From: Pyrofollis japonicus
GTDB lineage: Archaea > Thermoproteota > Thermoprotei_A > Sulfolobales > Pyrodictiaceae
Direction: 5' to 3'
NCBI RefSeq assembly: GCF_033097485.1
Contig: NZ_AP028634.1
Location: 310,001 to 374,000 of the forward strand
Length of the DNA stretch: 64,000 bases
In this document: in pieces, positions 1 through 64,000 of the stretch
How positions within the stretch are numbered: position 1 is the first letter of the stretch
How the letters are laid out: each line of letters starts with the position of its first letter
Made by a program: the position numbers and the translations under genes
Notes under the pieces: generated by a model
Databases searched by the model: none
Seen by the model: the letters and a program-made list of their open reading frames with translations, nothing else
Told to the model about the DNA's origin: nothing

Positions 1-270
1 AAATATATTAAAAAGCTTTCATCGGAGGCTGGCTTCTCCTTTGTATTGAATGGAGGACACCCAGCCGCTGCCGCAACCTCCTTAGCGAGGACAAGTATCA
101 GGCGTGCAGAGAGAGCTTTCTGGCGGTGCATAAACGATGCAAACATTAGGGACAACAAGATAGACGTGATAGCAAAACTACTAAATAGGCTAAGTGACTT
201 AGCATACCTTCTACAATTGCGAATAAATAGAAGAACCGGTAGAGAAACTTCAACAATTAAATGCCAGTAA
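1..270 (+). CDS. cob(I)alamin adenosyltransferase, PduO type (C-terminal part)
   Basis: The frame is open from the window edge to the TAA at 268-270, so the 5' end is missing. The visible part contains GGHPAAAATSLARTSIRRAE followed by a helix with LLNRLSDLAYLLQLRIN. This matches the end of PduO/CobA-type ATP:cob(I)alamin adenosyltransferases, where the second half of the helical bundle carries the GGxxAAAxLHxAR and NRLSDLLF motifs. The family transfers the adenosyl group of ATP to reduced corrinoid to make coenzyme B12. The usual LHxAR is TSLAR here. A candidate C/D sRNA begins five bases after the stop on the other strand. Confidence 0.85.
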   Translation, partial: KYIKKLSSEAGFSFVLNGGHPAAAATSLARTSIRRAERAFWRCINDANIRDNKIDVIAKLLNRLSDLAYLLQLRINRRTGRETSTIKCQ

Positions 271-274
271 GAAA

Positions 275-340
275 GGCCTCCTGGCCGGCGTGCCGCTCAT
301 AGCCATAGGGGCTCGCAATACCCGCTTAGGTTCATCGGCC
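275..340 (-). ncRNA. candidate C/D box sRNA (degenerate boxes)
   Basis: Read on the minus strand from 340: terminal stem GGCC (340-337), box C-like ATGAACC (335-329), 12-nt guide (328-317), D' GCGA (316-313), 12-nt spacer, C' ATGAGCG (300-294), 11-nt guide (293-283), D-like AGGA (282-279) and closing GGCC (278-275). The GCGA/ATGAGCG pair recurs in two better candidates in this window (13331-13397 and 40814-40873). Box C and D are poor. A longer inverted repeat (CCTGGCCG/CGGCCAGG) encloses the same bases and could instead mark another structured RNA. This is the weakest of the set. Confidence 0.4.
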
Positions 341-379
341 AGGCTGCACTCATGCATATTCTTTATCTAGCCTGGCCTG

Positions 380-394
380 TATAAGTATTTTAAA
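380..394 (+). promoter_or_regulatory. TATA region for the 471 gene
   Basis: An A+T run with TATAAGTA and TTTTAAA sits 75-90 bp before the TTG start at 471, after a G+C-rich stretch. Archaeal TBP boxes lie about 25 bp before the start site, so a leader of roughly 50-60 nt is expected. The ribosome site is GGAGGGG at 460-466. Confidence 0.5.
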
Positions 395-470
395 CCATGG
401 GCCCCTGTGAAGAACGATGGGCGGCCAGACCATAACGGAATGAGGATACATTGTAGCGCGGAGGGGCACG

Positions 471-1076
471 TTGCTCTTCATAGCCTCATGTGGCCCAAGT
501 ATAACAGTTAACGGAATAATGAACATACTAAAGACCTATAATATTGGTAAAGAAGTTGACGCGGTATTCATTATAGGCGGAATTTCTATCAATAGAATCA
601 ATGAACTAAAGTCGCTGGGCGTAAAAGTATACTCCATTACAAGCCGCTATGACGACCACTATATAGCTGATGTGCTTAGAGAAAACACCATTTTCGTTGA
701 GAGCACAGTACTCTATATTGGTAGCGACTTTTACGTAGTAGGTATAGGTGGAAGAGAACCACTGGCGAATATTAGAGCTGTAACGAGAATCATAGAACAG
801 CTTCCACGCAATAAGGGATTAATAATGCTTAGCTACTATCCTCCAAGGAAAATATGCGACAAAACTATCCTTGGAGGTAGGAAGGGACTCCAGGAACTTA
901 GTTTATTCACTCAAATACACAATCCCTTAATCATTATATCGTGCGAGTCAGGGCCCGGCTTGCTCCAATACAACGAAAAAACGGTAATTTGTCTTGGAAC
1001 CCCCCGGGACAAGTGCTACGCGCTTGTCGAGATAGGGAAGAAAAAGAACAAGCCCATTCTAGCCTGTCTAGGATAG
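471..1076 (+). CDS. calcineurin-like phosphoesterase fold, apparently catalytically dead
   Basis: The 201-aa protein follows the layout of archaeal ICC/YfcE-type metallophosphoesterases: an N-terminal strand-loop, a central hydrophobic strand ending FIIGGIS where GD is expected, a YYPPRKICD segment like the family's HxPPxxxxD, then IIISCES where GHxH is expected, followed by a tail like the family's C-terminal NxG...yalv. None of the usual metal ligands (DxH, GD, GNHD, GHxH) remains, so I infer a non-catalytic or ligand-binding paralogue. The TTG start is chosen for the GGAGGGG four bases upstream. The next gene begins 17 bp downstream and is probably co-transcribed. The fold assignment is by pattern only. 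Confidence 0.55.
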   Translation: MLFIASCGPSITVNGIMNILKTYNIGKEVDAVFIIGGISINRINELKSLGVKVYSITSRYDDHYIADVLRENTIFVESTVLYIGSDFYVVGIGGREPLANIRAVTRIIEQLPRNKGLIMLSYYPPRKICDKTILGGRKGLQELSLFTQIHNPLIIISCESGPGLLQYNEKTVICLGTPRDKCYALVEIGKKKNKPILACLG

Positions 1077-1093
1077 AAGAGTTCTCCGCAAGG

Positions 1094-1648
1094 GTGAACG
1101 TTTTGTCAACTATAATAGACTTATTCAGAAAGACGCTTAGAGATAAGTCAGAGGAACATAGAGAGAAACTTGTACAAGAATTCTTAAAAGATATTAATAC
1201 GAATCTATTAGAATTATCCAGATTTATCGGAGGAGAGTTCTTTCCTGACACAGTCATTGCCTCAACTGCCGCTGAGAACGTTATAGCAGCACTCGCTACC
1301 AAGGTATCCAGGAAGCAAGACAAAGAACGAGAAACAATACTTAAGATAATAGCACCTTCAGAACCTATTGAGGGCTGGAGGCCCCTTCAAGTTCTACTCG
1401 AAGAACTTAGTTTCGAAAATTACGTAACAGTTATTAGAACAAGGTTTACACCCTCGTCAAGTTTTACCGCGAAGAAAGTTGTCTCAAGAATCTCTAGGGT
1501 TGCAAAAGGTGCTTCTCCTAAAATTGTTGATGTAACCGACGCAAACCCATTAGTGGTAGCAGGCCTATGCTCTGGTGGAGTTAGGCGATTTGTAATACTT
1601 GTTGACATCGGATATGCTGCTGTTTATCAGCACTTCAGCTGTGCTTAA
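1094..1648 (+). CDS. conserved-looking hypothetical protein
   Basis: The frame is open from 941, but its first part overlaps the upstream gene and has poor composition. GTG 1094 or TTG 1103, just after the upstream stop at 1076, is the likelier start, giving about 180 aa. The N-terminal third is charged and helical; the C-terminal half alternates strands and helices and ends with hydrophobic VTDANPLVVAGLC and FVILVDIGYAAVY segments that look like a Rossmann-type core. I do not recognise a family. Being downstream of the degenerate phosphoesterase suggests the two act together. Confidence 0.6.
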   Translation: MNVLSTIIDLFRKTLRDKSEEHREKLVQEFLKDINTNLLELSRFIGGEFFPDTVIASTAAENVIAALATKVSRKQDKERETILKIIAPSEPIEGWRPLQVLLEELSFENYVTVIRTRFTPSSSFTAKKVVSRISRVAKGASPKIVDVTDANPLVVAGLCSGGVRRFVILVDIGYAAVYQHFSCA

Positions 1649-1678
1649 TTAGCTATCGTTTTTAATTATTTAAAGATT

Positions 1679-3004
1679 CTACATGATGATTACGATGAGC
1701 CCCGGGACAAGTAGTATCGCTTGCAATAAGCATGCAACTAAGATGTTCTTGATTACCGCTTTCTCAGAAGCAACGAGGTAGCCATAGAGAAGCTTGTTTA
1801 TAATACTTGTTGCCGTGGCTATTATTGCCAAGAATACTATCGTCTTAGTACCTAGCCCTTGTAGAGCAGTTAATGCTAGTATAGTTGCGCTGCTCGAGAC
1901 AAAACCACCTACAGCAACTACAAGAGCTAAGCTTGCAGACCCGCTGCTTCTCAAAAAGTAGGAAGTGAATACCATTACCAGATAGAACAGCGTCATCTTT
2001 AATGCAGTGCTAAAGCGGAGTGGGTTCTCTATGCGTGCTATAGGCCTTGTTCTTAGCCTCAAAAGGCGCTGCCATGAAAAGAGTACAGGAAGTGACGACA
2101 AGGAAAATGAGATAAAAAGCGCGAGAAGCGCGCCTGGATCGATACGCCCTCCGGCAGCTAAGTACACGACTATGAGAGCTATTACTCCGTTTCGTAGAAT
2201 CATCGCAGTATTTGTGAGTACTGTTATGTCGAAAGCGATAGCTTTGCGAAGCTCGCTTGAAGCGAGGGAGAGAAGCGCAGAAAACGTTGCCTCACTGTTG
2301 GCTATGCCGCCGAACAGCGCAGCGTAAGCGAACCCTTCGCTTCCCTTAATTTTGGCAGCTATATAGCCTATGTAGGAAGTGAGTAGAACAAGTACAAAGA
2401 ATAAATAGATATTGCGTAGACTTATGCCATAGAACTGATAGCTTGAGCCGAGAAAGAATGGGCCAATAACCATCAATATGACGCCTAGCTCTAACGCCCA
2501 TAATAGTTCTTCGTAGCTTATCTTGCCAACAAATCTTTCAGCAGGGAGCTTTATAGCTAATACAAATGCAGTCAGTACAGCCATGCTAGCAGCCACTAAC
2601 TCATACCCCATACCTGCAAGCAAGCCCAGCAAAAAGTCAAGCATCATAACGACTACAGTCGTTATTCCAGCTATACGCGCTACAAGCAACCTATATGCTG
2701 CGAAGACGGAAACTACTGCTACAAATGCGAAAATTAAGAGAGAAGACTCTATATCAGTTATAATCGACTCTACAGTTAAATACCCTATAAGAGCGCCATA
2801 AACTGAAAGAAGGCTAAACGTGCGAAGACCCGGGAACTCTTTTACAACGATCTCTTCTACACCTAGATGTGAGCGTTTTTTACGCTTCGCCAATGCCGCT
2901 ATACGTGCTTTTTCTCGCTCAATACCAATGAGCATGCCGCCTAACAATGCTACTATAATTCTTTCTAAGATAGTGATGCTGGTAGATGCTTCCATTGTAA
3001 TCAT
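1679..3004 (-). CDS. MgtC/SapB-like membrane protein with DUF4010 domain
   Basis: This 441-aa polytopic membrane protein has about a dozen hydrophobic segments. The first 150 residues carry MgtC/SapB family marks: GGMLIGIERE near residue 22 and FPGLRTFSLLSVYGALIG near residue 57. The rest, including LFGGIANSEATFSALLSLA and VAVGGFVSSSATILALTAL, fits DUF4010. Two-domain proteins of this kind are common in archaea; transport or Mg2+-related sensing is suggested but the substrate is unknown. Starts at M1 (3004) or M4 (2995) are both possible. A minus-strand TATA-like TTTATAAAC lies near 3130. Confidence 0.88.
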   Translation of the reverse strand: MITMEASTSITILERIIVALLGGMLIGIEREKARIAALAKRKKRSHLGVEEIVVKEFPGLRTFSLLSVYGALIGYLTVESIITDIESSLLIFAFVAVVSVFAAYRLLVARIAGITTVVVMMLDFLLGLLAGMGYELVAASMAVLTAFVLAIKLPAERFVGKISYEELLWALELGVILMVIGPFFLGSSYQFYGISLRNIYLFFVLVLLTSYIGYIAAKIKGSEGFAYAALFGGIANSEATFSALLSLASSELRKAIAFDITVLTNTAMILRNGVIALIVVYLAAGGRIDPGALLALFISFSLSSLPVLFSWQRLLRLRTRPIARIENPLRFSTALKMTLFYLVMVFTSYFLRSSGSASLALVVAVGGFVSSSATILALTALQGLGTKTIVFLAIIATATSIINKLLYGYLVASEKAVIKNILVACLLQAILLVPGLIVIIM

Positions 3005-3223
3005 CCTAGTTCACTTCCACTTTAAGGGGCGGATACCTTACTGCAAGGAGACTACACTGTTTCAACTGATATTCGCTACCTGTTATCAAAGATGTTAAAG
3101 TCTACGTACTAAGGATTTTTGTTAAATAGTTTATAAACCTATATTAGGGCTTCTCGAGGAAACTACGTGATATCCTAGACCATAAACTTGTATATACGCA
3201 AAGAGGTGGAGCTAATATAGGCT

Positions 3224-3502
3224 TTAGATAATCTTTCTTCGGACATGTATCTCTATTACTGGTATAAGCTTTCTACCTCTTTCAATACTGTCAATATTTA
3301 TTTTCACTATTTCTACACCATCCTGGAGTCTCTGAGCCAATGCATTATAGACGTCAACAGCTTTGCTTATGTTTGAACCTTGACCTCTAATTACAACTTC
3401 GTCGTATCCCTCATTGAAGAGTAGAATTGCTGCAAGAACATAGTCCATTACGCGTTTTTTCCCTACTACAACAACATTCTCGGCAGCTGCCATGTCCTCC
3501 AC
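3224..3502 (-). CDS. alba: Alba-family DNA/RNA-binding protein, divergent paralogue
   Basis: The 92-aa protein has the Alba core: VVVVGKKRVMDYVLAAILLF with the paired lysines used in nucleic-acid binding, VVIRGQGSNISKAVDVYNAL, and a final strand ending in basic residues. Alba dimers coat DNA and RNA in archaea. It differs clearly from the canonical Alba at 48802, being shorter in the beta3-beta4 hairpin, so it is probably an Alba2-type heterodimer partner. Starts at M1 (3502) or M4 (3493) are both possible. Confidence 0.92.
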   Translation of the reverse strand: MEDMAAAENVVVVGKKRVMDYVLAAILLFNEGYDEVVIRGQGSNISKAVDVYNALAQRLQDGVEIVKINIDSIERGRKLIPVIEIHVRRKII

Positions 3503-3547
3503 CTCTTTTCTTACTACCGCATCTGCTTACACTTAGTATAAGGATAA

Positions 3548-4075
3548 TTAACCGTTTCCATTCGCTGAGCCTATAACTCTATTGAATTCTTGAAAACATT
3601 TAGATGCCTTATCTACTATTTTTTCAATATTTTCAGATAATGCGTCAAAGCTACATAGGCTAAAGGGAGCACTAGCAGGGTCTACATTCTCACCCCTCCT
3701 ACAATACTTTAATAAAACGTGTCTTCCTCGAATCTCGCCAAGGATCGAGCCTTCGCCACATACCCAATAAAACAATACAACCCTGCCTGCCCTTGCAAGA
3801 CGTGCTTTTATCGAGCGCAGATTCTTCTCAGTAATTTTTCGCCGCAAGGAAGCTTTTACTTCTAGCACGGCTGCCGTAGCGTACTGGCGTATAATCATTA
3901 ACAGGAAGCCGAGCTCCACTATAGGTGCACGTAGCACTAGTCTCCTTGTTAGCTCGTCATGGTCAACTATCTCGATCGACCGGCCACTCTCTCTTATACT
4001 CGCAAGTAGGCTTGCCATAGACTTTTCTTGTTTTACCGTCATCGTTACCGTAATAAACGTGAAGATTTTGCTCAA
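3548..4075 (-). CDS. hypothetical protein
   Basis: This 175-aa soluble protein has a basic middle (LEVKASLRRKITEKNLRSIKARLARAG) and four cysteines in its C-terminal half (VCGEG, KYCRRG, LCSFD, SKCFQ) that are not spaced as a zinc ribbon. No family is recognised. It lies 45 bp upstream of the divergent alba on the same strand and may be co-transcribed. The start could be M12 or M20, since the first residues look less constrained. Confidence 0.6.
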   Translation of the reverse strand: MSKIFTFITVTMTVKQEKSMASLLASIRESGRSIEIVDHDELTRRLVLRAPIVELGFLLMIIRQYATAAVLEVKASLRRKITEKNLRSIKARLARAGRVVLFYWVCGEGSILGEIRGRHVLLKYCRRGENVDPASAPFSLCSFDALSENIEKIVDKASKCFQEFNRVIGSANGNG

Positions 4076-4199
4076 ACTCCATTACCTCAGCCGGGGATAA
4101 CGTCTTCATCCCTGCCTTGGGCTAGTAAGAATGCTGTCAAGGGTCTAGTGACGGGCGAGTGCTCATCACGTACCACATGTTTTGGAGATAAAAAGTAGA

Positions 4200-4263
4200 G
4201 GCGCTCTGAAACACGGACCCTCATCATTCTTTTTATCAGGGTCGCGGCGGTCTTCACCGCGCC
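4200..4263 (-). ncRNA. C/D box sRNA with large-subunit rRNA guide
   Basis: On the minus strand: terminal stem GGCGC (4263-4259) pairing with GCGCC (4204-4200), box C GTGAAGA (4257-4251), 11-nt guide CCGCCGCGACC (4250-4240), D' CTGA (4239-4236), 9-nt spacer, C' TGATGA (4226-4221), 12-nt guide GGGTCCGTGTTT (4220-4209), D CAGA (4208-4205). Box C has A for U at position 5 and box D has A for U at position 2, the two bases that face each other in the kink-turn, so the changes are paired. The second guide is antisense to AAACACGGACC, a very conserved large-subunit rRNA segment, and predicts methylation of the A in AAACACGG five bases from box D. Confidence 0.85.
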
Positions 4264-4296
4264 GCCGATCCCTATTATATTGCCGTCATAGCGAGG

Positions 4297-7152
4297 CTAT
4301 ACTAATAGATTTGTTGCTTCTATTTTCTGCGTTATAGCTGCTGCGTTAAGTAGCAGAAGTGGCGCTATATGCTTGGGCACAAGCTGGTACTTTATCGGTT
4401 TTCCTTCGTAGTAGCTTGCTAGCGGAGTTACTTTCATCTCATATATCTCGTCGAAAGGTATGCGCTGAGTAATCGTACTAGGCCTCTCTATAACATCTCT
4501 TATATTTGCTACTATGTGCACTAAACTTCCCGATTCATTCTTTATAAGCATCAAGTATAAGGCGTCCTTATTTGGCGGATTGAACGATGATGAGAACTCC
4601 TCAGACCTAGCTATTTTTTCGGCGTCCTCTACAAGCGCCCAGCGCTCCTCACCCGTATCAACATCTATGAAGCTAAAGACTCGGTGCTTTGCGCTAGGTG
4701 CCTTCATTGAACGTAGAGCTGATTCAACAACGTTCTCTGGTAGACCAAGCGCCTCTGATATTTCATCTATGGTGAATGCCATACCACGGAGTATTTCAGC
4801 TATAAGATCCTCAACATTACCTATCCATGGCTTCTCCGGCGCTTCTTTAGCCAAGGTACGGGCATATATGCTTGCACGGCTCACATTCATTTTGACCTTT
4901 ATTTTGCCTAGCTTTAGTTTCTCTACAATGCTCCATGCGTCTTCCGGTGCAAAGTAATTATCAATGGTTTGCCTTATCGCTTCCTTATAGACTATTAGAT
5001 CGTTGGGGGTGAGTTTTCTCGTGATACCGAACACTAGCTGAATATTGTGTACTGTTTCAATGAAGAAGTGAGAACGTTCTGCTGCCTCCCGTACTCTTTC
5101 AAAGAACTCTTGCTTTTCAAGCGATGCCAGGAATCTAAGAGGATCAAAGCTTAGAATTCTTGATGGAATTGCGAATCCATAATGGGTTACCTTCGTATAT
5201 GCTTCGGAATGATCTCGATACATTTCCAGCATTACCAGGTATGCAAGGGTCCTTACAACATTTTCTTGCGCTAAGATCATGTATGCTACTTCGTCCGACA
5301 TTTGTTCAACTACTATAGTATCCGAGCTTGGATGCGGATACTTATACTTCTTGACCTCATCTTCTAGCTCCTTAATTGCCTTCTTGGCGGCATCAGTTAA
5401 CTTTATTTTCTCTGTGAGCCTTATGCCACCATTGTGAAGTTCCCTAAGTACATTTTCTAATTCTTTAACAACCAGGCTTGAAACTATAGGCCCCTGTCCT
5501 TTCCAGAACGGAACAGTTGCTGTCATTGTAGGTGCTTCGGTTATCGTTACCTTGTTATTATGCTCATCTATGTCTACTACTTGCCAGTTCTTGCCGCCGA
5601 GCCTAAGCACTTGCCCGACACGCAGAAGCCTCATAACATATTCTGCATCAAGCTCGCCTATAGTCTTACCATCGATGGTTTTTACCATATATGCCTTCTT
5701 CTCACCTATAGTTGTAAAGAACTCTGAGAAGTTATGGACCCACCAACTGTACTTACTCAGTTCACCGGCATCGAAGCGCCATATCCTATAGAACTGAGAA
5801 CCTGGCGATAATTTGTTATCACCGTTTATCTTTATCATCTTATTCTCGATTAGATATCTTACAAGTATATCGAATTCTTCACGACTTAGCCCCTCAAAGT
5901 ACTTTACATTTTTGATAATCTCGTAAGCCTCGTCGATACTATACATACCAGAGAGAGCCATGCCAATGACGGCCCGCGCTACCATATCAAGCGGCTTAGA
6001 AAGAATCTTAGGTGGCTCGACTTCGCCTCTTACAGCGAGGCGAGCCTCCGCAAGCGCCTCAAGCAATTCAACCTTGTCGGTTGCAATAATTACACCTTTC
6101 ACAACACCATCAACCTCGTGGCCGCTTCTACCGAGCCTCTGGATAAGTGATGCGACAGAGCCAGCAGGCCTGAACAAGATTACCTTCTTCACCGAGCCAA
6201 TGTCTATCCCAAGCTCAAGCGTCTTTGTAGCTATTATCATCTTGACTTTTCCTTCTTTGGCGAGCTTCTCTATTCTCTGTCTTTCCTCGCCGTATATAGA
6301 CGCGTGGTGTATTACAACGTCACTTATTCCCTTCTTTTCTATTTCTTCGTGAAGCTTTTCAGCAACATGCTTAGAGTTCACAAACACGAGCGTAAGGGGC
6401 TCCATGTGCATGAGGAGCTTCTCCGCTGCATGTTTCCAAAACTTAGTGCTTGGCGCATCAACATAGTCAACTAATATTTCTATTTCTTTTCGCTTATCAA
6501 CCGTTACTATGCTAACTGGTCTCCTTGAGCTCCCTCTAAATGTTTCAGCTATTATCTCGGGCTTTCCTATTGTTGCTGATATCAAGACTAGTTGAAAGTC
6601 GCCGGCGAGCTTTCTAAATCTCTCAAGTAGTACAGCTAGTTGAACGCCGCGCTTGGAGGATACTATCTCGTGTACCTCGTCAACAATAACCCATTTCAAA
6701 TTCTTATAGTGGACTCTGAAGCGGGATGCCCAGTCAAGATCTATTTCGAGGCTTTCGGGCGTAGTTATCAGTATATGAGGTATCTTTCTTAGTCTTCTGG
6801 CTCTTTCCGAATGGGATACGTCACCATGCTTTCTTGCCACGACGAAACCAAGTTGGTTAGCCCACCAACTTATTCTCTCATACAAATCATTTATCAGAGC
6901 CCGGAGAGGAGTAATATAGAGAACCGATACTGGCTCCGGTTTCTCTTCAACCATTTTGGATAATATGGGTAGTAGTGCAGCTTCTGTTTTACCGTAACCA
7001 GTTGGAGCAACAATTACTACATTATCTCCTCTAAGTATGGGTAGCATCGCCTTTTCTTGGATTTCGGTTAGTGATTGCCAGCCACGCTTCTCTATGAGCT
7101 CAACTACCTTCGGGTGTAGTATGTTCACAGCGCTCCCCCTTGTCGCAACCAT
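4297..7152 (-). CDS. Lhr-like superfamily 2 helicase (first of two)
   Basis: A protein of about 951 aa with two RecA-like domains and a long C-terminal region. Walker A APTGYGKT is near residue 49, motif II DEVH near 158, the SAT motif near 190, and QRLGRSGH (motif VI) marks the second RecA domain; then come a winged-helix region and a large Lhr-core-type C-terminal domain. Archaeal Lhr proteins unwind DNA and RNA-DNA hybrids in repair and recombination. The frame is open to 7221, but the ATG at 7152 has an AAAGGTGA Shine-Dalgarno and starts MVATRGSAVN, so I use it. It is divergent from the TRASH gene, with palindromes between them. A second Lhr is at 35007. Confidence 0.9.
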   Translation of the reverse strand: MVATRGSAVNILHPKVVELIEKRGWQSLTEIQEKAMLPILRGDNVVIVAPTGYGKTEAALLPILSKMVEEKPEPVSVLYITPLRALINDLYERISWWANQLGFVVARKHGDVSHSERARRLRKIPHILITTPESLEIDLDWASRFRVHYKNLKWVIVDEVHEIVSSKRGVQLAVLLERFRKLAGDFQLVLISATIGKPEIIAETFRGSSRRPVSIVTVDKRKEIEILVDYVDAPSTKFWKHAAEKLLMHMEPLTLVFVNSKHVAEKLHEEIEKKGISDVVIHHASIYGEERQRIEKLAKEGKVKMIIATKTLELGIDIGSVKKVILFRPAGSVASLIQRLGRSGHEVDGVVKGVIIATDKVELLEALAEARLAVRGEVEPPKILSKPLDMVARAVIGMALSGMYSIDEAYEIIKNVKYFEGLSREEFDILVRYLIENKMIKINGDNKLSPGSQFYRIWRFDAGELSKYSWWVHNFSEFFTTIGEKKAYMVKTIDGKTIGELDAEYVMRLLRVGQVLRLGGKNWQVVDIDEHNNKVTITEAPTMTATVPFWKGQGPIVSSLVVKELENVLRELHNGGIRLTEKIKLTDAAKKAIKELEDEVKKYKYPHPSSDTIVVEQMSDEVAYMILAQENVVRTLAYLVMLEMYRDHSEAYTKVTHYGFAIPSRILSFDPLRFLASLEKQEFFERVREAAERSHFFIETVHNIQLVFGITRKLTPNDLIVYKEAIRQTIDNYFAPEDAWSIVEKLKLGKIKVKMNVSRASIYARTLAKEAPEKPWIGNVEDLIAEILRGMAFTIDEISEALGLPENVVESALRSMKAPSAKHRVFSFIDVDTGEERWALVEDAEKIARSEEFSSSFNPPNKDALYLMLIKNESGSLVHIVANIRDVIERPSTITQRIPFDEIYEMKVTPLASYYEGKPIKYQLVPKHIAPLLLLNAAAITQKIEATNLLV

Positions 7153-7249
7153 GCAGGCTTCACCTTTCCTAGCTTCTTGACTGCCTACCATAGTGGGAAA
7201 CATTAATCCTTGGCAACCCAAATTCCAAATACTTGCTTCTGTAAGTCTT

Positions 7250-7272
7250 GGGTACCCCTAGGGTAACCCTAG
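7250..7272. promoter_or_regulatory. two adjacent palindromes between divergent genes
   Basis: GGGTACCC (7250-7257) is a perfect 8-bp palindrome. It is followed directly by CTAGGGTAACCCTAG (7258-7272), with 7-bp arms around one base. They lie between the divergent Lhr helicase and TRASH genes and could be operators for a dimeric regulator. No regulator is identified. Confidence 0.4.
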
Positions 7273-7341
7273 CACCCTTACACCCCTTTACGCAATAGGT
7301 TAATATAACTTAGGGCCAAAGCCACGTGAGTGGAGACAAAA

Positions 7342-7581
7342 ATGCCTGCGAGAAAGCGCTATCAATGTATAGTGTGTGGTCGTTATTTTCCAGAGGGACA
7401 AGGAATAGTTATTAAAAGGGCAGGTATCGAGTTAGCATTTCATAGTAAAAATTGTTTAGCAAAATTCTTTAGAGTATTTATAGAACATCTTGATGAAGCG
7501 GAGTTTAAGAAAGCTGCACGAGAGACTATAAAAGAATTTGAAGAAATTCTGAAGAGAAAACAGACAGCTAAAATAATATAA
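7342..7581 (+). CDS. TRASH-domain zinc protein
   Basis: From ATG 7342 the protein is 79 aa (GTG 7330 would add four residues). It carries CIVCG near residue 9 and FHSKNCLAKF about 22 residues later, giving a C-x2-C...H-x3-C pattern with the FxSxxCxxxF signature of TRASH/YHS-type treble-clef domains. These bind metals in metal-sensing and trafficking proteins. The rest is a charged helix (FKKAARETIKEFEEILKRK). A TATA-like GTTAATATAAC lies about 35 bp before the start. Role unknown. Confidence 0.8.
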   Translation: MPARKRYQCIVCGRYFPEGQGIVIKRAGIELAFHSKNCLAKFFRVFIEHLDEAEFKKAARETIKEFEEILKRKQTAKII

Positions 7582-7599
7582 TAATTCAAAAATATAGTA

Positions 7600-7803
7600 C
7601 TACTTCTTAAATATTTCGGTAACAAGTTTATCTAGCTCAAGCTCCTTAACCATCTGCATAGCCTTCTTGAGTGCCTCGTCCTCGTTCTCTGCTGAGACAT
7701 TTATGTATAGACTAGTTCCCTTTATCCGGAAGCGAAATCTTTTCTCGCCTAAAAGTTCATATTTTTCTACAAGCTCAAGGCTAAATCCGCTATTATTTGA
7801 CAT
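7600..7803 (-). CDS. small conserved hypothetical protein
   Basis: About 67 aa from the internal ATG (7803; the frame opens at 7815). It predicts two or three beta strands (KRFRFRIKGTSLYINVSAE) followed by one amphipathic helix (EDEALKKAMQMVKELELDKL). The pattern suggests a compact alpha/beta domain. No family is recognised. It is tail-to-tail with the TRASH gene, 18 bp apart. Confidence 0.55.
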   Translation of the reverse strand: MSNNSGFSLELVEKYELLGEKRFRFRIKGTSLYINVSAENEDEALKKAMQMVKELELDKLVTEIFKK

Positions 7804-8044
7804 GGTACTTCCCAAGGCAAGCTACAATGATGAAGAACTCAATAAGTATTTCTCCCGATAGACAACTTTTCAAAAATAAATATAGGAACAATCGCTATGG
7901 ATTTAGTGATAAAAGATACCTTATAAAGTATCATGAATTAGGCAGTTTTTCTAGCTAATGTCACTGCTATCTTGAGTAGTAAGGATATTACTTAGAGCTT
8001 ATCGTGTAAAAAGCCTAGTGAGAGCTAAAGAGGAGGGTAGAAGC

Positions 8045-8287
8045 ATGCAGGAGAAGAAAAATCTAGAGGAATTACTGGTTAGAGTCCTAAGCAAGAGCGG
8101 AGAGAAAGGTGCCACCTTTAGCGAGATCTACGCTTCTATGAAGTCGCTATACCCTGATATACGGAAAATAGAGGTCAGGGAGTTATTATCTATACTGGTA
8201 AGAGATGGAGTTATAGAGAGGGTTCCAGACTATGAGCGTAAACGCATGGTTTTCAGGATCAAGACAAAACATGGAGAGGAGTCTTGA
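8045..8287 (+). CDS. small winged-helix-like protein
   Basis: About 80 aa. I choose ATG 8045 over the upstream GTG 8018 because GAGGAGGG lies just before it. The layout (LLVRVLSKSGEKGATFSEIY, then VRELLSILVRDGVIERVPD and a terminal strand) resembles a winged helix, with LLSILVRDGVIERV as recognition helix and wing. Its 3' end overlaps the next gene, which argues for translational coupling. The target is unknown. Confidence 0.6.
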   Translation: MQEKKNLEELLVRVLSKSGEKGATFSEIYASMKSLYPDIRKIEVRELLSILVRDGVIERVPDYERKRMVFRIKTKHGEES

Positions 8288-8621
8288 AAATATTGTCAAA
8301 AAAGCTCTAGAGCTGCTCTCTGAGACATACAGCGATTTAACAATGATAGAGTCAGCTATAATTAGTGGAAGGCTTGAGGATGATTTGGCTAGGCTGCGTG
8401 ATATTCTTAGCATGCTAGCAAGAAGTGGTATCTCACAAGCAATGGCTTATACGAATAGAGCCGAGCTTCTAACTGAATATGCGAAGGCCCTTCGAGTTCG
8501 TGTATTGAGGCTTGGTACACGAGGCCTAAGTGACGCGAGGGACGAGATTATTAGGAATCTAAACGACATTGAAAACTTTCTAAGACGCATTGCATCGTCA
8601 CTTAATATTGATGTTAAATAA
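8271..8621 (+). CDS. helical hypothetical protein coupled to the wHTH gene
   Basis: The frame opens at ATG 8232; ATG 8271, which overlaps the upstream stop by 17 bp, is an equally good start (116 aa). The protein is almost all helix, with leucines and arginines at heptad-like spacing (NIVKKALELLSETYSDL, LARLRDILSMLARSG, LLTEYAKALRVRVLRLG), and probably forms a small bundle or coiled coil. No known family is recognised. The overlap suggests it works with the winged-helix protein. Confidence 0.55.
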   Translation: MERSLENIVKKALELLSETYSDLTMIESAIISGRLEDDLARLRDILSMLARSGISQAMAYTNRAELLTEYAKALRVRVLRLGTRGLSDARDEIIRNLNDIENFLRRIASSLNIDVK

Positions 8622-9129
8622 CATCTTGAGCCAGTTTTATGAATACTGGTTTGAGCATCTTGTAGGTTTCTCTAACGTCTTGTGAAATAACTTTTACGCC
8701 GCCGATTACGGGCATGAAATTTACATCACCATTCCACCGGGGAACGATGTGTATATGGACATGTTTGTCTATTCCAGCTCCCGCAACCCTACCTATGTTT
8801 ATTCCGATGTTGAAACCGTGAGGATTTAGTACCTCTTTTAAGGCCTTAATAGAGAGCTTGATTAGCTTAAACATTTCCAAGGCTTCGTCATCACTTAGTT
8901 CATGGACACTAGAGACATGACGGTATGGAACAACCATTACGTGACCAGTGTTATACGGATATAGGTTCATTATTACATAGCTCTTTTTGCCCCGATAAAG
9001 AATAAGGGCCTCTTCATCACTTTTTCTGGGTGCGTCACAGAATACACATGTTTTTTCTTTTCCCTCCGAGATTGACTTAATATATGTAAATCTCCAAGGA
9101 GCGAAAAGTAGGTTGATATTGGGCTCCAT
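8614..9129 (-). CDS. HIT-family nucleotide hydrolase or transferase
   Basis: The 171-aa protein has the histidine-triad motif HVHIHIVPRW near residue 125. It also has the N-terminal CVFCDAPR cysteine pair and the LYPYNTGHVMVVPYRHV segment typical of the Ap4A hydrolase/phosphorylase-like HIT branch. These enzymes act on dinucleoside polyphosphates or nucleotide conjugates through the middle histidine of the triad. It overlaps the 3' end of the convergent helical gene by 8 bp. Confidence 0.9.
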   Translation of the reverse strand: MEPNINLLFAPWRFTYIKSISEGKEKTCVFCDAPRKSDEEALILYRGKKSYVIMNLYPYNTGHVMVVPYRHVSSVHELSDDEALEMFKLIKLSIKALKEVLNPHGFNIGINIGRVAGAGIDKHVHIHIVPRWNGDVNFMPVIGGVKVISQDVRETYKMLKPVFIKLAQDVI

Positions 9130-9145
9130 TGGGGCCCCCGTCGTA

Positions 9146-9847
9146 CTAGTAGAAAATACTATCGCCTATAAGAAGTGCGATTACATACGCTATTGTTATT
9201 ATTGGCACTCCCGGAAGACCGTACGTAACCCAGACTATGTCGTCACGCTTTAGGCATCCACTCTCTATGGCTTGTCTGACTTTTCTGGATATGTCTGGAG
9301 GATCGAGATATATGTCAAATGATAACGAGTACTTTCCGCAAAGGTTTAAGGGATACCACCACCCAGGATTCCTTACTACGTCTATTGCTTTTCGCGGCCT
9401 TGCCATAAGTAGATAGAGCAGTCTGTACTTAGGCGGCAGTTTTGAAAGGTATTTTCTATATTTTATTATATTTATAACGAAATTTGTTAACATAAATATT
9501 GTTACAAGTATAACATAATATACAAGCGTAAGTAAGGGGGGTGGCAGGACTCTGGAAGGTGGAACAGGAGTTGGAGCTGAAACACAAATAATCGCTATGG
9601 CTGCAACATCGCCCCATCCAAGAAGCTTCATGTACGCTATTACGCTGATAATAACGAGTATAAATATGTCAAATATAACATACACAGCTAGAACTCGTCT
9701 GTCAAGGCCAAAGCCCTCGATAAGTCTTAGCAACCCTAACAATAATATAGAGGAAGCCACCAGCTTGGGTGGAAGCTCTCTAAACTTGATATCGTATACC
9801 GATAATACTGCTAACACCATAGCTGCTAAAATTGATGCTATATTCAA
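9146..9847 (-). CDS. archaeal prepilin/preflagellin peptidase (A24 family)
   Basis: The 233-aa protein starts at TTG and has about six hydrophobic segments. The two catalytic aspartates of A24 peptidases are visible: Asp in SVYDIKFRELP near residue 19, and GWGD near residue 77 (the GxGD motif). It should cleave class III signal peptides of pilin- and archaellin-like proteins, such as the product of 21406, and sits in the membrane. It is not linked to the pilus operon. Confidence 0.88.
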   Translation of the reverse strand: MNIASILAAMVLAVLSVYDIKFRELPPKLVASSILLLGLLRLIEGFGLDRRVLAVYVIFDIFILVIISVIAYMKLLGWGDVAAIAIICVSAPTPVPPSRVLPPPLLTLVYYVILVTIFMLTNFVINIIKYRKYLSKLPPKYRLLYLLMARPRKAIDVVRNPGWWYPLNLCGKYSLSFDIYLDPPDISRKVRQAIESGCLKRDDIVWVTYGLPGVPIITIAYVIALLIGDSIFY

Positions 9848-10275
9848 CGCTTTCCCTGGGTAGAAGAACTGTGGAAGAAGCTATTAAGAAAGTATTGAGT
9901 CACTACAATGAGAGTTGCTTGATTATTAAGCATGGTTCGGCACTGAACCTTCCGTATGAGACCAGGGATCCCAATAGCTTTCAGAAACTTGTCGCCAAGT
10001 TGCTTTACGTTGTAAAATGCAATGAAAAGATATACAAAATTCTATTCTTTAAAACAAAGGGCTTGAGAGAGAAGGTCTATGCTTGCAAAGGAGTTAATAT
10101 AAGAGTATTCTTTAAACAAATACGTGTAAGGGATCATCTTAGCGATCTAGAGCTTAGATTACAACAACCCGTATTGGCCATAGATCAGTGCAAGGTTCCT
10201 CTAGCCTGGAAAAAGTCGCGATTTATTCTAAGCGTACAGGATGTTGAAGCATGCGAAAAATGTAGCCCCATATAG
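9835..10275 (+). CDS. hypothetical protein
   Basis: About 146 aa, head-to-head with the prepilin peptidase and overlapping it at the 5' end if TTG 9832 or ATG 9835 is used. GTG 9871 would remove the overlap. It has a basic core (FFKTKGLREKVYACKG, FFKQIRVRDHL) and ends with CEKC. No family is recognised. Confidence 0.55.
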   Translation: MLYSTLSLGRRTVEEAIKKVLSHYNESCLIIKHGSALNLPYETRDPNSFQKLVAKLLYVVKCNEKIYKILFFKTKGLREKVYACKGVNIRVFFKQIRVRDHLSDLELRLQQPVLAIDQCKVPLAWKKSRFILSVQDVEACEKCSPI

Positions 10276-10288
10276 CAGAGAGCTAGGC

Positions 10289-11260
10289 TTAGTCCTCTGG
10301 ATCTGCTATTCCGTAATCAGTAATAACGAATACAGCTTCTCCTTCCGGTAAGTGAGGAGCGTCTATTACTCTTGCTATTCTCTTATTACCTCTGCTTTTT
10401 CTTAATTGTACACGTACACCTGGAGCATGGCCTAAGACGTGCCCTCCTACTGCTTGCGTGGGGTCACCATAGAATACATCTGGCCGTGCCATTACTTGAT
10501 TAGTTATCACTACTGCAAGATCATATACCTCGGCTAACCGTGCAAGTTGGTGCAAGTGACGGTTCAGTTTCTGTTGCCGTGGTGCTAGGTTCTCTCTCCC
10601 AGGATACTCGGCTCTGAAGTGGCTCGTGACCGAGTCCACTATTACAAGTTTTATATTCTCTTTCGGCACAAGATTGAAGAGTTCGTCCACAATTGCCATC
10701 TGGTGATCACTGTTAATTGCTCGGATGTAGTATATGTTAGCCATGACTTGATCCGGGTCAAGACCCCACCTTTTTGCCATATTTTCTATTCTTTCCCAGC
10801 GGAATGTGCCCTCAGTATCTATATATACTGCCTTAGCTACGTTGTCGGAAGTGCTTAGCCCTCCTTTCTCCTGAGGAAGCTGCACGTTTACTGCGAGTTG
10901 GTGACATATCTGTGTCTTACCGCTGCCGAATTCGCCGAAGAATTCAGTTATTATTCTTGTCTCAATACCTCCCCCTAGGAGATCATCTAGGTTCCGACTA
11001 CCGGTCGTTATCTTTCTAGCTGTGAGTCTTTCTTTCTTTATTTCTAGCGCGGTTTTGAACCTAATGTCAAGAGCTTCTCTTGCCGCCTTTATTATCCGCT
11101 GTGCAGTTGTCAGCGGTATGCCTGCTGCAGCGCTTAGCTCCTGTGGAGTTGCCACCGCTATTGCTTCAAGCGTGCCATAACCAGCTTCTATGAGCTTGTT
11201 AGCAGTAGCCGGTCCTACGCCTGGTAGGTCGGTTATTGAGCGGATTTCTTTTTTGCTCAT
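10289..11260 (-). CDS. radA: RadA recombinase
   Basis: The 323-aa archaeal RecA/Rad51 orthologue has an N-terminal helix-hairpin-helix ([15 protein letters not shown], residues 9-23), the FKTA polymerisation motif near residue 68, Walker A GEFGSGKT (109-116), Walker [12 protein letters not shown] and the L2-region QVMARPD. It forms ATP-dependent filaments for strand exchange. Length is normal and no intein is present. The minus-strand TATA (11297-11306) implies a short leader. Confidence 0.98.
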
Positions 11261-11296
11261 ACCTTTCTGTCCCGTGAAGAGACTGGCCAGTAGTAC

Positions 11297-11306
11297 CCTT
11301 ATATAC
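11297..11306 (-). promoter_or_regulatory. radA TATA box
   Basis: The minus strand reads GTATATAAGG, ending 37 bp before the radA ATG. The predicted transcription start lies about 15 nt upstream of the start codon. Confidence 0.65.
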
Positions 11307-11434
11307 TGCTCTTTACCTGGCCGAAACTATTCAATGAATTAAGTGACTGAGGCGTAAGCTTTATCCTTATATTCCCCTTTAACTGCCTTCTAGTGCTAGG
11401 CATCATTACTAAGCCCAGTCAATGGTGCTTGATC

Positions 11435-13309
11435 TTGAAGGTGTTACTCATCCATGCCAAAGAGTTCTACTATAGAGCACGTTCTAAAGCAATCTCTGAT
11501 GCCGAGCCACTGAGTGAAGCTCCAGAATCGCTCCACCTCTCAAATGCCCTAATAGCATTTACAACAGTAGAAGACGTTGACGCACAAGCACCTAAAGATG
11601 TGGCAAAAAAAGCCGCACTGGATATTGACGAGCTTGCACGGCAATTAAAGGTTGAAAATGTTCTTATATACCCTTACGCGCATCTCTCCAGCAAGCTCGC
11701 ACCACCTCACATTGCGCTGAATGTACTCAAATTACTCCAAGATGAGCTCGAGGCTATTAGTGAGCGGGCGTACAATGTGTATAGAGCGCCTTTTGGCTGG
11801 TACAAGGAGTTTAAAGTACACTGCCTTGGACACCCCTTGTCAGAGCTTTCAAGATCATATACTCCTCAGGCAATAGTGAGGCCAAAGGTGGAGAAAAGAT
11901 ACTATATATTGACTCCGGAGGGCGAAGTTTACGACCCACAAGACTATCTGAGCAGAGCTAGCAAGGAGCTACAAATACTCATAGAGAAGGAGGCCTTAGG
12001 TAAGGAGATTGGCGAGGTTAAGAACCCGGTTAATGAGGTCTGTTCAAAGTTTGGTTTTGAATGGGAACCTATGGGAGATTATGGCCATATGCGTTACGAG
12101 CCTCATGCATCTCTAATAGTGGACGCGGTATCTGAATACGCATGGGCACTTGCGAGAAGCCTTGGAATACCGGTGCTTAAAGTACGTGGAACAAACATGT
12201 TTGATCTAGCATCAAAGCCTGTTTACGAGCACGCACAGCTATATGGAGACCGCTTATACGAGCTATGGACCGATAGAAAGCACCTTGTCCTAAGATACGC
12301 TGCTTGTCATCAACAATTTGCAATGCTAAAAGACTATGTCCTTAGCTACAAGGACTTACCCCTAGGAATGTTTGAGGTCGCAGACAGTTACAGGCTCGAG
12401 CAAAGCGGTGAAGTAACTCTTTGCTTTAGGCTGAGAAGGTTTTACATGCCAGACCTGCATATCTTAACAAAAGACATTGAAGAAGCTGTAAAGATTAGCG
12501 AAAAATTACAAGAAGTCATACACAGAGAAGCAAGGAAACTTGGACAAGAATACTATGCTGTATACAATGTTACGGAAGACTTCTGGGAGCAAAAACGTGA
12601 CATGCTCTTAGAACTTATAAGAAGGGATGGGAAGCCGGCACTCATAACCCTGTACCCTGCCGGCATATACTACTGGGTAGTCAATGTAGAGTATCACATA
12701 ATCGATTCAGCTGGTAGGCCTAGAGAAATAGCAACTTACCAATTTGATATAGGTAATGCAAAACGCTTTGGAATAAAATATGTTGACGAAAACAACGAAG
12801 AAAGATATCCGGTCATAATTCATACTGCGTTAATAGGTTCCGTTGAGCGCTACATCTACATGGTATTCGACTCTGCGATCAAGGCGGAGAAACGAGGAGA
12901 GACACCCTACATACCAACATGGCTTTCTCCTATCCAGGTTAGGCTAATACCCCTTAACCCGAAGGAAAATGAGCAAATGAGCTATGCAGAAAAGGTTGCA
13001 GACCTTCTTGAAGAAAACATGATTCGCGTAGATATAGATGATAGGGATATAAGCCTTGGGCGACGCATACGCGATGCTGCACGTGAATGGATTCCCTATA
13101 TCGCAGTAATCGGTGAAAGAGAGCTAAAAACAGGCACGCTAAATGTTACAATACGAAAGACTAACGATAGAATTACAATGAAGCCCGAAGACCTTGTTCA
13201 GAAGCTACTTGAAGAAATTAAGGGCTATCCACGTGCCCAGCCAACACTTCCGCGATATGTATCAAAAAGACCGAGCCTAGTATACTTAGAAAAGAAAATT
13301 GCTGTCTAA
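11435..13309 (+). CDS. thrS: threonyl-tRNA synthetase, full-length archaeal type
   Basis: The frame opens at GTG 11393, but family N-termini begin M(K)VLLIH, which fits TTG 11435 (624 aa). Residues up to about 140 form the archaea-specific editing domain related to D-aminoacyl-tRNA deacylase. The class II core follows with the zinc cysteine in RYAACHQQFAML, motif 2 around RLRRFYMPDLH and a C-terminal anticodon domain. Several crenarchaea split editing and catalysis into separate proteins; here they are fused. A C/D sRNA follows on the opposite strand. Confidence 0.95.
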   Translation: MKVLLIHAKEFYYRARSKAISDAEPLSEAPESLHLSNALIAFTTVEDVDAQAPKDVAKKAALDIDELARQLKVENVLIYPYAHLSSKLAPPHIALNVLKLLQDELEAISERAYNVYRAPFGWYKEFKVHCLGHPLSELSRSYTPQAIVRPKVEKRYYILTPEGEVYDPQDYLSRASKELQILIEKEALGKEIGEVKNPVNEVCSKFGFEWEPMGDYGHMRYEPHASLIVDAVSEYAWALARSLGIPVLKVRGTNMFDLASKPVYEHAQLYGDRLYELWTDRKHLVLRYAACHQQFAMLKDYVLSYKDLPLGMFEVADSYRLEQSGEVTLCFRLRRFYMPDLHILTKDIEEAVKISEKLQEVIHREARKLGQEYYAVYNVTEDFWEQKRDMLLELIRRDGKPALITLYPAGIYYWVVNVEYHIIDSAGRPREIATYQFDIGNAKRFGIKYVDENNEERYPVIIHTALIGSVERYIYMVFDSAIKAEKRGETPYIPTWLSPIQVRLIPLNPKENEQMSYAEKVADLLEENMIRVDIDDRDISLGRRIRDAAREWIPYIAVIGERELKTGTLNVTIRKTNDRITMKPEDLVQKLLEEIKGYPRAQPTLPRYVSKRPSLVYLEKKIAV

Positions 13310-13330
13310 GAAACTGAACTTAACAATTAT

Positions 13331-13397
13331 CGCGACTCAGAGCGCTGAAGGCCGCTCATTCTTTGCTCGCAACAGGGGTTCATTCATCATCGTCGCG
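13331..13397 (-). ncRNA. C/D box sRNA
   Basis: On the minus strand: terminal stem CGCGAC (13397-13392) with GTCGCG (13336-13331), box C ATGATGA (13390-13384), 13-nt guide ATGAACCCCTGTT (13383-13371), D' GCGA (13370-13367), 7-nt spacer, C' ATGAGCG (13359-13353), 12-nt guide GCCTTCAGCGCT (13352-13341) and D CTGA (13340-13337). C and D are canonical and the terminal stem is perfect. The internal pair is unusual: D' GCGA can form G-C and C-G pairs with C' ATGAGCG where the normal motif has C-G and U-U. Targets are not identified; the first guide partly resembles the complement of a tRNA T arm (GGGGTTCA). Confidence 0.82.
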
Positions 13398-13493
13398 CGA
13401 AACGAGTCTTTTTCAGCCCTAGTATAGATATACATCACCCAAAGATACTATAATTAATTCGTCACAAACACCATTATCTAGGGGCATACACAA

Positions 13494-15335
13494 ATGTGCG
13501 GAATCGTCGGAGTAACTGCCGATCCGGATCAGATACCTACAGTGACACCAATGCTTATTCAAGGCCTTAAAAGACTAGAGTACAGAGGCTACGATAGTGC
13601 TGGCTTCGCTATAATAGAGTGTGGCTCAACCGAGCTGAAAATTTTCAAAGACAAGGGCAAAATAGATGAAGTAGTATCTAAATATGGGGTTTCGAAGTTT
13701 TGTGCCGTTTCCGGGATAGCACATACACGCTGGGCTACACATGGCGAGCCTAATAGGGATAATGCGCATCCGCATACTGATTGCAAGCAGAAGATTGCCG
13801 TAGTGCATAATGGGATTATAAAGAACTTTGCAGAACTACGGGAATGGCTAGAAAGTAATGGACACGTGTTTAAAAGTGAGACCGATACTGAGGTAGTAGC
13901 GCATCTATTAGAACACTTTGTTTCTAAAGGATTATCTATGCTTGATAGCCTAAGAAGAGCATTATCAATGATTGAGGGGGCCTATGCATTAGCAATAGTG
14001 TACCGTGAAGAGCCTTCTAGAATATATTTTGCCAGAAATGTGAGTCCTCTCCTGATAGGAGTAGGACTTGGGTTTAACATGGTTTCAAGCGATATTCCTT
14101 CAATGCTTCAATATACTCGAAAAGTAATTGTCTTAGAAGACGGCGAATACGGCTACATAGAACCCTATAAAGTATATATCGAAAAAGAGGGCAGACTAGT
14201 TGACTGGCGAAGGCGCGTTGTAACAATAATGTGGAGCCTTGAGGATGCTGAGAAGGGTGGTTATCCGCACTACATGTTAAAAGAGATCATGGAACAACCA
14301 CGTGCATTATACGAAACGTATACTGGGCTTCGTTCAAGTGCAGAGATAAGTGATGCTGCCGAGTTGATAGCTAGCTCTGATAAAATCTTCATTACAGGAG
14401 CTGGGACAAGTTTTCACGCAGCACTTGTTTTCGCATATTATCTAGCGAGGTTTGCAAAGCGAGCCGTTATGCCATTCATTGCCAGCGAATATATTACCTA
14501 TAGTGGACTTGCTGAAAGAGATTCTGTGCTTATAGTTGTTAGCCAGAGCGGTGAAACGATTGATAGCTTACAAGCACTCCGAGCGTTTAAAAGAAATGGT
14601 TCAAAAATTATAGCAGTATCAAACGTGATCGGTAGCACTATTCCTAGAGAGTCTAACATTGCAGTATATACTAGAGCTGGCCCCGAAATAGGCGTAGCTG
14701 CAACCAAGACGTTCCTAACACAAGTATTAGCATTAACCGCACTTGCACTAAGAACGGCAAATTTGGAGGGGAGCCTAAATGACAGCGAATATGCAGAATA
14801 TTTTGATAGATTAGCGAACGCTAGTAAAGTAGCTGCACAAGCTATACAGAGTGCATCAAAAACAATAGAACGACTTGCTGTTAAACTAAAGGAGAGTAAA
14901 AGTATGTATATTCTTGGCCGTGGACTCGGCGTGCCTTTAGCCTATGAAGGTGCTTTAAAAATAAAAGAGGTAAGCTATATTCACGCAGAGGCTTATCCAG
15001 CAGGAGAGAGCAAACATGGACCCATCGCTCTTATAGAGCCTGGTTTTCCGGTTATATTTCTTGGTACACCTCCAGTAGGCGAACTCCACGAGAAAATCCA
15101 GGGAAATGTAATGGAGATGAAAGCTAGAGGGGCTGCAACAATACTCTTAGCAGTTAAGGGATACGAGGGAGTAAAGGGAGTCGATGTCCTCATAAATGTT
15201 GGCGAGGCTGATGAAATCTTAGCACCGTATGCCCTAATGCCGCCTTTACAATTATTAGCATATAGGCTGGCAACTGCGCTTGGAAGAGACCCTGATAAGC
15301 CGAGAAACCTTGCAAAAACAGTTACAGTTGAATAA
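13494..15335 (+). CDS. glmS: glutamine-fructose-6-phosphate aminotransferase (GlmS)
   Basis: The 613-aa protein starts MCGIVGVT, so Cys2 is the glutaminase nucleophile. The class II amidotransferase domain spans about 1-230 (GYDSAG, HTRWATHG, HNGIIKNF) and two SIS sugar-isomerase domains follow (SQSGET near residue 350, and AGESKHGPIAL in the second), ending with KTVTVE typical of GlmS. It makes glucosamine-6-phosphate from fructose-6-phosphate and glutamine. Together with the overlapping downstream nucleotidyltransferase it forms a UDP-GlcNAc supply unit. A TATA-like ACTATAATTA lies about 45 bp upstream. Confidence 0.97.
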   Translation: MCGIVGVTADPDQIPTVTPMLIQGLKRLEYRGYDSAGFAIIECGSTELKIFKDKGKIDEVVSKYGVSKFCAVSGIAHTRWATHGEPNRDNAHPHTDCKQKIAVVHNGIIKNFAELREWLESNGHVFKSETDTEVVAHLLEHFVSKGLSMLDSLRRALSMIEGAYALAIVYREEPSRIYFARNVSPLLIGVGLGFNMVSSDIPSMLQYTRKVIVLEDGEYGYIEPYKVYIEKEGRLVDWRRRVVTIMWSLEDAEKGGYPHYMLKEIMEQPRALYETYTGLRSSAEISDAAELIASSDKIFITGAGTSFHAALVFAYYLARFAKRAVMPFIASEYITYSGLAERDSVLIVVSQSGETIDSLQALRAFKRNGSKIIAVSNVIGSTIPRESNIAVYTRAGPEIGVAATKTFLTQVLALTALALRTANLEGSLNDSEYAEYFDRLANASKVAAQAIQSASKTIERLAVKLKESKSMYILGRGLGVPLAYEGALKIKEVSYIHAEAYPAGESKHGPIALIEPGFPVIFLGTPPVGELHEKIQGNVMEMKARGAATILLAVKGYEGVKGVDVLINVGEADEILAPYALMPPLQLLAYRLATALGRDPDKPRNLAKTVTVE

Positions 15336-15369
15336 CCCGTATCATGAATATGCTTGGAGGGGCTATGAA

Positions 15370-16503
15370 ATGAAAGCTATAATTCTTGCTGGGGGTTCAC
15401 CAAAAGAAATCAAGCTAATTACCGGAAAGAAGGAATCACGTAGTCTACTTAAGTTCCCTCGGGGTACTCTTCTCGATATTTACCTCAATATAATACTTAG
15501 ATACTTTGATAGTGCTATAGTTGTCTCTGATGACGGGAAGGTAGCCGATTACTGCTATAATGTACCAGGATGCATCTTTGTAGAACAGAAACTAGGCGGC
15601 ATAGAAGGAGCGCTATGCTCAGCTCTTGCATCGGAATCCGTGGCAGGCGAACAGCTCATAACAGTAATCTACGGCGACATATATGCCGAAGACTCTATGC
15701 TCTCCGCGCATATTGCAAGAGTATTTAAAGATTATGAACCCCTTATAACTGTTACAAAGCCTGTAGTGTTAAGAGGAACATTCCTAAAAATCGATGCCGA
15801 CCCAATTGATCAGAGGGTTTTATCCGTTGGCAGCGGGCCTTATGTCTATGCAGGCATACTGACAGCTGATGCTGGTACACTGCGTTCACTTCTTTGTAAA
15901 GATGGAAAAACAGTACATGAAGCTATACAAGAGCTTGCTAAAAAGGGTCTTCGAGCAAATATTTGGCTTGGCGAATGGGTTGATATAGATACACCTTGGG
16001 ATTACCTACTCGCTATTAGATTAGATCTTGAAAAAATAAGGGGTATAAGAATTGAGAACGAGGCTAACGTGGCGGAAACAGCTATTCTTGAAGGAACCGT
16101 TTATGTTGCAAAAGGTGCTAGAATAGACCATAACGCAGTAATTAAAGGACCCGCTTACATAGGGAAAAACGCACTTGTGGGAACGAATGCGTTTATACGC
16201 GACCATGTAGCTATTTTCGAATCATCAATTATCGGAGCATTCTCGGAAATAAAGAGAAGTGTTGTCTATACCAGGGCGAAGATCGCCTCACATAGCTATA
16301 TAGCTGATAGCCTTGTGGGAGCATACGCTAATGTAGCACCTTATACATTAACTATAAATATACCATACGGCGAGGTAAAGGAGGAAGTACGCCTAACTTC
16401 GACACAGCCTCTTGAAGCCTTTAAAGTTGGCGCTATTATTACGGCATATAGCAAGACAGAGCCACGCGAAGTGATCAAGCCAGCGACAATTTATACAAAA
16501 TAA
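15370..16503 (+). CDS. GlmU-like sugar-1-phosphate nucleotidylyltransferase/acetyltransferase
   Basis: From ATG 15370 (GGAGGGG 8 bp before; upstream codons overlap glmS) the protein is 377 aa. The N-terminal half is a nucleotidyltransferase fold beginning MKAIILAGGSPKEIK, with VIYGDIYAED as the metal-binding segment. The C-terminal half is a left-handed beta-helix of hexapeptide repeats (ILEGTVYVAKGARI, VIKGPAYIGKNALVG). The canonical GxGxR loop is altered to GGSPKEIK. Being next to glmS suggests UDP-GlcNAc synthesis from GlcN-1-P, but substrate specificity cannot be read from sequence. Confidence 0.85.
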   Translation: MKAIILAGGSPKEIKLITGKKESRSLLKFPRGTLLDIYLNIILRYFDSAIVVSDDGKVADYCYNVPGCIFVEQKLGGIEGALCSALASESVAGEQLITVIYGDIYAEDSMLSAHIARVFKDYEPLITVTKPVVLRGTFLKIDADPIDQRVLSVGSGPYVYAGILTADAGTLRSLLCKDGKTVHEAIQELAKKGLRANIWLGEWVDIDTPWDYLLAIRLDLEKIRGIRIENEANVAETAILEGTVYVAKGARIDHNAVIKGPAYIGKNALVGTNAFIRDHVAIFESSIIGAFSEIKRSVVYTRAKIASHSYIADSLVGAYANVAPYTLTINIPYGEVKEEVRLTSTQPLEAFKVGAIITAYSKTEPREVIKPATIYTK

Positions 16504-16507
16504 GGCA

Positions 16508-16596
16508 GGGGCTCAGCGCTTTGGCCCTTCTTCACAAGGGTTATCAGAAGCCCGGCCCTTATAGAGAGGGGCCGGGATAAGGAACCTCATAGCCCC
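16508..16596 (-). ncRNA. candidate C/D box sRNA with hairpin insert
   Basis: On the minus strand: terminal stem GGGGC (16596-16592) with GCCCC (16512-16508), box C-like ATGAGGT (16590-16584), a long first guide region containing a GC hairpin (CCCGGCCC...GGGCCGGG, about 16576-16551), D' CTGA (16547-16544), 8-nt spacer, C' GTGAAGA (16535-16529), 12-nt guide AGGGCCAAAGCG (16528-16517) and D CTGA (16516-16513). The D-side half is canonical; the hairpin insertion makes the RNA about 89 nt, longer than typical. The hairpin alone might instead be a processing or termination structure downstream of the glmU-like gene. Confidence 0.6.
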
Positions 16597-16668
16597 AATA
16601 AAGGTAGAAAGGATACTTGAATCTAATAAGGACTTCCACTGCTCTGAGCCCTCTTTCTGGGGATAGAA

Positions 16669-17337
16669 GTGACCGAGAATCAGAAGAAGGAGGTAAAACA
16701 GAGATTTCTTGGACGCCATCTCATGGTTAAAGGAGAGTATGTAGGCGATATCCTTTCCGGTAAGAAGAGGGCGACGATTAGGCTTGGAAGAGTACGTGTA
16801 AAATACGATGAATTAATAATCCATGGAGGGGGAAGACCCGTTGCCAAGGTAAGGGTCACTAATGTTGCATACAAGAAAGTTAGAGATCTCACTGACGAAG
16901 ATGCCAGAAAAGATGGGTTTAGTAATCTTAATGAGTTACTAGATGCACTTAGGAAAGCTTATGGGGAAATAAATCCCGACGACATAGTAACCGTTATTGA
17001 GTTTGAAGTTATACAAGATCTTAGTTCCTTAGAGCCCCAAGACCCGTATCTAGGCTTACAGCCAGCCGATATAGCTCGTTTAGCACTACGATATTTACAA
17101 GATAGTTTGAGCGAAGAAGAAAGAAAAATATTGCGTGATCTAACTATTACAAATAGCATTCGCACTACAGCTGTGAGATTATTCGGTAGCATCGAAAGGC
17201 GCTGGCGAGTGAGAAGAGTTCTTAGAAAAAGCCTTGAAGAACTGGTAAGAAGAGGACTAATTAAGCCCAGGGAGCAATTCACAGGGGTTAGGGAGTTAAG
17301 AAACAAAGACAAACGCAAGAATAGAGGAAAAAGGTGA
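16669..17337 (+). CDS. ASCH-domain protein with C-terminal helical domain
   Basis: The 222-aa protein has an N-terminal ASCH domain of about 105 residues. Family marks are HLMVKGEYVGDILSGKKRAT, with the lysine/threonine of the RNA-binding cleft, and DLTDEDARKDGFSNLNEL. A helical, very basic C-terminal domain ends RNKDKRKNRGKR. ASCH domains are PUA-like and are linked to RNA binding or modified-nucleoside hydrolysis. The start is GTG with GGGG upstream. The next small zinc-ribbon gene starts 7 bp downstream. Confidence 0.85.
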   Translation: MTENQKKEVKQRFLGRHLMVKGEYVGDILSGKKRATIRLGRVRVKYDELIIHGGGRPVAKVRVTNVAYKKVRDLTDEDARKDGFSNLNELLDALRKAYGEINPDDIVTVIEFEVIQDLSSLEPQDPYLGLQPADIARLALRYLQDSLSEEERKILRDLTITNSIRTTAVRLFGSIERRWRVRRVLRKSLEELVRRGLIKPREQFTGVRELRNKDKRKNRGKR

Positions 17338-17344
17338 ATGCATA

Positions 17345-17503
17345 ATGACAAAGTGGTTGTTAAGATGCACAAAATGCGGCAATACTTGGGAGCTTGAGGT
17401 GAGCTTTGATTTACTCAAACTAAAAGACAAGCGATTATATCATTACTGCAAATTCTGCAAAGAGAATACTTTTCATGAAATATTAGAGAAGATAGAAGAT
17501 TGA
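17345..17503 (+). CDS. 52-aa zinc-ribbon protein
   Basis: A short gene from ATG 17345 to TGA 17501-17503. The product begins MTKWLLRCTKCGNTWELEVS and has a second pair CKFC after 24 residues, giving CxxC...CxxC, a rubredoxin-like zinc ribbon, then an acidic helix. AGGTGA at the end of the ASCH gene acts as ribosome site, so the two genes are coupled. An RNA- or transcription-related accessory role is likely from context only. Confidence 0.78.
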   Translation: MTKWLLRCTKCGNTWELEVSFDLLKLKDKRLYHYCKFCKENTFHEILEKIED

Positions 17504-17555
17504 AACAAAATAGGTAATGTAATATATCTTTTCAAGTCATTACAATATTTTAGGG

Positions 17556-17620
17556 CAAAATGATGACAGTAGGGGTTCAGAGCACATGAGGCTATGAAGA
17601 GACCTGTCTCAGCTGATGAT
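17556..17620 (+). ncRNA. C/D box sRNA guiding large-subunit rRNA
   Basis: Box C ATGATGA (17560-17566), 11-nt guide CAGTAGGGGTT (17567-17577), D' CAGA (17578-17581), 12-nt spacer, C' ATGAAGA (17594-17600), 12-nt guide GACCTGTCTCAG (17601-17612), D CTGA (17613-17616). D' CAGA and C' ATGAAGA have paired U-to-A changes at facing kink-turn positions. The second guide is antisense to TGAGACAGGTC, a conserved large-subunit rRNA segment near the sarcin-ricin region; rule-of-five counting points to the G in TGAG. There is no long terminal stem. It lies 57 bp after the zinc-ribbon stop and is perhaps co-transcribed. Confidence 0.85.
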
Positions 17621-17638
17621 CTTATTTTCTGTGCGACT

Positions 17639-17699
17639 ATGTCAGCAAGGAGAATGGTCGTCATCGCTATGCTCTAGAGACCGTCGTATCATCATCCAT
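17639..17699 (-). ncRNA. C/D box sRNA guiding the abutting large-subunit rRNA site
   Basis: On the minus strand: 3-bp stem ATG/CAT, box C ATGATGA (17695-17689), guide TACGACGGTCT (17688-17678), D' TAGA-like (17676-17673), C' ATGACGA (17664-17658), 12-nt guide CCATTCTCCTTG (17657-17646), D CTGA (17645-17642). The first guide is antisense to AGACCGTCGT, which lies directly before the TGAGACAGG target of the sRNA at 17556. The second guide could pair, with one G-U, to CAAGGGGAAT of the large subunit. The two sRNA genes are convergent, about 20 bp apart, between the zinc-ribbon gene and deoC. Confidence 0.8.
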
Positions 17700-17707
17700 T
17701 AGGGTAT

Positions 17708-18427
17708 CTATTTTGCACAAGCCTCCTTATAGCTTTCAATTATCTTTGAAGGAGTACTAGTTCCTATGATATCTGCACCGAGCTGTAGCAGTATTGAGGC
17801 CTGCAGTCCCTGTCTTATACCGCCTGCAGCCTTTATACCGATTCGCGATCGCACATTCTTTTCTCTTAGTACTCTGTCTATGAGTATTACATCGTCTAGT
17901 ATTGTATGCCTAGGCCCGAATCCTGTGCTCGTCTTAATGTAATCGGGCTCAGTACTTTCAACTATTGCCGCTACGACTTTCTGGAGTAACAATGGTGATA
18001 GAGCAGGGGCTTCAACTATTATCTTGCACTTAAGGTTTGCATCCCTACATATGGTCGTTACTGCCTTTATTTCATTTACGTACTGGTTCATTTTTCCGAG
18101 CAAGGCTAATTGGAGATTTGCTACAAAATCTATTTCGTCGGCACCCATAGCTATTAGGTCTTCAACCTCTTTTATCTTTGCTTCTACAGTATGATATCCA
18201 TAAGGGAAGCCAGCGACTGCTCCTAGGCATTTTCTTGTAAGGCTTCTAGCCTCATAGAGGAGTGTTGGGCTTAGTATAAGACACCTAAGGTTGAGTCTTT
18301 CTAGTTCTTCTATTGCGCGTTCTAACTCGTCTCTTGTGCTCCAAGGTCGGAGCACTGCGTGATCTATTCGTGCGGCGATTTCACTGGTAGAGAAAATGCA
18401 TGGATCAAGCTGTCGGGATAGCTTCAT
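17708..18427 (-). CDS. deoC: deoxyribose-phosphate aldolase
   Basis: The 239-aa TIM-barrel enzyme has DEIDFVANL near residue 97, KIIVEAPALSPLLL, the Schiff-base lysine in YIKTSTGFG near residue 163, and IGIKAAGGIR with the second catalytic lysine. It cleaves deoxyribose-5-phosphate to acetaldehyde and glyceraldehyde-3-phosphate, linking deoxynucleoside breakdown to glycolysis. A nucleoside phosphorylase that could feed it lies at 55924. Confidence 0.95.
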   Translation of the reverse strand: MKLSRQLDPCIFSTSEIAARIDHAVLRPWSTRDELERAIEELERLNLRCLILSPTLLYEARSLTRKCLGAVAGFPYGYHTVEAKIKEVEDLIAMGADEIDFVANLQLALLGKMNQYVNEIKAVTTICRDANLKCKIIVEAPALSPLLLQKVVAAIVESTEPDYIKTSTGFGPRHTILDDVILIDRVLREKNVRSRIGIKAAGGIRQGLQASILLQLGADIIGTSTPSKIIESYKEACAK

Positions 18428-18493
18428 ATCTCTCAGTCCGCGATAATGTCTTCCTGGCTTGTTAAAAGTAAAAACTTGTTGGCTGCATGAGGG

Positions 18494-19660
18494 CTATTCT
18501 ATCCAATCTCCTGTCTCTATTTTCTCTGGCAAGTACTTGTCAGCTAGGAATCGGAGACCTTTGCTAGTTAATGCTTCTATTTCGAGTTTTGCTTTTCTTT
18601 CGAGGAATATGTCTATTTCTATTTGCCACTTCTTTGTCTGGAACCACTTGTAGTTTCGTAATTCGTAGGCCCTCTTTATGTCAGCGTCTTTTGCCTTTAT
18701 TATGTAGTTTCTTCTTTCTTGCTCTGTTAGATATGGCTTTTTGCGTCTATATCCAAAGATATCTGTCATGCTGACTCCTATAAAGCGCGCGGCAGGGGTC
18801 GCAAGACGCTCACTTTCATAGCTCAGTGTTATTGAGCCTATTTTGAACACGCTATAAATGTACCATCCGTATGGGTCAGCATCGGTTAAGATGTATACTG
18901 GAAGCCCTAGTTCTTCGTTTAGCCTGCGCACAAATCGGCGTGTGGCTCTATCCGGTTGCCCGGCGCTTGTTATCAGTATTGCTTTATGTTTCTTCCAGAA
19001 ACCTATCCTATGAAGTTGCTGAAATACTGCATCTTTCTCTACAACCAGGACATACTCTGCATCAACATCGACGAATTCTATTAGGTCGGGTGTTGGCTCA
19101 ATTGCATAAGCTCCATGCCCCATCTTGCTGAGATCGATAACGTCTCCTCCACTTCTAATCCTCATATTGCCTACGACTTTGCCCTTCTCCTTGCTAAGTA
19201 TGAGCATTTCCTCTCTGAGTAGTCCCGTAAATACCTCAATGTCTCTAATGACGGCGTCTGATTCACGCTGTTCATCCCAAGTGTTTTCCTCGTGTTTGCG
19301 CCCGCCTGGCTCTCTGTAGACTATTGTGTGTTTACCACGATAATAGAGGTCACGGATTGTTGGGTACTCGTTCCTCTCAAGAGCTTCGTAGATTATTCTA
19401 GCCATTAGCATTGTTTGCATGAATTTCTTTGATTCGTGAAGATCGAAGAAGCTTCTGCTTAGTTTCTCGGGACCAAGAAGCAATAGCTTTCGTTTCTCGT
19501 CATATATTGTGTTAGCTAGTGTGCGCTTAGGTAAAACTATAGTTGGGTTATCGCCTCTTTTTATTTGTTCTAGAATCTCTCTAAATCGTTCACGAAATAC
19601 TTGCAGAGCTCTCTTACGCGCCTCAATATCCGCCTTATCAACATAGTCCTCTATTGACAT
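18494..19660 (-). CDS. top6A: DNA topoisomerase VI subunit A
   Basis: The 388-aa Spo11-like subunit has the catalytic tyrosine in TIRDLYYRGKH near residue 105 and a Toprim domain with VVEKDAVFQQL (Glu) and ILTDADPYGWYIY (DxD). With subunit B it makes a type IIB topoisomerase that cuts both strands with two-base overhangs. The gene starts 11 bp after the end of top6B and shares its transcript. Confidence 0.97.
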   Translation of the reverse strand: MSIEDYVDKADIEARKRALQVFRERFREILEQIKRGDNPTIVLPKRTLANTIYDEKRKLLLLGPEKLSRSFFDLHESKKFMQTMLMARIIYEALERNEYPTIRDLYYRGKHTIVYREPGGRKHEENTWDEQRESDAVIRDIEVFTGLLREEMLILSKEKGKVVGNMRIRSGGDVIDLSKMGHGAYAIEPTPDLIEFVDVDAEYVLVVEKDAVFQQLHRIGFWKKHKAILITSAGQPDRATRRFVRRLNEELGLPVYILTDADPYGWYIYSVFKIGSITLSYESERLATPAARFIGVSMTDIFGYRRKKPYLTEQERRNYIIKAKDADIKRAYELRNYKWFQTKKWQIEIDIFLERKAKLEIEALTSKGLRFLADKYLPEKIETGDWIE

Positions 19661-19671
19661 AATATCCCCTC

Positions 19672-21267
19672 TTACTCTTCTATACTAACCTCCAGCCCCT
19701 CAACAAGTTTTACAAAGTCTTCATCTTCAAGCCTTAAGCGCCTCTTCATAGCAGTTAGCAGCATCTCTTGCACTGTTTTCTCGTCCACATCTTTCAATAT
19801 AGTTGCAAGGCTTTTTGCAACTTCTGGTGTGTATTTAACAAATGTAATAACTCTTCTTTTTGCCTCTTCTTCACGTCTCTTCTGCATCAAGTATAAACGA
19901 AGCTTACGTGCTGCTTCCCTTAGTGCATTACGTAATTCATGCTCTATTTCGGGTACATCAGCTACACTTTCTTTACCAACACCTTTATACGGAACCTTTG
20001 TACTTGCGATATGTGTTAATACTGCTATCGGAGCAGGAAATACTACCATGTAATCTTTCCAGTTGAAGTTACGTGGGTCAACAACTTTCCATGCGACATC
20101 GGATTTTTCATCATATAGTAAAGGTATTTTATTAGCATAGCGTAAAAGTAAAGGTTCGTTTGCGGGCGGTATTTCCCCGCCATAAGCTATACCTACTTCT
20201 ATTATAAAGGGGTGGCCTTCATAGGCCTTAGGGCGACGTGAAACTGCTACAACAAATTCAGGTTTAAGAATTGCTCGAAGACCCGCCTCTATTATTTCTG
20301 GGCCAAATGGAGATAGTGAGTCTGCTGAAGGAGGGCGGAACTTGGGGTATTCTCTTAGTTTACGAGCCAATTCGCTTAGGAAACTATCACTAAGCTTCTG
20401 AGGATTCAAATTGGGATCTATTTTAGCCCATTTGAGGAAGGCCTCTGCGGTTTTCCTCCCAACTCCCTGAAATGCTGAAACGAGGAATTCAAGCATTGAA
20501 TTAGCTTGTACATCTTTTATTAATCGCTTTAATTGTTCTATATCTACACCATGGGGATGGGGCTTTACTTCTCTCGGTGGACGTGGCATCTTGTCTATAG
20601 AATGTTTATACGTAACCATGTTACCTTCAGGGTCTATGAATATTATGTCTGCATAGGGTGTAGCTATTGCTGTCCTCTTTATGTACTCATATACTCTGCT
20701 TCGGGCCCTTGACCAGTCACCTTCTATAACGACGCTTATCCGTGTACCATGCCATAGTGCCTTATTCTCATGCTCGGCATAGCTCAATATTATTGGCCGA
20801 TTATGCTCTATATCTATTTTGAGTTTATAATAATATATCTTTGAGAAGCCTATTGGAGACGTATAAACCTCTACGGGCTTACCAGTCTTTATCTGACCGT
20901 AGAGTATGGCCATTTTTGCACCGAGTCCAAATCTGCCTCTCGCCTGTCTGAGCTTATACTTAGAACTGAAAAGAACTTGGCCGAACGCTTGTGGCACATA
21001 CTTAGGGTTTATCCCTATACCATTATCCTCTACCGTTATCCTATAATGGTCAGGATTATCCTCAAGCCTTTCAATAACAACCATTATTCGCGGCTTTATT
21101 CCATAAACATCTGTAGCGTCAAGAGCATTTTCAACAAGTTCTCTAATTGTCTGATACAGCGCCCTTGATGGGCTTCCGAATCCAGCTATCTCCCTGTGTT
21201 CATAGAAGAACTGCGATGGCGTCATACTGCGATATTTTTCTCTTACCGTTTCCTGTACCTTGCTCAT
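19672..21267 (-). CDS. top6B: DNA topoisomerase VI subunit B
   Basis: The GHKL ATPase subunit is 531 aa from ATG 21267, chosen because AGAAGGGGG precedes it and MSKVQETVREKYRSMTPSQF fits the family (the frame opens at 21294). ELVENALDA (N box), EDNGIGI and GRFGLGAKM (lid) form the ATP site. A helix-two-turn-helix region (FQGVGRKTAEAFLKWA) and the transducer domain follow. It powers DNA transport by subunit A. Confidence 0.97.
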   Translation of the reverse strand: MSKVQETVREKYRSMTPSQFFYEHREIAGFGSPSRALYQTIRELVENALDATDVYGIKPRIMVVIERLEDNPDHYRITVEDNGIGINPKYVPQAFGQVLFSSKYKLRQARGRFGLGAKMAILYGQIKTGKPVEVYTSPIGFSKIYYYKLKIDIEHNRPIILSYAEHENKALWHGTRISVVIEGDWSRARSRVYEYIKRTAIATPYADIIFIDPEGNMVTYKHSIDKMPRPPREVKPHPHGVDIEQLKRLIKDVQANSMLEFLVSAFQGVGRKTAEAFLKWAKIDPNLNPQKLSDSFLSELARKLREYPKFRPPSADSLSPFGPEIIEAGLRAILKPEFVVAVSRRPKAYEGHPFIIEVGIAYGGEIPPANEPLLLRYANKIPLLYDEKSDVAWKVVDPRNFNWKDYMVVFPAPIAVLTHIASTKVPYKGVGKESVADVPEIEHELRNALREAARKLRLYLMQKRREEEAKRRVITFVKYTPEVAKSLATILKDVDEKTVQEMLLTAMKRRLRLEDEDFVKLVEGLEVSIEE

Positions 21268-21405
21268 GCGGCCCCCTTCTAGTCTCTCTAGCAATTATTC
21301 CCTTAAAACTAGTTAGCTACATCCATAGCCAAATGTTTTCACAATATAGGATAGAAACCGAAACAATTACGCTAAATAAATAGTTTACTATTATCAAAGA
21401 CCAAA

Positions 21406-21840
21406 ATGATTCAAAAGATACAATGCAATACTCGGCTGAGCAAAATGAGAGCACTCTCACCCATATTATCAGCAGTAATACTTGTTATGGCAACTATTGC
21501 TGCGGGAGTAATAGTATACCAATACTTTATGAGCGTTGTAAATAGCGCAGCATCAAAGCCAATTCTCTATGTAAGCAATGCCCAATACATCGATACTATA
21601 AAGAAAATATTTATAACAATCTACAATTCGGGGCCAAAAACAATAACCATAGATAGTGCCGAAATATTTTGTACAAATAATAATTCAAAAACAGTTAATA
21701 TTTCAGAAACAATAAACGTTGATCATTCAAAAACGATAATAGTAGATATCGGCGGCGATTGCGTGCCATCATATATAGTACTAAATTATAGCGATAGTAC
21801 GGGACGAAGTTATTCATCAAATCCAATAAGAATTTCTTAA
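21406..21840 (+). CDS. type IV pilin-like protein (class III signal peptide)
   Basis: The 144-aa protein has a short basic leader and the segment MRALSPILSAVILVMATIAA, matching archaellin/pilin N-termini where the prepilin peptidase cuts before LSPIL. The hydrophobic helix is followed by a beta-rich, Asn/Ser/Thr-rich domain with one cysteine pair (FCTNN, DCVPS). It is first in an operon with a secretion ATPase and a TadC-like membrane protein, so it is the likely pilus subunit. A TATA-like TAAATAAATA about 30 bp before ATG 21406 suggests a near-leaderless transcript; ATG 21445 is a possible alternative. Confidence 0.85.
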   Translation: MIQKIQCNTRLSKMRALSPILSAVILVMATIAAGVIVYQYFMSVVNSAASKPILYVSNAQYIDTIKKIFITIYNSGPKTITIDSAEIFCTNNNSKTVNISETINVDHSKTIIVDIGGDCVPSYIVLNYSDSTGRSYSSNPIRIS

Positions 21841-21927
21841 AACAAATGTAAATATACATATTAACTCTAAATTCCTAAGCGATATAATACCGAGTATTAA
21901 TTTTATTCAAGCAAAGGTGAATAGGAA

Positions 21928-23448
21928 ATGCATATTTTGAAAACAGAAGAAGGCCTTAGTTCATATCTCAAGCCTATACGTTGTACACTTAATCTTAGAA
22001 AGATTATTGACGAACACCGCGTTTGCGGTGTTGTAAAGATACAAATAGGAATTACCGACGACAGCGAGATAGTATATTGCGTTAATGAGCCTCTCATAAA
22101 CGAGCTAGAATCTGATAATACGATTAGGGATAGCGTACTGCGATTTATAGATGCCCTTTTCTCTGAGAACATTGATCCTGATTCATTAACAAATAAAGAG
22201 GTAATAAGCAAAATCACTCAAGAATATAATATTAATTCGGAAATAATATTAAGAAATTTTACTAAAATAATATATTTTATTCGAAAAATACTCAGTGGCT
22301 ATGGTAAGCTTTATCCACTAACTAGGGACAAGTACGTCGAGGAAATAGTTGTTAATAGGCCTAACTCCCATATAATGGTGTTTTACTGGCCAAAAAATCT
22401 TGGCTGGATACGTACAAACATTTTCCTTAATGCTGTTGAACTAGATAATATAGTCATAAGACTTTCACGGTTAGCTGGAAGAGAACTAAGTATAGCACAT
22501 CCCTATGTTGAGGCGCCGCTGCCTGATGGTAACAGAATAGCTGCAACATTCTCCAGCGAGGTATCAAGATTCGGGTCGTCATTAGTTATACGTAGACATA
22601 GAGAAGAGCCCTTGACTCCGGTAGATATTGTAAAGATGGGAATGATGTCCTCACTTTACATAGCTTATTTATGGCTACTGATACGCTACCATGGAAGTAT
22701 TATAATAGCAGGTCCAACCGCCTCAGGAAAAACAACACTACTGCAAGCGCTCTTACTCCTTATTCCACCTTACGAGAGAGTCATAACGATAGAAGATACA
22801 CCTGAATTAAATTTAAGCCATCACGATAACTGGGACAGCCTTGTAACCAGAGACATTCATATCACAGATAGAGACGAGGAAATAGACATGCTCGCACTCA
22901 CAAAATTTGCTCTACGTAGGCGGCCCGACTTTTTCGTAATAGGAGAAGTAAGAGGTGAAGAAGCACGTGTACTAGTACACGCTGCAGCTAGCGGACATGG
23001 TGCACTCACGACACTTCATGCCGATAGTGCGTACTCGGTTATTCAAAGGCTCAAAGCAAGTCCAATAAAGATAGGGGAAAGTTTTCTCCAGCTAATATGG
23101 AGCATTATAGTCCTACGTCGGCTCAAAATACCAGGTAAGGGAGAAGTTAGAAGAGTAGTAGAGATACACGAAGTCATACCCCATAATAATCGCATAGTTC
23201 TTAAGAAAATAGCAAGTCTCGACATAGGTGAGGATAGACTCCTTCCCGAAGATCCAGAAGAACTCTTTAATAATAGCTATAGACTAAAAACGTTAATAAA
23301 CTATTTTCTAAAAGATAAGAATACTTTAATAAATGAACTATTATCTATGAAATCCTTTATAGATCAATGCGATAATTGTAATTTTAATCAATTTATTAAG
23401 AATATTAAGAAATACTATATGAAAGAGAAATTATCTCATATATATTGA
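21928..23448 (+). CDS. type II/IV secretion system ATPase (archaeal pilus, TadA/FlaI-like)
   Basis: The 506-aa ATPase has Walker A GPTASGKTT near residue 262, IEDTPEL (Asp box), Walker B FFVIGEVRGEE near residue 335 and the HAAASGHGALTTLHAD His box. An N-terminal domain of about 220 residues precedes the core, as in GspE/FlaI archaeal relatives. It should hexamerise at the membrane and drive assembly of the pilin encoded upstream with the TadC-like protein downstream. The SD AGGTGAAT fits ATG 21928. Confidence 0.92.
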   Translation: MHILKTEEGLSSYLKPIRCTLNLRKIIDEHRVCGVVKIQIGITDDSEIVYCVNEPLINELESDNTIRDSVLRFIDALFSENIDPDSLTNKEVISKITQEYNINSEIILRNFTKIIYFIRKILSGYGKLYPLTRDKYVEEIVVNRPNSHIMVFYWPKNLGWIRTNIFLNAVELDNIVIRLSRLAGRELSIAHPYVEAPLPDGNRIAATFSSEVSRFGSSLVIRRHREEPLTPVDIVKMGMMSSLYIAYLWLLIRYHGSIIIAGPTASGKTTLLQALLLLIPPYERVITIEDTPELNLSHHDNWDSLVTRDIHITDRDEEIDMLALTKFALRRRPDFFVIGEVRGEEARVLVHAAASGHGALTTLHADSAYSVIQRLKASPIKIGESFLQLIWSIIVLRRLKIPGKGEVRRVVEIHEVIPHNNRIVLKKIASLDIGEDRLLPEDPEELFNNSYRLKTLINYFLKDKNTLINELLSMKSFIDQCDNCNFNQFIKNIKKYYMKEKLSHIY

Positions 23449-23466
23449 TAATAAGAGGGCAGAGTC

Positions 23467-24753
23467 ATGCTAAAAACTAGCAACATATCCGAAGAAAAGC
23501 TCCTGGCTGAGACACCACTATTCTTCTTATTCTCATTACCTCTTATTATGGGAGGAAAACCACCACATTTGTTACTAGAAGAATTACAAAAAGATCCAGA
23601 TAAACAAAAATATTTAAAAGAATATACAAAAGTTTCAAAACAATATTTGAAGATTTTGAAAACATCATTAAGTGATATAGGAGCTCTAAATATTGTTTCA
23701 AATTTAATAAAAGATAAATTTCTATCAAATATATTAAAAGAGTATATATTTCTTTATATAACAAGAGGGAACCATTTAGACTCATTGTATAAGCTAATAG
23801 AGCAAGTTACAAAAGAGCTTATAATTAGAATAAATAATAAATTATCATTCTTACAACAATTATTAGAATTTGTTGTTATTACATTGTCATTGTTTTCTTT
23901 AGTAGTAATTATATCAAAAATAACAATAAATTATTATCATATTCTTCTATTATTCACATCTTTAAATATATTTTTTATTATTATAATACCTTTCTCGAAG
24001 ATTCAAATAATGGAAGTTTATCTAGAACCTCAACTTAATTCGAAATTTCATATTGACATGCTATATTTGACTTTAATTATGCTAGAAATATTTGCTTTAA
24101 TAAAAGATATGAATTATCTATTAATAGCATCATTTTTACTTATATTTATAATAAATATTATATCAATTAAAGGGCTAATTAGCTCAATAAAGCAAATCGA
24201 TAATATACTGTATACTATCAGAATTATTACTGATTTTTTATCTGTGCGTGCACCAAGTCAGCAGCTCATGAAGATACTGGCGAGTGACCAGAGAGTACCC
24301 CGTGATATAATATACGTGATGAAAGGCGGCATATCCGGCAGATCCATTACTCATAGCTCCTTAGTCGCTGAAATAATTACTAGCATATTATCCAGTGGGA
24401 AAAAAGCACTAGCAGCAATGCGTATCATCGGGAGCATTCTTGAAGCAATAAATGCTGGCATGAAGAGAGTAGTACATTCTTTACTTATTCAGCTTACTCT
24501 CCTTGTCGGGGCTGTTGCAGTATACGAGGTAGCATTTAAGAAGGTAGTAGAAATCTTTTCAGCGTATGGTTACAGTATAGACGTATTTACCTACGTTCCC
24601 TGGAATGGTGTCAACATTGTTTATAAAGCTATATCTATAAGTGTTGGGATTGTCAGCATGATCCTATGCTATATCATGCTCGGAAGAAGAGGTCTTTCAA
24701 TAAACTTCGCAACACCATTATTAGTTTTCCTAACAAAAATAATTATCTCATAA
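23467..24753 (+). CDS. TadC-like pilus assembly membrane protein
   Basis: The 428-aa protein has hydrophobic segments near residues 135-175, 195-250 and 330-425, in the arrangement of archaeal TadC/FlaJ (type II secretion F domain) proteins, as a platform for the ATPase. It starts 18 bp after the ATPase stop. The middle (about 23590-24240) is strikingly A+T-rich with runs of AAT and ATA codons, unlike the flanking genes, and the last third returns to normal composition. The convergent mtnA ends 12 bp away. Confidence 0.82.
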   Translation: MLKTSNISEEKLLAETPLFFLFSLPLIMGGKPPHLLLEELQKDPDKQKYLKEYTKVSKQYLKILKTSLSDIGALNIVSNLIKDKFLSNILKEYIFLYITRGNHLDSLYKLIEQVTKELIIRINNKLSFLQQLLEFVVITLSLFSLVVIISKITINYYHILLLFTSLNIFFIIIIPFSKIQIMEVYLEPQLNSKFHIDMLYLTLIMLEIFALIKDMNYLLIASFLLIFIINIISIKGLISSIKQIDNILYTIRIITDFLSVRAPSQQLMKILASDQRVPRDIIYVMKGGISGRSITHSSLVAEIITSILSSGKKALAAMRIIGSILEAINAGMKRVVHSLLIQLTLLVGAVAVYEVAFKKVVEIFSAYGYSIDVFTYVPWNGVNIVYKAISISVGIVSMILCYIMLGRRGLSINFATPLLVFLTKIIIS

Positions 24754-24765
24754 AAAAGTAAAGTT

Positions 24766-25839
24766 TTATTGCTCTTTTATAACACGCCTAATGTTCTCTT
24801 TATATGGAGGTGTTATGATTCCTTTCTCTGTTACCAATGCCGTCACCAAGGATGGCGGTGTGATGTCAAAGGCGGGGTTAAGCACATTTACTGAAGGAAC
24901 AGTTATTGCTACCTTACCGAGCACAGTACGTACTTCATCAGGCGAACGTTCCTCTATCGGTATATTGTCACCTTCTATTGATAAATCAAACGTCGAGGAT
25001 GGGGCAACTACGTAGAACGGTACACGGTGTTTTGAGGCCATTGTAGCTATCATGTATGTTCCTATCTTGTTTGCTACAAAACCGTCAGATGATATGCGGT
25101 CAGCCCCGACAAAGACCTTGTGAACAAGACCCTTGTACATTACGTAGCCAACCATGTTATCAGTTATAAGTGTGGCCGGAATACCCTCTTTTACAAGTTC
25201 CCATACCGTTAATCGTGCTCCTTGAAGCAGAGGCCGCGTCTCAGTAGCTATGACTTTAATATTCTTGCCTTCCTCGAATGCTGCTCGTATAACGCCGAGA
25301 GCCGTGCCATAACCTCCTGTTGCAAGTGCTCCCGTATTACAGTGAGTCAATATTGTTTCTCCATCCTCCACCAGCTTGGCGCCTAGCTTACCCATCTCCA
25401 CGTTTTGCTTAACATCTTCCTCGTGGATTCTCTTCGCTTCCTCAACAACCGAGTTTATTACGGCATCAACTCCCCTAGACGACGCCTGGCTAGCTTTTCG
25501 CATAACCCTGTCCAAAGCCCAGAACAAGTTATAGGCTGTTGGCCTTGTCGATGCAAGCACATTGCGTGCTCTTTCTAGTCTCTGCAACAATACATTAACA
25601 TCATTTGTATTCGAATACACAGCTGCAAGGGCCATACCATAGGCGGCTGCAATACCTATAGCAGGTGCGCCACGTATTTCCATATCCTTTATTGCTTGAG
25701 CAACACGTTCATAATCCTTGGTCTCTCTATATACCTCTTCCCAAGGAATAAGCCTTGTATCTAGCCACCTAAAACGCGGCCCATCTTTTTCCTCAACCCA
25801 CTCCATAGGCTTTATCTTTAATTTGTCAAGAATGCTCAA
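24766..25839 (-). CDS. mtnA: S-methyl-5-thioribose-1-phosphate isomerase
   Basis: The 357-aa protein has family marks MEIRGAPAIGIAAAYGMALA, HCNTGALATGGYGTALG with the catalytic cysteine near residue 166, and VFVGADRISSDGFVANKIGT with the catalytic aspartate. This separates it from eIF2B-like and ribose-bisphosphate isomerase relatives. It converts MTR-1-P to MTRu-1-P in methionine salvage. It is convergent with the pilus operon. Confidence 0.92.
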   Translation of the reverse strand: MSILDKLKIKPMEWVEEKDGPRFRWLDTRLIPWEEVYRETKDYERVAQAIKDMEIRGAPAIGIAAAYGMALAAVYSNTNDVNVLLQRLERARNVLASTRPTAYNLFWALDRVMRKASQASSRGVDAVINSVVEEAKRIHEEDVKQNVEMGKLGAKLVEDGETILTHCNTGALATGGYGTALGVIRAAFEEGKNIKVIATETRPLLQGARLTVWELVKEGIPATLITDNMVGYVMYKGLVHKVFVGADRISSDGFVANKIGTYMIATMASKHRVPFYVVAPSSTFDLSIEGDNIPIEERSPDEVRTVLGKVAITVPSVNVLNPAFDITPPSLVTALVTEKGIITPPYKENIRRVIKEQ

Positions 25840-25925
25840 CGCATCTCTACCATATCCCTTACAAGAAAAGGAGGGAGGATAAAAGCAGGAACGGCGAACT
25901 ACTTCAACTTCTCTCGGGGGTATAT

Positions 25926-26474
25926 GTGTCTGAAAAAGGCCGCAAAGCCGTCCTGATACTTCACGATATTCCTTGGGGCATTGAAATAGTTGAGGGAAAA
26001 GACATCATAGAACATATACTCGGAAAACTTCCAAGGACTAATTTACACGTACTTGAAGCGCTTTATTTGCTCTACAAAAAACACGCCATATTATTTACTG
26101 CCGAAGATAGTGAAGCCAGTTTCGAAGAACTTATGAGGCTATATAGTGTAAGCAACCCCTATGCATGGGTCGAGTTTGAGGTTTACCTTGATCTCAAGAG
26201 AAGGGGGCGACATCCCGTACCCGGACCCAGGCCTCATACACTATTGCTAAAGAAGAGGAAAAATGAAAACAAGTACACTCATTATGTGCTTGTTCTCGAA
26301 GAAAACAGACCAGTGACCCTCGAGACCCTTTACTCTTTTATACGAGAAGCATATAGTAATGATTGGGAACCAGTCCTAGCCATAGTAGATCGGTACGGAG
26401 ACATAACATACTATGAGGCACTATTATTTAGGCCTGGCGAGACACGGCTTGCAGAATACGGAGAAAGGACATGA
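25926..26474 (+). CDS. tRNA-splicing endonuclease-like subunit, probably structural
   Basis: The 182-aa protein starts at GTG after GGGGGT. The C-terminal part (FEVYLDLKRRGRHPVPGPRP, then DRYGDITYYEALLF) follows the EndA fold. The catalytic Tyr-His-Lys triad is not evident: the expected GxxFGxDFxVY stretch is replaced by PRPHTLLLKK. Crenarchaeal splicing endonucleases pair a catalytic and a structural EndA paralogue, and this looks like the structural one. It overlaps hisS by 4 bp (ATGA), so the two are translated together. Confidence 0.7.
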   Translation: MSEKGRKAVLILHDIPWGIEIVEGKDIIEHILGKLPRTNLHVLEALYLLYKKHAILFTAEDSEASFEELMRLYSVSNPYAWVEFEVYLDLKRRGRHPVPGPRPHTLLLKKRKNENKYTHYVLVLEENRPVTLETLYSFIREAYSNDWEPVLAIVDRYGDITYYEALLFRPGETRLAEYGERT

Positions 26475-27766
26475 AGATACCAGTAGAGCCTCTCAGAGGG
26501 TTTAGGGACATATTACCGCCGGTTTCAACAGAGCTTCGGACTCTCATGAACATATTTGTCGAAACAGCTAGCAAGCACGGCTATTTAGAGGTAATTCCTC
26601 CGACACTGGAACGTTTTGAACTATTTGCACTAAAATCAGGCGAGGAAATAAAACGATCAATGTTCGTCTTCAAGGATAAAGCAGGTAGAGAGGTCGCACT
26701 AAGACCCGAGGCAACAGCCAGTATTGCAAGGATATACCTAAAACATTTACGAGCTAAGCCAAAGCCGCTTAGACTCTTCTATATTGTTAATTGCTTCAGA
26801 TACGAGGAGCCCCAAAAAGCAAGATACCGAGAGTTTTGGCAAGCAGGGATAGAACTGTTAGGGGCGGAAGGACTCAGTGCCGACATAGAGACAATTGATG
26901 TGCTTTTAGATTATTATCAAAGACTTGGCATGATCGATTCAATTATCTTAAAGCTAGGCAATATAGCATTATATCGTAAAGCGTTTAATAAGTATGGTGT
27001 GCCGGAGGAGGAACAAGATCACATTCTGCATCTTATGGACAAGAAGCTGTACAACGAGGCTGCTGAATATCTGGCTGAAAAAGGATACGAAGAACTCTCC
27101 CAAAAACTAAAGAACATTTGGAACAACAAGGATAATTTAGAAAAGGTTCTACATATAGTCGAACAAGATGGCCAAGAACTAGTGAACGAGATTAAATACT
27201 TAGTTAGAATAGCCGACATATTACGCAATACATATCCCAATCTGAATATAGATATTGACATAGCTTTTGCAAGAGGATTAGCATACTATACAGGGATGAT
27301 TTTCGAAGTCAAGGTACCAGGCTTTCCAGTGAGTATAGCTGGAGGAGGACGCTATGACAATCTTATAGAAATATATGGCGATGAACATGTTCCAGGGGTT
27401 GGATTTGCTATAGGATTGGATCGCACACTTATAGCCATGAAGGAAATAGGAAAAACTGTTCCAATAAAGGCTAGCGATACTGCATCGATACTAATAATCG
27501 GCGAAGAGTTGCTCGGGTACGCTATTAGCGTGAAAAAGATCTTAATAGAGAAGGGAATCGTTACAACGATATCCATCGCACAAAAGCTTTCAAAAATGCT
27601 TTCAAAGCTTTCCGAGAGCGGCGTGAGATACGCGATTATCATAGGCAAAAAGGAACGAGACGAGAATAAAGTAACCATAAAGGATCTCAGTACGAGAGAG
27701 CAGGTTACAGTGAGTCTCAACGAGCTAGAAACTGCTGATGGGATTTCGGCTATCTTCAAAAAGTGA
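26471..27766 (+). CDS. hisS: histidyl-tRNA synthetase
   Basis: The 431-aa class II enzyme has PLRGFRDILPP at the N-terminus, motif 2 around NCFRYEEPQKARYREFWQAG, the histidine-specific loop FARGLAYYTGMIFEV, motif 3 GVGFAIGLDR and a C-terminal anticodon-binding domain. It is coupled to the upstream splicing-endonuclease-like gene by ATGA overlap. Confidence 0.97.
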   Translation: MKIPVEPLRGFRDILPPVSTELRTLMNIFVETASKHGYLEVIPPTLERFELFALKSGEEIKRSMFVFKDKAGREVALRPEATASIARIYLKHLRAKPKPLRLFYIVNCFRYEEPQKARYREFWQAGIELLGAEGLSADIETIDVLLDYYQRLGMIDSIILKLGNIALYRKAFNKYGVPEEEQDHILHLMDKKLYNEAAEYLAEKGYEELSQKLKNIWNNKDNLEKVLHIVEQDGQELVNEIKYLVRIADILRNTYPNLNIDIDIAFARGLAYYTGMIFEVKVPGFPVSIAGGGRYDNLIEIYGDEHVPGVGFAIGLDRTLIAMKEIGKTVPIKASDTASILIIGEELLGYAISVKKILIEKGIVTTISIAQKLSKMLSKLSESGVRYAIIIGKKERDENKVTIKDLSTREQVTVSLNELETADGISAIFKK

Positions 27767-27910
27767 TAGTATGTGTACGACGAGAAATTGAAAACAGCTG
27801 GCCAGTCTTATTGTTTTGCCGATAGGTTTTAGACTATAATAGGCTCTTCTAATAACATTGTCAAAGGGCGTTAATAAGGGGTTTGAACAGCGAAAGCCGG
27901 GGCAGCAGTA

Positions 27911-30511
27911 ATGGTTCTTGATATTAAGAATATAGATTTAGAAGAAGTTTCAAAGAAGGATATAGAAGATATTGCTAAGAAAATAGCGGAGGAATTAAAA
28001 GAATATGTTCCCTCTAGTTTTAACAAGCTACTAAGAAAGCTAAGCAAAGGAATAGAGAGAGCAATTGTATCACGACATAGAAGGCTCTTAGTTATCAGCG
28101 GAGCCAATCCATTCAAAACCGGAATTCTTGCAGCAAGGGCCTTATTATTCTACGAGAGAGTATACAAGAGGGTCAAAGGCAAAGAAGAGATACCAATGCT
28201 TTACGTTTTCCATGACGAGTTCAAAGATGCCCGCATAAGAAAGGAGGTTGTCAAACGAGCCGTTAAAGCAAATGCAACACTGCTCACAACCACAATTGCC
28301 CGCTATGAGGAAAGCGAGAGATACCTAGGTACAACATTTAAGGCACTAGTCATGGATTTAACAAACGATTTGAAACCAAATGATGTGGGAAGGCTTGTCG
28401 GAATAGTCGAAGGCGGAGGCCTCATAATCTTTCTAGTTCCACCATGGGCGAAGTGGGACAAATGGCTCACAATATTTAAACAGAACCTTATAGTACCGGG
28501 GTTTAAAGAGCCCCGCCACATCTTCATAACATGGTTTAAGAGAAAGCTCCTTGAACACAAAGGTATATACATCTATGACGCAGACGAAGATGAGACAATA
28601 AAAGCAGACGACTATCCAATTGTCAAAACTAAGGAAAGACGTATAGAGATACCAGAAGAAACTCTTTTCCCCAAGGAACTCTATGAGCTAGCACTTACAC
28701 AAGACCAAGTCAACGTAATAAAACTTCTAGAAAGAATAATAGAGAAGCCGAAGAAAAAGCGATTAGCAATAGTCATTACCTCTGACCGTGGACGCGGTAA
28801 GTCATGCGCCCTAGGCATAGCATCCATAGGCATAGGGCTCAAGCTCAGAAAGGGGCATCGCACAAGGATAATCGTGACAGCACCCAGCTTATTGAACGTC
28901 CAATCATTCTTCATGCTAGCGCAGAAGGCTGCAGATAAACTCGGCCTAGAGACCCGTATAGTGAGGAGAGGAGACAACATTCTTGAGATTCATGGACCGC
29001 GTTTTAGCATCGAATATTGGGAGCCAATACATGTTCCGAGACTTAAAGCAGACGTAGTAATAGTTGACGAGGCTGCAGGCATCCATGTCCCATTGTTACA
29101 CAAAATATGGAGAAGCCACAGAAAGCTTGTATTCGCAACGACGATTCACGGCTATGAAGGAGCCGGCAGAGGCTTCTCCGTACGATTCCTTTCAGCCTTA
29201 CGAGACGATCCCAACACTGAACTCATAATAACAGAAATGCACGAACCAATCCGCTACGCAGAAGACGACCCAATAGAAAGATGGCTATTCGACGCCCTAC
29301 TGCTTGACGCTGAACCAGCCGAACTCTCGAAAGAGGACATTGAAGCTATTGAACGAGGTGAACTAGTTTATGTTAAATATGATCCCGAGTACCTCTTTAG
29401 CCGTGAAGGCGAAAGCGAACTAAGACAATTATTCGGCATATACGTTCTTGCACACTATCGCAACGAACCTGATGATCTAGCCATACTTGCAGACGCACCT
29501 CATCACTTAATAAGAGCCATTAAACTCCCTTCAGGTAAAATCGTGTGCGCCCTACAAATAGCTCAGGAAGGCGGACTAAGCGACGACCTCATAGAGGAGC
29601 TTCTTAGAGGAGGCAAAACTCCTGGAAACATTATTCCAGATCGCGCTCTTAAGCATATAAGGATAAGAGAGTTCGGAAAGGCAAGAGGCTGGAGAATCGT
29701 AAGAATTGCAACACATCCAGAGGTACAAGGGAAAGGCATTGGCTCCTTTGCGTTGAAGGAGGCTTCCAACGAGGCAAGAGAACAAGGTCTTGACTGGATT
29801 GGGAGCGGATTTGGAGTAAACGAGCAACTCCTGAGATTCTGGACAAAGAACGGATTCCTGCCCATACATATGTCTCCAGACCGTAACCCTGTGAGCGGTG
29901 AATACACCATACTTGTTATAAAGCCACTTAAGGAGGAGTTTAACCAGATCGTGGATGTAGCTAATAGAGAATTTAAGAGGAAGCTCCTAGAATGTCTGCA
30001 CGACCCTTACAGAGACCTTGAGACAGAAGTTGCAATACAAATACTTAAAACGGGTAACCCTGTGCTAGAAAACCACTATCCAGTACTGACACCCATACAG
30101 CTTGATAGATTGTGGATCTACGCCTATGGACCAATGACATATGAAGCCGCAGCGGATATTATATATGAGGTCGTAAAAGCTTATTGGATAATGTATCCTA
30201 AAACAAAAGGACTATCGTTCACAAAGAGAGAAGAACATGTCTCGGTAGCCAAGGTTCTTCAAGCAAAACCTTGGGACGAAGTTGCGTCTGAACTAAAGAT
30301 ACGGCCTTACACAGTTATGGTGACCCTCAAAGATATTGCAAGAAAGGTTTTGAAACACTACTATGGGCGCGACTCGGACTCGCCAGTGGGCATTAGCGCA
30401 GGAGAATTAATAGCGAAGGGAGGACTATACTTTGTCCCACCAATACAGTTTAGATCAAGAGGGGAATCGACTCAGCCGAGAACCGATTCATCAGAGAAGG
30501 ATTCAGACTAA
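27911..30511 (+). CDS. tmcA: tRNA(Met) cytidine acetyltransferase TmcA / NAT10-Kre33 family
   Basis: The 866-aa protein has an N-terminal TmcA domain (about 1-240), a RecD-like helicase module with Walker A SDRGRGKS (291-298) and Walker B VVIVDEAAG (about 382-390), a GNAT acetyltransferase with IATHPEVQGKGIGSFAL (about 598-614), and a C-terminal RNA-binding region. The family makes N4-acetylcytidine in RNA, and in hyperthermophiles at many rRNA and tRNA sites. The long 5' gap (27767-27910) shows only a possible TTAATAA box. Confidence 0.95.
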   Translation: MVLDIKNIDLEEVSKKDIEDIAKKIAEELKEYVPSSFNKLLRKLSKGIERAIVSRHRRLLVISGANPFKTGILAARALLFYERVYKRVKGKEEIPMLYVFHDEFKDARIRKEVVKRAVKANATLLTTTIARYEESERYLGTTFKALVMDLTNDLKPNDVGRLVGIVEGGGLIIFLVPPWAKWDKWLTIFKQNLIVPGFKEPRHIFITWFKRKLLEHKGIYIYDADEDETIKADDYPIVKTKERRIEIPEETLFPKELYELALTQDQVNVIKLLERIIEKPKKKRLAIVITSDRGRGKSCALGIASIGIGLKLRKGHRTRIIVTAPSLLNVQSFFMLAQKAADKLGLETRIVRRGDNILEIHGPRFSIEYWEPIHVPRLKADVVIVDEAAGIHVPLLHKIWRSHRKLVFATTIHGYEGAGRGFSVRFLSALRDDPNTELIITEMHEPIRYAEDDPIERWLFDALLLDAEPAELSKEDIEAIERGELVYVKYDPEYLFSREGESELRQLFGIYVLAHYRNEPDDLAILADAPHHLIRAIKLPSGKIVCALQIAQEGGLSDDLIEELLRGGKTPGNIIPDRALKHIRIREFGKARGWRIVRIATHPEVQGKGIGSFALKEASNEAREQGLDWIGSGFGVNEQLLRFWTKNGFLPIHMSPDRNPVSGEYTILVIKPLKEEFNQIVDVANREFKRKLLECLHDPYRDLETEVAIQILKTGNPVLENHYPVLTPIQLDRLWIYAYGPMTYEAAADIIYEVVKAYWIMYPKTKGLSFTKREEHVSVAKVLQAKPWDEVASELKIRPYTVMVTLKDIARKVLKHYYGRDSDSPVGISAGELIAKGGLYFVPPIQFRSRGESTQPRTDSSEKDSD

Positions 30512-30521
30512 TATTCCGTCA

Positions 30522-31301
30522 TCACAGTCTCTGCCATTTAACACCATTTTCCTTAGCATAGAGGCTGAAAAGCTGTATAAAAAACTCAGCTATCGAGAGC
30601 TTACGCTTTTTCTCCGTCCACGGCTTAACACTACTAGATAGCCAAGGCTTTGACCAATACCCAACTCTTTCCCAAGTACGCATACCAGCCAAGACTATAC
30701 TTGCTGCACCACAGATAAGAGCTAAACCTATGGCGCGTTCACCATCAGTAAAGCCTGGTAATAAGGAAAAGTATGAGTAATCTGTTGGACACTGAGTCGT
30801 CAAAGCTATTTTTTTAAACATTGGAGCAAGATGCTTTACTGCAGGAATATTATCGCCATGCACATGTACAACCATATATGCTCCGTGCTGGCTAGCCTTT
30901 AGCAAATATGCCCATGGACCATCTAAATCACTAACAACAATATCGGGATCTATACTATTTTCTAGGAGAAACATAGAGGCGCCATCAGCTGCAATAATTC
31001 TTTCACACTCATTGAGAGCACCAAGCTGTCTTATTAAGCTCTCTGAGCCCCCAGCAATGCAGACGCTCTTGCCTTTAAGCAAGCTACATATATCCTGTAT
31101 AGCGATAAACCGTCCTTGCAGCATCGCATCATAGGCGAGCCTATTCGCTACACGACTAGCTTCGCAATCCATTGCTCTATTGTAGTGCATTATCGCCCTT
31201 ATAGCTTCGTAGACCTCTGACCAATAGAGCGGGGATAATGCAGATATGGTGATTAATTCTAAGCGATTTAGTGAAGTGGTTGTATCGCTAAGACTAGACA
31301 A
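30522..31301 (-). CDS. mptE: 6-hydroxymethyl-7,8-dihydropterin pyrophosphokinase, MptE type
   Basis: The protein has the archaeal MptE/DUF115 signature: VCIAGGSESL, IIAADGASMFLLENSIDPDI, VVSDLDGPW and VVHVHGDN. MptE makes hydroxymethyl-dihydropterin diphosphate for tetrahydromethanopterin or folate-like cofactors. The frame opens at 31349, but family proteins start near the LSPLYWSEVYEAI segment; TTG 31301 is the nearest usable codon I see, so the 5' end is uncertain and overlaps the divergent DUF447 gene. That neighbour is also linked to pterin metabolism. Confidence 0.85.
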   Translation of the reverse strand: MSSLSDTTTSLNRLELITISALSPLYWSEVYEAIRAIMHYNRAMDCEASRVANRLAYDAMLQGRFIAIQDICSLLKGKSVCIAGGSESLIRQLGALNECERIIAADGASMFLLENSIDPDIVVSDLDGPWAYLLKASQHGAYMVVHVHGDNIPAVKHLAPMFKKIALTTQCPTDYSYFSLLPGFTDGERAIGLALICGAASIVLAGMRTWERVGYWSKPWLSSSVKPWTEKKRKLSIAEFFIQLFSLYAKENGVKWQRL

Positions 31302-31896
31302 CGGCCTCATAAGAATAACACCACTAGGCATATACAAGCAAGGCGACACAATAATCGCGAGGATATTCCCGGGAACACGTCTCTATAACGATGCTTTAAA
31401 GGCTTATGAGGCTTGTCTTGTTGCCCCATCCACGCCGATACTTTTCTACGATGCTGTACTGAATAAAGAAGTCAAGCTAATGAGACCAAGGTCTATCTCA
31501 ACGCCATGCCCTCATTCAGAGGGGCTGATTATAGAGGCTGTGGTAGAGGGAAGGGAAAAACAAAGAGATGACAAGTACGTGATTAGGTTCATGCCTGTAT
31601 ATATATACTCTACTTCAATTGCCACTAAGCTTTATAGCAGAGATTATGGCTGCAGTATTGAGCTACTTATCGCATTTACTCGTATTAAGTTTTGGTCAAC
31701 AAAGCTCAGGCCAACAAACTGCATAGAAATAAGCAGAAATCTCAGAAAAGCATGCACCGCCTTTGAATGCATACTGCATGCAACATGGGACGAAGAGTTG
31801 CATAGAAGAGCCTTCGAGGTACTAAGACTTAGCTATGCATATGCATCTATGAGTGGGTGCCCAGAACCCATGTGCGAAAACCATAAGCTACATTAG
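31246..31896 (+). CDS. DUF447 family protein (FMN-binding split-barrel-like)
   Basis: The 216-aa protein matches DUF447 at LDNGLIRITPLGIYKQGDTI, IARIFPGTRLYNDALK and the SIELLIAFTRIKF segment, as a split beta-barrel with a helical tail. DUF447 genes occur with archaeal pterin genes, and here it is head-to-head with mptE, overlapping its 5' end. The biochemical role is unproven. Confidence 0.78.
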   Translation: MVINSKRFSEVVVSLRLDNGLIRITPLGIYKQGDTIIARIFPGTRLYNDALKAYEACLVAPSTPILFYDAVLNKEVKLMRPRSISTPCPHSEGLIIEAVVEGREKQRDDKYVIRFMPVYIYSTSIATKLYSRDYGCSIELLIAFTRIKFWSTKLRPTNCIEISRNLRKACTAFECILHATWDEELHRRAFEVLRLSYAYASMSGCPEPMCENHKLH

Positions 31897-31904
31897 TTAG
31901 ACAC

Positions 31905-32000
31905 TATATGTGTTGGCGGAGCTCGCCGCTGCGACACCCCCTTAGGGGGAGGATGAGCAGCGGATCCCTCTGCGGCTGGGGGTCGGGGGCAGACATCCCT
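31905..32000. other. G+C-rich structured stretch between convergent genes
   Basis: This 95-bp stretch is far richer in G+C than its surroundings. It holds GGCG-GAGCT-CGCC, an outer stem CCGCTG/CAGCGG enclosing a CCCCC-TTA-GGGGG hairpin, then more G runs. G+C-rich islands in moderate-G+C hyperthermophile genomes often mark structured RNAs. I could not fit it to tRNA, C/D, H/ACA, SRP or RNase P patterns on either strand. It could also be a bidirectional transcription end. Confidence 0.35.
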
Positions 32001-32007
32001 CTCATCT

Positions 32008-32955
32008 CTATGCGCCCTCCTTGATTCTCCGTTCTTGCGGATTTGTTGGATAACCTACAGATAATGCCGCAGCATCCACCACGGCTAACTTTGCTATAAG
32101 TCTATTCCTAATGGCGTCAATAATGTTTATAGCTGATTTAGATAACGAGTCTACCATATCGATTTGCCAAGGTAACCCAGTGTGGCCCGCATTCACAGAA
32201 AGAAAACCAATTATCTTACAAATCTCATCATCGTCTTGCACACCGCATAGCTCGATCTTAACTGCTTCATTAAGTCCTCGGGATGGCTTATAGAATACAA
32301 GCTTGCATCCATATTCCTTGAGCAGTTTAAATCTGGGTTCAAGAACTACGTATTCCCCTCTGCGCAGTATTATTGTTGCAAGGGCTTTATCATTCATGGA
32401 AATGCCGAGGCTTTGGCCAAGCTCGTTTGAATAGCTGCGCTTAATTACACCTACTACCGGTGCTCTTTCAGACATACTTCTGTTAAGCAACTCTCTGCTA
32501 AGATTTAGCACGCTGTTCCATTCATTACTTGGCGCACGGTAAGGGATTATTTCGCCGTCTATGAGTACTATGTCGCCGAGTGCCTCAAGGCTCAGTATGA
32601 GTTTTCTTTCCTCAGTACGCGCTAACATGGTTACATAGTCTTGCTCTAGTTCGGAAAAATAGCTCGTAATAATTCTCCGCCTTAATATATGAGACACACC
32701 TTGCCCATCTATACGTAGCAGGGTAGCTGCAACAATGCTCAAAGAAAGCCCTACGAGCTGCAACGGCTGAGAAGGAAAAGCTGAGTCAACTGCATGTACG
32801 GTCTTGGGTTGAAACCCGCCACAAATACGGCGCACGGGAAGCCTGGAGCGTATTTTTTCGCCTATGCTCCTTACTTCGGCTTGAAGCTTTCTAGCAATCC
32901 GAGTTATAGCCTTATCTAGGTCATCAACATCAATTATATCTATATGTGACGACAT
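32008..32955 (-). CDS. nurA: NurA-domain nuclease
   Basis: The 315-aa protein has the NurA layout: VHAVDSAFPS with Asp57, IVLIDGEIIPYR with Asp133, VVGVIKRSYS, and a C-terminal QIDMVDSLSK segment. NurA proteins are RNaseH-like 5' to 3' nucleases that usually work with the HerA translocase in end resection. HerA and Mre11/Rad50 are not in this window. It is last in the RHH-wHTH-Cas4-PHP-NurA operon; its start overlaps the PHP stop by one base. Confidence 0.85.
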   Translation of the reverse strand: MSSHIDIIDVDDLDKAITRIARKLQAEVRSIGEKIRSRLPVRRICGGFQPKTVHAVDSAFPSQPLQLVGLSLSIVAATLLRIDGQGVSHILRRRIITSYFSELEQDYVTMLARTEERKLILSLEALGDIVLIDGEIIPYRAPSNEWNSVLNLSRELLNRSMSERAPVVGVIKRSYSNELGQSLGISMNDKALATIILRRGEYVVLEPRFKLLKEYGCKLVFYKPSRGLNEAVKIELCGVQDDDEICKIIGFLSVNAGHTGLPWQIDMVDSLSKSAINIIDAIRNRLIAKLAVVDAAALSVGYPTNPQERRIKEGA

Positions 32956-33689
32956 TATGTCCTCCCATAAAAGTACTCATCTTCAACCCTGTCTACGTAG
33001 TCTAAGCGGCTTGGCCCCTTCTTTCTGCGCTTAAGCCTGCGCTCAATACTCCACATCAAAGTTGAGGCTATTGCACCGAAGCCGGGCCTGCCAGGAACTG
33101 GAGTAACTCTGCCACTCTTTATAGCCTCCATAATTGCCGCCTCGGAGAGGTCATCGACGGTTATTATATTGTAGGCTGATCCTATCGCTTCAGCAACATG
33201 CGCATCACTGTTCGCCAGACCAGGCAAGTTAAGTATACGAGCTGCTTCCATAGCTTTCTGGTTGCTGATCGGGTCGCTCATAGAGTTGAAGACCTCGATT
33301 GCATCCCATTTACCCTCGTAGACTAGTTCTCCAATGCCCTTTCTGCGTATATCGAAAGGATGTGCAGGTACAGCTAAGCAGTTATTCTCGTGGGCAGTGT
33401 CAAGTAATTCTAGTGCATTACGTGGAATTTTTTCCAAAGGCTCTTCTAAGCAATATATGAGGATATCGCCCTCATTTGCTCGTATTTCTGCTCCAAGTAG
33501 GACAACTATATCATAACTCCCTTCAGAGACTATGTTTCGAGCAACAATGGCGCCTTGGAAAGTATCGTGATCAGTTATCGATATCGCTGAAAGACCTTTT
33601 TCAACAGCCTTGATGATTATCTCTTTAGGGCTTTCTCTGCCATCGCTAAAGGTGCTATGCATGTGGAGGTCTGCCCTAATTTTCGTCAA
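32955..33689 (-). CDS. PHP-domain phosphoesterase
   Basis: The 244-aa protein has the PHP metal-binding motifs: DLHMHSTFSDG (His9, His11), SITDHDT (Asp40, His41), LGAEIR, VPAHPFD and LANSDAH. PHP proteins hydrolyse phosphoester bonds, including nucleotides and 3' DNA ends. It has a basic tail (RRLKRRKKGPSR). It sits between the Cas4-like and NurA genes in a nuclease operon, so a DNA-end or nucleotide substrate is inferred. Confidence 0.88.
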   Translation of the reverse strand: MTKIRADLHMHSTFSDGRESPKEIIIKAVEKGLSAISITDHDTFQGAIVARNIVSEGSYDIVVLLGAEIRANEGDILIYCLEEPLEKIPRNALELLDTAHENNCLAVPAHPFDIRRKGIGELVYEGKWDAIEVFNSMSDPISNQKAMEAARILNLPGLANSDAHVAEAIGSAYNIITVDDLSEAAIMEAIKSGRVTPVPGRPGFGAIASTLMWSIERRLKRRKKGPSRLDYVDRVEDEYFYGRT

Positions 33690-33721
33690 TACACGTTCAC
33701 CTTGAATGCAGAATTAATCCT

Positions 33722-34342
33722 TTAGTGCTTACCATAAGTACGGGCATATGGACACAGCTTCCTATAGGGGCAGTATTTACACTCCCATTCATAGCGCGGC
33801 GCGCGTTCATTTAGTATCGTTTCCCTCACTAAGCTTTCCAAGTCTATGGGTTCATACTCAACATCGAATTCAACTATGCGTTCTGGCGTTATATACAGTA
33901 AGTGGCCTTTTTTGGCATTAAGTAAGTACATGTATATTTTTAACTGTAAGATGTGGTGATCGTGTGGCTCGTTGTGTGGTAAGTCGCGCCCTGTTTTTAT
34001 CTCTACGACCTCTTCAACACCATTATCTGTTATCTTGACTAAATCAACTCGTCCCTTAAGCGTGTAGGTCTCGCCATTAACCTTAATGCTTTTTTCAACC
34101 TGGTATTCGGATGCCCAGCCATGTTCTTCAAGAATCTTTTCCAAGCCCGTGTGTACGAGATCTCCAAGGATTACTGACGGCTCGAAACGAAAACTCAGAA
34201 GAGGATAGTGCATGCGCATTATCCTTTTCATACTGCACCCGGTTAGATCGGTTACATAGACTATTTTAGGATCGATCATTTCTTTCAATCTTTCAGTAAA
34301 CTCTTTCTGTTTTATTCTATATATCTCGCTGAGTATGCTCAA
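33722..34342 (-). CDS. Cas4-like Fe-S PD-(D/E)XK exonuclease
   Basis: The 206-aa protein keeps every Cas4/RecB-family mark: Cys36 in TGCS, His64 in GDLVH, Asp100 in RVDLV, Glu114-x-Lys116 in EIKTGR, Gln133, and CKYCPYRKLC with Cys188, 191 and 197 that with Cys36 would hold a 4Fe-4S cluster. There is no CRISPR array or other cas gene nearby. It is probably a stand-alone end-processing nuclease working with the PHP and NurA proteins downstream. Confidence 0.88.
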   Translation of the reverse strand: MSILSEIYRIKQKEFTERLKEMIDPKIVYVTDLTGCSMKRIMRMHYPLLSFRFEPSVILGDLVHTGLEKILEEHGWASEYQVEKSIKVNGETYTLKGRVDLVKITDNGVEEVVEIKTGRDLPHNEPHDHHILQLKIYMYLLNAKKGHLLYITPERIVEFDVEYEPIDLESLVRETILNERAPRYEWECKYCPYRKLCPYARTYGKH

Positions 34343-34396
34343 TCCGTTGTCTCACCTTGCTCTGTATCCAGTAAATTCGCTTAACAGAGATAATAC

Positions 34397-34723
34397 CTAT
34401 GGGAGCTTATCTATTAATTGCCTTAGATCATTGAAACTGGTAATTTTCTTTCTAAGCTGGCGAAGCCACCGTGCCAGATTATAACAGCCTTCGCCTCTCT
34501 CTATTAGTCCCTTTTCCCTTAGCTGGCGAGCAACGAGTATTGGCTTTCGAACACCGTGTATTCGGAAAAGATCGCGCTCAAATACTATTTCTCCTACAGA
34601 AATATTGTCCCAGACATATGCAAAAGCTTTGAGCTCGTCACTGTCGAGGCTTAGCATTATGTCTCTAAGCTTGTATAGTACTGCCATATCTTCTTTGTCT
34701 AGCTTCGGCTTCTTCAGTAACAA
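34397..34723 (-). CDS. winged-helix protein coupled to the RHH gene
   Basis: The 108-aa protein (TTG 34723, or ATG 34687) has helical segments ending RKPILVARQLREKGLIERGE and a wing-like YNLARW, consistent with a winged-helix domain. It overlaps the RHH gene by 59 bp in another frame, so translation is probably coupled. It may regulate or recruit the nuclease proteins downstream. No named family is recognised. Confidence 0.62.
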   Translation of the reverse strand: MLLKKPKLDKEDMAVLYKLRDIMLSLDSDELKAFAYVWDNISVGEIVFERDLFRIHGVRKPILVARQLREKGLIERGEGCYNLARWLRQLRKKITSFNDLRQLIDKLP

Positions 34724-34874
34724 GGCTCGAGACCCCGTATTTATTAATAAGCATTACGAGTGCATGGCGCAGAGCCTCACTCCGATTCCGAAATACTCCC
34801 GCATAAACGAGTTCGTCTAGTCGCTCAACGAGTTCCGCTGGCGCCTTAAATGTTATAATTACCGTTTTTGGCAC
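34665..34874 (-). CDS. ribbon-helix-helix regulator
   Basis: The 69-aa CopG/Arc-type protein has one DNA-contact strand (KTVIITFKAP), then PAELVERLDELVYAGVFRNR, SEALRHALVMLINK, and a charged tail. RHH dimers bind palindromes; CCCCTATAAGGGG lies 11-23 bp upstream of its start, over the expected transcription start, which fits autoregulation. It heads the nuclease operon. Confidence 0.85.
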   Translation of the reverse strand: MPKTVIITFKAPAELVERLDELVYAGVFRNRSEALRHALVMLINKYGVSSLVTEEAEARQRRYGSTIQA

Positions 34875-34884
34875 TAGTCTTCAT

Positions 34885-34897
34885 CCCCTATAAGGGG
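34885..34897. promoter_or_regulatory. palindromic operator candidate of the RHH operon
   Basis: CCCCT-ATA-AGGGG is a perfect 5-bp inverted repeat between the minus-strand TATA-like CTTTATGTTATA (about 34899-34910) and the RHH start codon at 34874. Binding there would block initiation. The assignment is from position and symmetry only. Confidence 0.5.
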
Positions 34898-35006
34898 CTA
34901 TAACATAAAGGTGTGTCCGGCAGTTAAAGGGATTAGGGCACAAGGAGCCATCATACCGTGTTACGCTTCTGTCCGCGCCAAGCAGCTTGAATAGGAGGAT
35001 GCCTCG

Positions 35007-37670
35007 ATGCCAATCGAGTGGATTAAGTCGTGTCCACAAGACGAAGAAGTCTATAAGCTGCTTAGAGACTATGTTGCTGGCTGGTTTAGGAAAAAGTACC
35101 GCACATTCACTATCCCGCAGAAATGCGCGATACCATTAATCAAGAAGGGAAAGAACGTACTACTATCATCGCCAACAGGTACCGGTAAAACACTAGCTGT
35201 TTTCTTGGGTATAATAGACGAACTTTACAGGTATGCCGAAGAGGGACACCTAGAAGACCAGATTTATGCAGTCTATGTTTCGCCGCTCCGTGCACTAAAT
35301 AATGATATGAGAAGAAACCTCTTGGATCCTCTTGAGGGCATACGTGAGTATGCTAAAAGCGTTCTTGGAATAGAGTTGCCAGAGATACGGGTCGCAGTAC
35401 GAACAAGTGATACGCCTCCTCATGAAAAGCAAAAGATGTTAAGAAAGCCGCCTCACATACTGATAACTACTCCCGAAAGCCTTGGAATATCATTAGCTGC
35501 GCCTAAATTCAGGGAGCGTCTATCCACAGCGCGTTGGCTCATAGTTGACGAAATACACGAACTTGCATCAAGTAAGAGGGGGACACACCTAAGCATCTCC
35601 GTGGAGAGGCTTGACTACTTGACCGGCGGAAGGCTGCAAAGAATAGGGTTATCTGCAACAATAGCTCCTCTCGAAGAGGTTGCGAAGTTCCTTGTCGGAT
35701 TCAAAGATAGCGGCGAGCCAAGAGACTGTGTAATAGTCGATGCAAGGTTCGCAAAACCCATAGATGTAAGGGTTCTATGCCCCGTTAAGGACCTTATACA
35801 CACGCCTGCCGAGGTTGTTAATGAGGCTATTTACAGGCTCCTTGCCAAGCTGATAAGAGAACATAGAACTACGCTCATATTTACGAATACGAGAAGTGCC
35901 ACAGAGCGCGTCGTTTACAAGCTAAAGAAGTTATTAAAGGAAGAAGGAATAGCCGATATGGATGAGATAGAGGCTCATCATAGTAGCCTTAGCCGCGATA
36001 TAAGGCTTAGTGTTGAAGAGAAGCTCAAACGCGGCGAACTTAGGGTAGTAGTATCGTCTACTAGCCTCGAACTAGGCATCGACATAGGATATATTGATCT
36101 AGTTGTACTCCTTAGTAGCCCGAAGAGCGTTTCAAGACTTCTCCAGAGAATCGGCAGAGCTGGCCACCATATAAGGCAGGTCAGCAAGGGCAGAATAATC
36201 GTTGTTGACAGAGACGATCTTGTTGAGTGCACCGTGCTAGCAAAGGCAGCTATGGATAGAAAAATAGACCGAGTCCACATACCACGAAAACCACTAGACG
36301 TGCTTGCACAGCATATTGTTGGACTCTCTCTTGAGAAAAAGTGGAGAATAGACGAAGCATATAGGCTTGTCAAACGTGCATATCCTTACCGCGACTTAAG
36401 CTACGAGGAATTCATGAACGTTCTTCGATACCTTGCCGGAAAATATGGGCTTGAACACTACAAGGTTTACGCCAAAATATGGCTAGATGAAGAGGAGGGT
36501 GTTTTCGGCCGCAAGCGCGGATCAAGAGCAATATACTATATGAACAGCGGTACTATACCTGATGAGGTTAAAGTACACGTATTTACTATTGACGGGAAAT
36601 ACGTAGGTGATCTTGAGGAGGGCTTTGTCCAGATACTTGCCCCGGGCGATATCTTTGTACTCGGAGGGCGCACATATGAGTTCATTAGATCCGAGGGAAT
36701 GAAAGTCTTTGTCAAAAAGGCCGAAGGCGCGAAACCAACTGTTCCGAGCTGGTACTCTGAGATGCTCCCATTGGCCTTCGATTCAGCTCTGCTCGTTGGC
36801 GCGTTTAGAAGGTGGGTAAAAGAACTCATAGAGGATGGTATTCCGCGTGAAGAGGCCATAGAACTCATAGCATCCAAGTACAATCTCGAAAAACATGCAG
36901 CAGAGAATATATATAACTATATACTGGAACAATACATGTTTACAAACGGGCTCGTTCCAAGCGACAAACTAGTACTCATAGAGTACTTCCTCGACGAAGA
37001 GAATAACTCAACATCAATAATCTTTCACACACTCTATGGTAGACGAGTAAACGACACACTATCAAGAGCATACGGATATGTATTATCAAAAATGCTTAAC
37101 ACGAACGTCAGAATAACTGTAACCGATAACGCTTTTATGCTGACAGTAGGCGGCACAAGAACCGATATAGAGCTAGAACGCCTTGTATTCAGCGTGAACC
37201 CAGACAATGTTGGGGAGATTCTGAAAAAAGTTCTTCGGAACACGGAGTTACTAAAACGCCGCTTTAGACACTGCGCTGAAAGAGCATTTATGATACTGCG
37301 AAGATATCATGGAAGAACACGCGACCCCCATAGACTACAGCTTAATGCACAAACACTACTTGAGGTCGTTGAGAAGATACCACAGTTCCCAATACTCCAA
37401 GAAGCTTATAGAGAAATTCTAGAAGACTACATGGATATCAACAATGCACGCCAAGTACTTAAATGGATACATGAGGGCAGCGTTGAGGTGGCGTTCTTCG
37501 GCCCGACACGCGTCCCTAGCCCCTTTGCTCATCATATAGTGGCAAGAGGATATAGCGATATAGTACTTATGGAAGATAGGAAGAAACTACTAATGGAGCT
37601 ACACAGCAAGGTCATGGAGTTACTACGTAGCCGTTTTTCATCAAATGAGCAAGGGCAAGCTTATACCTAG
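35007..37670 (+). CDS. Lhr-like superfamily 2 helicase (second)
   Basis: The 887-aa protein has Walker A SPTGTGKT (55-62), TPLRAL-like VSPLRALNND, motif II DEIH (181-184), LSAT, and QRIGRAGHH (motif VI), followed by winged-helix and Lhr-core domains. It resembles the ASH-Ski2/aLhr type more than the paralogue at 4297, which has a longer C-terminal part. TAGGAGGA precedes ATG 35007. It is divergent from the Cas4-like/PHP/NurA operon with 132 bp between, hinting at a joint DNA repair role. Confidence 0.9.
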   Translation: MPIEWIKSCPQDEEVYKLLRDYVAGWFRKKYRTFTIPQKCAIPLIKKGKNVLLSSPTGTGKTLAVFLGIIDELYRYAEEGHLEDQIYAVYVSPLRALNNDMRRNLLDPLEGIREYAKSVLGIELPEIRVAVRTSDTPPHEKQKMLRKPPHILITTPESLGISLAAPKFRERLSTARWLIVDEIHELASSKRGTHLSISVERLDYLTGGRLQRIGLSATIAPLEEVAKFLVGFKDSGEPRDCVIVDARFAKPIDVRVLCPVKDLIHTPAEVVNEAIYRLLAKLIREHRTTLIFTNTRSATERVVYKLKKLLKEEGIADMDEIEAHHSSLSRDIRLSVEEKLKRGELRVVVSSTSLELGIDIGYIDLVVLLSSPKSVSRLLQRIGRAGHHIRQVSKGRIIVVDRDDLVECTVLAKAAMDRKIDRVHIPRKPLDVLAQHIVGLSLEKKWRIDEAYRLVKRAYPYRDLSYEEFMNVLRYLAGKYGLEHYKVYAKIWLDEEEGVFGRKRGSRAIYYMNSGTIPDEVKVHVFTIDGKYVGDLEEGFVQILAPGDIFVLGGRTYEFIRSEGMKVFVKKAEGAKPTVPSWYSEMLPLAFDSALLVGAFRRWVKELIEDGIPREEAIELIASKYNLEKHAAENIYNYILEQYMFTNGLVPSDKLVLIEYFLDEENNSTSIIFHTLYGRRVNDTLSRAYGYVLSKMLNTNVRITVTDNAFMLTVGGTRTDIELERLVFSVNPDNVGEILKKVLRNTELLKRRFRHCAERAFMILRRYHGRTRDPHRLQLNAQTLLEVVEKIPQFPILQEAYREILEDYMDINNARQVLKWIHEGSVEVAFFGPTRVPSPFAHHIVARGYSDIVLMEDRKKLLMELHSKVMELLRSRFSSNEQGQAYT

Positions 37671-37706
37671 CCATAGTCAATTACTGAACAAGCAAATATG
37701 AGTGAG

Positions 37707-37771
37707 GGGTTCAGCGAAGGACCACTTCGTCACAATTATCAGCTCGTTCCCGGGGTATTTCTTCATAACCC
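37707..37771 (-). ncRNA. C/D box sRNA
   Basis: On the minus strand: stem GGGT (37771-37768) with ACCC (37710-37707), box C ATGAAGA (37766-37760), 17-nt first guide region (37759-37743), D' CTGA (37742-37739), 5-nt spacer, C' GTGACGA (37733-37727), 12-nt guide AGTGGTCCTTCG (37726-37715) and D CTGA (37714-37711). All four boxes are near consensus. The first guide space is longer than usual, so only its 3' part probably pairs. Targets are unassigned. It lies between lhr and pgk on the opposite strand. Confidence 0.75.
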
Positions 37772-37850
37772 TTTTGTTTAGTCTTACACTCTTTACATAA
37801 TCTTTTTTATCGTTTGCTAGTATTCCTATCTAGCAGAACCCGGGACTCGT

Positions 37851-39113
37851 TTGCCCTGCCTGCTTAGAAACGGGCAAAAGATACCAACAATAGATGATCT
37901 TGACGAGCGCTACGGCATTAAAGGCTCAAAGATACTGCTGCGAATCGATATAAACAGTCCCATAGATCCCGCCAGCGGCAAAATTCTAGACGACAGCAGA
38001 ATCAGAGCACATAGTCCTACTATAAGGGAGCTCCTTGAGCGCAGAGCTGCCGTGGTAATAATGTCTCATCAAGGCAGGCCTGGAAGCGATGACTTTGTCA
38101 GCCTAGAAGAGCATGCAAAGCTGCTCGAAAAATACGTAGGATATCCAATAAAATTTATCGATGATGTCATAGGCCCAAGCGCGAGAAACGCAATAAAGGA
38201 GCTTGAGCCTGGAGAGGCCCTCCTACTTGACAATACAAGGCTTATTTCAGAGGAGATTATTGAGGCAACACCAGAGAAGCACGCAAAAGGCATATTTGTT
38301 CGGAGACTCGTACCCTTATTTAACTACTATGTAAACGACGCATTTGCTACAGCACATAGAAGCCAGCCAAGCATTGTTGGATTTCCCCTGCACCTCCCCT
38401 CAGCCGCCGGTAGGGTTATGGAAAGGGAGCTTGAAGCCCTAGCCAAGCTCTACAAAGCTGAAGAGAGACCACGTGTGTTTGTCCTCGGCGGCGGCAAGGT
38501 ACATGACACGCTCCGAATACTCGAGCATATCCATGCAAACAATATTGCTGACAGGATACTATTGACTGGACTGATTGCAGAACTCTTCCTTGTAGCAAAG
38601 GGCATAGATATAGGTGAAGAGAATAAGAAGCTGCTTGAAGCAAAGGGCATACTGCCCCTTGTGCCAAGGGCTAGGAGACTTCTTCTAAGAGGCTTACCTG
38701 TTGAAACTCCTGTAGACTTCAAGACACTGATCGGAAACGAGGTAAGAGTAGAACCTGTAGGTAATATAAGAGGCGTTATAAGGGACATAGGGCCCCAAAC
38801 AGTCAAAGCCTATGCAGAAATTATGAAAGAAGCGAGACTCATAGTGATGAGAGGACCTGCAGGAGTAATTGAAGATCCAAGGTTTAGAGAAGGAAGCTTA
38901 GAGCTTGTAAAGGCTGCGCTTAATAGCGACGCGTACCTTATAGTTGGCGGCGGGCATCTTAACAGTATAATAGCAGAGCTCAAAGCATATGACAGGCCTA
39001 ACCTACACGTAAGTACCGGTGGAGGTGCGCTATTACTCTTCTTAGCCGGAGAAGAGTTACCGGGTCTTTCAGCACTCGTTGTTTCCGCGAAGAAGTTTTT
39101 CCCTGAACTATAA
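37851..39113 (+). CDS. pgk: phosphoglycerate kinase
   Basis: The 420-aa protein has the PGK substrate loop LLRIDINSPID, VVIMSHQGRPG, DAFATAHRSQPSIVGFP, VLGGGKVHDTL and a C-terminal nucleotide site around IVGGGHLNS and STGGGALLLFLAG. It interconverts 1,3-bisphosphoglycerate and 3-phosphoglycerate. The start is TTG. It is followed after 61 bp by the GAPDH gene, the usual archaeal pgk-gap pair. Confidence 0.96.
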   Translation: MPCLLRNGQKIPTIDDLDERYGIKGSKILLRIDINSPIDPASGKILDDSRIRAHSPTIRELLERRAAVVIMSHQGRPGSDDFVSLEEHAKLLEKYVGYPIKFIDDVIGPSARNAIKELEPGEALLLDNTRLISEEIIEATPEKHAKGIFVRRLVPLFNYYVNDAFATAHRSQPSIVGFPLHLPSAAGRVMERELEALAKLYKAEERPRVFVLGGGKVHDTLRILEHIHANNIADRILLTGLIAELFLVAKGIDIGEENKKLLEAKGILPLVPRARRLLLRGLPVETPVDFKTLIGNEVRVEPVGNIRGVIRDIGPQTVKAYAEIMKEARLIVMRGPAGVIEDPRFREGSLELVKAALNSDAYLIVGGGHLNSIIAELKAYDRPNLHVSTGGGALLLFLAGEELPGLSALVVSAKKFFPEL

Positions 39114-39174
39114 CCTTAGTCTTACTTCTTTACCAACTATAACATACACCTTCGGTTATCCCTGGGTGAGATGT

Positions 39175-40206
39175 ATGGCTAAAATACGTGTAGGTGTAAA
39201 CGGGTTCGGAACTATCGGAAAACGAGTAGCAGAAGCTGTGAGACTCCAACCAGACATGGAGCTAGTGGGGGTAGTAAAAACAAAGCCCGACTACGGAGCA
39301 GTCTATGCAATAAAGCACGACATACCCGTCTACACCATAAAGGATAGCCTTGAAAAATTTAAGGAAAAGGGCCTTGAGGTCGCAGGCACTTTAGAAGAAT
39401 TGCTTAAACAGGTGGATGTGATTGTTGACGCGACCCCAGGAGGAGTCGGTGCTACCTACAAGCCATTGTACGAGAAAGCGGGCGTTAAGATGATCTTCCA
39501 GGGCGGCGAGGAAGCCAATGTGGCTGAGGTATCATTTAACACATTCTGCAACTTTAACGAAGCACTTGGCAGGAAAAGCATAAGGGTTGTATCATGTAAT
39601 ACAACGGCCTTACTTAGGGGCATCTGTACCCTAAACAAGATTTCAAGAGTCGAGTCTGTTCGCGCTACAATCGTGCGCAGGGGCGCTGACCCTAAGGAAA
39701 CAAAGCGCGGTCCAATAAACGCAATAGTTCCTAATCCAGCAAAAATGCCTAGCCACCACGGCCCCGACGTGAACACGGTACTTCCATGGCTTGACATAGT
39801 GACGAGTGCTGTAGTTGTACCAACAACGCTAATGCACGTACACATAGTGTATGCAAGAGTCAAGGATAATATCACAAGGGACGAAATAATAGAAACATTT
39901 GAGAGAACCCCACGGATATTACTGGCAAGCAGCGAGCTTGGATTAAAAAGCACAGCCGATATAGTGGAGTATGCACGCGATCTTGGAAGGAAGCGATATG
40001 ATATACCAGAGCTAGTAATATGGCTTGAAAGCATTACTGTTAAAAACAACGAAGTTATGTGGATGCAAGCTGTGCACCAAGAATCGATAGTTGTTCCTGA
40101 GAACATTGACGCGATACGTGCAGCGATGAAAGCGGTTAAGACCGCAGAAGAAACAATAGAGATCACCGATAAAACACTCGGTCTACTTCACGGCAGGATA
40201 CCTTAG
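39175..40206 (+). CDS. gap: glyceraldehyde-3-phosphate dehydrogenase, archaeal type II
   Basis: From ATG 39175 (GGGTGA before it; the longer frame overlaps pgk) the protein is 343 aa, normal for the family. VGVNGFGTIGKRVAEAV is the nucleotide-binding loop and VVSCNTTALLRG carries the catalytic cysteine. It reversibly oxidises glyceraldehyde-3-phosphate with NAD(P) and phosphate. Confidence 0.96.
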   Translation: MAKIRVGVNGFGTIGKRVAEAVRLQPDMELVGVVKTKPDYGAVYAIKHDIPVYTIKDSLEKFKEKGLEVAGTLEELLKQVDVIVDATPGGVGATYKPLYEKAGVKMIFQGGEEANVAEVSFNTFCNFNEALGRKSIRVVSCNTTALLRGICTLNKISRVESVRATIVRRGADPKETKRGPINAIVPNPAKMPSHHGPDVNTVLPWLDIVTSAVVVPTTLMHVHIVYARVKDNITRDEIIETFERTPRILLASSELGLKSTADIVEYARDLGRKRYDIPELVIWLESITVKNNEVMWMQAVHQESIVVPENIDAIRAAMKAVKTAEETIEITDKTLGLLHGRIP

Positions 40207-40277
40207 TCATTGCATTCACATAATCCTCGCGACCCGGTTTTAATATAAGGTTTTAAGTCTATAATAGTGATTACGGA

Positions 40278-40291
40278 CGAAACGTGTTTCG
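40278..40291. promoter_or_regulatory. palindrome in the UspA leader
   Basis: CGAAAC-GT-GTTTCG is a perfect inverted repeat, 6 bp per arm. It lies about 30 bp after the TATA-like TTTAATATA (about 40238-40246) and 16 bp before the UspA start, so it overlaps the expected start of transcription or forms a leader hairpin. It is a candidate operator. Confidence 0.45.
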
Positions 40292-40306
40292 CCATGGTGA
40301 CGTAGA

Positions 40307-40732
40307 TTGGCAGACTACATCCCAGAGCCAACATACAGGATAAGCTATCTATATCGGCGCATACTCGTACCAATAGATGGATCAGAGACAAGCTTTAGAG
40401 CACTTGATATAGCACTCGACTTTGCACAAAGATATGGATCAAAGATAACCGCGCTATATGTGCATAGTCGTAATGAAGACCCTTCGAAGGTAGAGGAGGC
40501 AATAAAGAAACACATCGAGAAAAAAGGAGTAAAGGTTGAAATAAAAACGCGAAGTTACGAGCCAAGCATAAGTAGCGTTGCAAATGAAATTATAACAGAA
40601 ATTATCGAGGGGGGTTACGATCTAGTTATACTTGGGGCAAGAGGTAATACCGCTAACGAGGATCTAATTATCGGAAGCGTCGCCCTTTCTGTTGTAGTCA
40701 ATGCAGCTGTTTCCGTTATGCTAGTTAGATAA
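40307..40732 (+). CDS. universal stress protein (UspA family)
   Basis: The 141-aa protein starts at TTG with GGTGA upstream. YRRILVPIDGSETSFRALDIA is the N-terminal Usp strand and loop; LVILGARGNTANEDLIIGSVAL is close to the ATP-binding G-x2-G-x9-GS motif. It is probably a nucleotide-binding stress or regulatory protein. No fused domain. Confidence 0.92.
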   Translation: MADYIPEPTYRISYLYRRILVPIDGSETSFRALDIALDFAQRYGSKITALYVHSRNEDPSKVEEAIKKHIEKKGVKVEIKTRSYEPSISSVANEIITEIIEGGYDLVILGARGNTANEDLIIGSVALSVVVNAAVSVMLVR

Positions 40733-40813
40733 TAGCCATACTCAATATTTTCAACGAATTAATACAAGACTAATACAATATATCTACTAATACTTACTAT
40801 CGTATTAATAAAA

Positions 40814-40873
40814 TGCGATGATGAAGTACCCCGATAGCGCGAAAACAATGAGCGAAGGGTAGGTTGCTGAGCA
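40814..40873 (+). ncRNA. C/D box sRNA directly upstream of a protein gene
   Basis: Stem TGC (40814-40816) with GCA (40871-40873), box C ATGATGA (40818-40824), 14-nt guide AGTACCCCGATAGC (40825-40838), D' GCGA (40839-40842), 5-nt spacer, C' ATGAGCG (40848-40854), 12-nt guide AAGGGTAGGTTG (40855-40866), D CTGA (40867-40870). The D'/C' pair is the same paired variant as in 13331-13397. The RNA ends on the base before ATG 40874. An AATATATCT box about 30 bp upstream could start the sRNA. Confidence 0.78.
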
Positions 40874-41476
40874 ATGAAAACAAAAGGCGCCAAAACACTT
40901 AGCGCGGAAAAATCGAAAGAAAAACCGCCCCAGAAAACCGTTAAAGAATTCATAGAAGCCATAGCCGATTATATTATTAAGCGAATTTCCGCAAACTCGT
41001 TTCCATCTCTTTATGAGATTTATCTTGAGGCACTACGTCATACCGGTAAGCCGCACAAGGTCTCTTCAAGAATTTACGGTTATTTTCTATTGTCGCAGTT
41101 ACGGCGCTTAAGGGATACTTTGTTGGACAAAGCAGCTGAGGCGATCTCAGCACATGTTGATGAAATAGGTGATAGCCCATTATATGCAGAGTTATCTTCT
41201 ACACTAATGAGATATGCTCTTCACGAGCTAGGCTTAGTTCAGAATATTGTAACAAGTCTTGAAAGCATTGTCCTTGGCGAAGACGTGGATAACGATAAAA
41301 CGGAACTTATGGAAGAATTCATATTTTCGGCTATTACGAGATTTTTAGCGACCATGTATGTTATCTCAAGCATTAACACCAGTATGTTAGAGAAAATGTA
41401 TAAGAAGATTGTGGAGGCAATAAATACATTCATATCAGAGGAAATGAACATTTATCTCGAAAAGATTGCGCGTTAA
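40874..41476 (+). CDS. helical hypothetical protein
   Basis: This 200-aa protein has a Lys/Glu-rich N-terminus followed by long helices (KTVKEFIEAIADYIIKRI, YGYFLLSQLRRLRDTLLDKA, EEFIFSAITRFLATMYVISS). It has no cysteines, signal peptide or recognised motif. It starts right at the end of a C/D sRNA and is convergent with tbp, 2 bp apart. Confidence 0.6.
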   Translation: MKTKGAKTLSAEKSKEKPPQKTVKEFIEAIADYIIKRISANSFPSLYEIYLEALRHTGKPHKVSSRIYGYFLLSQLRRLRDTLLDKAAEAISAHVDEIGDSPLYAELSSTLMRYALHELGLVQNIVTSLESIVLGEDVDNDKTELMEEFIFSAITRFLATMYVISSINTSMLEKMYKKIVEAINTFISEEMNIYLEKIAR

Positions 41477-41478
41477 TG

Positions 41479-42081
41479 TTAGGTACAAGGTCTTATTGCT
41501 CTTACTTTCTTAAGTTTCTCGTAAATTCTCTTCACGGCTTCATATACTTCTTCTTCTCTTTTAGCACCCGTGATTACCATTTTACCCGAGCTAAATATTA
41601 GTAGTACAACACGTGGCTCATCCATTCTATGTATTAGGCCTGGAAACTGCTCAGGCTCATACATGCTGTTTTCCAAGGTCAATGCAGCCCGCTCAAGGTC
41701 AACACATACATTGAGATTAGCTGAGGCAACAATGTTTTGTATTTGAACCTTCGATCGCCCGTGAATAGGAATCCCGTGTTTCTTTAAGTTTCTAACTATT
41801 TTCTTGACGGCTTCTATGAGATCACGAGTACTTTTCGCACCCGTGACAACCATTTTACCGGATTTAAATATAAGTGCTGTTACCTTCGGAGAGTCGAGCC
41901 TATAGACCAGCCCCGGAAACTGCTCAGGATTATATTCAACAGTCAATATGCTTCTTTCAATCATTCTGAGATCGAGTGTCTGATCCAAGGATACTGTCGC
42001 AACAATGTTTTCTATGTTAACAACTGGTTGAGGCTCTTGCTGAGCCTCTGAACGCTCAGAGCTTTGACGAGGAGAAGCCAT
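41479..42081 (-). CDS. tbp: TATA-box-binding protein
   Basis: The 200-aa protein has two TBP repeats: [18 protein letters not shown]...FPGLVYRL...[16 protein letters not shown] and [18 protein letters not shown]...FPGLIHRM...[16 protein letters not shown]. The N-terminal tail is Gln/Glu/Ser-rich. It recognises TATA boxes and recruits TFB for all RNA polymerase initiation. Its own promoter has TTTAAATA on the minus strand at 42120-42127. Confidence 0.98.
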
Positions 42082-42108
42082 ATCCAGTGCACCCTTTTAA
42101 TGCTCTGC

Positions 42109-42127
42109 TATAAAAACCCTATTTAAA
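42109..42127. promoter_or_regulatory. TATA region between tbp and a C/D sRNA
   Basis: TATTTAAA (42120-42127) is nearly symmetric. Read on the minus strand it is about 40 bp before the tbp ATG; read on the plus strand it lies 22-29 bp before the predicted 5' end of the sRNA at 42149. A second box, TATAAAAA, is at 42109-42116. The region could serve both directions. Confidence 0.5.
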
Positions 42128-42148
42128 GGCTCCTATAAATCTTTATCC

Positions 42149-42214
42149 GGGGGATGGTGAGGCGGGCAGTCTAGGAGCTTTTAGCAATGACTGGCCTAGT
42201 CTCACTCCGACCCC
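42149..42214 (+). ncRNA. candidate C/D box sRNA with variant boxes
   Basis: Stem GGGG (42149-42152) with CCCC (42211-42214), box C ATGGTGA (42154-42160), 12-nt guide GGCGGGCAGTCT (42161-42172), D' AGGA (42173-42176), 10-nt spacer, C' ATGACTG (42187-42193), 13-nt guide GCCTAGTCTCACT (42194-42206), D CCGA (42207-42210). D' AGGA can pair A-U and G-C with the changed bases of C' ATGACTG, so the internal motif is compensated. The box C change (A4 to G) is not compensated. Correct spacing and the terminal stem argue for a real sRNA. Confidence 0.6.
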
Positions 42215-42249
42215 TTAGCAACTATGTCCAATAGATATACAAATAAGCC

Positions 42250-42357
42250 GGGACAAAAGAAGAAAAGAGGATGAAACGTGGGTGGCCCCGAGAGGGCCGT
42301 CTAAGGGTTCATGGCTGTATCCCCTTGGCGGCCCACAACCCCCTATCTCGGGGCCCC
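42250..42357 (-). terminator. long hairpin and T-rich tract at the end of nnr
   Basis: GGCCCCGAGA (from about 42283) is perfectly complementary to TCTCGGGGCC (ending about 42355), enclosing inner stems GGGCCG/CGGCCC and AAGGG/CCCTT. The nnr stop lies inside the 5' arm as read on the minus strand. Further on, the minus strand has a pyrimidine-rich tract with CTCTTTTCTTCTTTTG (42250-42270). This fits a transcription end or 3' processing signal for nnr; an independent structured RNA is possible. Confidence 0.45.
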
Positions 42358-43965
42358 GATTAACACCTCTAATCTCTCCTCATAGGGTACCCTTTCGTAT
42401 ATCATTGCCTTGCGGGCAGCTTCTAGAGGGTCGCCTAGTACTAATGGTATCTTCCCTATGAGATCAAGAGTGTTCATGGAATCTCTTTTCTCATTATATG
42501 CGAGCGCTCCTGCGACACCATTTATGAATGCTGCAACACATGCTGCATTGAACGTGTCAAGCCCTTTTGCCAACATTGCCGCAGTTATACCGGCCAGCGA
42601 ATCGCCTGTCCCACCAACACTCATTGCAGGAGCTCCTGTCTTGTTAAGTCTAACCATGTTGCCATTGCTTATTACGTCTACGGGGCCTTTGAGCAATACA
42701 GTTGTCCCATACTTTCTTGCTGCAGCTGCTACTGTTCGTATTCGCGAGCTTATCTTTTCGACGGGCTCTGGCCTAACATTGAATAGACGAGCAAATTCTG
42801 CTTCATGCGGCGTTACTACAACGTTCTCGCCGAGAAGGTGCCTAGCCTCCGTCAAGTGCTTCAGACCGTCAGCGTCAACAACTACAGGCTTGCCTAGGAA
42901 GCGTAGCTTCTCCAGCAATTTTATGAAAGCCTCTCTGCTCTCATCGTAAAGGCCCATACCCATTCCAATTGCTATAGCATCAACCCGCTCGATATAGCGC
43001 TCAAGGATTTCCAAGTGGTCCGGGTGAAGCCAAGGATGCCCCCTAAGTTCTATAGGAATTATAGTAAAGCGCGAAGATACTGCTTGTATCACATTGCTCG
43101 GCGCAGCTAGGTAGACAAGGTCTACACCGCTTCTCTCTGCCGCAAGCGCTGCTAATATCGGAGCTCCAACAAAGTCCATTGAGCCGCCAACTATGAGTAC
43201 TCTTCCAGCCATGCCTTTATGATAGTTCCACTTTCTCCTCGGTACCCTGAACTCAACGTCTCCTGGGCCTACGTATATTTCCGCTTCAGGAGGCACACCA
43301 ATATCTGCTATAACAAGCCTTCCAGTGGCATCTCTGCGCTTAAGGAGGCCTGGCTTAGGCTTATGGAAAGTAACCGTTATATCGGCTTTTACGAAGACAC
43401 CTGGCGTATCACCTGTATCAGGATCAAGGCCGGAGGGCGTATCAACGGCTACCTTGAGTCCTTCCGAACTGTTTATCGCGTCTATGGCTTCCTTGTAAGG
43501 TGATCTAGGCGCGCCCCGTACTCCGACACCAAGAAGGGCGTCGATTATAGCATCTGCCTTAACCGGCTCTACCTTGCACCCTCGAACTACCTTAATGCTT
43601 ATCGATAAATCCATGCGCCTAACTATGTTGTACATTATGCGTGCTTCTTCGGATTTTATCTCGTCTGGTTTTGAGACCAAGATAATGTCTACTCTGTGCC
43701 CCATATAAGCTAGGTGCCGTGCAGCTGCAATGCCATCACCACCATTACCTCCAGGCCCAGCAAACACAACTATACGTGAAGGTCGTTTTACTTGGGCAGC
43801 GACCGTGTCGGCCACGCTGCGTCCTGCGTTCTCCATTAATTGTAGCCTTGAAACTCCTAGCCATTCGCTATTAGTATCTATAACGCGGACATCAATAGAA
43901 CTGATCGTTTCACCTAGACCAATAACTGGTACAAGTTCATTATCTATGGGCATTTTTTCCGCCAA
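42343..43965 (-). CDS. nnr: bifunctional NAD(P)H-hydrate epimerase / ADP- or ATP-dependent dehydratase
   Basis: The 540-aa protein has an N-terminal YjeF_N epimerase (FAGPGGNGGDGIAAARHL near residue 70, then VAVDTPSGLDPDTGD) and a C-terminal ribokinase-like dehydratase (HKGMAGRVLIVGGS, VVTPHEAEFARLF, VGGTGDSLAGITAAML). It repairs damaged hydrated NAD(P)H. Starts at TTG 43965 or ATG five codons inside are possible. It is divergent from nadE, so NAD synthesis and repair share an intergenic region. Confidence 0.95.
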   Translation of the reverse strand: MAEKMPIDNELVPVIGLGETISSIDVRVIDTNSEWLGVSRLQLMENAGRSVADTVAAQVKRPSRIVVFAGPGGNGGDGIAAARHLAYMGHRVDIILVSKPDEIKSEEARIMYNIVRRMDLSISIKVVRGCKVEPVKADAIIDALLGVGVRGAPRSPYKEAIDAINSSEGLKVAVDTPSGLDPDTGDTPGVFVKADITVTFHKPKPGLLKRRDATGRLVIADIGVPPEAEIYVGPGDVEFRVPRRKWNYHKGMAGRVLIVGGSMDFVGAPILAALAAERSGVDLVYLAAPSNVIQAVSSRFTIIPIELRGHPWLHPDHLEILERYIERVDAIAIGMGMGLYDESREAFIKLLEKLRFLGKPVVVDADGLKHLTEARHLLGENVVVTPHEAEFARLFNVRPEPVEKISSRIRTVAAAARKYGTTVLLKGPVDVISNGNMVRLNKTGAPAMSVGGTGDSLAGITAAMLAKGLDTFNAACVAAFINGVAGALAYNEKRDSMNTLDLIGKIPLVLGDPLEAARKAMIYERVPYEERLEVLIGAPR

Positions 43966-44080
43966 TATAATTGCGTTAGCTAAAAGGGTTAATTAGCGAA
44001 CAAGGCGCTTTTAGAGAACTAAGACTTGGCAATAGGCTAACAATAAGGCTATTAAATTTCAATGATCTTAAGTAAAGGTA

Positions 44081-44926
44081 GTGGTGGAGACGTTTTTGGC
44101 ACTTAGCAGGATAAGTCTTAGAGATATCATTAGCTTAGATTACGAGAGTATCGCTAATAGGCTCTCCGAATTCATTAGGGATTACGTTGCAGATGCTAAC
44201 GCGAAAGGCGTCGTTGTTGGAGTGAGCGGCGGGGTAGACTCAGCAACAACACTCTACCTACTTGCTAGATCCCTTGGAGCGGACAAGGTTCTTGCGCTTA
44301 TCCTACCAGATTCAGAGGTCACTCCCAGTGAGGACCTGGAGGACGCTAAACTACTCGTAGAAAAGCTTGGCGTAAGGCATAGAGTTATAGACATAAAGAA
44401 TATCACTAACTCTTATCTATCATTGCTCGAAGAAGCCGATAAAAAGACTATAGGAAATCTTCGCGCAAGAATAAGGATGACTATACTGTACTATTACGCA
44501 AACATGTATGGATACCTTGTAGCAGGCACCGGCGATAGAAGCGAGATACTAATAGGCTACTTCACTAAATACGGGGACGGTGCCGCTGACTTCTTTCCAA
44601 TAGGTTGTCTCTACAAATCGCAAGTAAGGCGCCTAGCCCTTCACCTTGGAGTACCGGTAAAAATAGCTTGGAAGCCTAGTAGCCCAAGGCTATGGCCGGG
44701 ACAGCTGGCTGAGGAGGAGCTCGGGCTAAAATATGATGAAATAGATTTAATTCTCTATGCACTGTTCGACTTAGGCCTTGGGGTAAAAGAGGCTGCAGAA
44801 GCTGCAGGATTACCGATAGGTAAGGTTATGAGAGTTCTCGAGCTTTATGAAAACACACGTCATAAGCGACAGCCACCGCCTATTCCTGATCCTACTGAAT
44901 TTGTCTGGAAGTTTAGACTCCAATAA
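44081..44926 (+). CDS. nadE: NH3-dependent NAD+ synthetase
   Basis: The 281-aa protein has VVGVSGGVDSATTLYLLAR (pyrophosphatase P-loop), AGTGDRSEILIGYFTKYGDGAADFFPIG and SPRLWPGQLAEEELG, all NadE marks. There is no glutaminase domain, so ammonia is the donor. It starts at GTG with an ATTAAATTT box about 25 bp upstream. Its end overlaps the convergent reverse gyrase gene by 14 bp. Confidence 0.96.
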   Translation: MVETFLALSRISLRDIISLDYESIANRLSEFIRDYVADANAKGVVVGVSGGVDSATTLYLLARSLGADKVLALILPDSEVTPSEDLEDAKLLVEKLGVRHRVIDIKNITNSYLSLLEEADKKTIGNLRARIRMTILYYYANMYGYLVAGTGDRSEILIGYFTKYGDGAADFFPIGCLYKSQVRRLALHLGVPVKIAWKPSSPRLWPGQLAEEELGLKYDEIDLILYALFDLGLGVKEAAEAAGLPIGKVMRVLELYENTRHKRQPPPIPDPTEFVWKFRLQ

Positions 44927-47900
44927 CTCCCTCCTGCCCGCTCCTGAGGCCCGCTGATGGCTCTAGTAATTCTTCGAGTTCTAGGTAGAGTTCCTTTATC
45001 ACTGTCGTTGCATCTAGCTCGCCTGTTGTTATCCTTTCTATTTCCTCGTATAGTTTGCGGGTACGTTCCTCAGACACTAGTTCTCCATAATTGCTTGACA
45101 AGTACTTGTATACCTCTATGCCGAGCTTTGTTGGTATTAGCTTCTTTCTATACTTGCTCTCAATGACGTAGCCATGGCGTTCTAGAGTGTCAATAGTCTT
45201 TGCATATGTGCTTGGCCTACCTATTCCTTTTTGCTTCATAAGTGCTACGACTTCTCCGTGACTGTATAGTGTTATGCGTGATCCTTTCTTTACTGTAACA
45301 AGCACCGGCTTTAGTACCATCTCTTTACTCAGCGACTTTAGTTCTTCATACACTCTAGGATATTGATAGAATCTATGGTATCCCTCGTAAGTTGCACCTA
45401 CGTAGATGCTTATGTTCAAGTCTTCGCCGGCACCTGGTACCTCAAGTACTACATCTGCTTGCAGCAGTTTTGACGGCCTTGCTTGGCTCGCTATGAAGCG
45501 ACGGAATATAAGGTCATAAAGCCTATAATGGCTCTCACGAAGCCCTATTGGTACCTTTAAGTCGCCTGTGGCAATCAGCCTTCTAAGTTCAACAGAGTCT
45601 ATTGGCCTTGTAGGTCTTATTGCCTCATGATGGCCTTGAGGGCCCCAGCTTCTCGGGTAGAAGTCTTCTACGAGACCCCTTTTGGCCATGTACTCTTTTG
45701 CTATTCCCTGACCCAGACCCGAGACATGTGTCGAATCGGTTCTATGATAGGTTATTAGACCTGCTTCGAATAGCTCTTGTGCTATCTTCATTGTTTTCTG
45801 CGCAGGGTACCCTAGTATGCGGGAAGCATCGTACAGTAATGTCTCAGTTGTATATGGTGGTGGCGGATTTATTTCGACCTCCTCAATATCGATATTCCTG
45901 ACTATGAGTCCATTCCTGGATATCGCTTCGGCAAGTTTGCGGGCATCGTCACTTTGCTTCTTAAATATTTTTATTCTGAACCCTCCTTCTAGTCTCACAT
46001 AAATATTGTATCCAGCGTTCTCTCGCCACTCTTTATAGCGCTCTACGATCCATCCCAGTACTGGAGTCTGAACCCTTCCTGCACCTAGCCAGTTTTTACC
46101 GAAAACACCCCATAGATGCTGACTTAGCCCAAAACCTATCCAACGATCTTCAACGCGCCTCACTATCTGTGCAAATGCAAGACGCTTGTCAACGCCCCTT
46201 GGGTTGGAGAGCGCTTTCATGAGCTCTTTCTTAGTGATTTCGTGCAGTTCTATGCGTTTAATATTTCGAGCATAAGGCTTGAGTAGCACGTAGATGTCAT
46301 ATGCTATTTTCTCACCCTCAATGTCCGGGTCTGTAGCAATGTAGACGGTCTCGGCTTCCGTGGCTAGTTGCCGCAGCGCATCTATGATGTCACTCTTACT
46401 CACTACGTTGACGGAGCCGCACTTTGGACAAACATCCTTATCTGAGGAAAACTGGTAGCCACAATTGAGGCACTTCTTTATCGGCTTATATATTGGGGAT
46501 ATGGATTTGCTTGTCAGTTCTACGCCATGTATACCCTCACCGTCTATAGAAAGATCATACACATGACCTGCCGATGCAGCTATCGTTGCCACGTGGATTT
46601 TGCCGGAAGACTCATTATAGAATGTTGTTTCGTAGACGATTATGGAGCCTACTTTCCTTCTAACAGGCTTACCGAAGAAGGATGCTATTGTCTTTGCCTT
46701 CGTCGGCGACTCCACGATTATTAAGGAAGTTTCAATATCAACCTTCTTGCCAAAAGCGCTGCTTCTGCTCTTTTCAGCCTTCACCATTTCTTCTTCGATC
46801 CTCGGCCAATCTAATTGTTCGAACTCAACGTTATCAATGAAGCGCTTAAGCCGCTCCTTAAGCAATTCTACTATGTCGGTGTTCGTATCTATGATTATGC
46901 TTATTCCATGGGTCATATGAGACCCATACATACGGCTTGCTCTACCACTTGCCTGTACGTAAGTGGCAGCATCCGGAATTATTGCTATTATTCTTGATCC
47001 TTGTTTCGCGAAGAGTACTCCTCCGAGCACAATATGGTCTTTGTTTTTAAGCTCTTTCTTAACGAGCATAAGTATTTCTCTCTGATACCTTCTTATCTTT
47101 TCAAGTATTTCTCCGAGCCTGCCCTCTAGTTCCTCGTTTCGCTGCATAGCTATACGTAGAACTGTTTGCTCGCCTGGGCTAAGCTTCGATAACTTCTTGG
47201 CAAGATCATCTATGCCTTCGATACCTAGTGCTAGCCCTATTCTAATTATACGGTAAGGTGAAAGAATCGCTTTAGCGGCATCGAGCGCCTGGCTTGGTGC
47301 CCCAACGAATACAGTGTATAGGACTCGTTCAGGTAGGTCGAGTCCACGCACTATGGTACCATAATAAGATGCTATTCCCACGAGTACGTCGTATTCGCCT
47401 CGAGCGAATCTATCTAGTACACGTGTACCGGCAATCGCTACTCCTGCGCGTATGCCTTTCGCATTTAGTGCACTCGCTATTTCTCTTGCTGTTGTCTTGC
47501 CAAAACGTTTTGCTACGAAAATGAGGCCTTTTCCACCCAACTTGGAGACTATTCTGACAGCTTCACCGACTGGGTCAGGGCTTACGGTATAGAAATTCGC
47601 AATGCTACGAGTATAATCATATACCCTACCTATGTCAAATCCAAGCAATTCGCGGAATACTTTTGGTTTTAGCCCGTATGCTCTACCAGTCGCAGATGCA
47701 ATAACCAGTTGACCAGGCACTGTTGTTGCTAGTTTTTGTGCAAGCTTTGCTTCAAGTATCTCTAGCTCTTCAAGCAGCTTTTCATATAGTTTTATTCTTC
47801 CACTAGCTTTTGCAATAGAAGCTGATATTCTCTTCTTAACGACATTATATGCGTTCGAAACAGTTTCCTCATCAAAGCCCAACAGTAGTAGCAACTTGTC

Positions 47901-48599
47901 TATATTCTTCGAATTCCTTAAAACAGCGTCAACATCATCTACAAGTATTACTTCGAAGCGGCGCCCACTTATCAAATCCCACTTCCTTGAAAGGAATGTA
48001 GATGTTGTTACAAGGATGTCATAGTCCTCAGCACTTATAGAGCTTATACGCTCTTCTCGCAACTTCCTAGACAGCATTGAATGGTAACTAACAATTCGGG
48101 GCTTATTTACTCCGTCCAGTCTGTTTGCGAGCTGCTCGAGCTTTTTCTCAACATGAGTTACAAGATTGCTTGTTGGAAGCACATAGTATATTTTATCGCC
48201 ATGTATTGCACGATAGAGTGCATATACACTCAGAAGAGTAGTCTTACCCACGCCTGTTGGCGCGACTATTGCAAGGCTCTCGTGCTGTAGAAGTCTCTTA
48301 GCCCATGTCCTCTGAGCACTCCATAGATCGCTCCCAGTAACGCTCCTAAAGAATTCAGAGAACTCGCGAAGCTGCTGTACAGAGCTGTAGAGATACCAAT
48401 AGCCATGCAGGTTCCCGTTCCTTGCTAGAAGTGAACCTACAAGGGCAACAAGCTCATAATAGTCAAGGTTATTTGTGTCAATATTTTGTGGATCCGGGAG
48501 ACACCTTGTACAAGGTAGTCCCTTTTCCAATCTTTCGGCTGTTATTGGTCCTCCACAGTTAGGGCAGGCATGGTGATATACTGGCGTCAGCATCGTCAA
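44913..48599 (-). CDS. rgy: reverse gyrase
   Basis: A helicase-topoisomerase fusion of about 1,228 aa. It has an N-terminal zinc finger (CPNCGG...CTRC), Walker A APTGVGKTT, a VDDVD motif in place of DEAD, Toprim IVESPTKAKTI and TDPDIEGEKI, a second zinc finger (CLNCGYQF...CPKCG), and the catalytic tyrosine in GLITYHRTDSTHV. It introduces positive supercoils and is the hallmark of hyperthermophiles. GGAGGAG lies 8 bp before TTG 48599; TTG 48617 and ATG 48593 are alternatives. No intein. Confidence 0.98.
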   Translation of the reverse strand: MTMLTPVYHHACPNCGGPITAERLEKGLPCTRCLPDPQNIDTNNLDYYELVALVGSLLARNGNLHGYWYLYSSVQQLREFSEFFRSVTGSDLWSAQRTWAKRLLQHESLAIVAPTGVGKTTLLSVYALYRAIHGDKIYYVLPTSNLVTHVEKKLEQLANRLDGVNKPRIVSYHSMLSRKLREERISSISAEDYDILVTTSTFLSRKWDLISGRRFEVILVDDVDAVLRNSKNIDKLLLLLGFDEETVSNAYNVVKKRISASIAKASGRIKLYEKLLEELEILEAKLAQKLATTVPGQLVIASATGRAYGLKPKVFRELLGFDIGRVYDYTRSIANFYTVSPDPVGEAVRIVSKLGGKGLIFVAKRFGKTTAREIASALNAKGIRAGVAIAGTRVLDRFARGEYDVLVGIASYYGTIVRGLDLPERVLYTVFVGAPSQALDAAKAILSPYRIIRIGLALGIEGIDDLAKKLSKLSPGEQTVLRIAMQRNEELEGRLGEILEKIRRYQREILMLVKKELKNKDHIVLGGVLFAKQGSRIIAIIPDAATYVQASGRASRMYGSHMTHGISIIIDTNTDIVELLKERLKRFIDNVEFEQLDWPRIEEEMVKAEKSRSSAFGKKVDIETSLIIVESPTKAKTIASFFGKPVRRKVGSIIVYETTFYNESSGKIHVATIAASAGHVYDLSIDGEGIHGVELTSKSISPIYKPIKKCLNCGYQFSSDKDVCPKCGSVNVVSKSDIIDALRQLATEAETVYIATDPDIEGEKIAYDIYVLLKPYARNIKRIELHEITKKELMKALSNPRGVDKRLAFAQIVRRVEDRWIGFGLSQHLWGVFGKNWLGAGRVQTPVLGWIVERYKEWRENAGYNIYVRLEGGFRIKIFKKQSDDARKLAEAISRNGLIVRNIDIEEVEINPPPPYTTETLLYDASRILGYPAQKTMKIAQELFEAGLITYHRTDSTHVSGLGQGIAKEYMAKRGLVEDFYPRSWGPQGHHEAIRPTRPIDSVELRRLIATGDLKVPIGLRESHYRLYDLIFRRFIASQARPSKLLQADVVLEVPGAGEDLNISIYVGATYEGYHRFYQYPRVYEELKSLSKEMVLKPVLVTVKKGSRITLYSHGEVVALMKQKGIGRPSTYAKTIDTLERHGYVIESKYRKKLIPTKLGIEVYKYLSSNYGELVSEERTRKLYEEIERITTGELDATTVIKELYLELEELLEPSAGLRSGQEGVIGV

Positions 48600-48741
48600 T
48601 GTTGAGTCTCCTCCCAATGTCTATTGTTTAGAAAGTATGCAGTGCCTTGGACTTAGAGAGAGAAGGCTTAGTAACACCGCTCACTTTGTTCCTCTCAGGC
48701 TAAGATAATTGTAAACATGTGAGCTATATGTGGGAAGAGTA

Positions 48742-48753
48742 AAACCTAAATAC
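48742..48753 (+). promoter_or_regulatory. alba TATA box
   Basis: AAACCTAAATAC after an A-rich stretch lies about 50 bp before the alba ATG. The expected transcription start is around 48775-48780, giving a leader of about 25 nt containing GAGGGAGA. Confidence 0.6.
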
Positions 48754-48801
48754 TAGAACCGCGTTCTGTGCCACACGACAAAAGCGCCGAGGGAGACGGC
48801 A

Positions 48802-49101
48802 ATGGCGCAGGCAGGTGCAACTCCAAGCAATGTAGTCCTCGTAGGTAAGAAGCCCGTAATGAACTACGTACTAGCAACCCTAACCCTGCTAAACCAGGGC
48901 GTCAAGGAAGTAGTGATAAAGGCAAGAGGCCGCGCAATAAGCAAGGCAGTTGACACGGTCGAGATAGTAAGGAAGAGGTTCCTACCGGGTAAGGTAGACA
49001 TAAAGGACATAAAGATTGACAGCCAGGTAATACAGAGCCCTGACGGCCGCCAGAGCAGAGTCAGCACCATAGAGATAGTACTAGAGAAGAAAGAGGACTA
49101 A
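48802..49101 (+). CDS. alba: DNA/RNA-binding protein Alba
   Basis: The 99-aa canonical Alba has [21 protein letters not shown] with Lys16/Lys17, the residues at the nucleic-acid interface, [20 protein letters not shown], and a beta3-beta4 hairpin of full length. It is an abundant chromatin and RNA-binding protein. Codon use is strongly biased (AAG, CTA, ATA), as expected for high expression. A small gene follows 13 bp downstream. Confidence 0.97.
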
Positions 49102-49114
49102 CCCCCAGACCCTA

Positions 49115-49366
49115 GTGGAGCCTAAGTACAATATGGTTTTTAGAAAGGATCCCACCGACCCACCATTTGAAATGAGGGCTACTAGCCCGCGCGATCTTTC
49201 TGCTTGCTTCACGCTTATAGCAAAGTTCTTGTCCTACAGAGATACTCCTCCATACATTCTATTAATGCAAGTTATTGACGGCCTACCAGGTCTTTTTACA
49301 CTATTCTGTAAACATTTGCTTAATACAGAAATCGTGAGAAAGATGCTCGAATTCGAAAAAGCTTAG
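49115..49366 (+). CDS. small hypothetical protein downstream of alba
   Basis: The protein is 83 aa from GTG 49115, or 77 aa from ATG 49133. It has a short polar start (FRKDPTDPPFEMRATSPRDL) and a hydrophobic helical remainder (YILLMQVIDGLPGLFTLFCKHLL). No family is recognised. Position suggests read-through from alba, but codon use is less biased. Confidence 0.5.
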   Translation: MEPKYNMVFRKDPTDPPFEMRATSPRDLSACFTLIAKFLSYRDTPPYILLMQVIDGLPGLFTLFCKHLLNTEIVRKMLEFEKA

Positions 49367-49397
49367 GAGAGAATTAAGCAGTAGAAACGAGGATTCT

Positions 49398-49562
49398 TTA
49401 CCTTGGTAGCTGTATTTGGCCTTGCTGGATCTTCTCTAGGAGTCTTTTGTACTCTCTCCTATTCCTAACGCGAGGAGCGGGGTTCTTTCGGGGTTTCGCA
49501 GGTATCTTTGGTGTTTGTTTTCTAACCTTGCCAGCCTTTGTCAATGAGCCGTGGCTTGGCAT
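49398..49562 (-). CDS. rps30e: 30S ribosomal protein S30e
   Basis: A 54-aa protein with start [20 protein letters not shown] and a basic body ([16 protein letters not shown]), exactly the S30e pattern of archaea and eukaryotes. It binds the small-subunit decoding region through its basic N-terminus. The gene is head-to-head with gatD, 56 bp apart. Confidence 0.95.
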
Positions 49563-49618
49563 AGCGTCTTACACCCGAGAAGCGTAGCTTTTGCTTAGGC
49601 CTTTTATAGGCTTTACCC

Positions 49619-51016
49619 ATGCTCTATAGCTGGGGCGTTCAAGAAGTGTCTCTTGAAGGTTATTCGGGGGTTGCGGAAAAACTCCTAAAGCAAGCCGGGG
49701 CGCACATAGGCGATTACATCCGGATTGTGCGCAGCGATGGAAAGGAATTTAAAGGAATATTGATGCCGAGATACTCTATTAAGCCCAGGCCGATAATAGT
49801 GATAAAGCTTGACAATGGCTACAACATAGGCGTAAAAGTTGACGATAACACAGTAATTGAGGTCGTGAAAACAAGGGAGGCAATTCTTGAAGAAGCCAGA
49901 CAGGGTGCCCCTGCCACAATACCACTTCTCGAGGAAGCGCCAAAGCCGGAGAAGAGACCCCTAGTAACCATCCTTGGAACAGGTGGTACAATAGCTAGCA
50001 GAATAGAGTACGAGACGGGAGCTGTTAAGCCTGCATTTTCGGCTAAGGATATTCTGGAGGCCGTACCAGAGGTAGGTTTCATCGCTGACATAGAAGCAGA
50101 GGTTATTATGAATGTTCTCAGCGAGAACATGGGGCCTGAACACTGGGAAAGAATTGTGAGTGCTGTTGCCAAGAGAATCGAAAGTGGAGCCGAGGGAATT
50201 GTAATAGCTCATGGCACAGACACAATGTCATATACCGCTGCAGCACTAGCGTTCGCGCTTCGAGGATTGCCGGTTCCTGTAGCTCTAGTAGGTGCACAGA
50301 GAAGCAGCGATAGGCCTAGCAGTGATGCAGCCTTCAACTTAATTTCTGCTGTACTGGTTGCAGCAAAGGCACCCTTTGCAGAAGTAACAGTTGTAATGCA
50401 CGGAACTCCAAGCGACACGTATGCGCTAGCTCATAGAGGTACAAAGGTACGTAAGATGCACACGAGCCGCAGAGACGCATTTCAGTCAATAAATGCAAAA
50501 CCGCTGGCAAGAATATATCCATTCGAGAAGCGCATAGAGTTAGTAGGTAAACCACTGCGTAGAAGAGGCGAAGAAAATCTCAAAGTAGAAAACGGGTTTG
50601 AGAAGAAAGTTGCACTCGTAAAGTACTATCCGGGAATGAGTTCCGAGATAATAGACTTTCTCATAGACAAGGGGTACAAAGGCATAGTCGTTGAGGGGAC
50701 GGGGCTGGGGCATGTAGGTGACCAACTGGTTGAGAGCTTACAAAGAGCTTATGAGAACGAAATAGTAGTCGTCATGACGTCCCAAACTCTCTTCGGGAGG
50801 ATAAACATGAACGTCTATTCTACTGGTCGTAAACTCCTAGCAGCAGGCGTAGTCCCAGGCGAAGACATGTTGCCGGAAACAGCCTTTGTAAAACTTTCAT
50901 GGATACTTGCACATACATCCTCTTTTGAAGAAGCTAGGAGACTTGTAAGAGAGAACCTCGCGGGTGAAATTGAGTATAGGCATACCCTTGACCTCTTCCC
51001 AAGGTGGCCGCATTGA
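49619..51016 (+). CDS. gatD: Glu-tRNA(Gln) amidotransferase subunit D
   Basis: The 465-aa protein has an N-terminal barrel of about 100 residues, then an asparaginase-like domain with VTILGTGGTIASRIEYETG and IVIAHGTDTMSYTAAALAFAL (catalytic Thr, Asp and Lys of type I asparaginases). GatD releases ammonia from an amide donor for GatE. It overlaps gatE by 13 bp. Confidence 0.96.
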   Translation: MLYSWGVQEVSLEGYSGVAEKLLKQAGAHIGDYIRIVRSDGKEFKGILMPRYSIKPRPIIVIKLDNGYNIGVKVDDNTVIEVVKTREAILEEARQGAPATIPLLEEAPKPEKRPLVTILGTGGTIASRIEYETGAVKPAFSAKDILEAVPEVGFIADIEAEVIMNVLSENMGPEHWERIVSAVAKRIESGAEGIVIAHGTDTMSYTAAALAFALRGLPVPVALVGAQRSSDRPSSDAAFNLISAVLVAAKAPFAEVTVVMHGTPSDTYALAHRGTKVRKMHTSRRDAFQSINAKPLARIYPFEKRIELVGKPLRRRGEENLKVENGFEKKVALVKYYPGMSSEIIDFLIDKGYKGIVVEGTGLGHVGDQLVESLQRAYENEIVVVMTSQTLFGRINMNVYSTGRKLLAAGVVPGEDMLPETAFVKLSWILAHTSSFEEARRLVRENLAGEIEYRHTLDLFPRWPH

Positions 51017-52971
51017 TCGAGAAAAAAGTTGACCCGACAAAGTATGATCCTAAAGAGCTTGGCTTAAAAGTTGGATTAGAGATTCACCAGCAACTCGACA
51101 CTAAGCATAAACTGTTCTGTGGATGCCCCACTGAACTCGTACACGAGCACGAGGATGAAGGCATTGACGAGTTCATCAGGCAATTGAGACCGACGCGAAG
51201 TGAGCTAGGAGAAGTAGACATAGCTGCACTATTCGAATGGAGAAAAGGAAGACTATACCACTACCACGCCCCGCGAAGAGCATCATGTCTCGTTGAAGCA
51301 GATGAAGAGCCCCCTCACGAGCTAAATGAAGAAGCCCTCGTCATAGGACTAGCCGTAGCCAAGGCTCTGAACTCTACACCCGTTGACGAAGTCTATGTTA
51401 TGAGAAAAATTGTCATAGACGGCTCTAATACCACAGGATTCCAGAGAACAGCTATTATAGCTCTTGGCGGCGAAATAGAGATACCGAGCGGTAAAAAGAT
51501 AGGAATACAGACAATAGCTATAGAGGAAGACGCAGCCAGGAAACTTGAAGAAAAAGGACGCTTCGTACATTATAACCTTGATAGGCTAGGTATACCGCTT
51601 ATAGAAATCTCAACCGCCCCAGACATAGAGACGCCAGAAGAGGCCTACGAGACTGCCTTAACAATAGGTCAACTGCTAAGACTTACAAAGAGGGTCAAAC
51701 GCGGAATAGGCACGATTAGACAAGACCTAAATGTTTCTATAAAGGACGGTGACAAGACAGAAATAAAAGGCGTGCAGAGGCTTGATCTGCTACCTATAAT
51801 AGTGCACTATGAAGCAATTAGGCAGAAAAGACTACTAGAAATAAAGGACGAACTTATAAGCAGAGGTATAAAAGAAGAAGACATTTTATCGCAACCAATA
51901 GTAGATGTTACTGATGTATTCAGAAACACAAGGTCAAAGGTAATACAAAGAGCTTTAAGAAGCAAAGGCAAAGTACTCGCTGTAAAATTACCTGGCTTCT
52001 CAGGAATTCTTGGAACAGAGGTACAGCCCGGTAGAAGATTCGGGACTGAGCTCGCTGACTATGCTAGATTCTGGGGAGGAGTTGGAGGAATATTTCACAC
52101 CGATGAACTACCGGGTTACGGCATAACGGAGGACGATGTTAAGAAGCTCTATGAGAGACTCAACGGAGATCCGGGAAGAGATGCAATAGTACTAGTTGCT
52201 GACAAGGAACAAAATGCGCGGAAAGCCCTAAAAGCTGTAATGGAACGTGCTGCTTACGCTCTCCGGGGAATACCCAAGGAAACTAGAGCTGCAAGAGAAG
52301 ATGGTACTACAAGGTTCATGCGTCCACAACCAGGCTCTGCGAGAATGTATCCAGAGACCGATATACCTCCAATCGAGATAACTGAAGAACTACTAGCTGA
52401 AGCAGCAAAGATTACTCCACCAAAACCTCAAGAGAAGCTAAAAGAACTCATAGATAGGTACAAACTAAGCGCTGACTTAGCAAAACAAATTATTAGAGAC
52501 GTTCGACTCGATCTCTTTGAGGAACTAGCACGAAAATATGGCGAGAAGGTCTCTCCATCGTTCATAGCGTCAATATTTACCAATATCCTTAGAAGCCTTG
52601 CAAGAGAAGGAGCGAATATCGAAAACATAACTGACGAAAAGATAGAGGAAATAGTAAAAGCAATAGCTGAAAACAAATTACCAAAAGACGCAGTTCCTGA
52701 CGTATTGCTATACTTCTCAAAGAACCCGAACAAGAGTCTTGGGCAAGCCATACGCGAACTAGGAATAACTATGATCGATAGAGCGACTGTCGAGAAAATA
52801 GTTGAAGACATAATAAGAAGCATGAAGGACGAAATTAGATCCAAGGGATTGAGGGCAATGAATAAAGTAATGGGGAGAGCTATGGCAAAACTAAGAGGAC
52901 GTGTTGATGGAAAAATAGTGGCAGAAATTGTAAAGAAGAAGATAGAAGAGTTTACGAAAACCGAGAAGTAA
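51004..52971 (+). CDS. gatE: Glu-tRNA(Gln) amidotransferase subunit E
   Basis: The 655-aa GatB/GatE family protein starts at GTG with LKVGLEIHQQLDTKHKLFCG, a cradle domain, an archaeal insertion related to aspartyl-tRNA synthetase (about 300-420), and helical plus YqeY-like C-terminal domains. It phosphorylates Glu-tRNA(Gln) and amidates it using GatD ammonia. A C/D sRNA lies 25 bp after the stop on the same strand. Confidence 0.96.
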   Translation: MAALIEKKVDPTKYDPKELGLKVGLEIHQQLDTKHKLFCGCPTELVHEHEDEGIDEFIRQLRPTRSELGEVDIAALFEWRKGRLYHYHAPRRASCLVEADEEPPHELNEEALVIGLAVAKALNSTPVDEVYVMRKIVIDGSNTTGFQRTAIIALGGEIEIPSGKKIGIQTIAIEEDAARKLEEKGRFVHYNLDRLGIPLIEISTAPDIETPEEAYETALTIGQLLRLTKRVKRGIGTIRQDLNVSIKDGDKTEIKGVQRLDLLPIIVHYEAIRQKRLLEIKDELISRGIKEEDILSQPIVDVTDVFRNTRSKVIQRALRSKGKVLAVKLPGFSGILGTEVQPGRRFGTELADYARFWGGVGGIFHTDELPGYGITEDDVKKLYERLNGDPGRDAIVLVADKEQNARKALKAVMERAAYALRGIPKETRAAREDGTTRFMRPQPGSARMYPETDIPPIEITEELLAEAAKITPPKPQEKLKELIDRYKLSADLAKQIIRDVRLDLFEELARKYGEKVSPSFIASIFTNILRSLAREGANIENITDEKIEEIVKAIAENKLPKDAVPDVLLYFSKNPNKSLGQAIRELGITMIDRATVEKIVEDIIRSMKDEIRSKGLRAMNKVMGRAMAKLRGRVDGKIVAEIVKKKIEEFTKTEK

Positions 52972-52996
52972 TACTCTGCATGTTAAATTAGTGAAA

Positions 52997-53054
52997 TGGC
53001 GATGAGGAGTACTCCCGTCGCGGATAGATGAAGAAAAGGCATTTGGCCGAGCCA
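52997..53054 (+). ncRNA. C/D box sRNA with two neighbouring large-subunit rRNA targets
   Basis: Stem TGGC (52997-53000) with GCCA (53051-53054), box C ATGAGGA (53002-53008), 12-nt guide GTACTCCCGTCG (53009-53020), D' CGGA (53021-53024), 3-nt spacer, C' ATGAAGA (53028-53034), 12-nt guide AAAGGCATTTGG (53035-53046), D CCGA (53047-53050). C U5-to-G and D U2-to-C make a G-C pair. The second guide is antisense to CCAAATGCCTT and the first, with one G-U, to CGGCGGGAGTA; these lie close together in the conserved ...GGAGTAACTATGACTC...AAGGTAGCCAAATGCC... core of the large subunit. It may be processed from the gatE transcript. Confidence 0.88.
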
Positions 53055-53081
53055 GATTCCTAGTAGATAAATACCAGCTTT

Positions 53082-53810
53082 TTATATTGATGTTGCACTT
53101 TCTGATATAACCTCTGTCTTGAACTTTCTACCTTCTATAGCGTCAATTATTCTTTCAATGAAGTCTTCCTCGTATGGTACTCCAACGAAGGCTAGTATGC
53201 CGTTAATTGCTATAGCTGGCACGGATGTTACGTGATACTTATCAGCGATGTCGGGGTTTTCATAGGCTTCAACAGTATCTGCTATAAAGTCTTTCTTACC
53301 GTTTCGCCATGCTTCGAATGCAAACATGTTTGCGAGTAATGCAGCATACGGGCAATATGGACATTGTGGCGTAACTATTATTTCGATATGAACCGGCTTC
53401 TTTATTGACTTTATTTTCTCTACTGTTGAGGGGTCAAGTCCGCTGTCCTCTTGGGATATACGTATAATGGTTTCCACAAGGCCTCGTATTTCCTCTCCGC
53501 TCGGCGTACCTGTGTACCGAATCGATCCTTCAAGTAGCGTTGTCGTCGGTATCCGTTCAACTCGTTGGCGCTTAAACTCTGCATCGTCTTTGCCTTTTTC
53601 GAATATGCGTACTTTTACCAGTTTCTCGCCATTACGTTCTGGAGCCTCTTCTTCAAGCACTTTTGCGATCTTTATACTTTCATCACAATATTTGCAATTC
53701 GGCCCCACAAATACATTTAGGGTCACCGGGTTTTTGAGATCTTGGAAAGCTTCTCGTATAGCTTCACGCGTCTCTTGATCTATTTCCATTCGCACCGGAT
53801 CTATAGCCAT
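53082..53810 (-). CDS. protein disulfide oxidoreductase (double glutaredoxin fold)
   Basis: From ATG 53810 (AAGGTGAT before it) the protein is 242 aa, normal for hyperthermophile PDO. There are two thioredoxin-fold units, each with a CxxC: GPNCKYCDES and TPQCPYCPYA, plus cis-Pro segments (RIPTTT, SVPAIAI). It makes or shuffles protein disulfides, which are common in cytosolic proteins of hyperthermophilic crenarchaea. The longer frame to 53924 crosses TATA-like sequence and is unlikely. Confidence 0.92.
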   Translation of the reverse strand: MAIDPVRMEIDQETREAIREAFQDLKNPVTLNVFVGPNCKYCDESIKIAKVLEEEAPERNGEKLVKVRIFEKGKDDAEFKRQRVERIPTTTLLEGSIRYTGTPSGEEIRGLVETIIRISQEDSGLDPSTVEKIKSIKKPVHIEIIVTPQCPYCPYAALLANMFAFEAWRNGKKDFIADTVEAYENPDIADKYHVTSVPAIAINGILAFVGVPYEEDFIERIIDAIEGRKFKTEVISESATSI

Positions 53811-54009
53811 GTTCTGTATCACCTTGTTTGTACCCTGGTACTGTGAACCGTTTAGTTTTTTCTCTATACGAGCAGCTAGATAAGATTCAATATTAAACCC
53901 AATATTTATAATATTGTACAACAATCATTATTATACTAAATATTGATTAAGAGATTTATTACTAACAAGCCTCACAGAGGGGCAAACTAATATAGGGGGT
54001 GCTTAACAC

Positions 54010-54405
54010 GTGAATATATGGGATTTCGCAATGGATAGTGTAACAGGTATCCTAACGACACCTTGCGAACTGGCCGTACGAAAATATGTGCCATCAATTA
54101 GAGCATCGTTAGCAATAGTACTCGTTAAAGATTATGGACTATCAATTTATAGAACAGCTAAACTGTTAAAATTAACGCCTGCTGCAGTTTCTAACTATGT
54201 GCTGGGAAGAAGAGGAAAAGAATATGTTGATATAATTTTAAAGGACAAAGAGCTTTACAATCTAGTAAGCAAGCTTGCCGAACAAATAATAAGTGGCAAT
54301 ATAAGTGAAAAAGAAGTTTCAAAACATCTCTGCGAAATATGTATGAGCTTGCGTACACGCGTCGAGAAAGGCTTTACTAAAGAATCATGTACGCAGACAC
54401 ATTAG
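54010..54405 (+). CDS. predicted HTH transcriptional regulator (COG2522-like)
   Basis: The 131-aa protein has PCELAVRKYVPSIRASLAIVLV, then the HTH LSIYRTAKLLKLTPAAVSNYV with GRRG, and a C-terminal CEICMSL. This matches the archaeal regulators of COG2522 (also found as the N-terminal part of ThiN fusions). The start is GTG with AGGGGGTG upstream. It is divergent from the disulfide oxidoreductase. Confidence 0.82.
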   Translation: MNIWDFAMDSVTGILTTPCELAVRKYVPSIRASLAIVLVKDYGLSIYRTAKLLKLTPAAVSNYVLGRRGKEYVDIILKDKELYNLVSKLAEQIISGNISEKEVSKHLCEICMSLRTRVEKGFTKESCTQTH

Positions 54406-54416
54406 CTACGGGGTCA

Positions 54417-55523
54417 TCATTGTTTACGCCTTGACAAGAGAGGCGGGATTTTTCGTAATCTTAAGCGAAGTCTTACAAGTCCATAAGGCACGGCATTAAT
54501 GTAAACTTGGTTAAAGAGCGGCTGCAAAGGTTCCCACTCGTTAATTGTAACAGAGTACGTATATGCCTCTATTATTCGATGATTTTCGAGTACTATACTG
54601 TGAGTCTTAGTCACCGGATAAGGGTTCCATAAGCAAAGATCAATATAGTCTTCATTGCTATCTCTTAACATACTCAGAGGTATAAGGCCACTAGGGCTCC
54701 ATACTGCTGGACGCTTGTACTCAATATCGTCTCTATCATATTCTTCGAGCGCATTCCCCACTAAGTAGTCTATGTATAAGCGCACAGTATTACATGACGG
54801 TGATATAACATAATATGCTTTACCTTCAAGGGATTTAATCATTCCGTCCGGATTGACCTTTATTGTGCAAAGCTTTTCTGCACAAATAATGTTTAAGTAA
54901 TGGCCACGCCTACCTGCACAGAGCCAAGGCACGCCAAGAACTAATGGTTTGCGAACACGTGTTCGAATCCAGCCCAATATTGTTGGAAAAACTATTTTCG
55001 GGTAAAGGGTGTTTATGTTTTTTGCCGAGTCTAAGGGTTTGTAAACAGAGGCTGCTAGACACTCTAATCGAGGTCTACATCGTATTCTTGATTGTGGCAG
55101 GTTAGTGTCAGCAAAAACTGGTACCCTACTCTTAGTGTCTAGTTGTGTACCTATCTCGGATAGTGTCTCAGCAACTTGTGTATGATAAGGGCCCCTATAC
55201 TCTTTAGATGGATGCGTAATAGGTAAATCAGCCACAACTATATTTTCATTGATATTATTGCCTTCATCACATTTGTCACTAATTATGAGTTCAGCTCCAC
55301 TAACTGCTTTAAGTAGCAATTTATTACTAGTCCATTCTCTAGGGAGGTGCTCACATGCAACTCGACTTATGCCGGCATATCGGAGAAGTGTAATAAGGTT
55401 TGGCTCGGAGAGTAGTTTCTGACATTGGTAAGGAGTTAGATCGGCGCAATTACCTATGCTATTTATTTGGAAAAGATGCAAAAAGTTTATTTTAGATATT
55501 AAAAAGGTACAAGAATTTTTCAA
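54417..55523 (-). CDS. hypothetical protein
   Basis: The 368-aa protein is not confidently recognised. It has many cysteines (NCADLTPYQCQKLL, RIRCRPRLECLA, CAGRRG, CAEKLC), a beta-rich second half (DLCLWNPYPVTKTHSIVLE, AYTYSVTINEWEPLQ) and a basic tail. The C-terminal strands loosely resemble the beta-sandwich end of GH38-type mannosidases, but no catalytic part is visible. Its start overlaps the end of the upstream 126-aa gene by 4 bp, so they are one operon. Lower G+C than neighbours. Confidence 0.6.
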   Translation of the reverse strand: MKNSCTFLISKINFLHLFQINSIGNCADLTPYQCQKLLSEPNLITLLRYAGISRVACEHLPREWTSNKLLLKAVSGAELIISDKCDEGNNINENIVVADLPITHPSKEYRGPYHTQVAETLSEIGTQLDTKSRVPVFADTNLPQSRIRCRPRLECLAASVYKPLDSAKNINTLYPKIVFPTILGWIRTRVRKPLVLGVPWLCAGRRGHYLNIICAEKLCTIKVNPDGMIKSLEGKAYYVISPSCNTVRLYIDYLVGNALEEYDRDDIEYKRPAVWSPSGLIPLSMLRDSNEDYIDLCLWNPYPVTKTHSIVLENHRIIEAYTYSVTINEWEPLQPLFNQVYINAVPYGLVRLRLRLRKIPPLLSRRKQ

Positions 55524-55870
55524 TTGTTTGTTTCCTCTTCAACTATGTCTATTATCTTTCTTAGGGTTTGCAGGGTAACGTTATATGTCTTACCTCTGAC
55601 TACTTCGTCGTCAACATCTACATTAATGCCGACCTCATCTCCTAACCGTCCCGCGATATTATCGGCTTGTTTATTATCTTTTGCATTAACTACAAGCTGT
55701 ACATTCATGGGCTTTGGGCTTAGTCTCACAGTTATCTTATAGATTCCCTCTTTATATCCCATTACAGCATGATAATCCAAGGCCTTCCCGTCAAGAGTTC
55801 TCTGAATCGATTTCCTTTCCTCAACTACTAATCCACGCTTTTTCATGGAGTCCTTTATTTTGTTAACCAT
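55520..55870 (-). CDS. small conserved hypothetical protein
   Basis: About 116 aa from the ATG at 55870 (the frame is open to 55900). It alternates strands and helices: MVNKIKDSMKKRGLVVEERK, IYKITVRLSPKPMNVQLVV, ADNIAGRLGDEVGINVDVD, TLQTLRKIIDIVEEE. It suggests a small alpha/beta domain. No family is recognised. It lies 23 bp after the nucleoside phosphorylase start on the same strand order phosphorylase-downstream, so co-regulation is uncertain. Confidence 0.58.
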   Translation of the reverse strand: MVNKIKDSMKKRGLVVEERKSIQRTLDGKALDYHAVMGYKEGIYKITVRLSPKPMNVQLVVNAKDNKQADNIAGRLGDEVGINVDVDDEVVRGKTYNVTLQTLRKIIDIVEEETNN

Positions 55871-55923
55871 ATCGGCCTCAGCGACCACGGCTAACGTCAC
55901 CGCTCAGGACGTCCAAGGCTTCG

Positions 55924-56697
55924 TCAACGGCCAGTTTTAACTCTAGCCGCTTCTCCCCTATTAGGGTTAAATTCGCGCAAAGTTTCAAGAACAGCCTTTG
56001 CCGCCTTCTCAACAAACGACTCAAGCTCTTCATGATGCTTTAGTTCCTCTTTACCCGGCACTGCTAGGTTATCGGATATAACTAGTAGAGCTGCTGCATC
56101 AAAGCCCCTCATTGCCGCGAGTGCATAGAGAGCAGCCACCTCCATTTCTACAGCAATAATTCCTCTTTTCGACCATTTTTCGACAAAGTCCTTGCTTTCG
56201 GCATAGAAAGCATCGCTACTAAAGACTGGGCCTAGGAATACTCTCCCGTGAATATTCTTTGCTTTTTCATAGAGCTTTGTAGCTAGTAGCGGGTTTGGAG
56301 CAGCGACCATACACGCATCTGGTATATAGGACCCAATTGTACCTCCATGGATATATGCTGCACCAGTTGCTACAACGGCATCGCCTATCTCGAGGTACGG
56401 TACTAGTCCTCCTGCTGTTCCAAGTCGTATCATAACTTCTGCTCCCAGCATCCTAAGTTCCTCGAAAACTATTGCCGCAGAAGGGGCACCTATTCCGTGC
56501 ACTGCAACACTTATTGGTTCACCTCTATAGTATCCTGTGTAAATGTGGAAGCAACGGGTAGTATTGACTAGCCTTGCGTCTTCAATAAAGTTCTCAGCTA
56601 TGAATTTGGCGCGGGCAGGATCGCCAACAACTACAACTTTCTTAGCTAGGTCCTTAGGTGATATCCTAATATGTTGTGGCTGCAAGATCTTCGCCAT
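55924..56697 (-). CDS. nucleoside phosphorylase (NP-I family, PNP/UDP type)
   Basis: From ATG 56697 (MAKILQPQHIRI; the frame opens at 56745) the protein is 257 aa. VVVVGDPARAKFIAENF, IRLGTAGGLVPYLEIGDAVVATGAA and AVEMEVAALYALAAMRG are NP-I marks with the phosphate and ribose sites. It splits nucleosides to base and (deoxy)ribose-1-phosphate. Substrate (purine, uridine or MTA) cannot be fixed here. DeoC at 17708 could use the deoxyribose branch. Confidence 0.9.
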   Translation of the reverse strand: MAKILQPQHIRISPKDLAKKVVVVGDPARAKFIAENFIEDARLVNTTRCFHIYTGYYRGEPISVAVHGIGAPSAAIVFEELRMLGAEVMIRLGTAGGLVPYLEIGDAVVATGAAYIHGGTIGSYIPDACMVAAPNPLLATKLYEKAKNIHGRVFLGPVFSSDAFYAESKDFVEKWSKRGIIAVEMEVAALYALAAMRGFDAAALLVISDNLAVPGKEELKHHEELESFVEKAAKAVLETLREFNPNRGEAARVKTGR

Positions 56698-56760
56698 CCG
56701 TTTTACTGGGTTACAAGGGTTAAGAATATTTTTAGGAGAAATCAAGGCTGCGGATAAAAT

Positions 56761-56825
56761 GGGCTATGAAGACTCCCCGGAAGCATAGGTTCAAAGCGAT
56801 GCAGATGCACGAGCATGCTGAGCCC
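56761..56825 (+). ncRNA. candidate C/D box sRNA
   Basis: Stem GGGC (56761-56764) with GCCC (56822-56825), box C ATGAAGA (56766-56772), first guide about 11 nt (56773-56783), degenerate D' (CATA at 56784-56787), C' ATGCAGA (56799-56805), 12-nt guide TGCACGAGCATG (56806-56817), D CTGA (56818-56821). The outer motif and terminal stem are good; D' is poor. Targets unassigned. It opens the 319-bp gap 56746-57064, which otherwise holds a second sRNA at 56902 and the promoter of the 57065 gene. Confidence 0.65.
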
Positions 56826-56901
56826 CAGCAATCGTGATTGTATTCTATACGATATACTAATCCATATTAGTACCCTAAAGAGGATTTACAGAAATAAAAT
56901 G

Positions 56902-56971
56902 GGTCGATGCTGATCCCGGTCTTACCGACGCTTGGGCTAAGAGGATGACGAGGATGGTAGCCTCTGAGGCC
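56902..56971 (+). ncRNA. C/D box sRNA
   Basis: Stem GGTC (56902-56905) with GGCC (56968-56971), box C ATGCTGA (56907-56913), 11-nt guide TCCCGGTCTTA (56914-56924), D' CCGA (56925-56928), 16-nt spacer, C' ATGACGA (56945-56951), 12-nt guide GGATGGTAGCCT (56952-56963), D CTGA (56964-56967). D' CCGA and C' ATGACGA carry paired U-to-C changes. Box C has C for A at position 4, which could pair with the box D G. Targets unassigned. It is tandem with the sRNA at 56761. Confidence 0.75.
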
Positions 56972-57064
56972 TTCATAATTTATTACCATGATTATTAAAA
57001 AGGGCTTGTTCATTCACAGCCTCCTTTCATACGTAGGGAAGCAGTTATAGGGTGACACAGCGAG

Positions 57065-57406
57065 ATGTACAGACACCGGAGCACTACCATGGAAGAAGAA
57101 GCACTAATGCTGATTGACAAATATCTCGGCGATCTTATAGAGGAAGTTGTCTACAAGTATAAGTATAATGTTGATCTTGAAGATGAATATGAAGAACTAC
57201 TACGCTACGTATTTAGAAGACTAGCAAAGGCATGGTTTAAGGGAAAAGATTTTACTTTTGAGGAATTTGAACGAGTGCTTAAGAATGCAAGAAGGCGGCG
57301 CAAACAGCTTGAGATAGTCTTAAGCTACCTAATAAGCAGGTATGCAGCAAAGAATGGGCCAATCTATATTAGACACGAGAAAGATTGGTACGATGAAATG
57401 TACTAG
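57065..57406 (+). CDS. small helical hypothetical protein
   Basis: The 113-aa charged, tyrosine-rich protein (VVYKYKYNVDLEDEYEELLRY, FEEFERVLKNARRRRKQLEIV) is mostly helical. GGTGA lies about 10 bp before ATG 57065. No family is recognised. The following 308 bp (57407-57714) have no gene: A+T-rich flanks, a G+C island at about 57510-57572, and a TTTTATTATA box near 57653. Confidence 0.58.
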   Translation: MYRHRSTTMEEEALMLIDKYLGDLIEEVVYKYKYNVDLEDEYEELLRYVFRRLAKAWFKGKDFTFEEFERVLKNARRRRKQLEIVLSYLISRYAAKNGPIYIRHEKDWYDEMY

Positions 57407-57509
57407 AGAACTAGTTCCTAATCCCTATGCTATATGTCTGAATTAATTAATGATTCTAATGGAATCGAATAATAAATACTGTGGCATTTATTTCTTCTAA
57501 GGTAGGAGA

Positions 57510-57575
57510 AAGGGGGGTTCTGTTCGCGGTAATGTCGTCATCCCCGGAGGGGTCGCGGGGGGCAAGTAACAACAT
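57510..57575. other. G+C-rich island in the 57407-57714 gap
   Basis: About 65 bp of G+C-rich sequence in an A+T-rich gap, with CCCC-GGA-GGGG and CGCG repeats. On the minus strand ATGACGA is followed 12 bases later by CAGA, like a C'-guide-D half, and the 12-nt interval CATTACCGCGAA contains nine bases antisense to CGCGGTAAT of the small-subunit 530 loop. I find no matching C/D' half, so I do not call it an sRNA. Confidence 0.3.
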
Positions 57576-57714
57576 CTCCCTAATGTGTTTATGGGTTCTG
57601 GGCTTAATTTATGTGTCATTTGTTGTTTAAGTCTATGTTTCTCATTTGAATCTTTTATTATACAAGCCGAAATAAGGGGATGTTAACCTAAGTCTTTGTA
57701 AGGGGCATTGTTAG

Positions 57715-58557
57715 TTGCCGCGCAATGCTAGGAGGCGCAGAGCTAGACGTACTAAGACACTAGACTCGGCTCTAGGGTCAGATACTGGTGTAAAAAGCCG
57801 AGGCCGAGGAAGCTCAGGTAGGCGAGCGTCTCGTACTGTTAAACGTTCAGTCGTGAGAATAGATCCACATAAGCTGACTGAGGACATACTTGACGAGGTT
57901 TCATCTAGGCTCGGCCTTGATATTCTCGGCCTTAAACGTGAACAACTAGTAGAGGCCCTCAGACCTATAGTTGAGGGGATACTTGAACAATACTCGTCAA
58001 GGCCATCTAAGGAGGCAATTATATCAAAAATTGTCAATACTTCGAGGAACGTGTACATGATGATAGCTGCCTATATTGTTGAGAGAATTGACTCTCTCAC
58101 AAACGAGCAGCTAGAGTTCGTAATAAACTATGGTGAAGCTGTAGCTGCAAAGCATGCACCAAAACTTTATGCGGAAGCAAAAAGACTCGGAAGGGACGAC
58201 TTAATTCCAATGCTACGAATGCTTTGGGAGAAATATGGCAATCCAACGCCTATTGCTTGTCCATACTGTGGTTTTAGAGCTGTTACTCCAGACCTTGTTT
58301 GCATGATCTGCGGCAAGGAGTTATCGGAGAGAGAAGTAAAAGAGGCAATAGACTTTCGCGAACGACTTCAAGAAATGGTTGAACTTTACTCTGAGCGCGA
58401 AGTTGAGGACGCAATTAGCAGGGGATACGTTATTGTGGGCGATGTTGTAAAGCCTCCATCATATAACATAGAACCAGGTAATGTAGTTCTGCACCTTACT
58501 GCCGAGGAACGAAGCTTTCTAAAAAAACTCCTAATGGTGAAAAGAGAGGGAAAGTAG
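57715..58557 (+). CDS. hypothetical zinc-ribbon protein with basic N-terminal tail
   Basis: The 280-aa protein starts at TTG. Residues 1-45 are an Arg/Ser/Gly-rich tail (NARRRRARRTK, SGRRASRTVKRS), likely nucleic-acid binding. A helical middle follows (LREQLVEAL-type segments), then a zinc ribbon CPYCG...CMICG near residues 183-204 and an acidic helical end. A ribosome- or chromatin-linked role is a guess from charge. The next gene starts 3 bp downstream. Confidence 0.68.
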   Translation: MPRNARRRRARRTKTLDSALGSDTGVKSRGRGSSGRRASRTVKRSVVRIDPHKLTEDILDEVSSRLGLDILGLKREQLVEALRPIVEGILEQYSSRPSKEAIISKIVNTSRNVYMMIAAYIVERIDSLTNEQLEFVINYGEAVAAKHAPKLYAEAKRLGRDDLIPMLRMLWEKYGNPTPIACPYCGFRAVTPDLVCMICGKELSEREVKEAIDFRERLQEMVELYSEREVEDAISRGYVIVGDVVKPPSYNIEPGNVVLHLTAEERSFLKKLLMVKREGK

Positions 58558-58560
58558 ACT

Positions 58561-58929
58561 ATGTTAGAGCTAACTACGTGGGATGAGGTGGAGACAGTAA
58601 TCAAGAAGTCGCGGATAGTGTTGGTAGCAATATATGATTCCGGAAACCCGATGGGTAGGTATATATCGTCGCTAATTGATGATATATCGTACTATATTGA
58701 GCCTGCGATACTGGTTATAAAGATTGATGCAAGGACAAGCACAATACCGGAAAAAATCGGTTCGGTACCAAAGTTGCAACTCTACTATAATGGGCTACGA
58801 ATATGGGAACAGATAGGGTTTTTCTATAACCCTGTCAGCGATAAATATGCAATAAGGCGTGGAATCCTCTATGCACTCCGATCACGCGGATTGAGTCCAA
58901 GGAACCTTGGCATTTCGCTAGGTTTTTGA
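58561..58929 (+). CDS. thioredoxin-fold protein without CxxC
   Basis: The 122-aa protein follows a thioredoxin-like order: VLVAIYDSGNPMGRYISSLI where WCGPC would be, ILVIKIDARTSTIPEKIGSVP with the cis-Pro, then LQLYYNGLRIWEQIGF. It has no cysteine, so it cannot do disulfide chemistry and probably binds a partner. It is coupled to the zinc-ribbon gene 3 bp upstream. Confidence 0.65.
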   Translation: MLELTTWDEVETVIKKSRIVLVAIYDSGNPMGRYISSLIDDISYYIEPAILVIKIDARTSTIPEKIGSVPKLQLYYNGLRIWEQIGFFYNPVSDKYAIRRGILYALRSRGLSPRNLGISLGF

Positions 58930-59005
58930 TAGGAGAATGGTGTTCGTCGAAGAAAGCATAACCATTAAATGAGGCGCATAAGGCCTCTGGATCCATGTTA
59001 GAAAG

Positions 59006-59014
59006 CTTTATATA
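59006..59014 (+). promoter_or_regulatory. thermosome TATA box
   Basis: CTTTATATA lies 65-73 bp before the thermosome ATG. The expected leader is about 40 nt and contains GAGGAAGGGGTG. A strong promoter is expected for this chaperonin. Confidence 0.65.
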
Positions 59015-59078
59015 GAAGCGGCTGGGAAGGCAACCTACACACGGCTAAGAGAGGGTTACGAGGAAGGGGTGTAACGTA

Positions 59079-60752
59079 ATGGCGCTAGGCGTCCCGGTAC
59101 TAATTCTTAAGGAAGGCACACAGAGAGTTTATGGACGAGAAGCTCTACGCAGCAACATCCTTGCCGCAAAAGTGCTCGCAGAGGTCCTCAAGACAAGCCT
59201 AGGGCCACGTGGTCTCGACAAAATGCTTGTAGATAGCTTTGGAGACGTAACAATAACTAATGATGGAGCAACAATACTCAAGGAGATGGAGATACAGCAT
59301 CCTGCCGCTAAGCTTCTAGTAGAAGTTGCCAAGGCACAGGATGCCGAGGTAGGTGACGGTACTACAAGCGCTGTAGTGCTCGCGGGCATGCTTCTTGACA
59401 GAGCTGAAAACCTACTAGATCAGAACATTCACCCGACAACAATCATTGAGGGCTACAAGAAGGCCCTAGACTTTGCACTCCAGGAACTCTCCAATATCGG
59501 TATAAAGGTGAATGTCGAAGACAAAGAGACTCTAAAGAGAATTGCTGCAACAAGCCTATACAGCAAGTACGTTGGTAGTGGAGCTGACCTAGAAAAGCTA
59601 ACAGAGATGGCTGTTGCCGCTATACTCAAGGTGGCTGATAAGAAGGCCGACGGCACATACGATGTAAGACTTGATAGGATAAAGATTGAAAAGAAGAAAG
59701 GTGGTAGCATACTCGACAGTCAGCTTGTCGAAGGCATTGTTCTTGATAAGGAGGTTGTGCATCCTGGTATGCCTAAGAGGGTTGAGAATGCTTACATAGT
59801 GTTGCTAGACGCACCACTAGAAGTAGAAAAACCAGAAATAACAGCAAAAATCAACATAACATCCCCAGAGCAGATTAAAGCATTCCTAGACGAGGAGGCA
59901 AGGATACTCAAAGAAATGGTTGAGAAGATTTATGAGGTTGCTGTTGAGCGTATGAAGAGAGATGGCTTGGAGCCTGGTAAGGCAGGCATCGTCGTCATAA
60001 CCCAGAAGGGTATCGATGAGGTAGCACAACACTTCCTAGCAAAGAAAGGAATAATGGCAGTAAGAAGAGTAAAGAGAAGCGACTTAGAGAAACTTGAATA
60101 CGCTACTGGAGGCAAAATAGTAAGCAGCCTGCGCGATCTCAAACCAGAAGATCTAGGCTTCGCAAAGCTAGTAGAAGAAAGGAAAGTCGGCAACGATAAG
60201 ATGATATTCATAGAGGGATGCCCCAACCCCAAAGCAGTAACCATACTGCTACGCGGAGCCAACGACATGGTACTAGACGAGGCTGAGAGGAACCTACAAG
60301 ACGCACTACACGTGCTAAGAAACGTGCTAAGGAAGCCAATAATAGTTCCCGGAGGAGGAGCAGTAGAGGTAGAGCTGGCACTAAGGCTAAGAAAGTTCGC
60401 TGAAAGCCTTGGTGGAAAGGAGCAACTTGCAGTAGAGGCTTATGCTGACGCTCTTGAAGAGATACCAATGATCCTGGCAGAAAGTGCTGGCATGGACGCG
60501 CTACAAGCGCTAATGGATCTAAGAAAGCTCCATAGCGAAGGCAAGACCTTTGCAGGCATTGACGTACTAAGAAGCAAGGTAGAAGAGGATATGACTAAGA
60601 TCAACGTCATAGAGCCTATACTAGTAAAGGAGCAAGTACTTAAGAGCGCTACAGAAGCAGCAACAACTATACTAAAGATAGACGACGTAATAGCAGCGAC
60701 GCCAAAGACGGAAGAAAAGAAGGGTAAGAAGGGAGGCAAGGAAGAGGAGTAA
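59079..60752 (+). CDS. thsA: thermosome subunit (group II chaperonin)
   Basis: The 557-aa protein has [39 protein letters not shown] near residue 92 and [15 protein letters not shown], ending in a flexible [11 protein letters not shown] tail. It forms an eight- or nine-fold double ring that refolds proteins. Whether it is the alpha or beta subunit cannot be told here. Strong codon bias. TCTCTGATTTTTCC after the stop may be a terminator. Confidence 0.97.
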
Positions 60753-60914
60753 CCTAACAACCCATAACAAGTCTCTGATTTTTCCACCCAGTTAGGCCAG
60801 ATTCTACTTCTCCCGCCTCCAATATTATTTGGCGACGTTTCTGCCTCTAACAATAAGGGCCTGGAGCAAGCTCTTTACTCCCTACTTAAATACTAGGCTA
60901 CGAGGGGCGCACTA

Positions 60915-61223
60915 ATGAGCGAGACACGTGAGAATATCGAAGAGATTAAAAAGAAAATAGAGATTGGGCCTGCATGGTTAACACGCTTTGAAAGGGCACG
61001 TGTTATAGGCGCGCGTGCGCTACAAATCACTATGGGCGCGCCTGTCCTAATAGATACGTCAAAACTGCCTAGACATGTAAAAGAGGATCCTGTACTGCTT
61101 GCAAAAGCAGAATTTGAGGCGGGAATCTTACCAATGACAATAGTAAGGTATACCAGAGGAGGGCGTGTACAACCTATACCTCTTAAATGGCTCTTAATTT
61201 TAGATAAACTGCGCGTCCACTAG
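60915..61223 (+). CDS. rpoK: DNA-directed RNA polymerase subunit K (Rpb6/omega)
   Basis: The 102-aa protein has the Rpb6 core [26 protein letters not shown] and [19 protein letters not shown]. It helps assemble and clamp the largest subunit. A CTTAAATAC box (about 60884-60892) is 23-31 bp before the ATG, so the transcript is nearly leaderless. Confidence 0.95.
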
Positions 61224-61388
61224 AGGAATTGAACTATTTATTCTTTCCGCCTAGCACTGTACAATGGTTAAAATATTCTTCTTTGCAGAAACAACAATCA
61301 AGTATTCAATACAGAAATACTATCCGTATAGTGCATTTAATGTCTTACCTTAAGACGTCATTAAATTATCGTAAAGGTTGTTTGTATC

Positions 61389-63470
61389 TTGCAGCGGAAA
61401 ACTAAGAGTACAAGATATGGGAAAAGTAAGTGCTGGCTGCCTTCAAAATACATACTGGTCATTACCGAGAAACCAAAGGCTGGAAGGAAAATAGCTGAAT
61501 ACTTATCAGAAAATAATGCAAGGCCTCTGAGATGCTCTTATAACAATGTACCATTCTGGATAGTTAAGGCACATAAAAAATACTATGTTGTGGGAAGTGC
61601 TGCTGGCCACCTATATGGACTAACCACTGATGAAAAAGGATTCCCCGTATTCAGTTATTATTGGGCTCCTTTATGGAAGATAGATCAAGGAGCAAAGTAC
61701 ACGCGCAAGTTCTTAAATGCACTAGCTTTCTTAGCAAAAAACGCAGAAATGTATATAAATGCATGTGATTATGATATTGAAGGCAGTGTTATAGGTTACC
61801 TGATAATAAAGAACCTCGGCGATGAACGAAGAGCCTTAAGAGCAAAATTTAGTGCTCTTACAAGGCATGATATCCAGAGAGCATTCAGAGATCTCAGACC
61901 CTTAGATTATGAAATGATAGAAGCAGGGCTTGCCCGCCACGAGCTCGACTGGCTATGGGGCATCAATGTGAGTAGAGCACTAATGGATGCCGTCAAGCTA
62001 GCTACTGGTAAACGTATTACACTCAGTGCCGGGAGGGTGCAATCACCAACACTAAAAGAAGCTGTTAATAGAACTATTAAACGAAACCTCTTTGTACCCC
62101 TTCCCTATTTCAACATCTATGTAACCCTTGATCTTAGAGGTAAAAGGAAGCGAATACTAGTAAAGACTATTCAAACAAAACATGAGGCCGAGATAATAGC
62201 CACCAATATACGTAAGAAGCCTATTGCAAAAGTTATTGCAACGATTTCTAGGAAGAATACTCTTGAACCCCCACCTCCCTTTAATCTAGGCGATCTACAA
62301 GCTGAGGCGTCGCGAATTTATAGATACGATCCACACTACACCCAGGAAGTTGCTGAACAACTATATCTAGAAGGTCTTATAAGCTATCCGCGCACTAATA
62401 GCCAAAAAATCCCACCAACGATAGATGTCAAATCTATACTGAAACAACTAGCAAGTCTAAGACAATATAGAGAAATAGTCAACGAAATATTAATTGCTTC
62501 AAGGGGGTTGCCGCGGCCACGCAACGGTAAGAAAGATGACCCAGCACATCCCGCAATTCATCCTACTAGTATCCCGTCATCACCTCTTCCCAAACCTATG
62601 GAAAGAATCTATGACCTTATTGTGAGAAGGTTTCTTGCCTCAATGCTTAGACCTGCTATAATTGTTAATCTTTCAAGCATCCTTAGGGTAGCAGACATTT
62701 ATGAAATAAAGATTTCGGGCGGATATATAGCTGAGAGCGGATGGCTAGATGCGTATCCGTATCTCAAGCCGAAACTTGAAGAGATACCTTTGCTAGAGAA
62801 AGGTGCCGCCTTGAAAGTGCTAAGGGTGGAGGTGCGAACAGAGCTTACAAGGCCGCCCGAACTTCATACAAAGATTAGTCTAGTCAAATGGATGGAAAGC
62901 GTACGTATAGGTACAGAAGCGACAAGAGCACGCATAGTTAAATTATTATTTGATCGAAAATACCTGGTTGAGCGAAGTAGAAAAGTCTATGCAACAGACC
63001 TCGGCATCGTAGTCGCAGAGGTTCTAGAAAGGTACTTCCCTCTTCTAGTTAGCGTTGAGCTAACACGTCAATTTGAGGAAAAACTTGAATCCATAAGAAA
63101 CGGAAAACTTACAAGGGAAAATGTAATAAAAGAGGCGAAAACTTTTCTTACTCAAATACTTACAAAGTATAAGCAGCAATCAATAAAAAGCGCTGGAATA
63201 GACTTGGCAAAAGCTTTAGGAATAATCAAGCCGGCTAAGCGGTGTATTATTTGCGGCAGGGAATCTGTGTCTAATACTCTCTGCAAGTACCATAGCAATG
63301 CGTTAACCGAGATCCTAAACTCCTATAACGAATGGAGAAAGAGGCTAGGAACAATAACCTTTGATCAATATATTAGAAAAATTGCAACAACTAAGCGCTC
63401 TGGGATTTGGGTTCGTGACGTAGCAAACGCAATTATTGAAGGCAAGCTACACATAGATAATACTAAGTAG
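61389..63470 (+). CDS. topA: type IA DNA topoisomerase (archaeal Topo III-like)
   Basis: The 693-aa protein has Toprim YILVITEKPKAGRKIAEYL and CDYDIEGSVIGYL (DxDxE), RHELDWLWGINVSRALMDAV, SAGRVQSPTLKEAV, the catalytic tyrosine in LEGLISYPRTNSQ, and HPAIHPT. One C-terminal zinc-like site, CIICGRESVSNTLCKYH, is visible. It relaxes negatively supercoiled DNA and decatenates with single-stranded passage. The start at TTG 61389 lies about 25 bp after an ATTAAATTA box. Confidence 0.96.
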   Translation: MQRKTKSTRYGKSKCWLPSKYILVITEKPKAGRKIAEYLSENNARPLRCSYNNVPFWIVKAHKKYYVVGSAAGHLYGLTTDEKGFPVFSYYWAPLWKIDQGAKYTRKFLNALAFLAKNAEMYINACDYDIEGSVIGYLIIKNLGDERRALRAKFSALTRHDIQRAFRDLRPLDYEMIEAGLARHELDWLWGINVSRALMDAVKLATGKRITLSAGRVQSPTLKEAVNRTIKRNLFVPLPYFNIYVTLDLRGKRKRILVKTIQTKHEAEIIATNIRKKPIAKVIATISRKNTLEPPPPFNLGDLQAEASRIYRYDPHYTQEVAEQLYLEGLISYPRTNSQKIPPTIDVKSILKQLASLRQYREIVNEILIASRGLPRPRNGKKDDPAHPAIHPTSIPSSPLPKPMERIYDLIVRRFLASMLRPAIIVNLSSILRVADIYEIKISGGYIAESGWLDAYPYLKPKLEEIPLLEKGAALKVLRVEVRTELTRPPELHTKISLVKWMESVRIGTEATRARIVKLLFDRKYLVERSRKVYATDLGIVVAEVLERYFPLLVSVELTRQFEEKLESIRNGKLTRENVIKEAKTFLTQILTKYKQQSIKSAGIDLAKALGIIKPAKRCIICGRESVSNTLCKYHSNALTEILNSYNEWRKRLGTITFDQYIRKIATTKRSGIWVRDVANAIIEGKLHIDNTK

Positions 63471-63521
63471 GGTTTATGGTGATTGCTCAATAATAGTCAA
63501 AGAAATGAGTAATTATTCATC

Positions 63522-64000
63522 TTACCTAAACATAAGCACAAATAAGCCAATATATGGTATTCTTAGAGGAGCTTCCATGCTTCTCCCATTAATATCAACC
63601 TCTATGGTATAAACAACGCCAAGTACCTTGTCATAACTAATACCATTAATGGGTTGAAGAGAACCAGCATCACTTAGCACATTATTATCGCCTTTAGTTA
63701 TGTAACATACAGGATTACACTGTGGCCCCTTCACTATCTTTATCACACGATGTATAACGAGTTCTCCTCTATACTCGCTTTTATACACTATTATATCGCC
63801 GACCTTTATATCAAAAGGATCAACTTTATGAATTACAACTAAGTCTCCGTAATAGAGTGTTGGTAACATGCTAATTCCTTTAACTACAACAATAGGGGAG
63901 CTTACTCCAGTTATTTTAACAACAAGGATTCTTACAGAAAATACTACTAGGATAACTACTAGGATAGCTATGGCAAGGTTGATGCCTTCCTTTTTTAATA
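63522..64000 (-). CDS. signal peptidase I, archaeal S26B type (N-terminus outside window)
   Basis: The minus-strand frame is open to the window edge. It encodes a membrane anchor (INLAIAILVVILVVFSVRIL), then VVVKGISMLPTLYYGDLVVI with the catalytic serine before MLPT, ELVIHRVIKI with the histidine, and CYITKGDNNVLSD with the acidic residue, then a C-terminal hydrophobic segment. It cleaves Sec signal peptides on the outer face of the membrane. Only a few N-terminal residues are likely missing. Confidence 0.93.
   Translation of the reverse strand, partial: LKKEGINLAIAILVVILVVFSVRILVVKITGVSSPIVVVKGISMLPTLYYGDLVVIHKVDPFDIKVGDIIVYKSEYRGELVIHRVIKIVKGPQCNPVCYITKGDNNVLSDAGSLQPINGISYDKVLGVVYTIEVDINGRSMEAPLRIPYIGLFVLMFR

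Follow-up and report, generated by a model that had tools for sequence, protein, structure and literature searches.

A 60-nt C/D box sRNA at 40814-40873, on the forward strand of the window (the whole stretch of 64,000 nucleotides that was analysed, from a hyperthermophilic archaeon), ends on the base adjoining ATG 40874, the first codon of a protein gene of 200 codons. Reading of the sequence confirmed to the base this junction, which an earlier note on the same DNA had described. Judged from its sequence, the element is a real C/D box sRNA with two guides for predicted 2'-O-methylation of 16S rRNA, since each guide is complementary to the 16S rRNA of the same organism and 14 of 20 family genomes carry the sRNA. 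We slightly favor an explanation in which sRNA and gene would share one transcript, sRNP assembly and translation would compete for it, and the guide would double as ribosome-binding site.

The sRNA and its targets in 16S rRNA

The C (RUGAUGA) and D (CUGA) boxes lie near the ends of the sRNA, as in other archaeal C/D box sRNAs (Table 1). The internal boxes are degenerate in the window copy (C' ATGAGCG, D' GCGC or GCGA), and outgroup copies have CTGA as D' box. The alignment used for the boxes omitted two of the 13 copies that stand before the gene (those of genomes G015 and G018, with a long internal loop and CCGA as D box) as well as the copy of genome G007. The TGA of the D box is at the same time an in-frame stop, one codon (GCA) ahead of ATG 40874.

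Table 1. Features of the sRNA, the region before it and the downstream gene, in window positions
Feature	Coordinates	Strand	Remarks
TATA-like AATATATC, candidate promoter	40777..40784	+	picked by eye; expected transcript start ~40807
Other promoter candidate	40759-40766	+	best score on weak tRNA-derived matrix
C/D box sRNA	40814..40873	+	dual guide to 16S rRNA; closing TGC/GCA
C box ATGATGA	40818..40824	+	from sequence and alignment; preceded by TGCG
D' guide region	40825..40838	+	40828-40838 pairs with own 16S nt 29-39
Degenerate D' box GCGC	40837..40840	+	by alignment with CTGA in two outgroup copies
Alternative D' box GCGA	40839-40842	+	by end of complementarity
Degenerate C' box ATGAGCG	40848..40854	+	from sequence and alignment
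D guide AAGGGTAGGTTG	40855..40866	+	40856-40866 pairs with 16S nt 109-119
AGGT in D guide	40861-40864	+	can also pair with 16S 3' tail as Shine-Dalgarno
D box CTGA	40867..40870	+	followed by GCA 40871-40873, then ATG 40874
Protein gene	40874..41476	+	200 codons; 200-aa protein, predicted all-helical; relatives across family

Just upstream of the D and D' boxes, both guides contain the stretch of about 10 nt or more complementary to rRNA that is expected of a guide. We used the organism's own 23S and 16S genes, with 16S numbering from the start of the RF01959 match. The D guide forms 11 contiguous Watson-Crick pairs with 16S nt 109-119, and the D' guide forms 11 such pairs plus one G-U pair with nt 29-39. 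The D' guide also matches 16S near nt 505, more weakly, with wobble pairs and a single mismatch. The methylated base is the partner of the fifth base before the box. On this rule the D guide is predicted to direct 2'-O-methylation at 16S C113, and the predicted target of the D' guide is G35 if the D' box is GCGC and U33 if it is GCGA.

The chance level was estimated over 424 kb (the window and 360 kb of the same genome), where seven C..D candidates with a 10-nt rRNA match were found versus two with reversed k-mers. Among the seven, only 40814-40873 has both guides matched, and only here does a start codon abut the sRNA. Several candidates from this genome lie close to each other or to gene ends. 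Those at 17560-17616 (+) and 17642-17695 (-) are on opposite strands, 25 bp apart, and one D guide and one D' guide match neighbouring 23S sites, by 10-mers from about nt 2786 and 2777. The candidate at 30472-30525 (-), with a D guide to 23S at about nt 1815, has the stop codon of the upstream ORF inside its C box, and three more in the same genome lie at ORF ends or at most 35 nt after them (L125:11712-11772 (-), L124:5559-5615 (+) and L117:7104-7159 (+)).

Rfam gave no match at gathering scores in the whole window, and ARAGORN found no tRNA there. The predicted fold of the leader is no better than that of shuffled sequences (z 0.62). The guides are partly complementary to each other (TACCC/GGGTA, 40827-40831 and 40857-40861) and are paired in the predicted fold. 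A short frame of four codons, M-S-E-G-stop, extends over the C' box and into the guide (40848-40862) and can also be read, with ATG or GTG, in three relatives of the genus, probably only because box and guide are conserved.

Distribution of the sRNA and the gene

We compared the genome that holds the window (G000, one contig of 2.0 Mb) with its relatives in a family set of 20 genomes. Thirteen of these have the sRNA immediately before the gene. A search with a model built on sequence only found it in one further family genome, G007, and matched the G018 copy weakly (E 1e-4). The same search gave 15 more matches outside the family (E 2.2e-5 to 0.0099), most of them over the D-guide half only, which were not counted. 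In 12 of the 13 genomes with the pair, an unrelated gene of about 200 codons precedes the sRNA on the same strand. Nine genomes were measured for the distance to this gene: its stop codon lies inside the C box in two (G008 and G015), and sRNA and gene are 23-62 nt apart in the other seven. The frames first taken for the upstream ORF in G011 and G018 were spurious and were not used. In G000 a universal stress protein gene occupies the place of the usual upstream gene, which has no match in this genome at E 0.001 and, in the relatives, no Pfam or NCBIfam match over the cut-off.

The downstream gene directly follows the upstream gene, with no sRNA between them, in G007, G009, G012 and G013; for G012, the downstream gene is a frame that resembles it by appearance. 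The sRNA of G007, a single-contig genome, is found by itself among other genes, some 1.5 Mb distant on the record, so sRNA and gene are separable. The model search found no sRNA copy in G009, G012 and G013, two of which are less than 80% complete, and protein and model searches found neither sRNA nor gene in G002, G010 and G019, genomes that are 61-75% complete. A scan of the whole collection gave 20 matches, of which the eight bacterial ones were left aside. Eight of the 12 archaeal matches were read for context (L025-L030, L032 and L034), and the remaining four, L036, L040, L041 and L042, which are contigs of G001, G016, G004 and G003, were used for proteins. Six of the eight loci read are outside the family; two of these six, L025 and L028, have both guides, and neither has a same-strand frame of 60 codons starting within 200 nt downstream. 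The sRNA is conserved as a unit in the 14 family genomes, and these two loci also keep both guides. Because the gene occurs with no sRNA in front of it in four genomes and the sRNA is alone in G007, L025 and L028, neither needs the other.

A bare 14-mer also matched nine genomes in other families of the order. These were not counted as this sRNA: L044 and L052 lie inside coding frames, and the rest are differently built sRNAs or unclear. In L047-L050 (near 1501), from another family of the order, GGGTAGGTTGCTGA stands right after a GTGATGA box and is followed by a second GTGATGA...CTGA, an order that would fit an sRNA of different build whose D' slot serves the same 16S site.

Mapped on a tree built from the two proteins, the sRNA's presence at this place takes three changes, at least two of them forced by well-supported branches, and the abutting start takes two. 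G006 and G009 are on long branches, and the placement of G006 is unsure. Upstream-gene sequences entered the tree from 14 of the 16 genomes that have one, those of G017 and G018 not being recovered by motif. The family thereby offers a natural comparison of 13 genomes with the sRNA before the gene and four with the gene lacking it, one of which has the sRNA elsewhere. It can be used to study the sharing of a transcript by a guide RNA and an mRNA, and a possible second role of the guide as ribosome-binding site.

The gene is not the orphan that it had been called from the window alone. Protein matches at E 0.01 or better occur in 15 of the 20 family genomes, and G006 has a diverged copy at the same place (19% identity), giving relatives in at least 16. 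A second match in G007 (481 aa) and weak matches outside the family (G081, G067, G084, G089 and G023; open frames of 421-530 aa) were set aside as probable chance matches. Between G001 and G004, dN is 0.027 and dS is 0.172 over the ORF (0.074 and 0.247 in the first 30 codons); on this sequence comparison the gene is intact and under purifying selection. The protein has no Pfam or NCBIfam match over the cut-off, and a profile search of solved structures gave only one match, weak and partial (E 0.0004, 30 positions), with a designed helical repeat protein. Its AlphaFold model is good (mean pLDDT 85.5; residues 1-19 below 50), and a Foldseek search with it against the PDB returned nothing at E 0.001 or better. 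On its other side the ORF converges with the gene of the TATA-binding protein (41479-42081, -), with 2 bp (41477-41478) between the stop codons, and a similar frame was seen by eye beside the gene in G004 and G013.

Start codon, proposed shared transcript and rival explanations

In all four same-genus genomes with the pair, the start codon directly follows the GCA of the sRNA, at +3 from the D box; one of them uses ATG and the other three use TTG. The sequences diverge immediately past the start codon. The members of the genus share ancestry, a point against the explanation we prefer. Between -40 and +130 nt around the end of the D box, G000, G001 and G004 have no other ATG, GTG or TTG that leaves at least 150 aa; G003 has two further ones, at +105 and +129. 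In 8 of the 13 pair genomes, the start is away from the sRNA edge, and in seven of these eight a start at +37 to +59 has a Shine-Dalgarno of its own that is not part of the sRNA. G011 has in addition a stronger Shine-Dalgarno start at +127, which would remove some of the conserved part. The edge position does not hold generally, since the best start of G008 is a TTG inside the sRNA (-9.8 kcal/mol) and G006, where an ATG is possible at +2, has a same-frame TTG within the guide whose Shine-Dalgarno is stronger (-8.4 vs -7.4). In the window, the start codon of a real downstream gene lies just past the D box, as expected of a 5'-overlapping C/D sRNA gene.

The D guide pairs with the 16S tail at -7.4 kcal/mol in five genomes, the four of the genus and G006. 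A duplex at least this strong was seen at 5% of 600 random positions, before 24% of 215 first genes and before 39% of 64 inner genes. In the genome sample, which took the first start of the longest frame so that some starts are wrong, G peaks at -8 to -13 before starts (maximum at -11), and there is no TATA peak at -26, including in the 215 first genes. From these sequence profiles the G000 genome looks Shine-Dalgarno-led rather than leaderless. The AGGT of the D guide lies at -13 to -10 from the ATG, the distance typical of the genome. The match, with an AGGT core and one bulge, is moderate, and the 16S guide could have produced it incidentally. Because the D guide is also kept in the unlinked copies of G007, L025 and L028, it appears to be kept for 16S rRNA, with the gene start adapted to it. 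In the predicted fold of the naked leader, part of the Shine-Dalgarno is paired with the D' guide.

The promoter evidence is weak in both directions. A matrix derived from ten tRNA upstream regions is itself weak, and AATATATC is outside its best six; its scores upstream of the sRNA are 5.5, 4.8 and 4.4. From these scores and the spacing to the upstream gene in the nine genomes measured, both indirect evidence, we infer that sRNA and gene share one transcript; on the sequence the ORF may also have a separate promoter. That such a promoter lies inside the sRNA, which would make the adjacency transcriptionally meaningless, we regard as extremely improbable. The best score there, 3.1, would put a box about 26 to 19 bp before the ATG, and two of the ten training sites, which span 2.2-9.7, score lower; yet it comes from a weak, un-TATA-like 16-mer at 40842, whose box ATGAGCGA is the C' box, and the scores upstream of the sRNA are higher.

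In the explanation we prefer, the sRNA occupies a narrow intergenic space ahead of a conserved protein gene. The two are most likely transcribed together, so that the sRNA would form the leader of the gene. On this view the start lies exactly at the 3' edge in the genus because the conserved D guide (AGGGTAGGT) would also act as a Shine-Dalgarno at the usual spacing. Binding of L7Ae, Nop5 and fibrillarin would cover guide and Shine-Dalgarno and lead to trimming to the sRNA; without sRNP assembly, the ribosome would land on the guide and translation would follow. A given transcript would be either trimmed or translated, never both. More tentatively, and with considerable doubt, we suggest that the 11-nt segment has two 16S partners, nt 109-119 as guide and the 3' tail as Shine-Dalgarno, with exclusive fates and an output tied to ribosome-assembly demand. 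If assembly and translation do exclude each other, output of the protein would follow free L7Ae, Nop5 and fibrillarin and hence that demand.

Pure compaction, in which a short intergenic gap happened to receive the sRNA and the abutment saves space without affecting either product, seems rather unlikely to us. The gap that lacks the sRNA in G007, G009, G012 and G013 and the displaced sRNA of G007 speak for it, as does the start distance that differs between genera. On the other hand, members of the genus keep exactly the same start position with proteins that share only 43-46% identity with the G000 protein, and the guide provides Shine-Dalgarno strength at the usual distance. The earlier note offered two further readings. 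One, sRNP assembly with cleavage or trimming at the sRNA 3' end to give an mRNA beginning at the ATG, fits the exact abutment in all four genus members with the pair and the commonness of leaderless messages in archaea (PMC5539422, available part). We nevertheless judge it improbable, because of the G peak at -8 to -13, present even in first genes, and the lack of a TATA peak at -26 in the genome sample. TTG, which suits leaderless initiation poorly, is the start codon in three of the four, and the start is not at the edge in 8 of 13 genomes.

The other reading, an sRNP on the leader that controls translation, is a plausible hypothesis from the sequence; against a regulatory purpose stand four relatives in which no sRNA precedes the gene. 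The earlier interpretation is partly supported: the shared transcript agrees with the one we propose, the leaderless message is less likely, and the orphan status is refuted. It is very unlikely that the leader works like the Sulfolobus l7ae 5' UTR, with the sRNP or L7Ae on the box C/D kink-turn repressing the ORF and sensing free L7Ae. There is the precedent of L7Ae on a leader kink-turn beside the Shine-Dalgarno (PMC5539422, available part), and here the Shine-Dalgarno lies inside the sRNA; against it, searches for family and fold gave the ORF no recognised link to ribosome assembly, and relatives carry the gene without the sRNA.

Comparison with known systems

In its available part, PMC12817955 contains nothing on C/D sRNAs. 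A narrow literature search found no report of a guide serving as Shine-Dalgarno, and we do not claim that none is in print. The arrangement is real and mostly ordinary, of a kind that is uncommon but already described; the instance is new. What can be tested beyond the known kind is the guide as Shine-Dalgarno.

To our knowledge, none of the seven archaeal species in a published survey of guides belongs to the family of the window organism. That survey treats 16S methylation guides among 489 sRNAs, and in its available part the densest target region comprises 16S helices 3, 18 and 27 (Dennis et al., 2015; PMC4644070). Guide targets mentioned there include 16S C35 and G36, in the paper's own numbering, close to the target of our D' guide.

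In Sulfolobus acidocaldarius, L7Ae represses its own message via a leader kink-turn beside the Shine-Dalgarno, according to the available part of PMC5539422. Our case shares with the l7ae 5' UTR a kink-turn in a leader adjoining the Shine-Dalgarno; the difference is that a simple kink-turn precedes L7Ae's own gene there, whereas here a whole dual-guide sRNA precedes an unrelated protein.

The arrangement is known from sRNA genes that overlap the 5' end of an ORF, which account for 7% of sRNA genes (Tripp et al., 2017, as cited in the available part of the review PMC7994747). In these overlaps the start codon lies mostly in a guide or past the D box, and downstream expression is lowered. Most sRNAs mature from longer precursors, for which the boxes are needed and the surroundings are not (PMC7994747). 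The present sRNA resembles them in a start codon within the sRNA or just past the D box, and in the shared precursor and box-dependent maturation proposed for it. G008 and G015 show the related 3' overlap, in which a stop codon falls inside the C box. Unlike the cases in the available part of that review, the abutment is kept across a genus, the gene is intact and under purifying selection, and the guide is a plausible Shine-Dalgarno.
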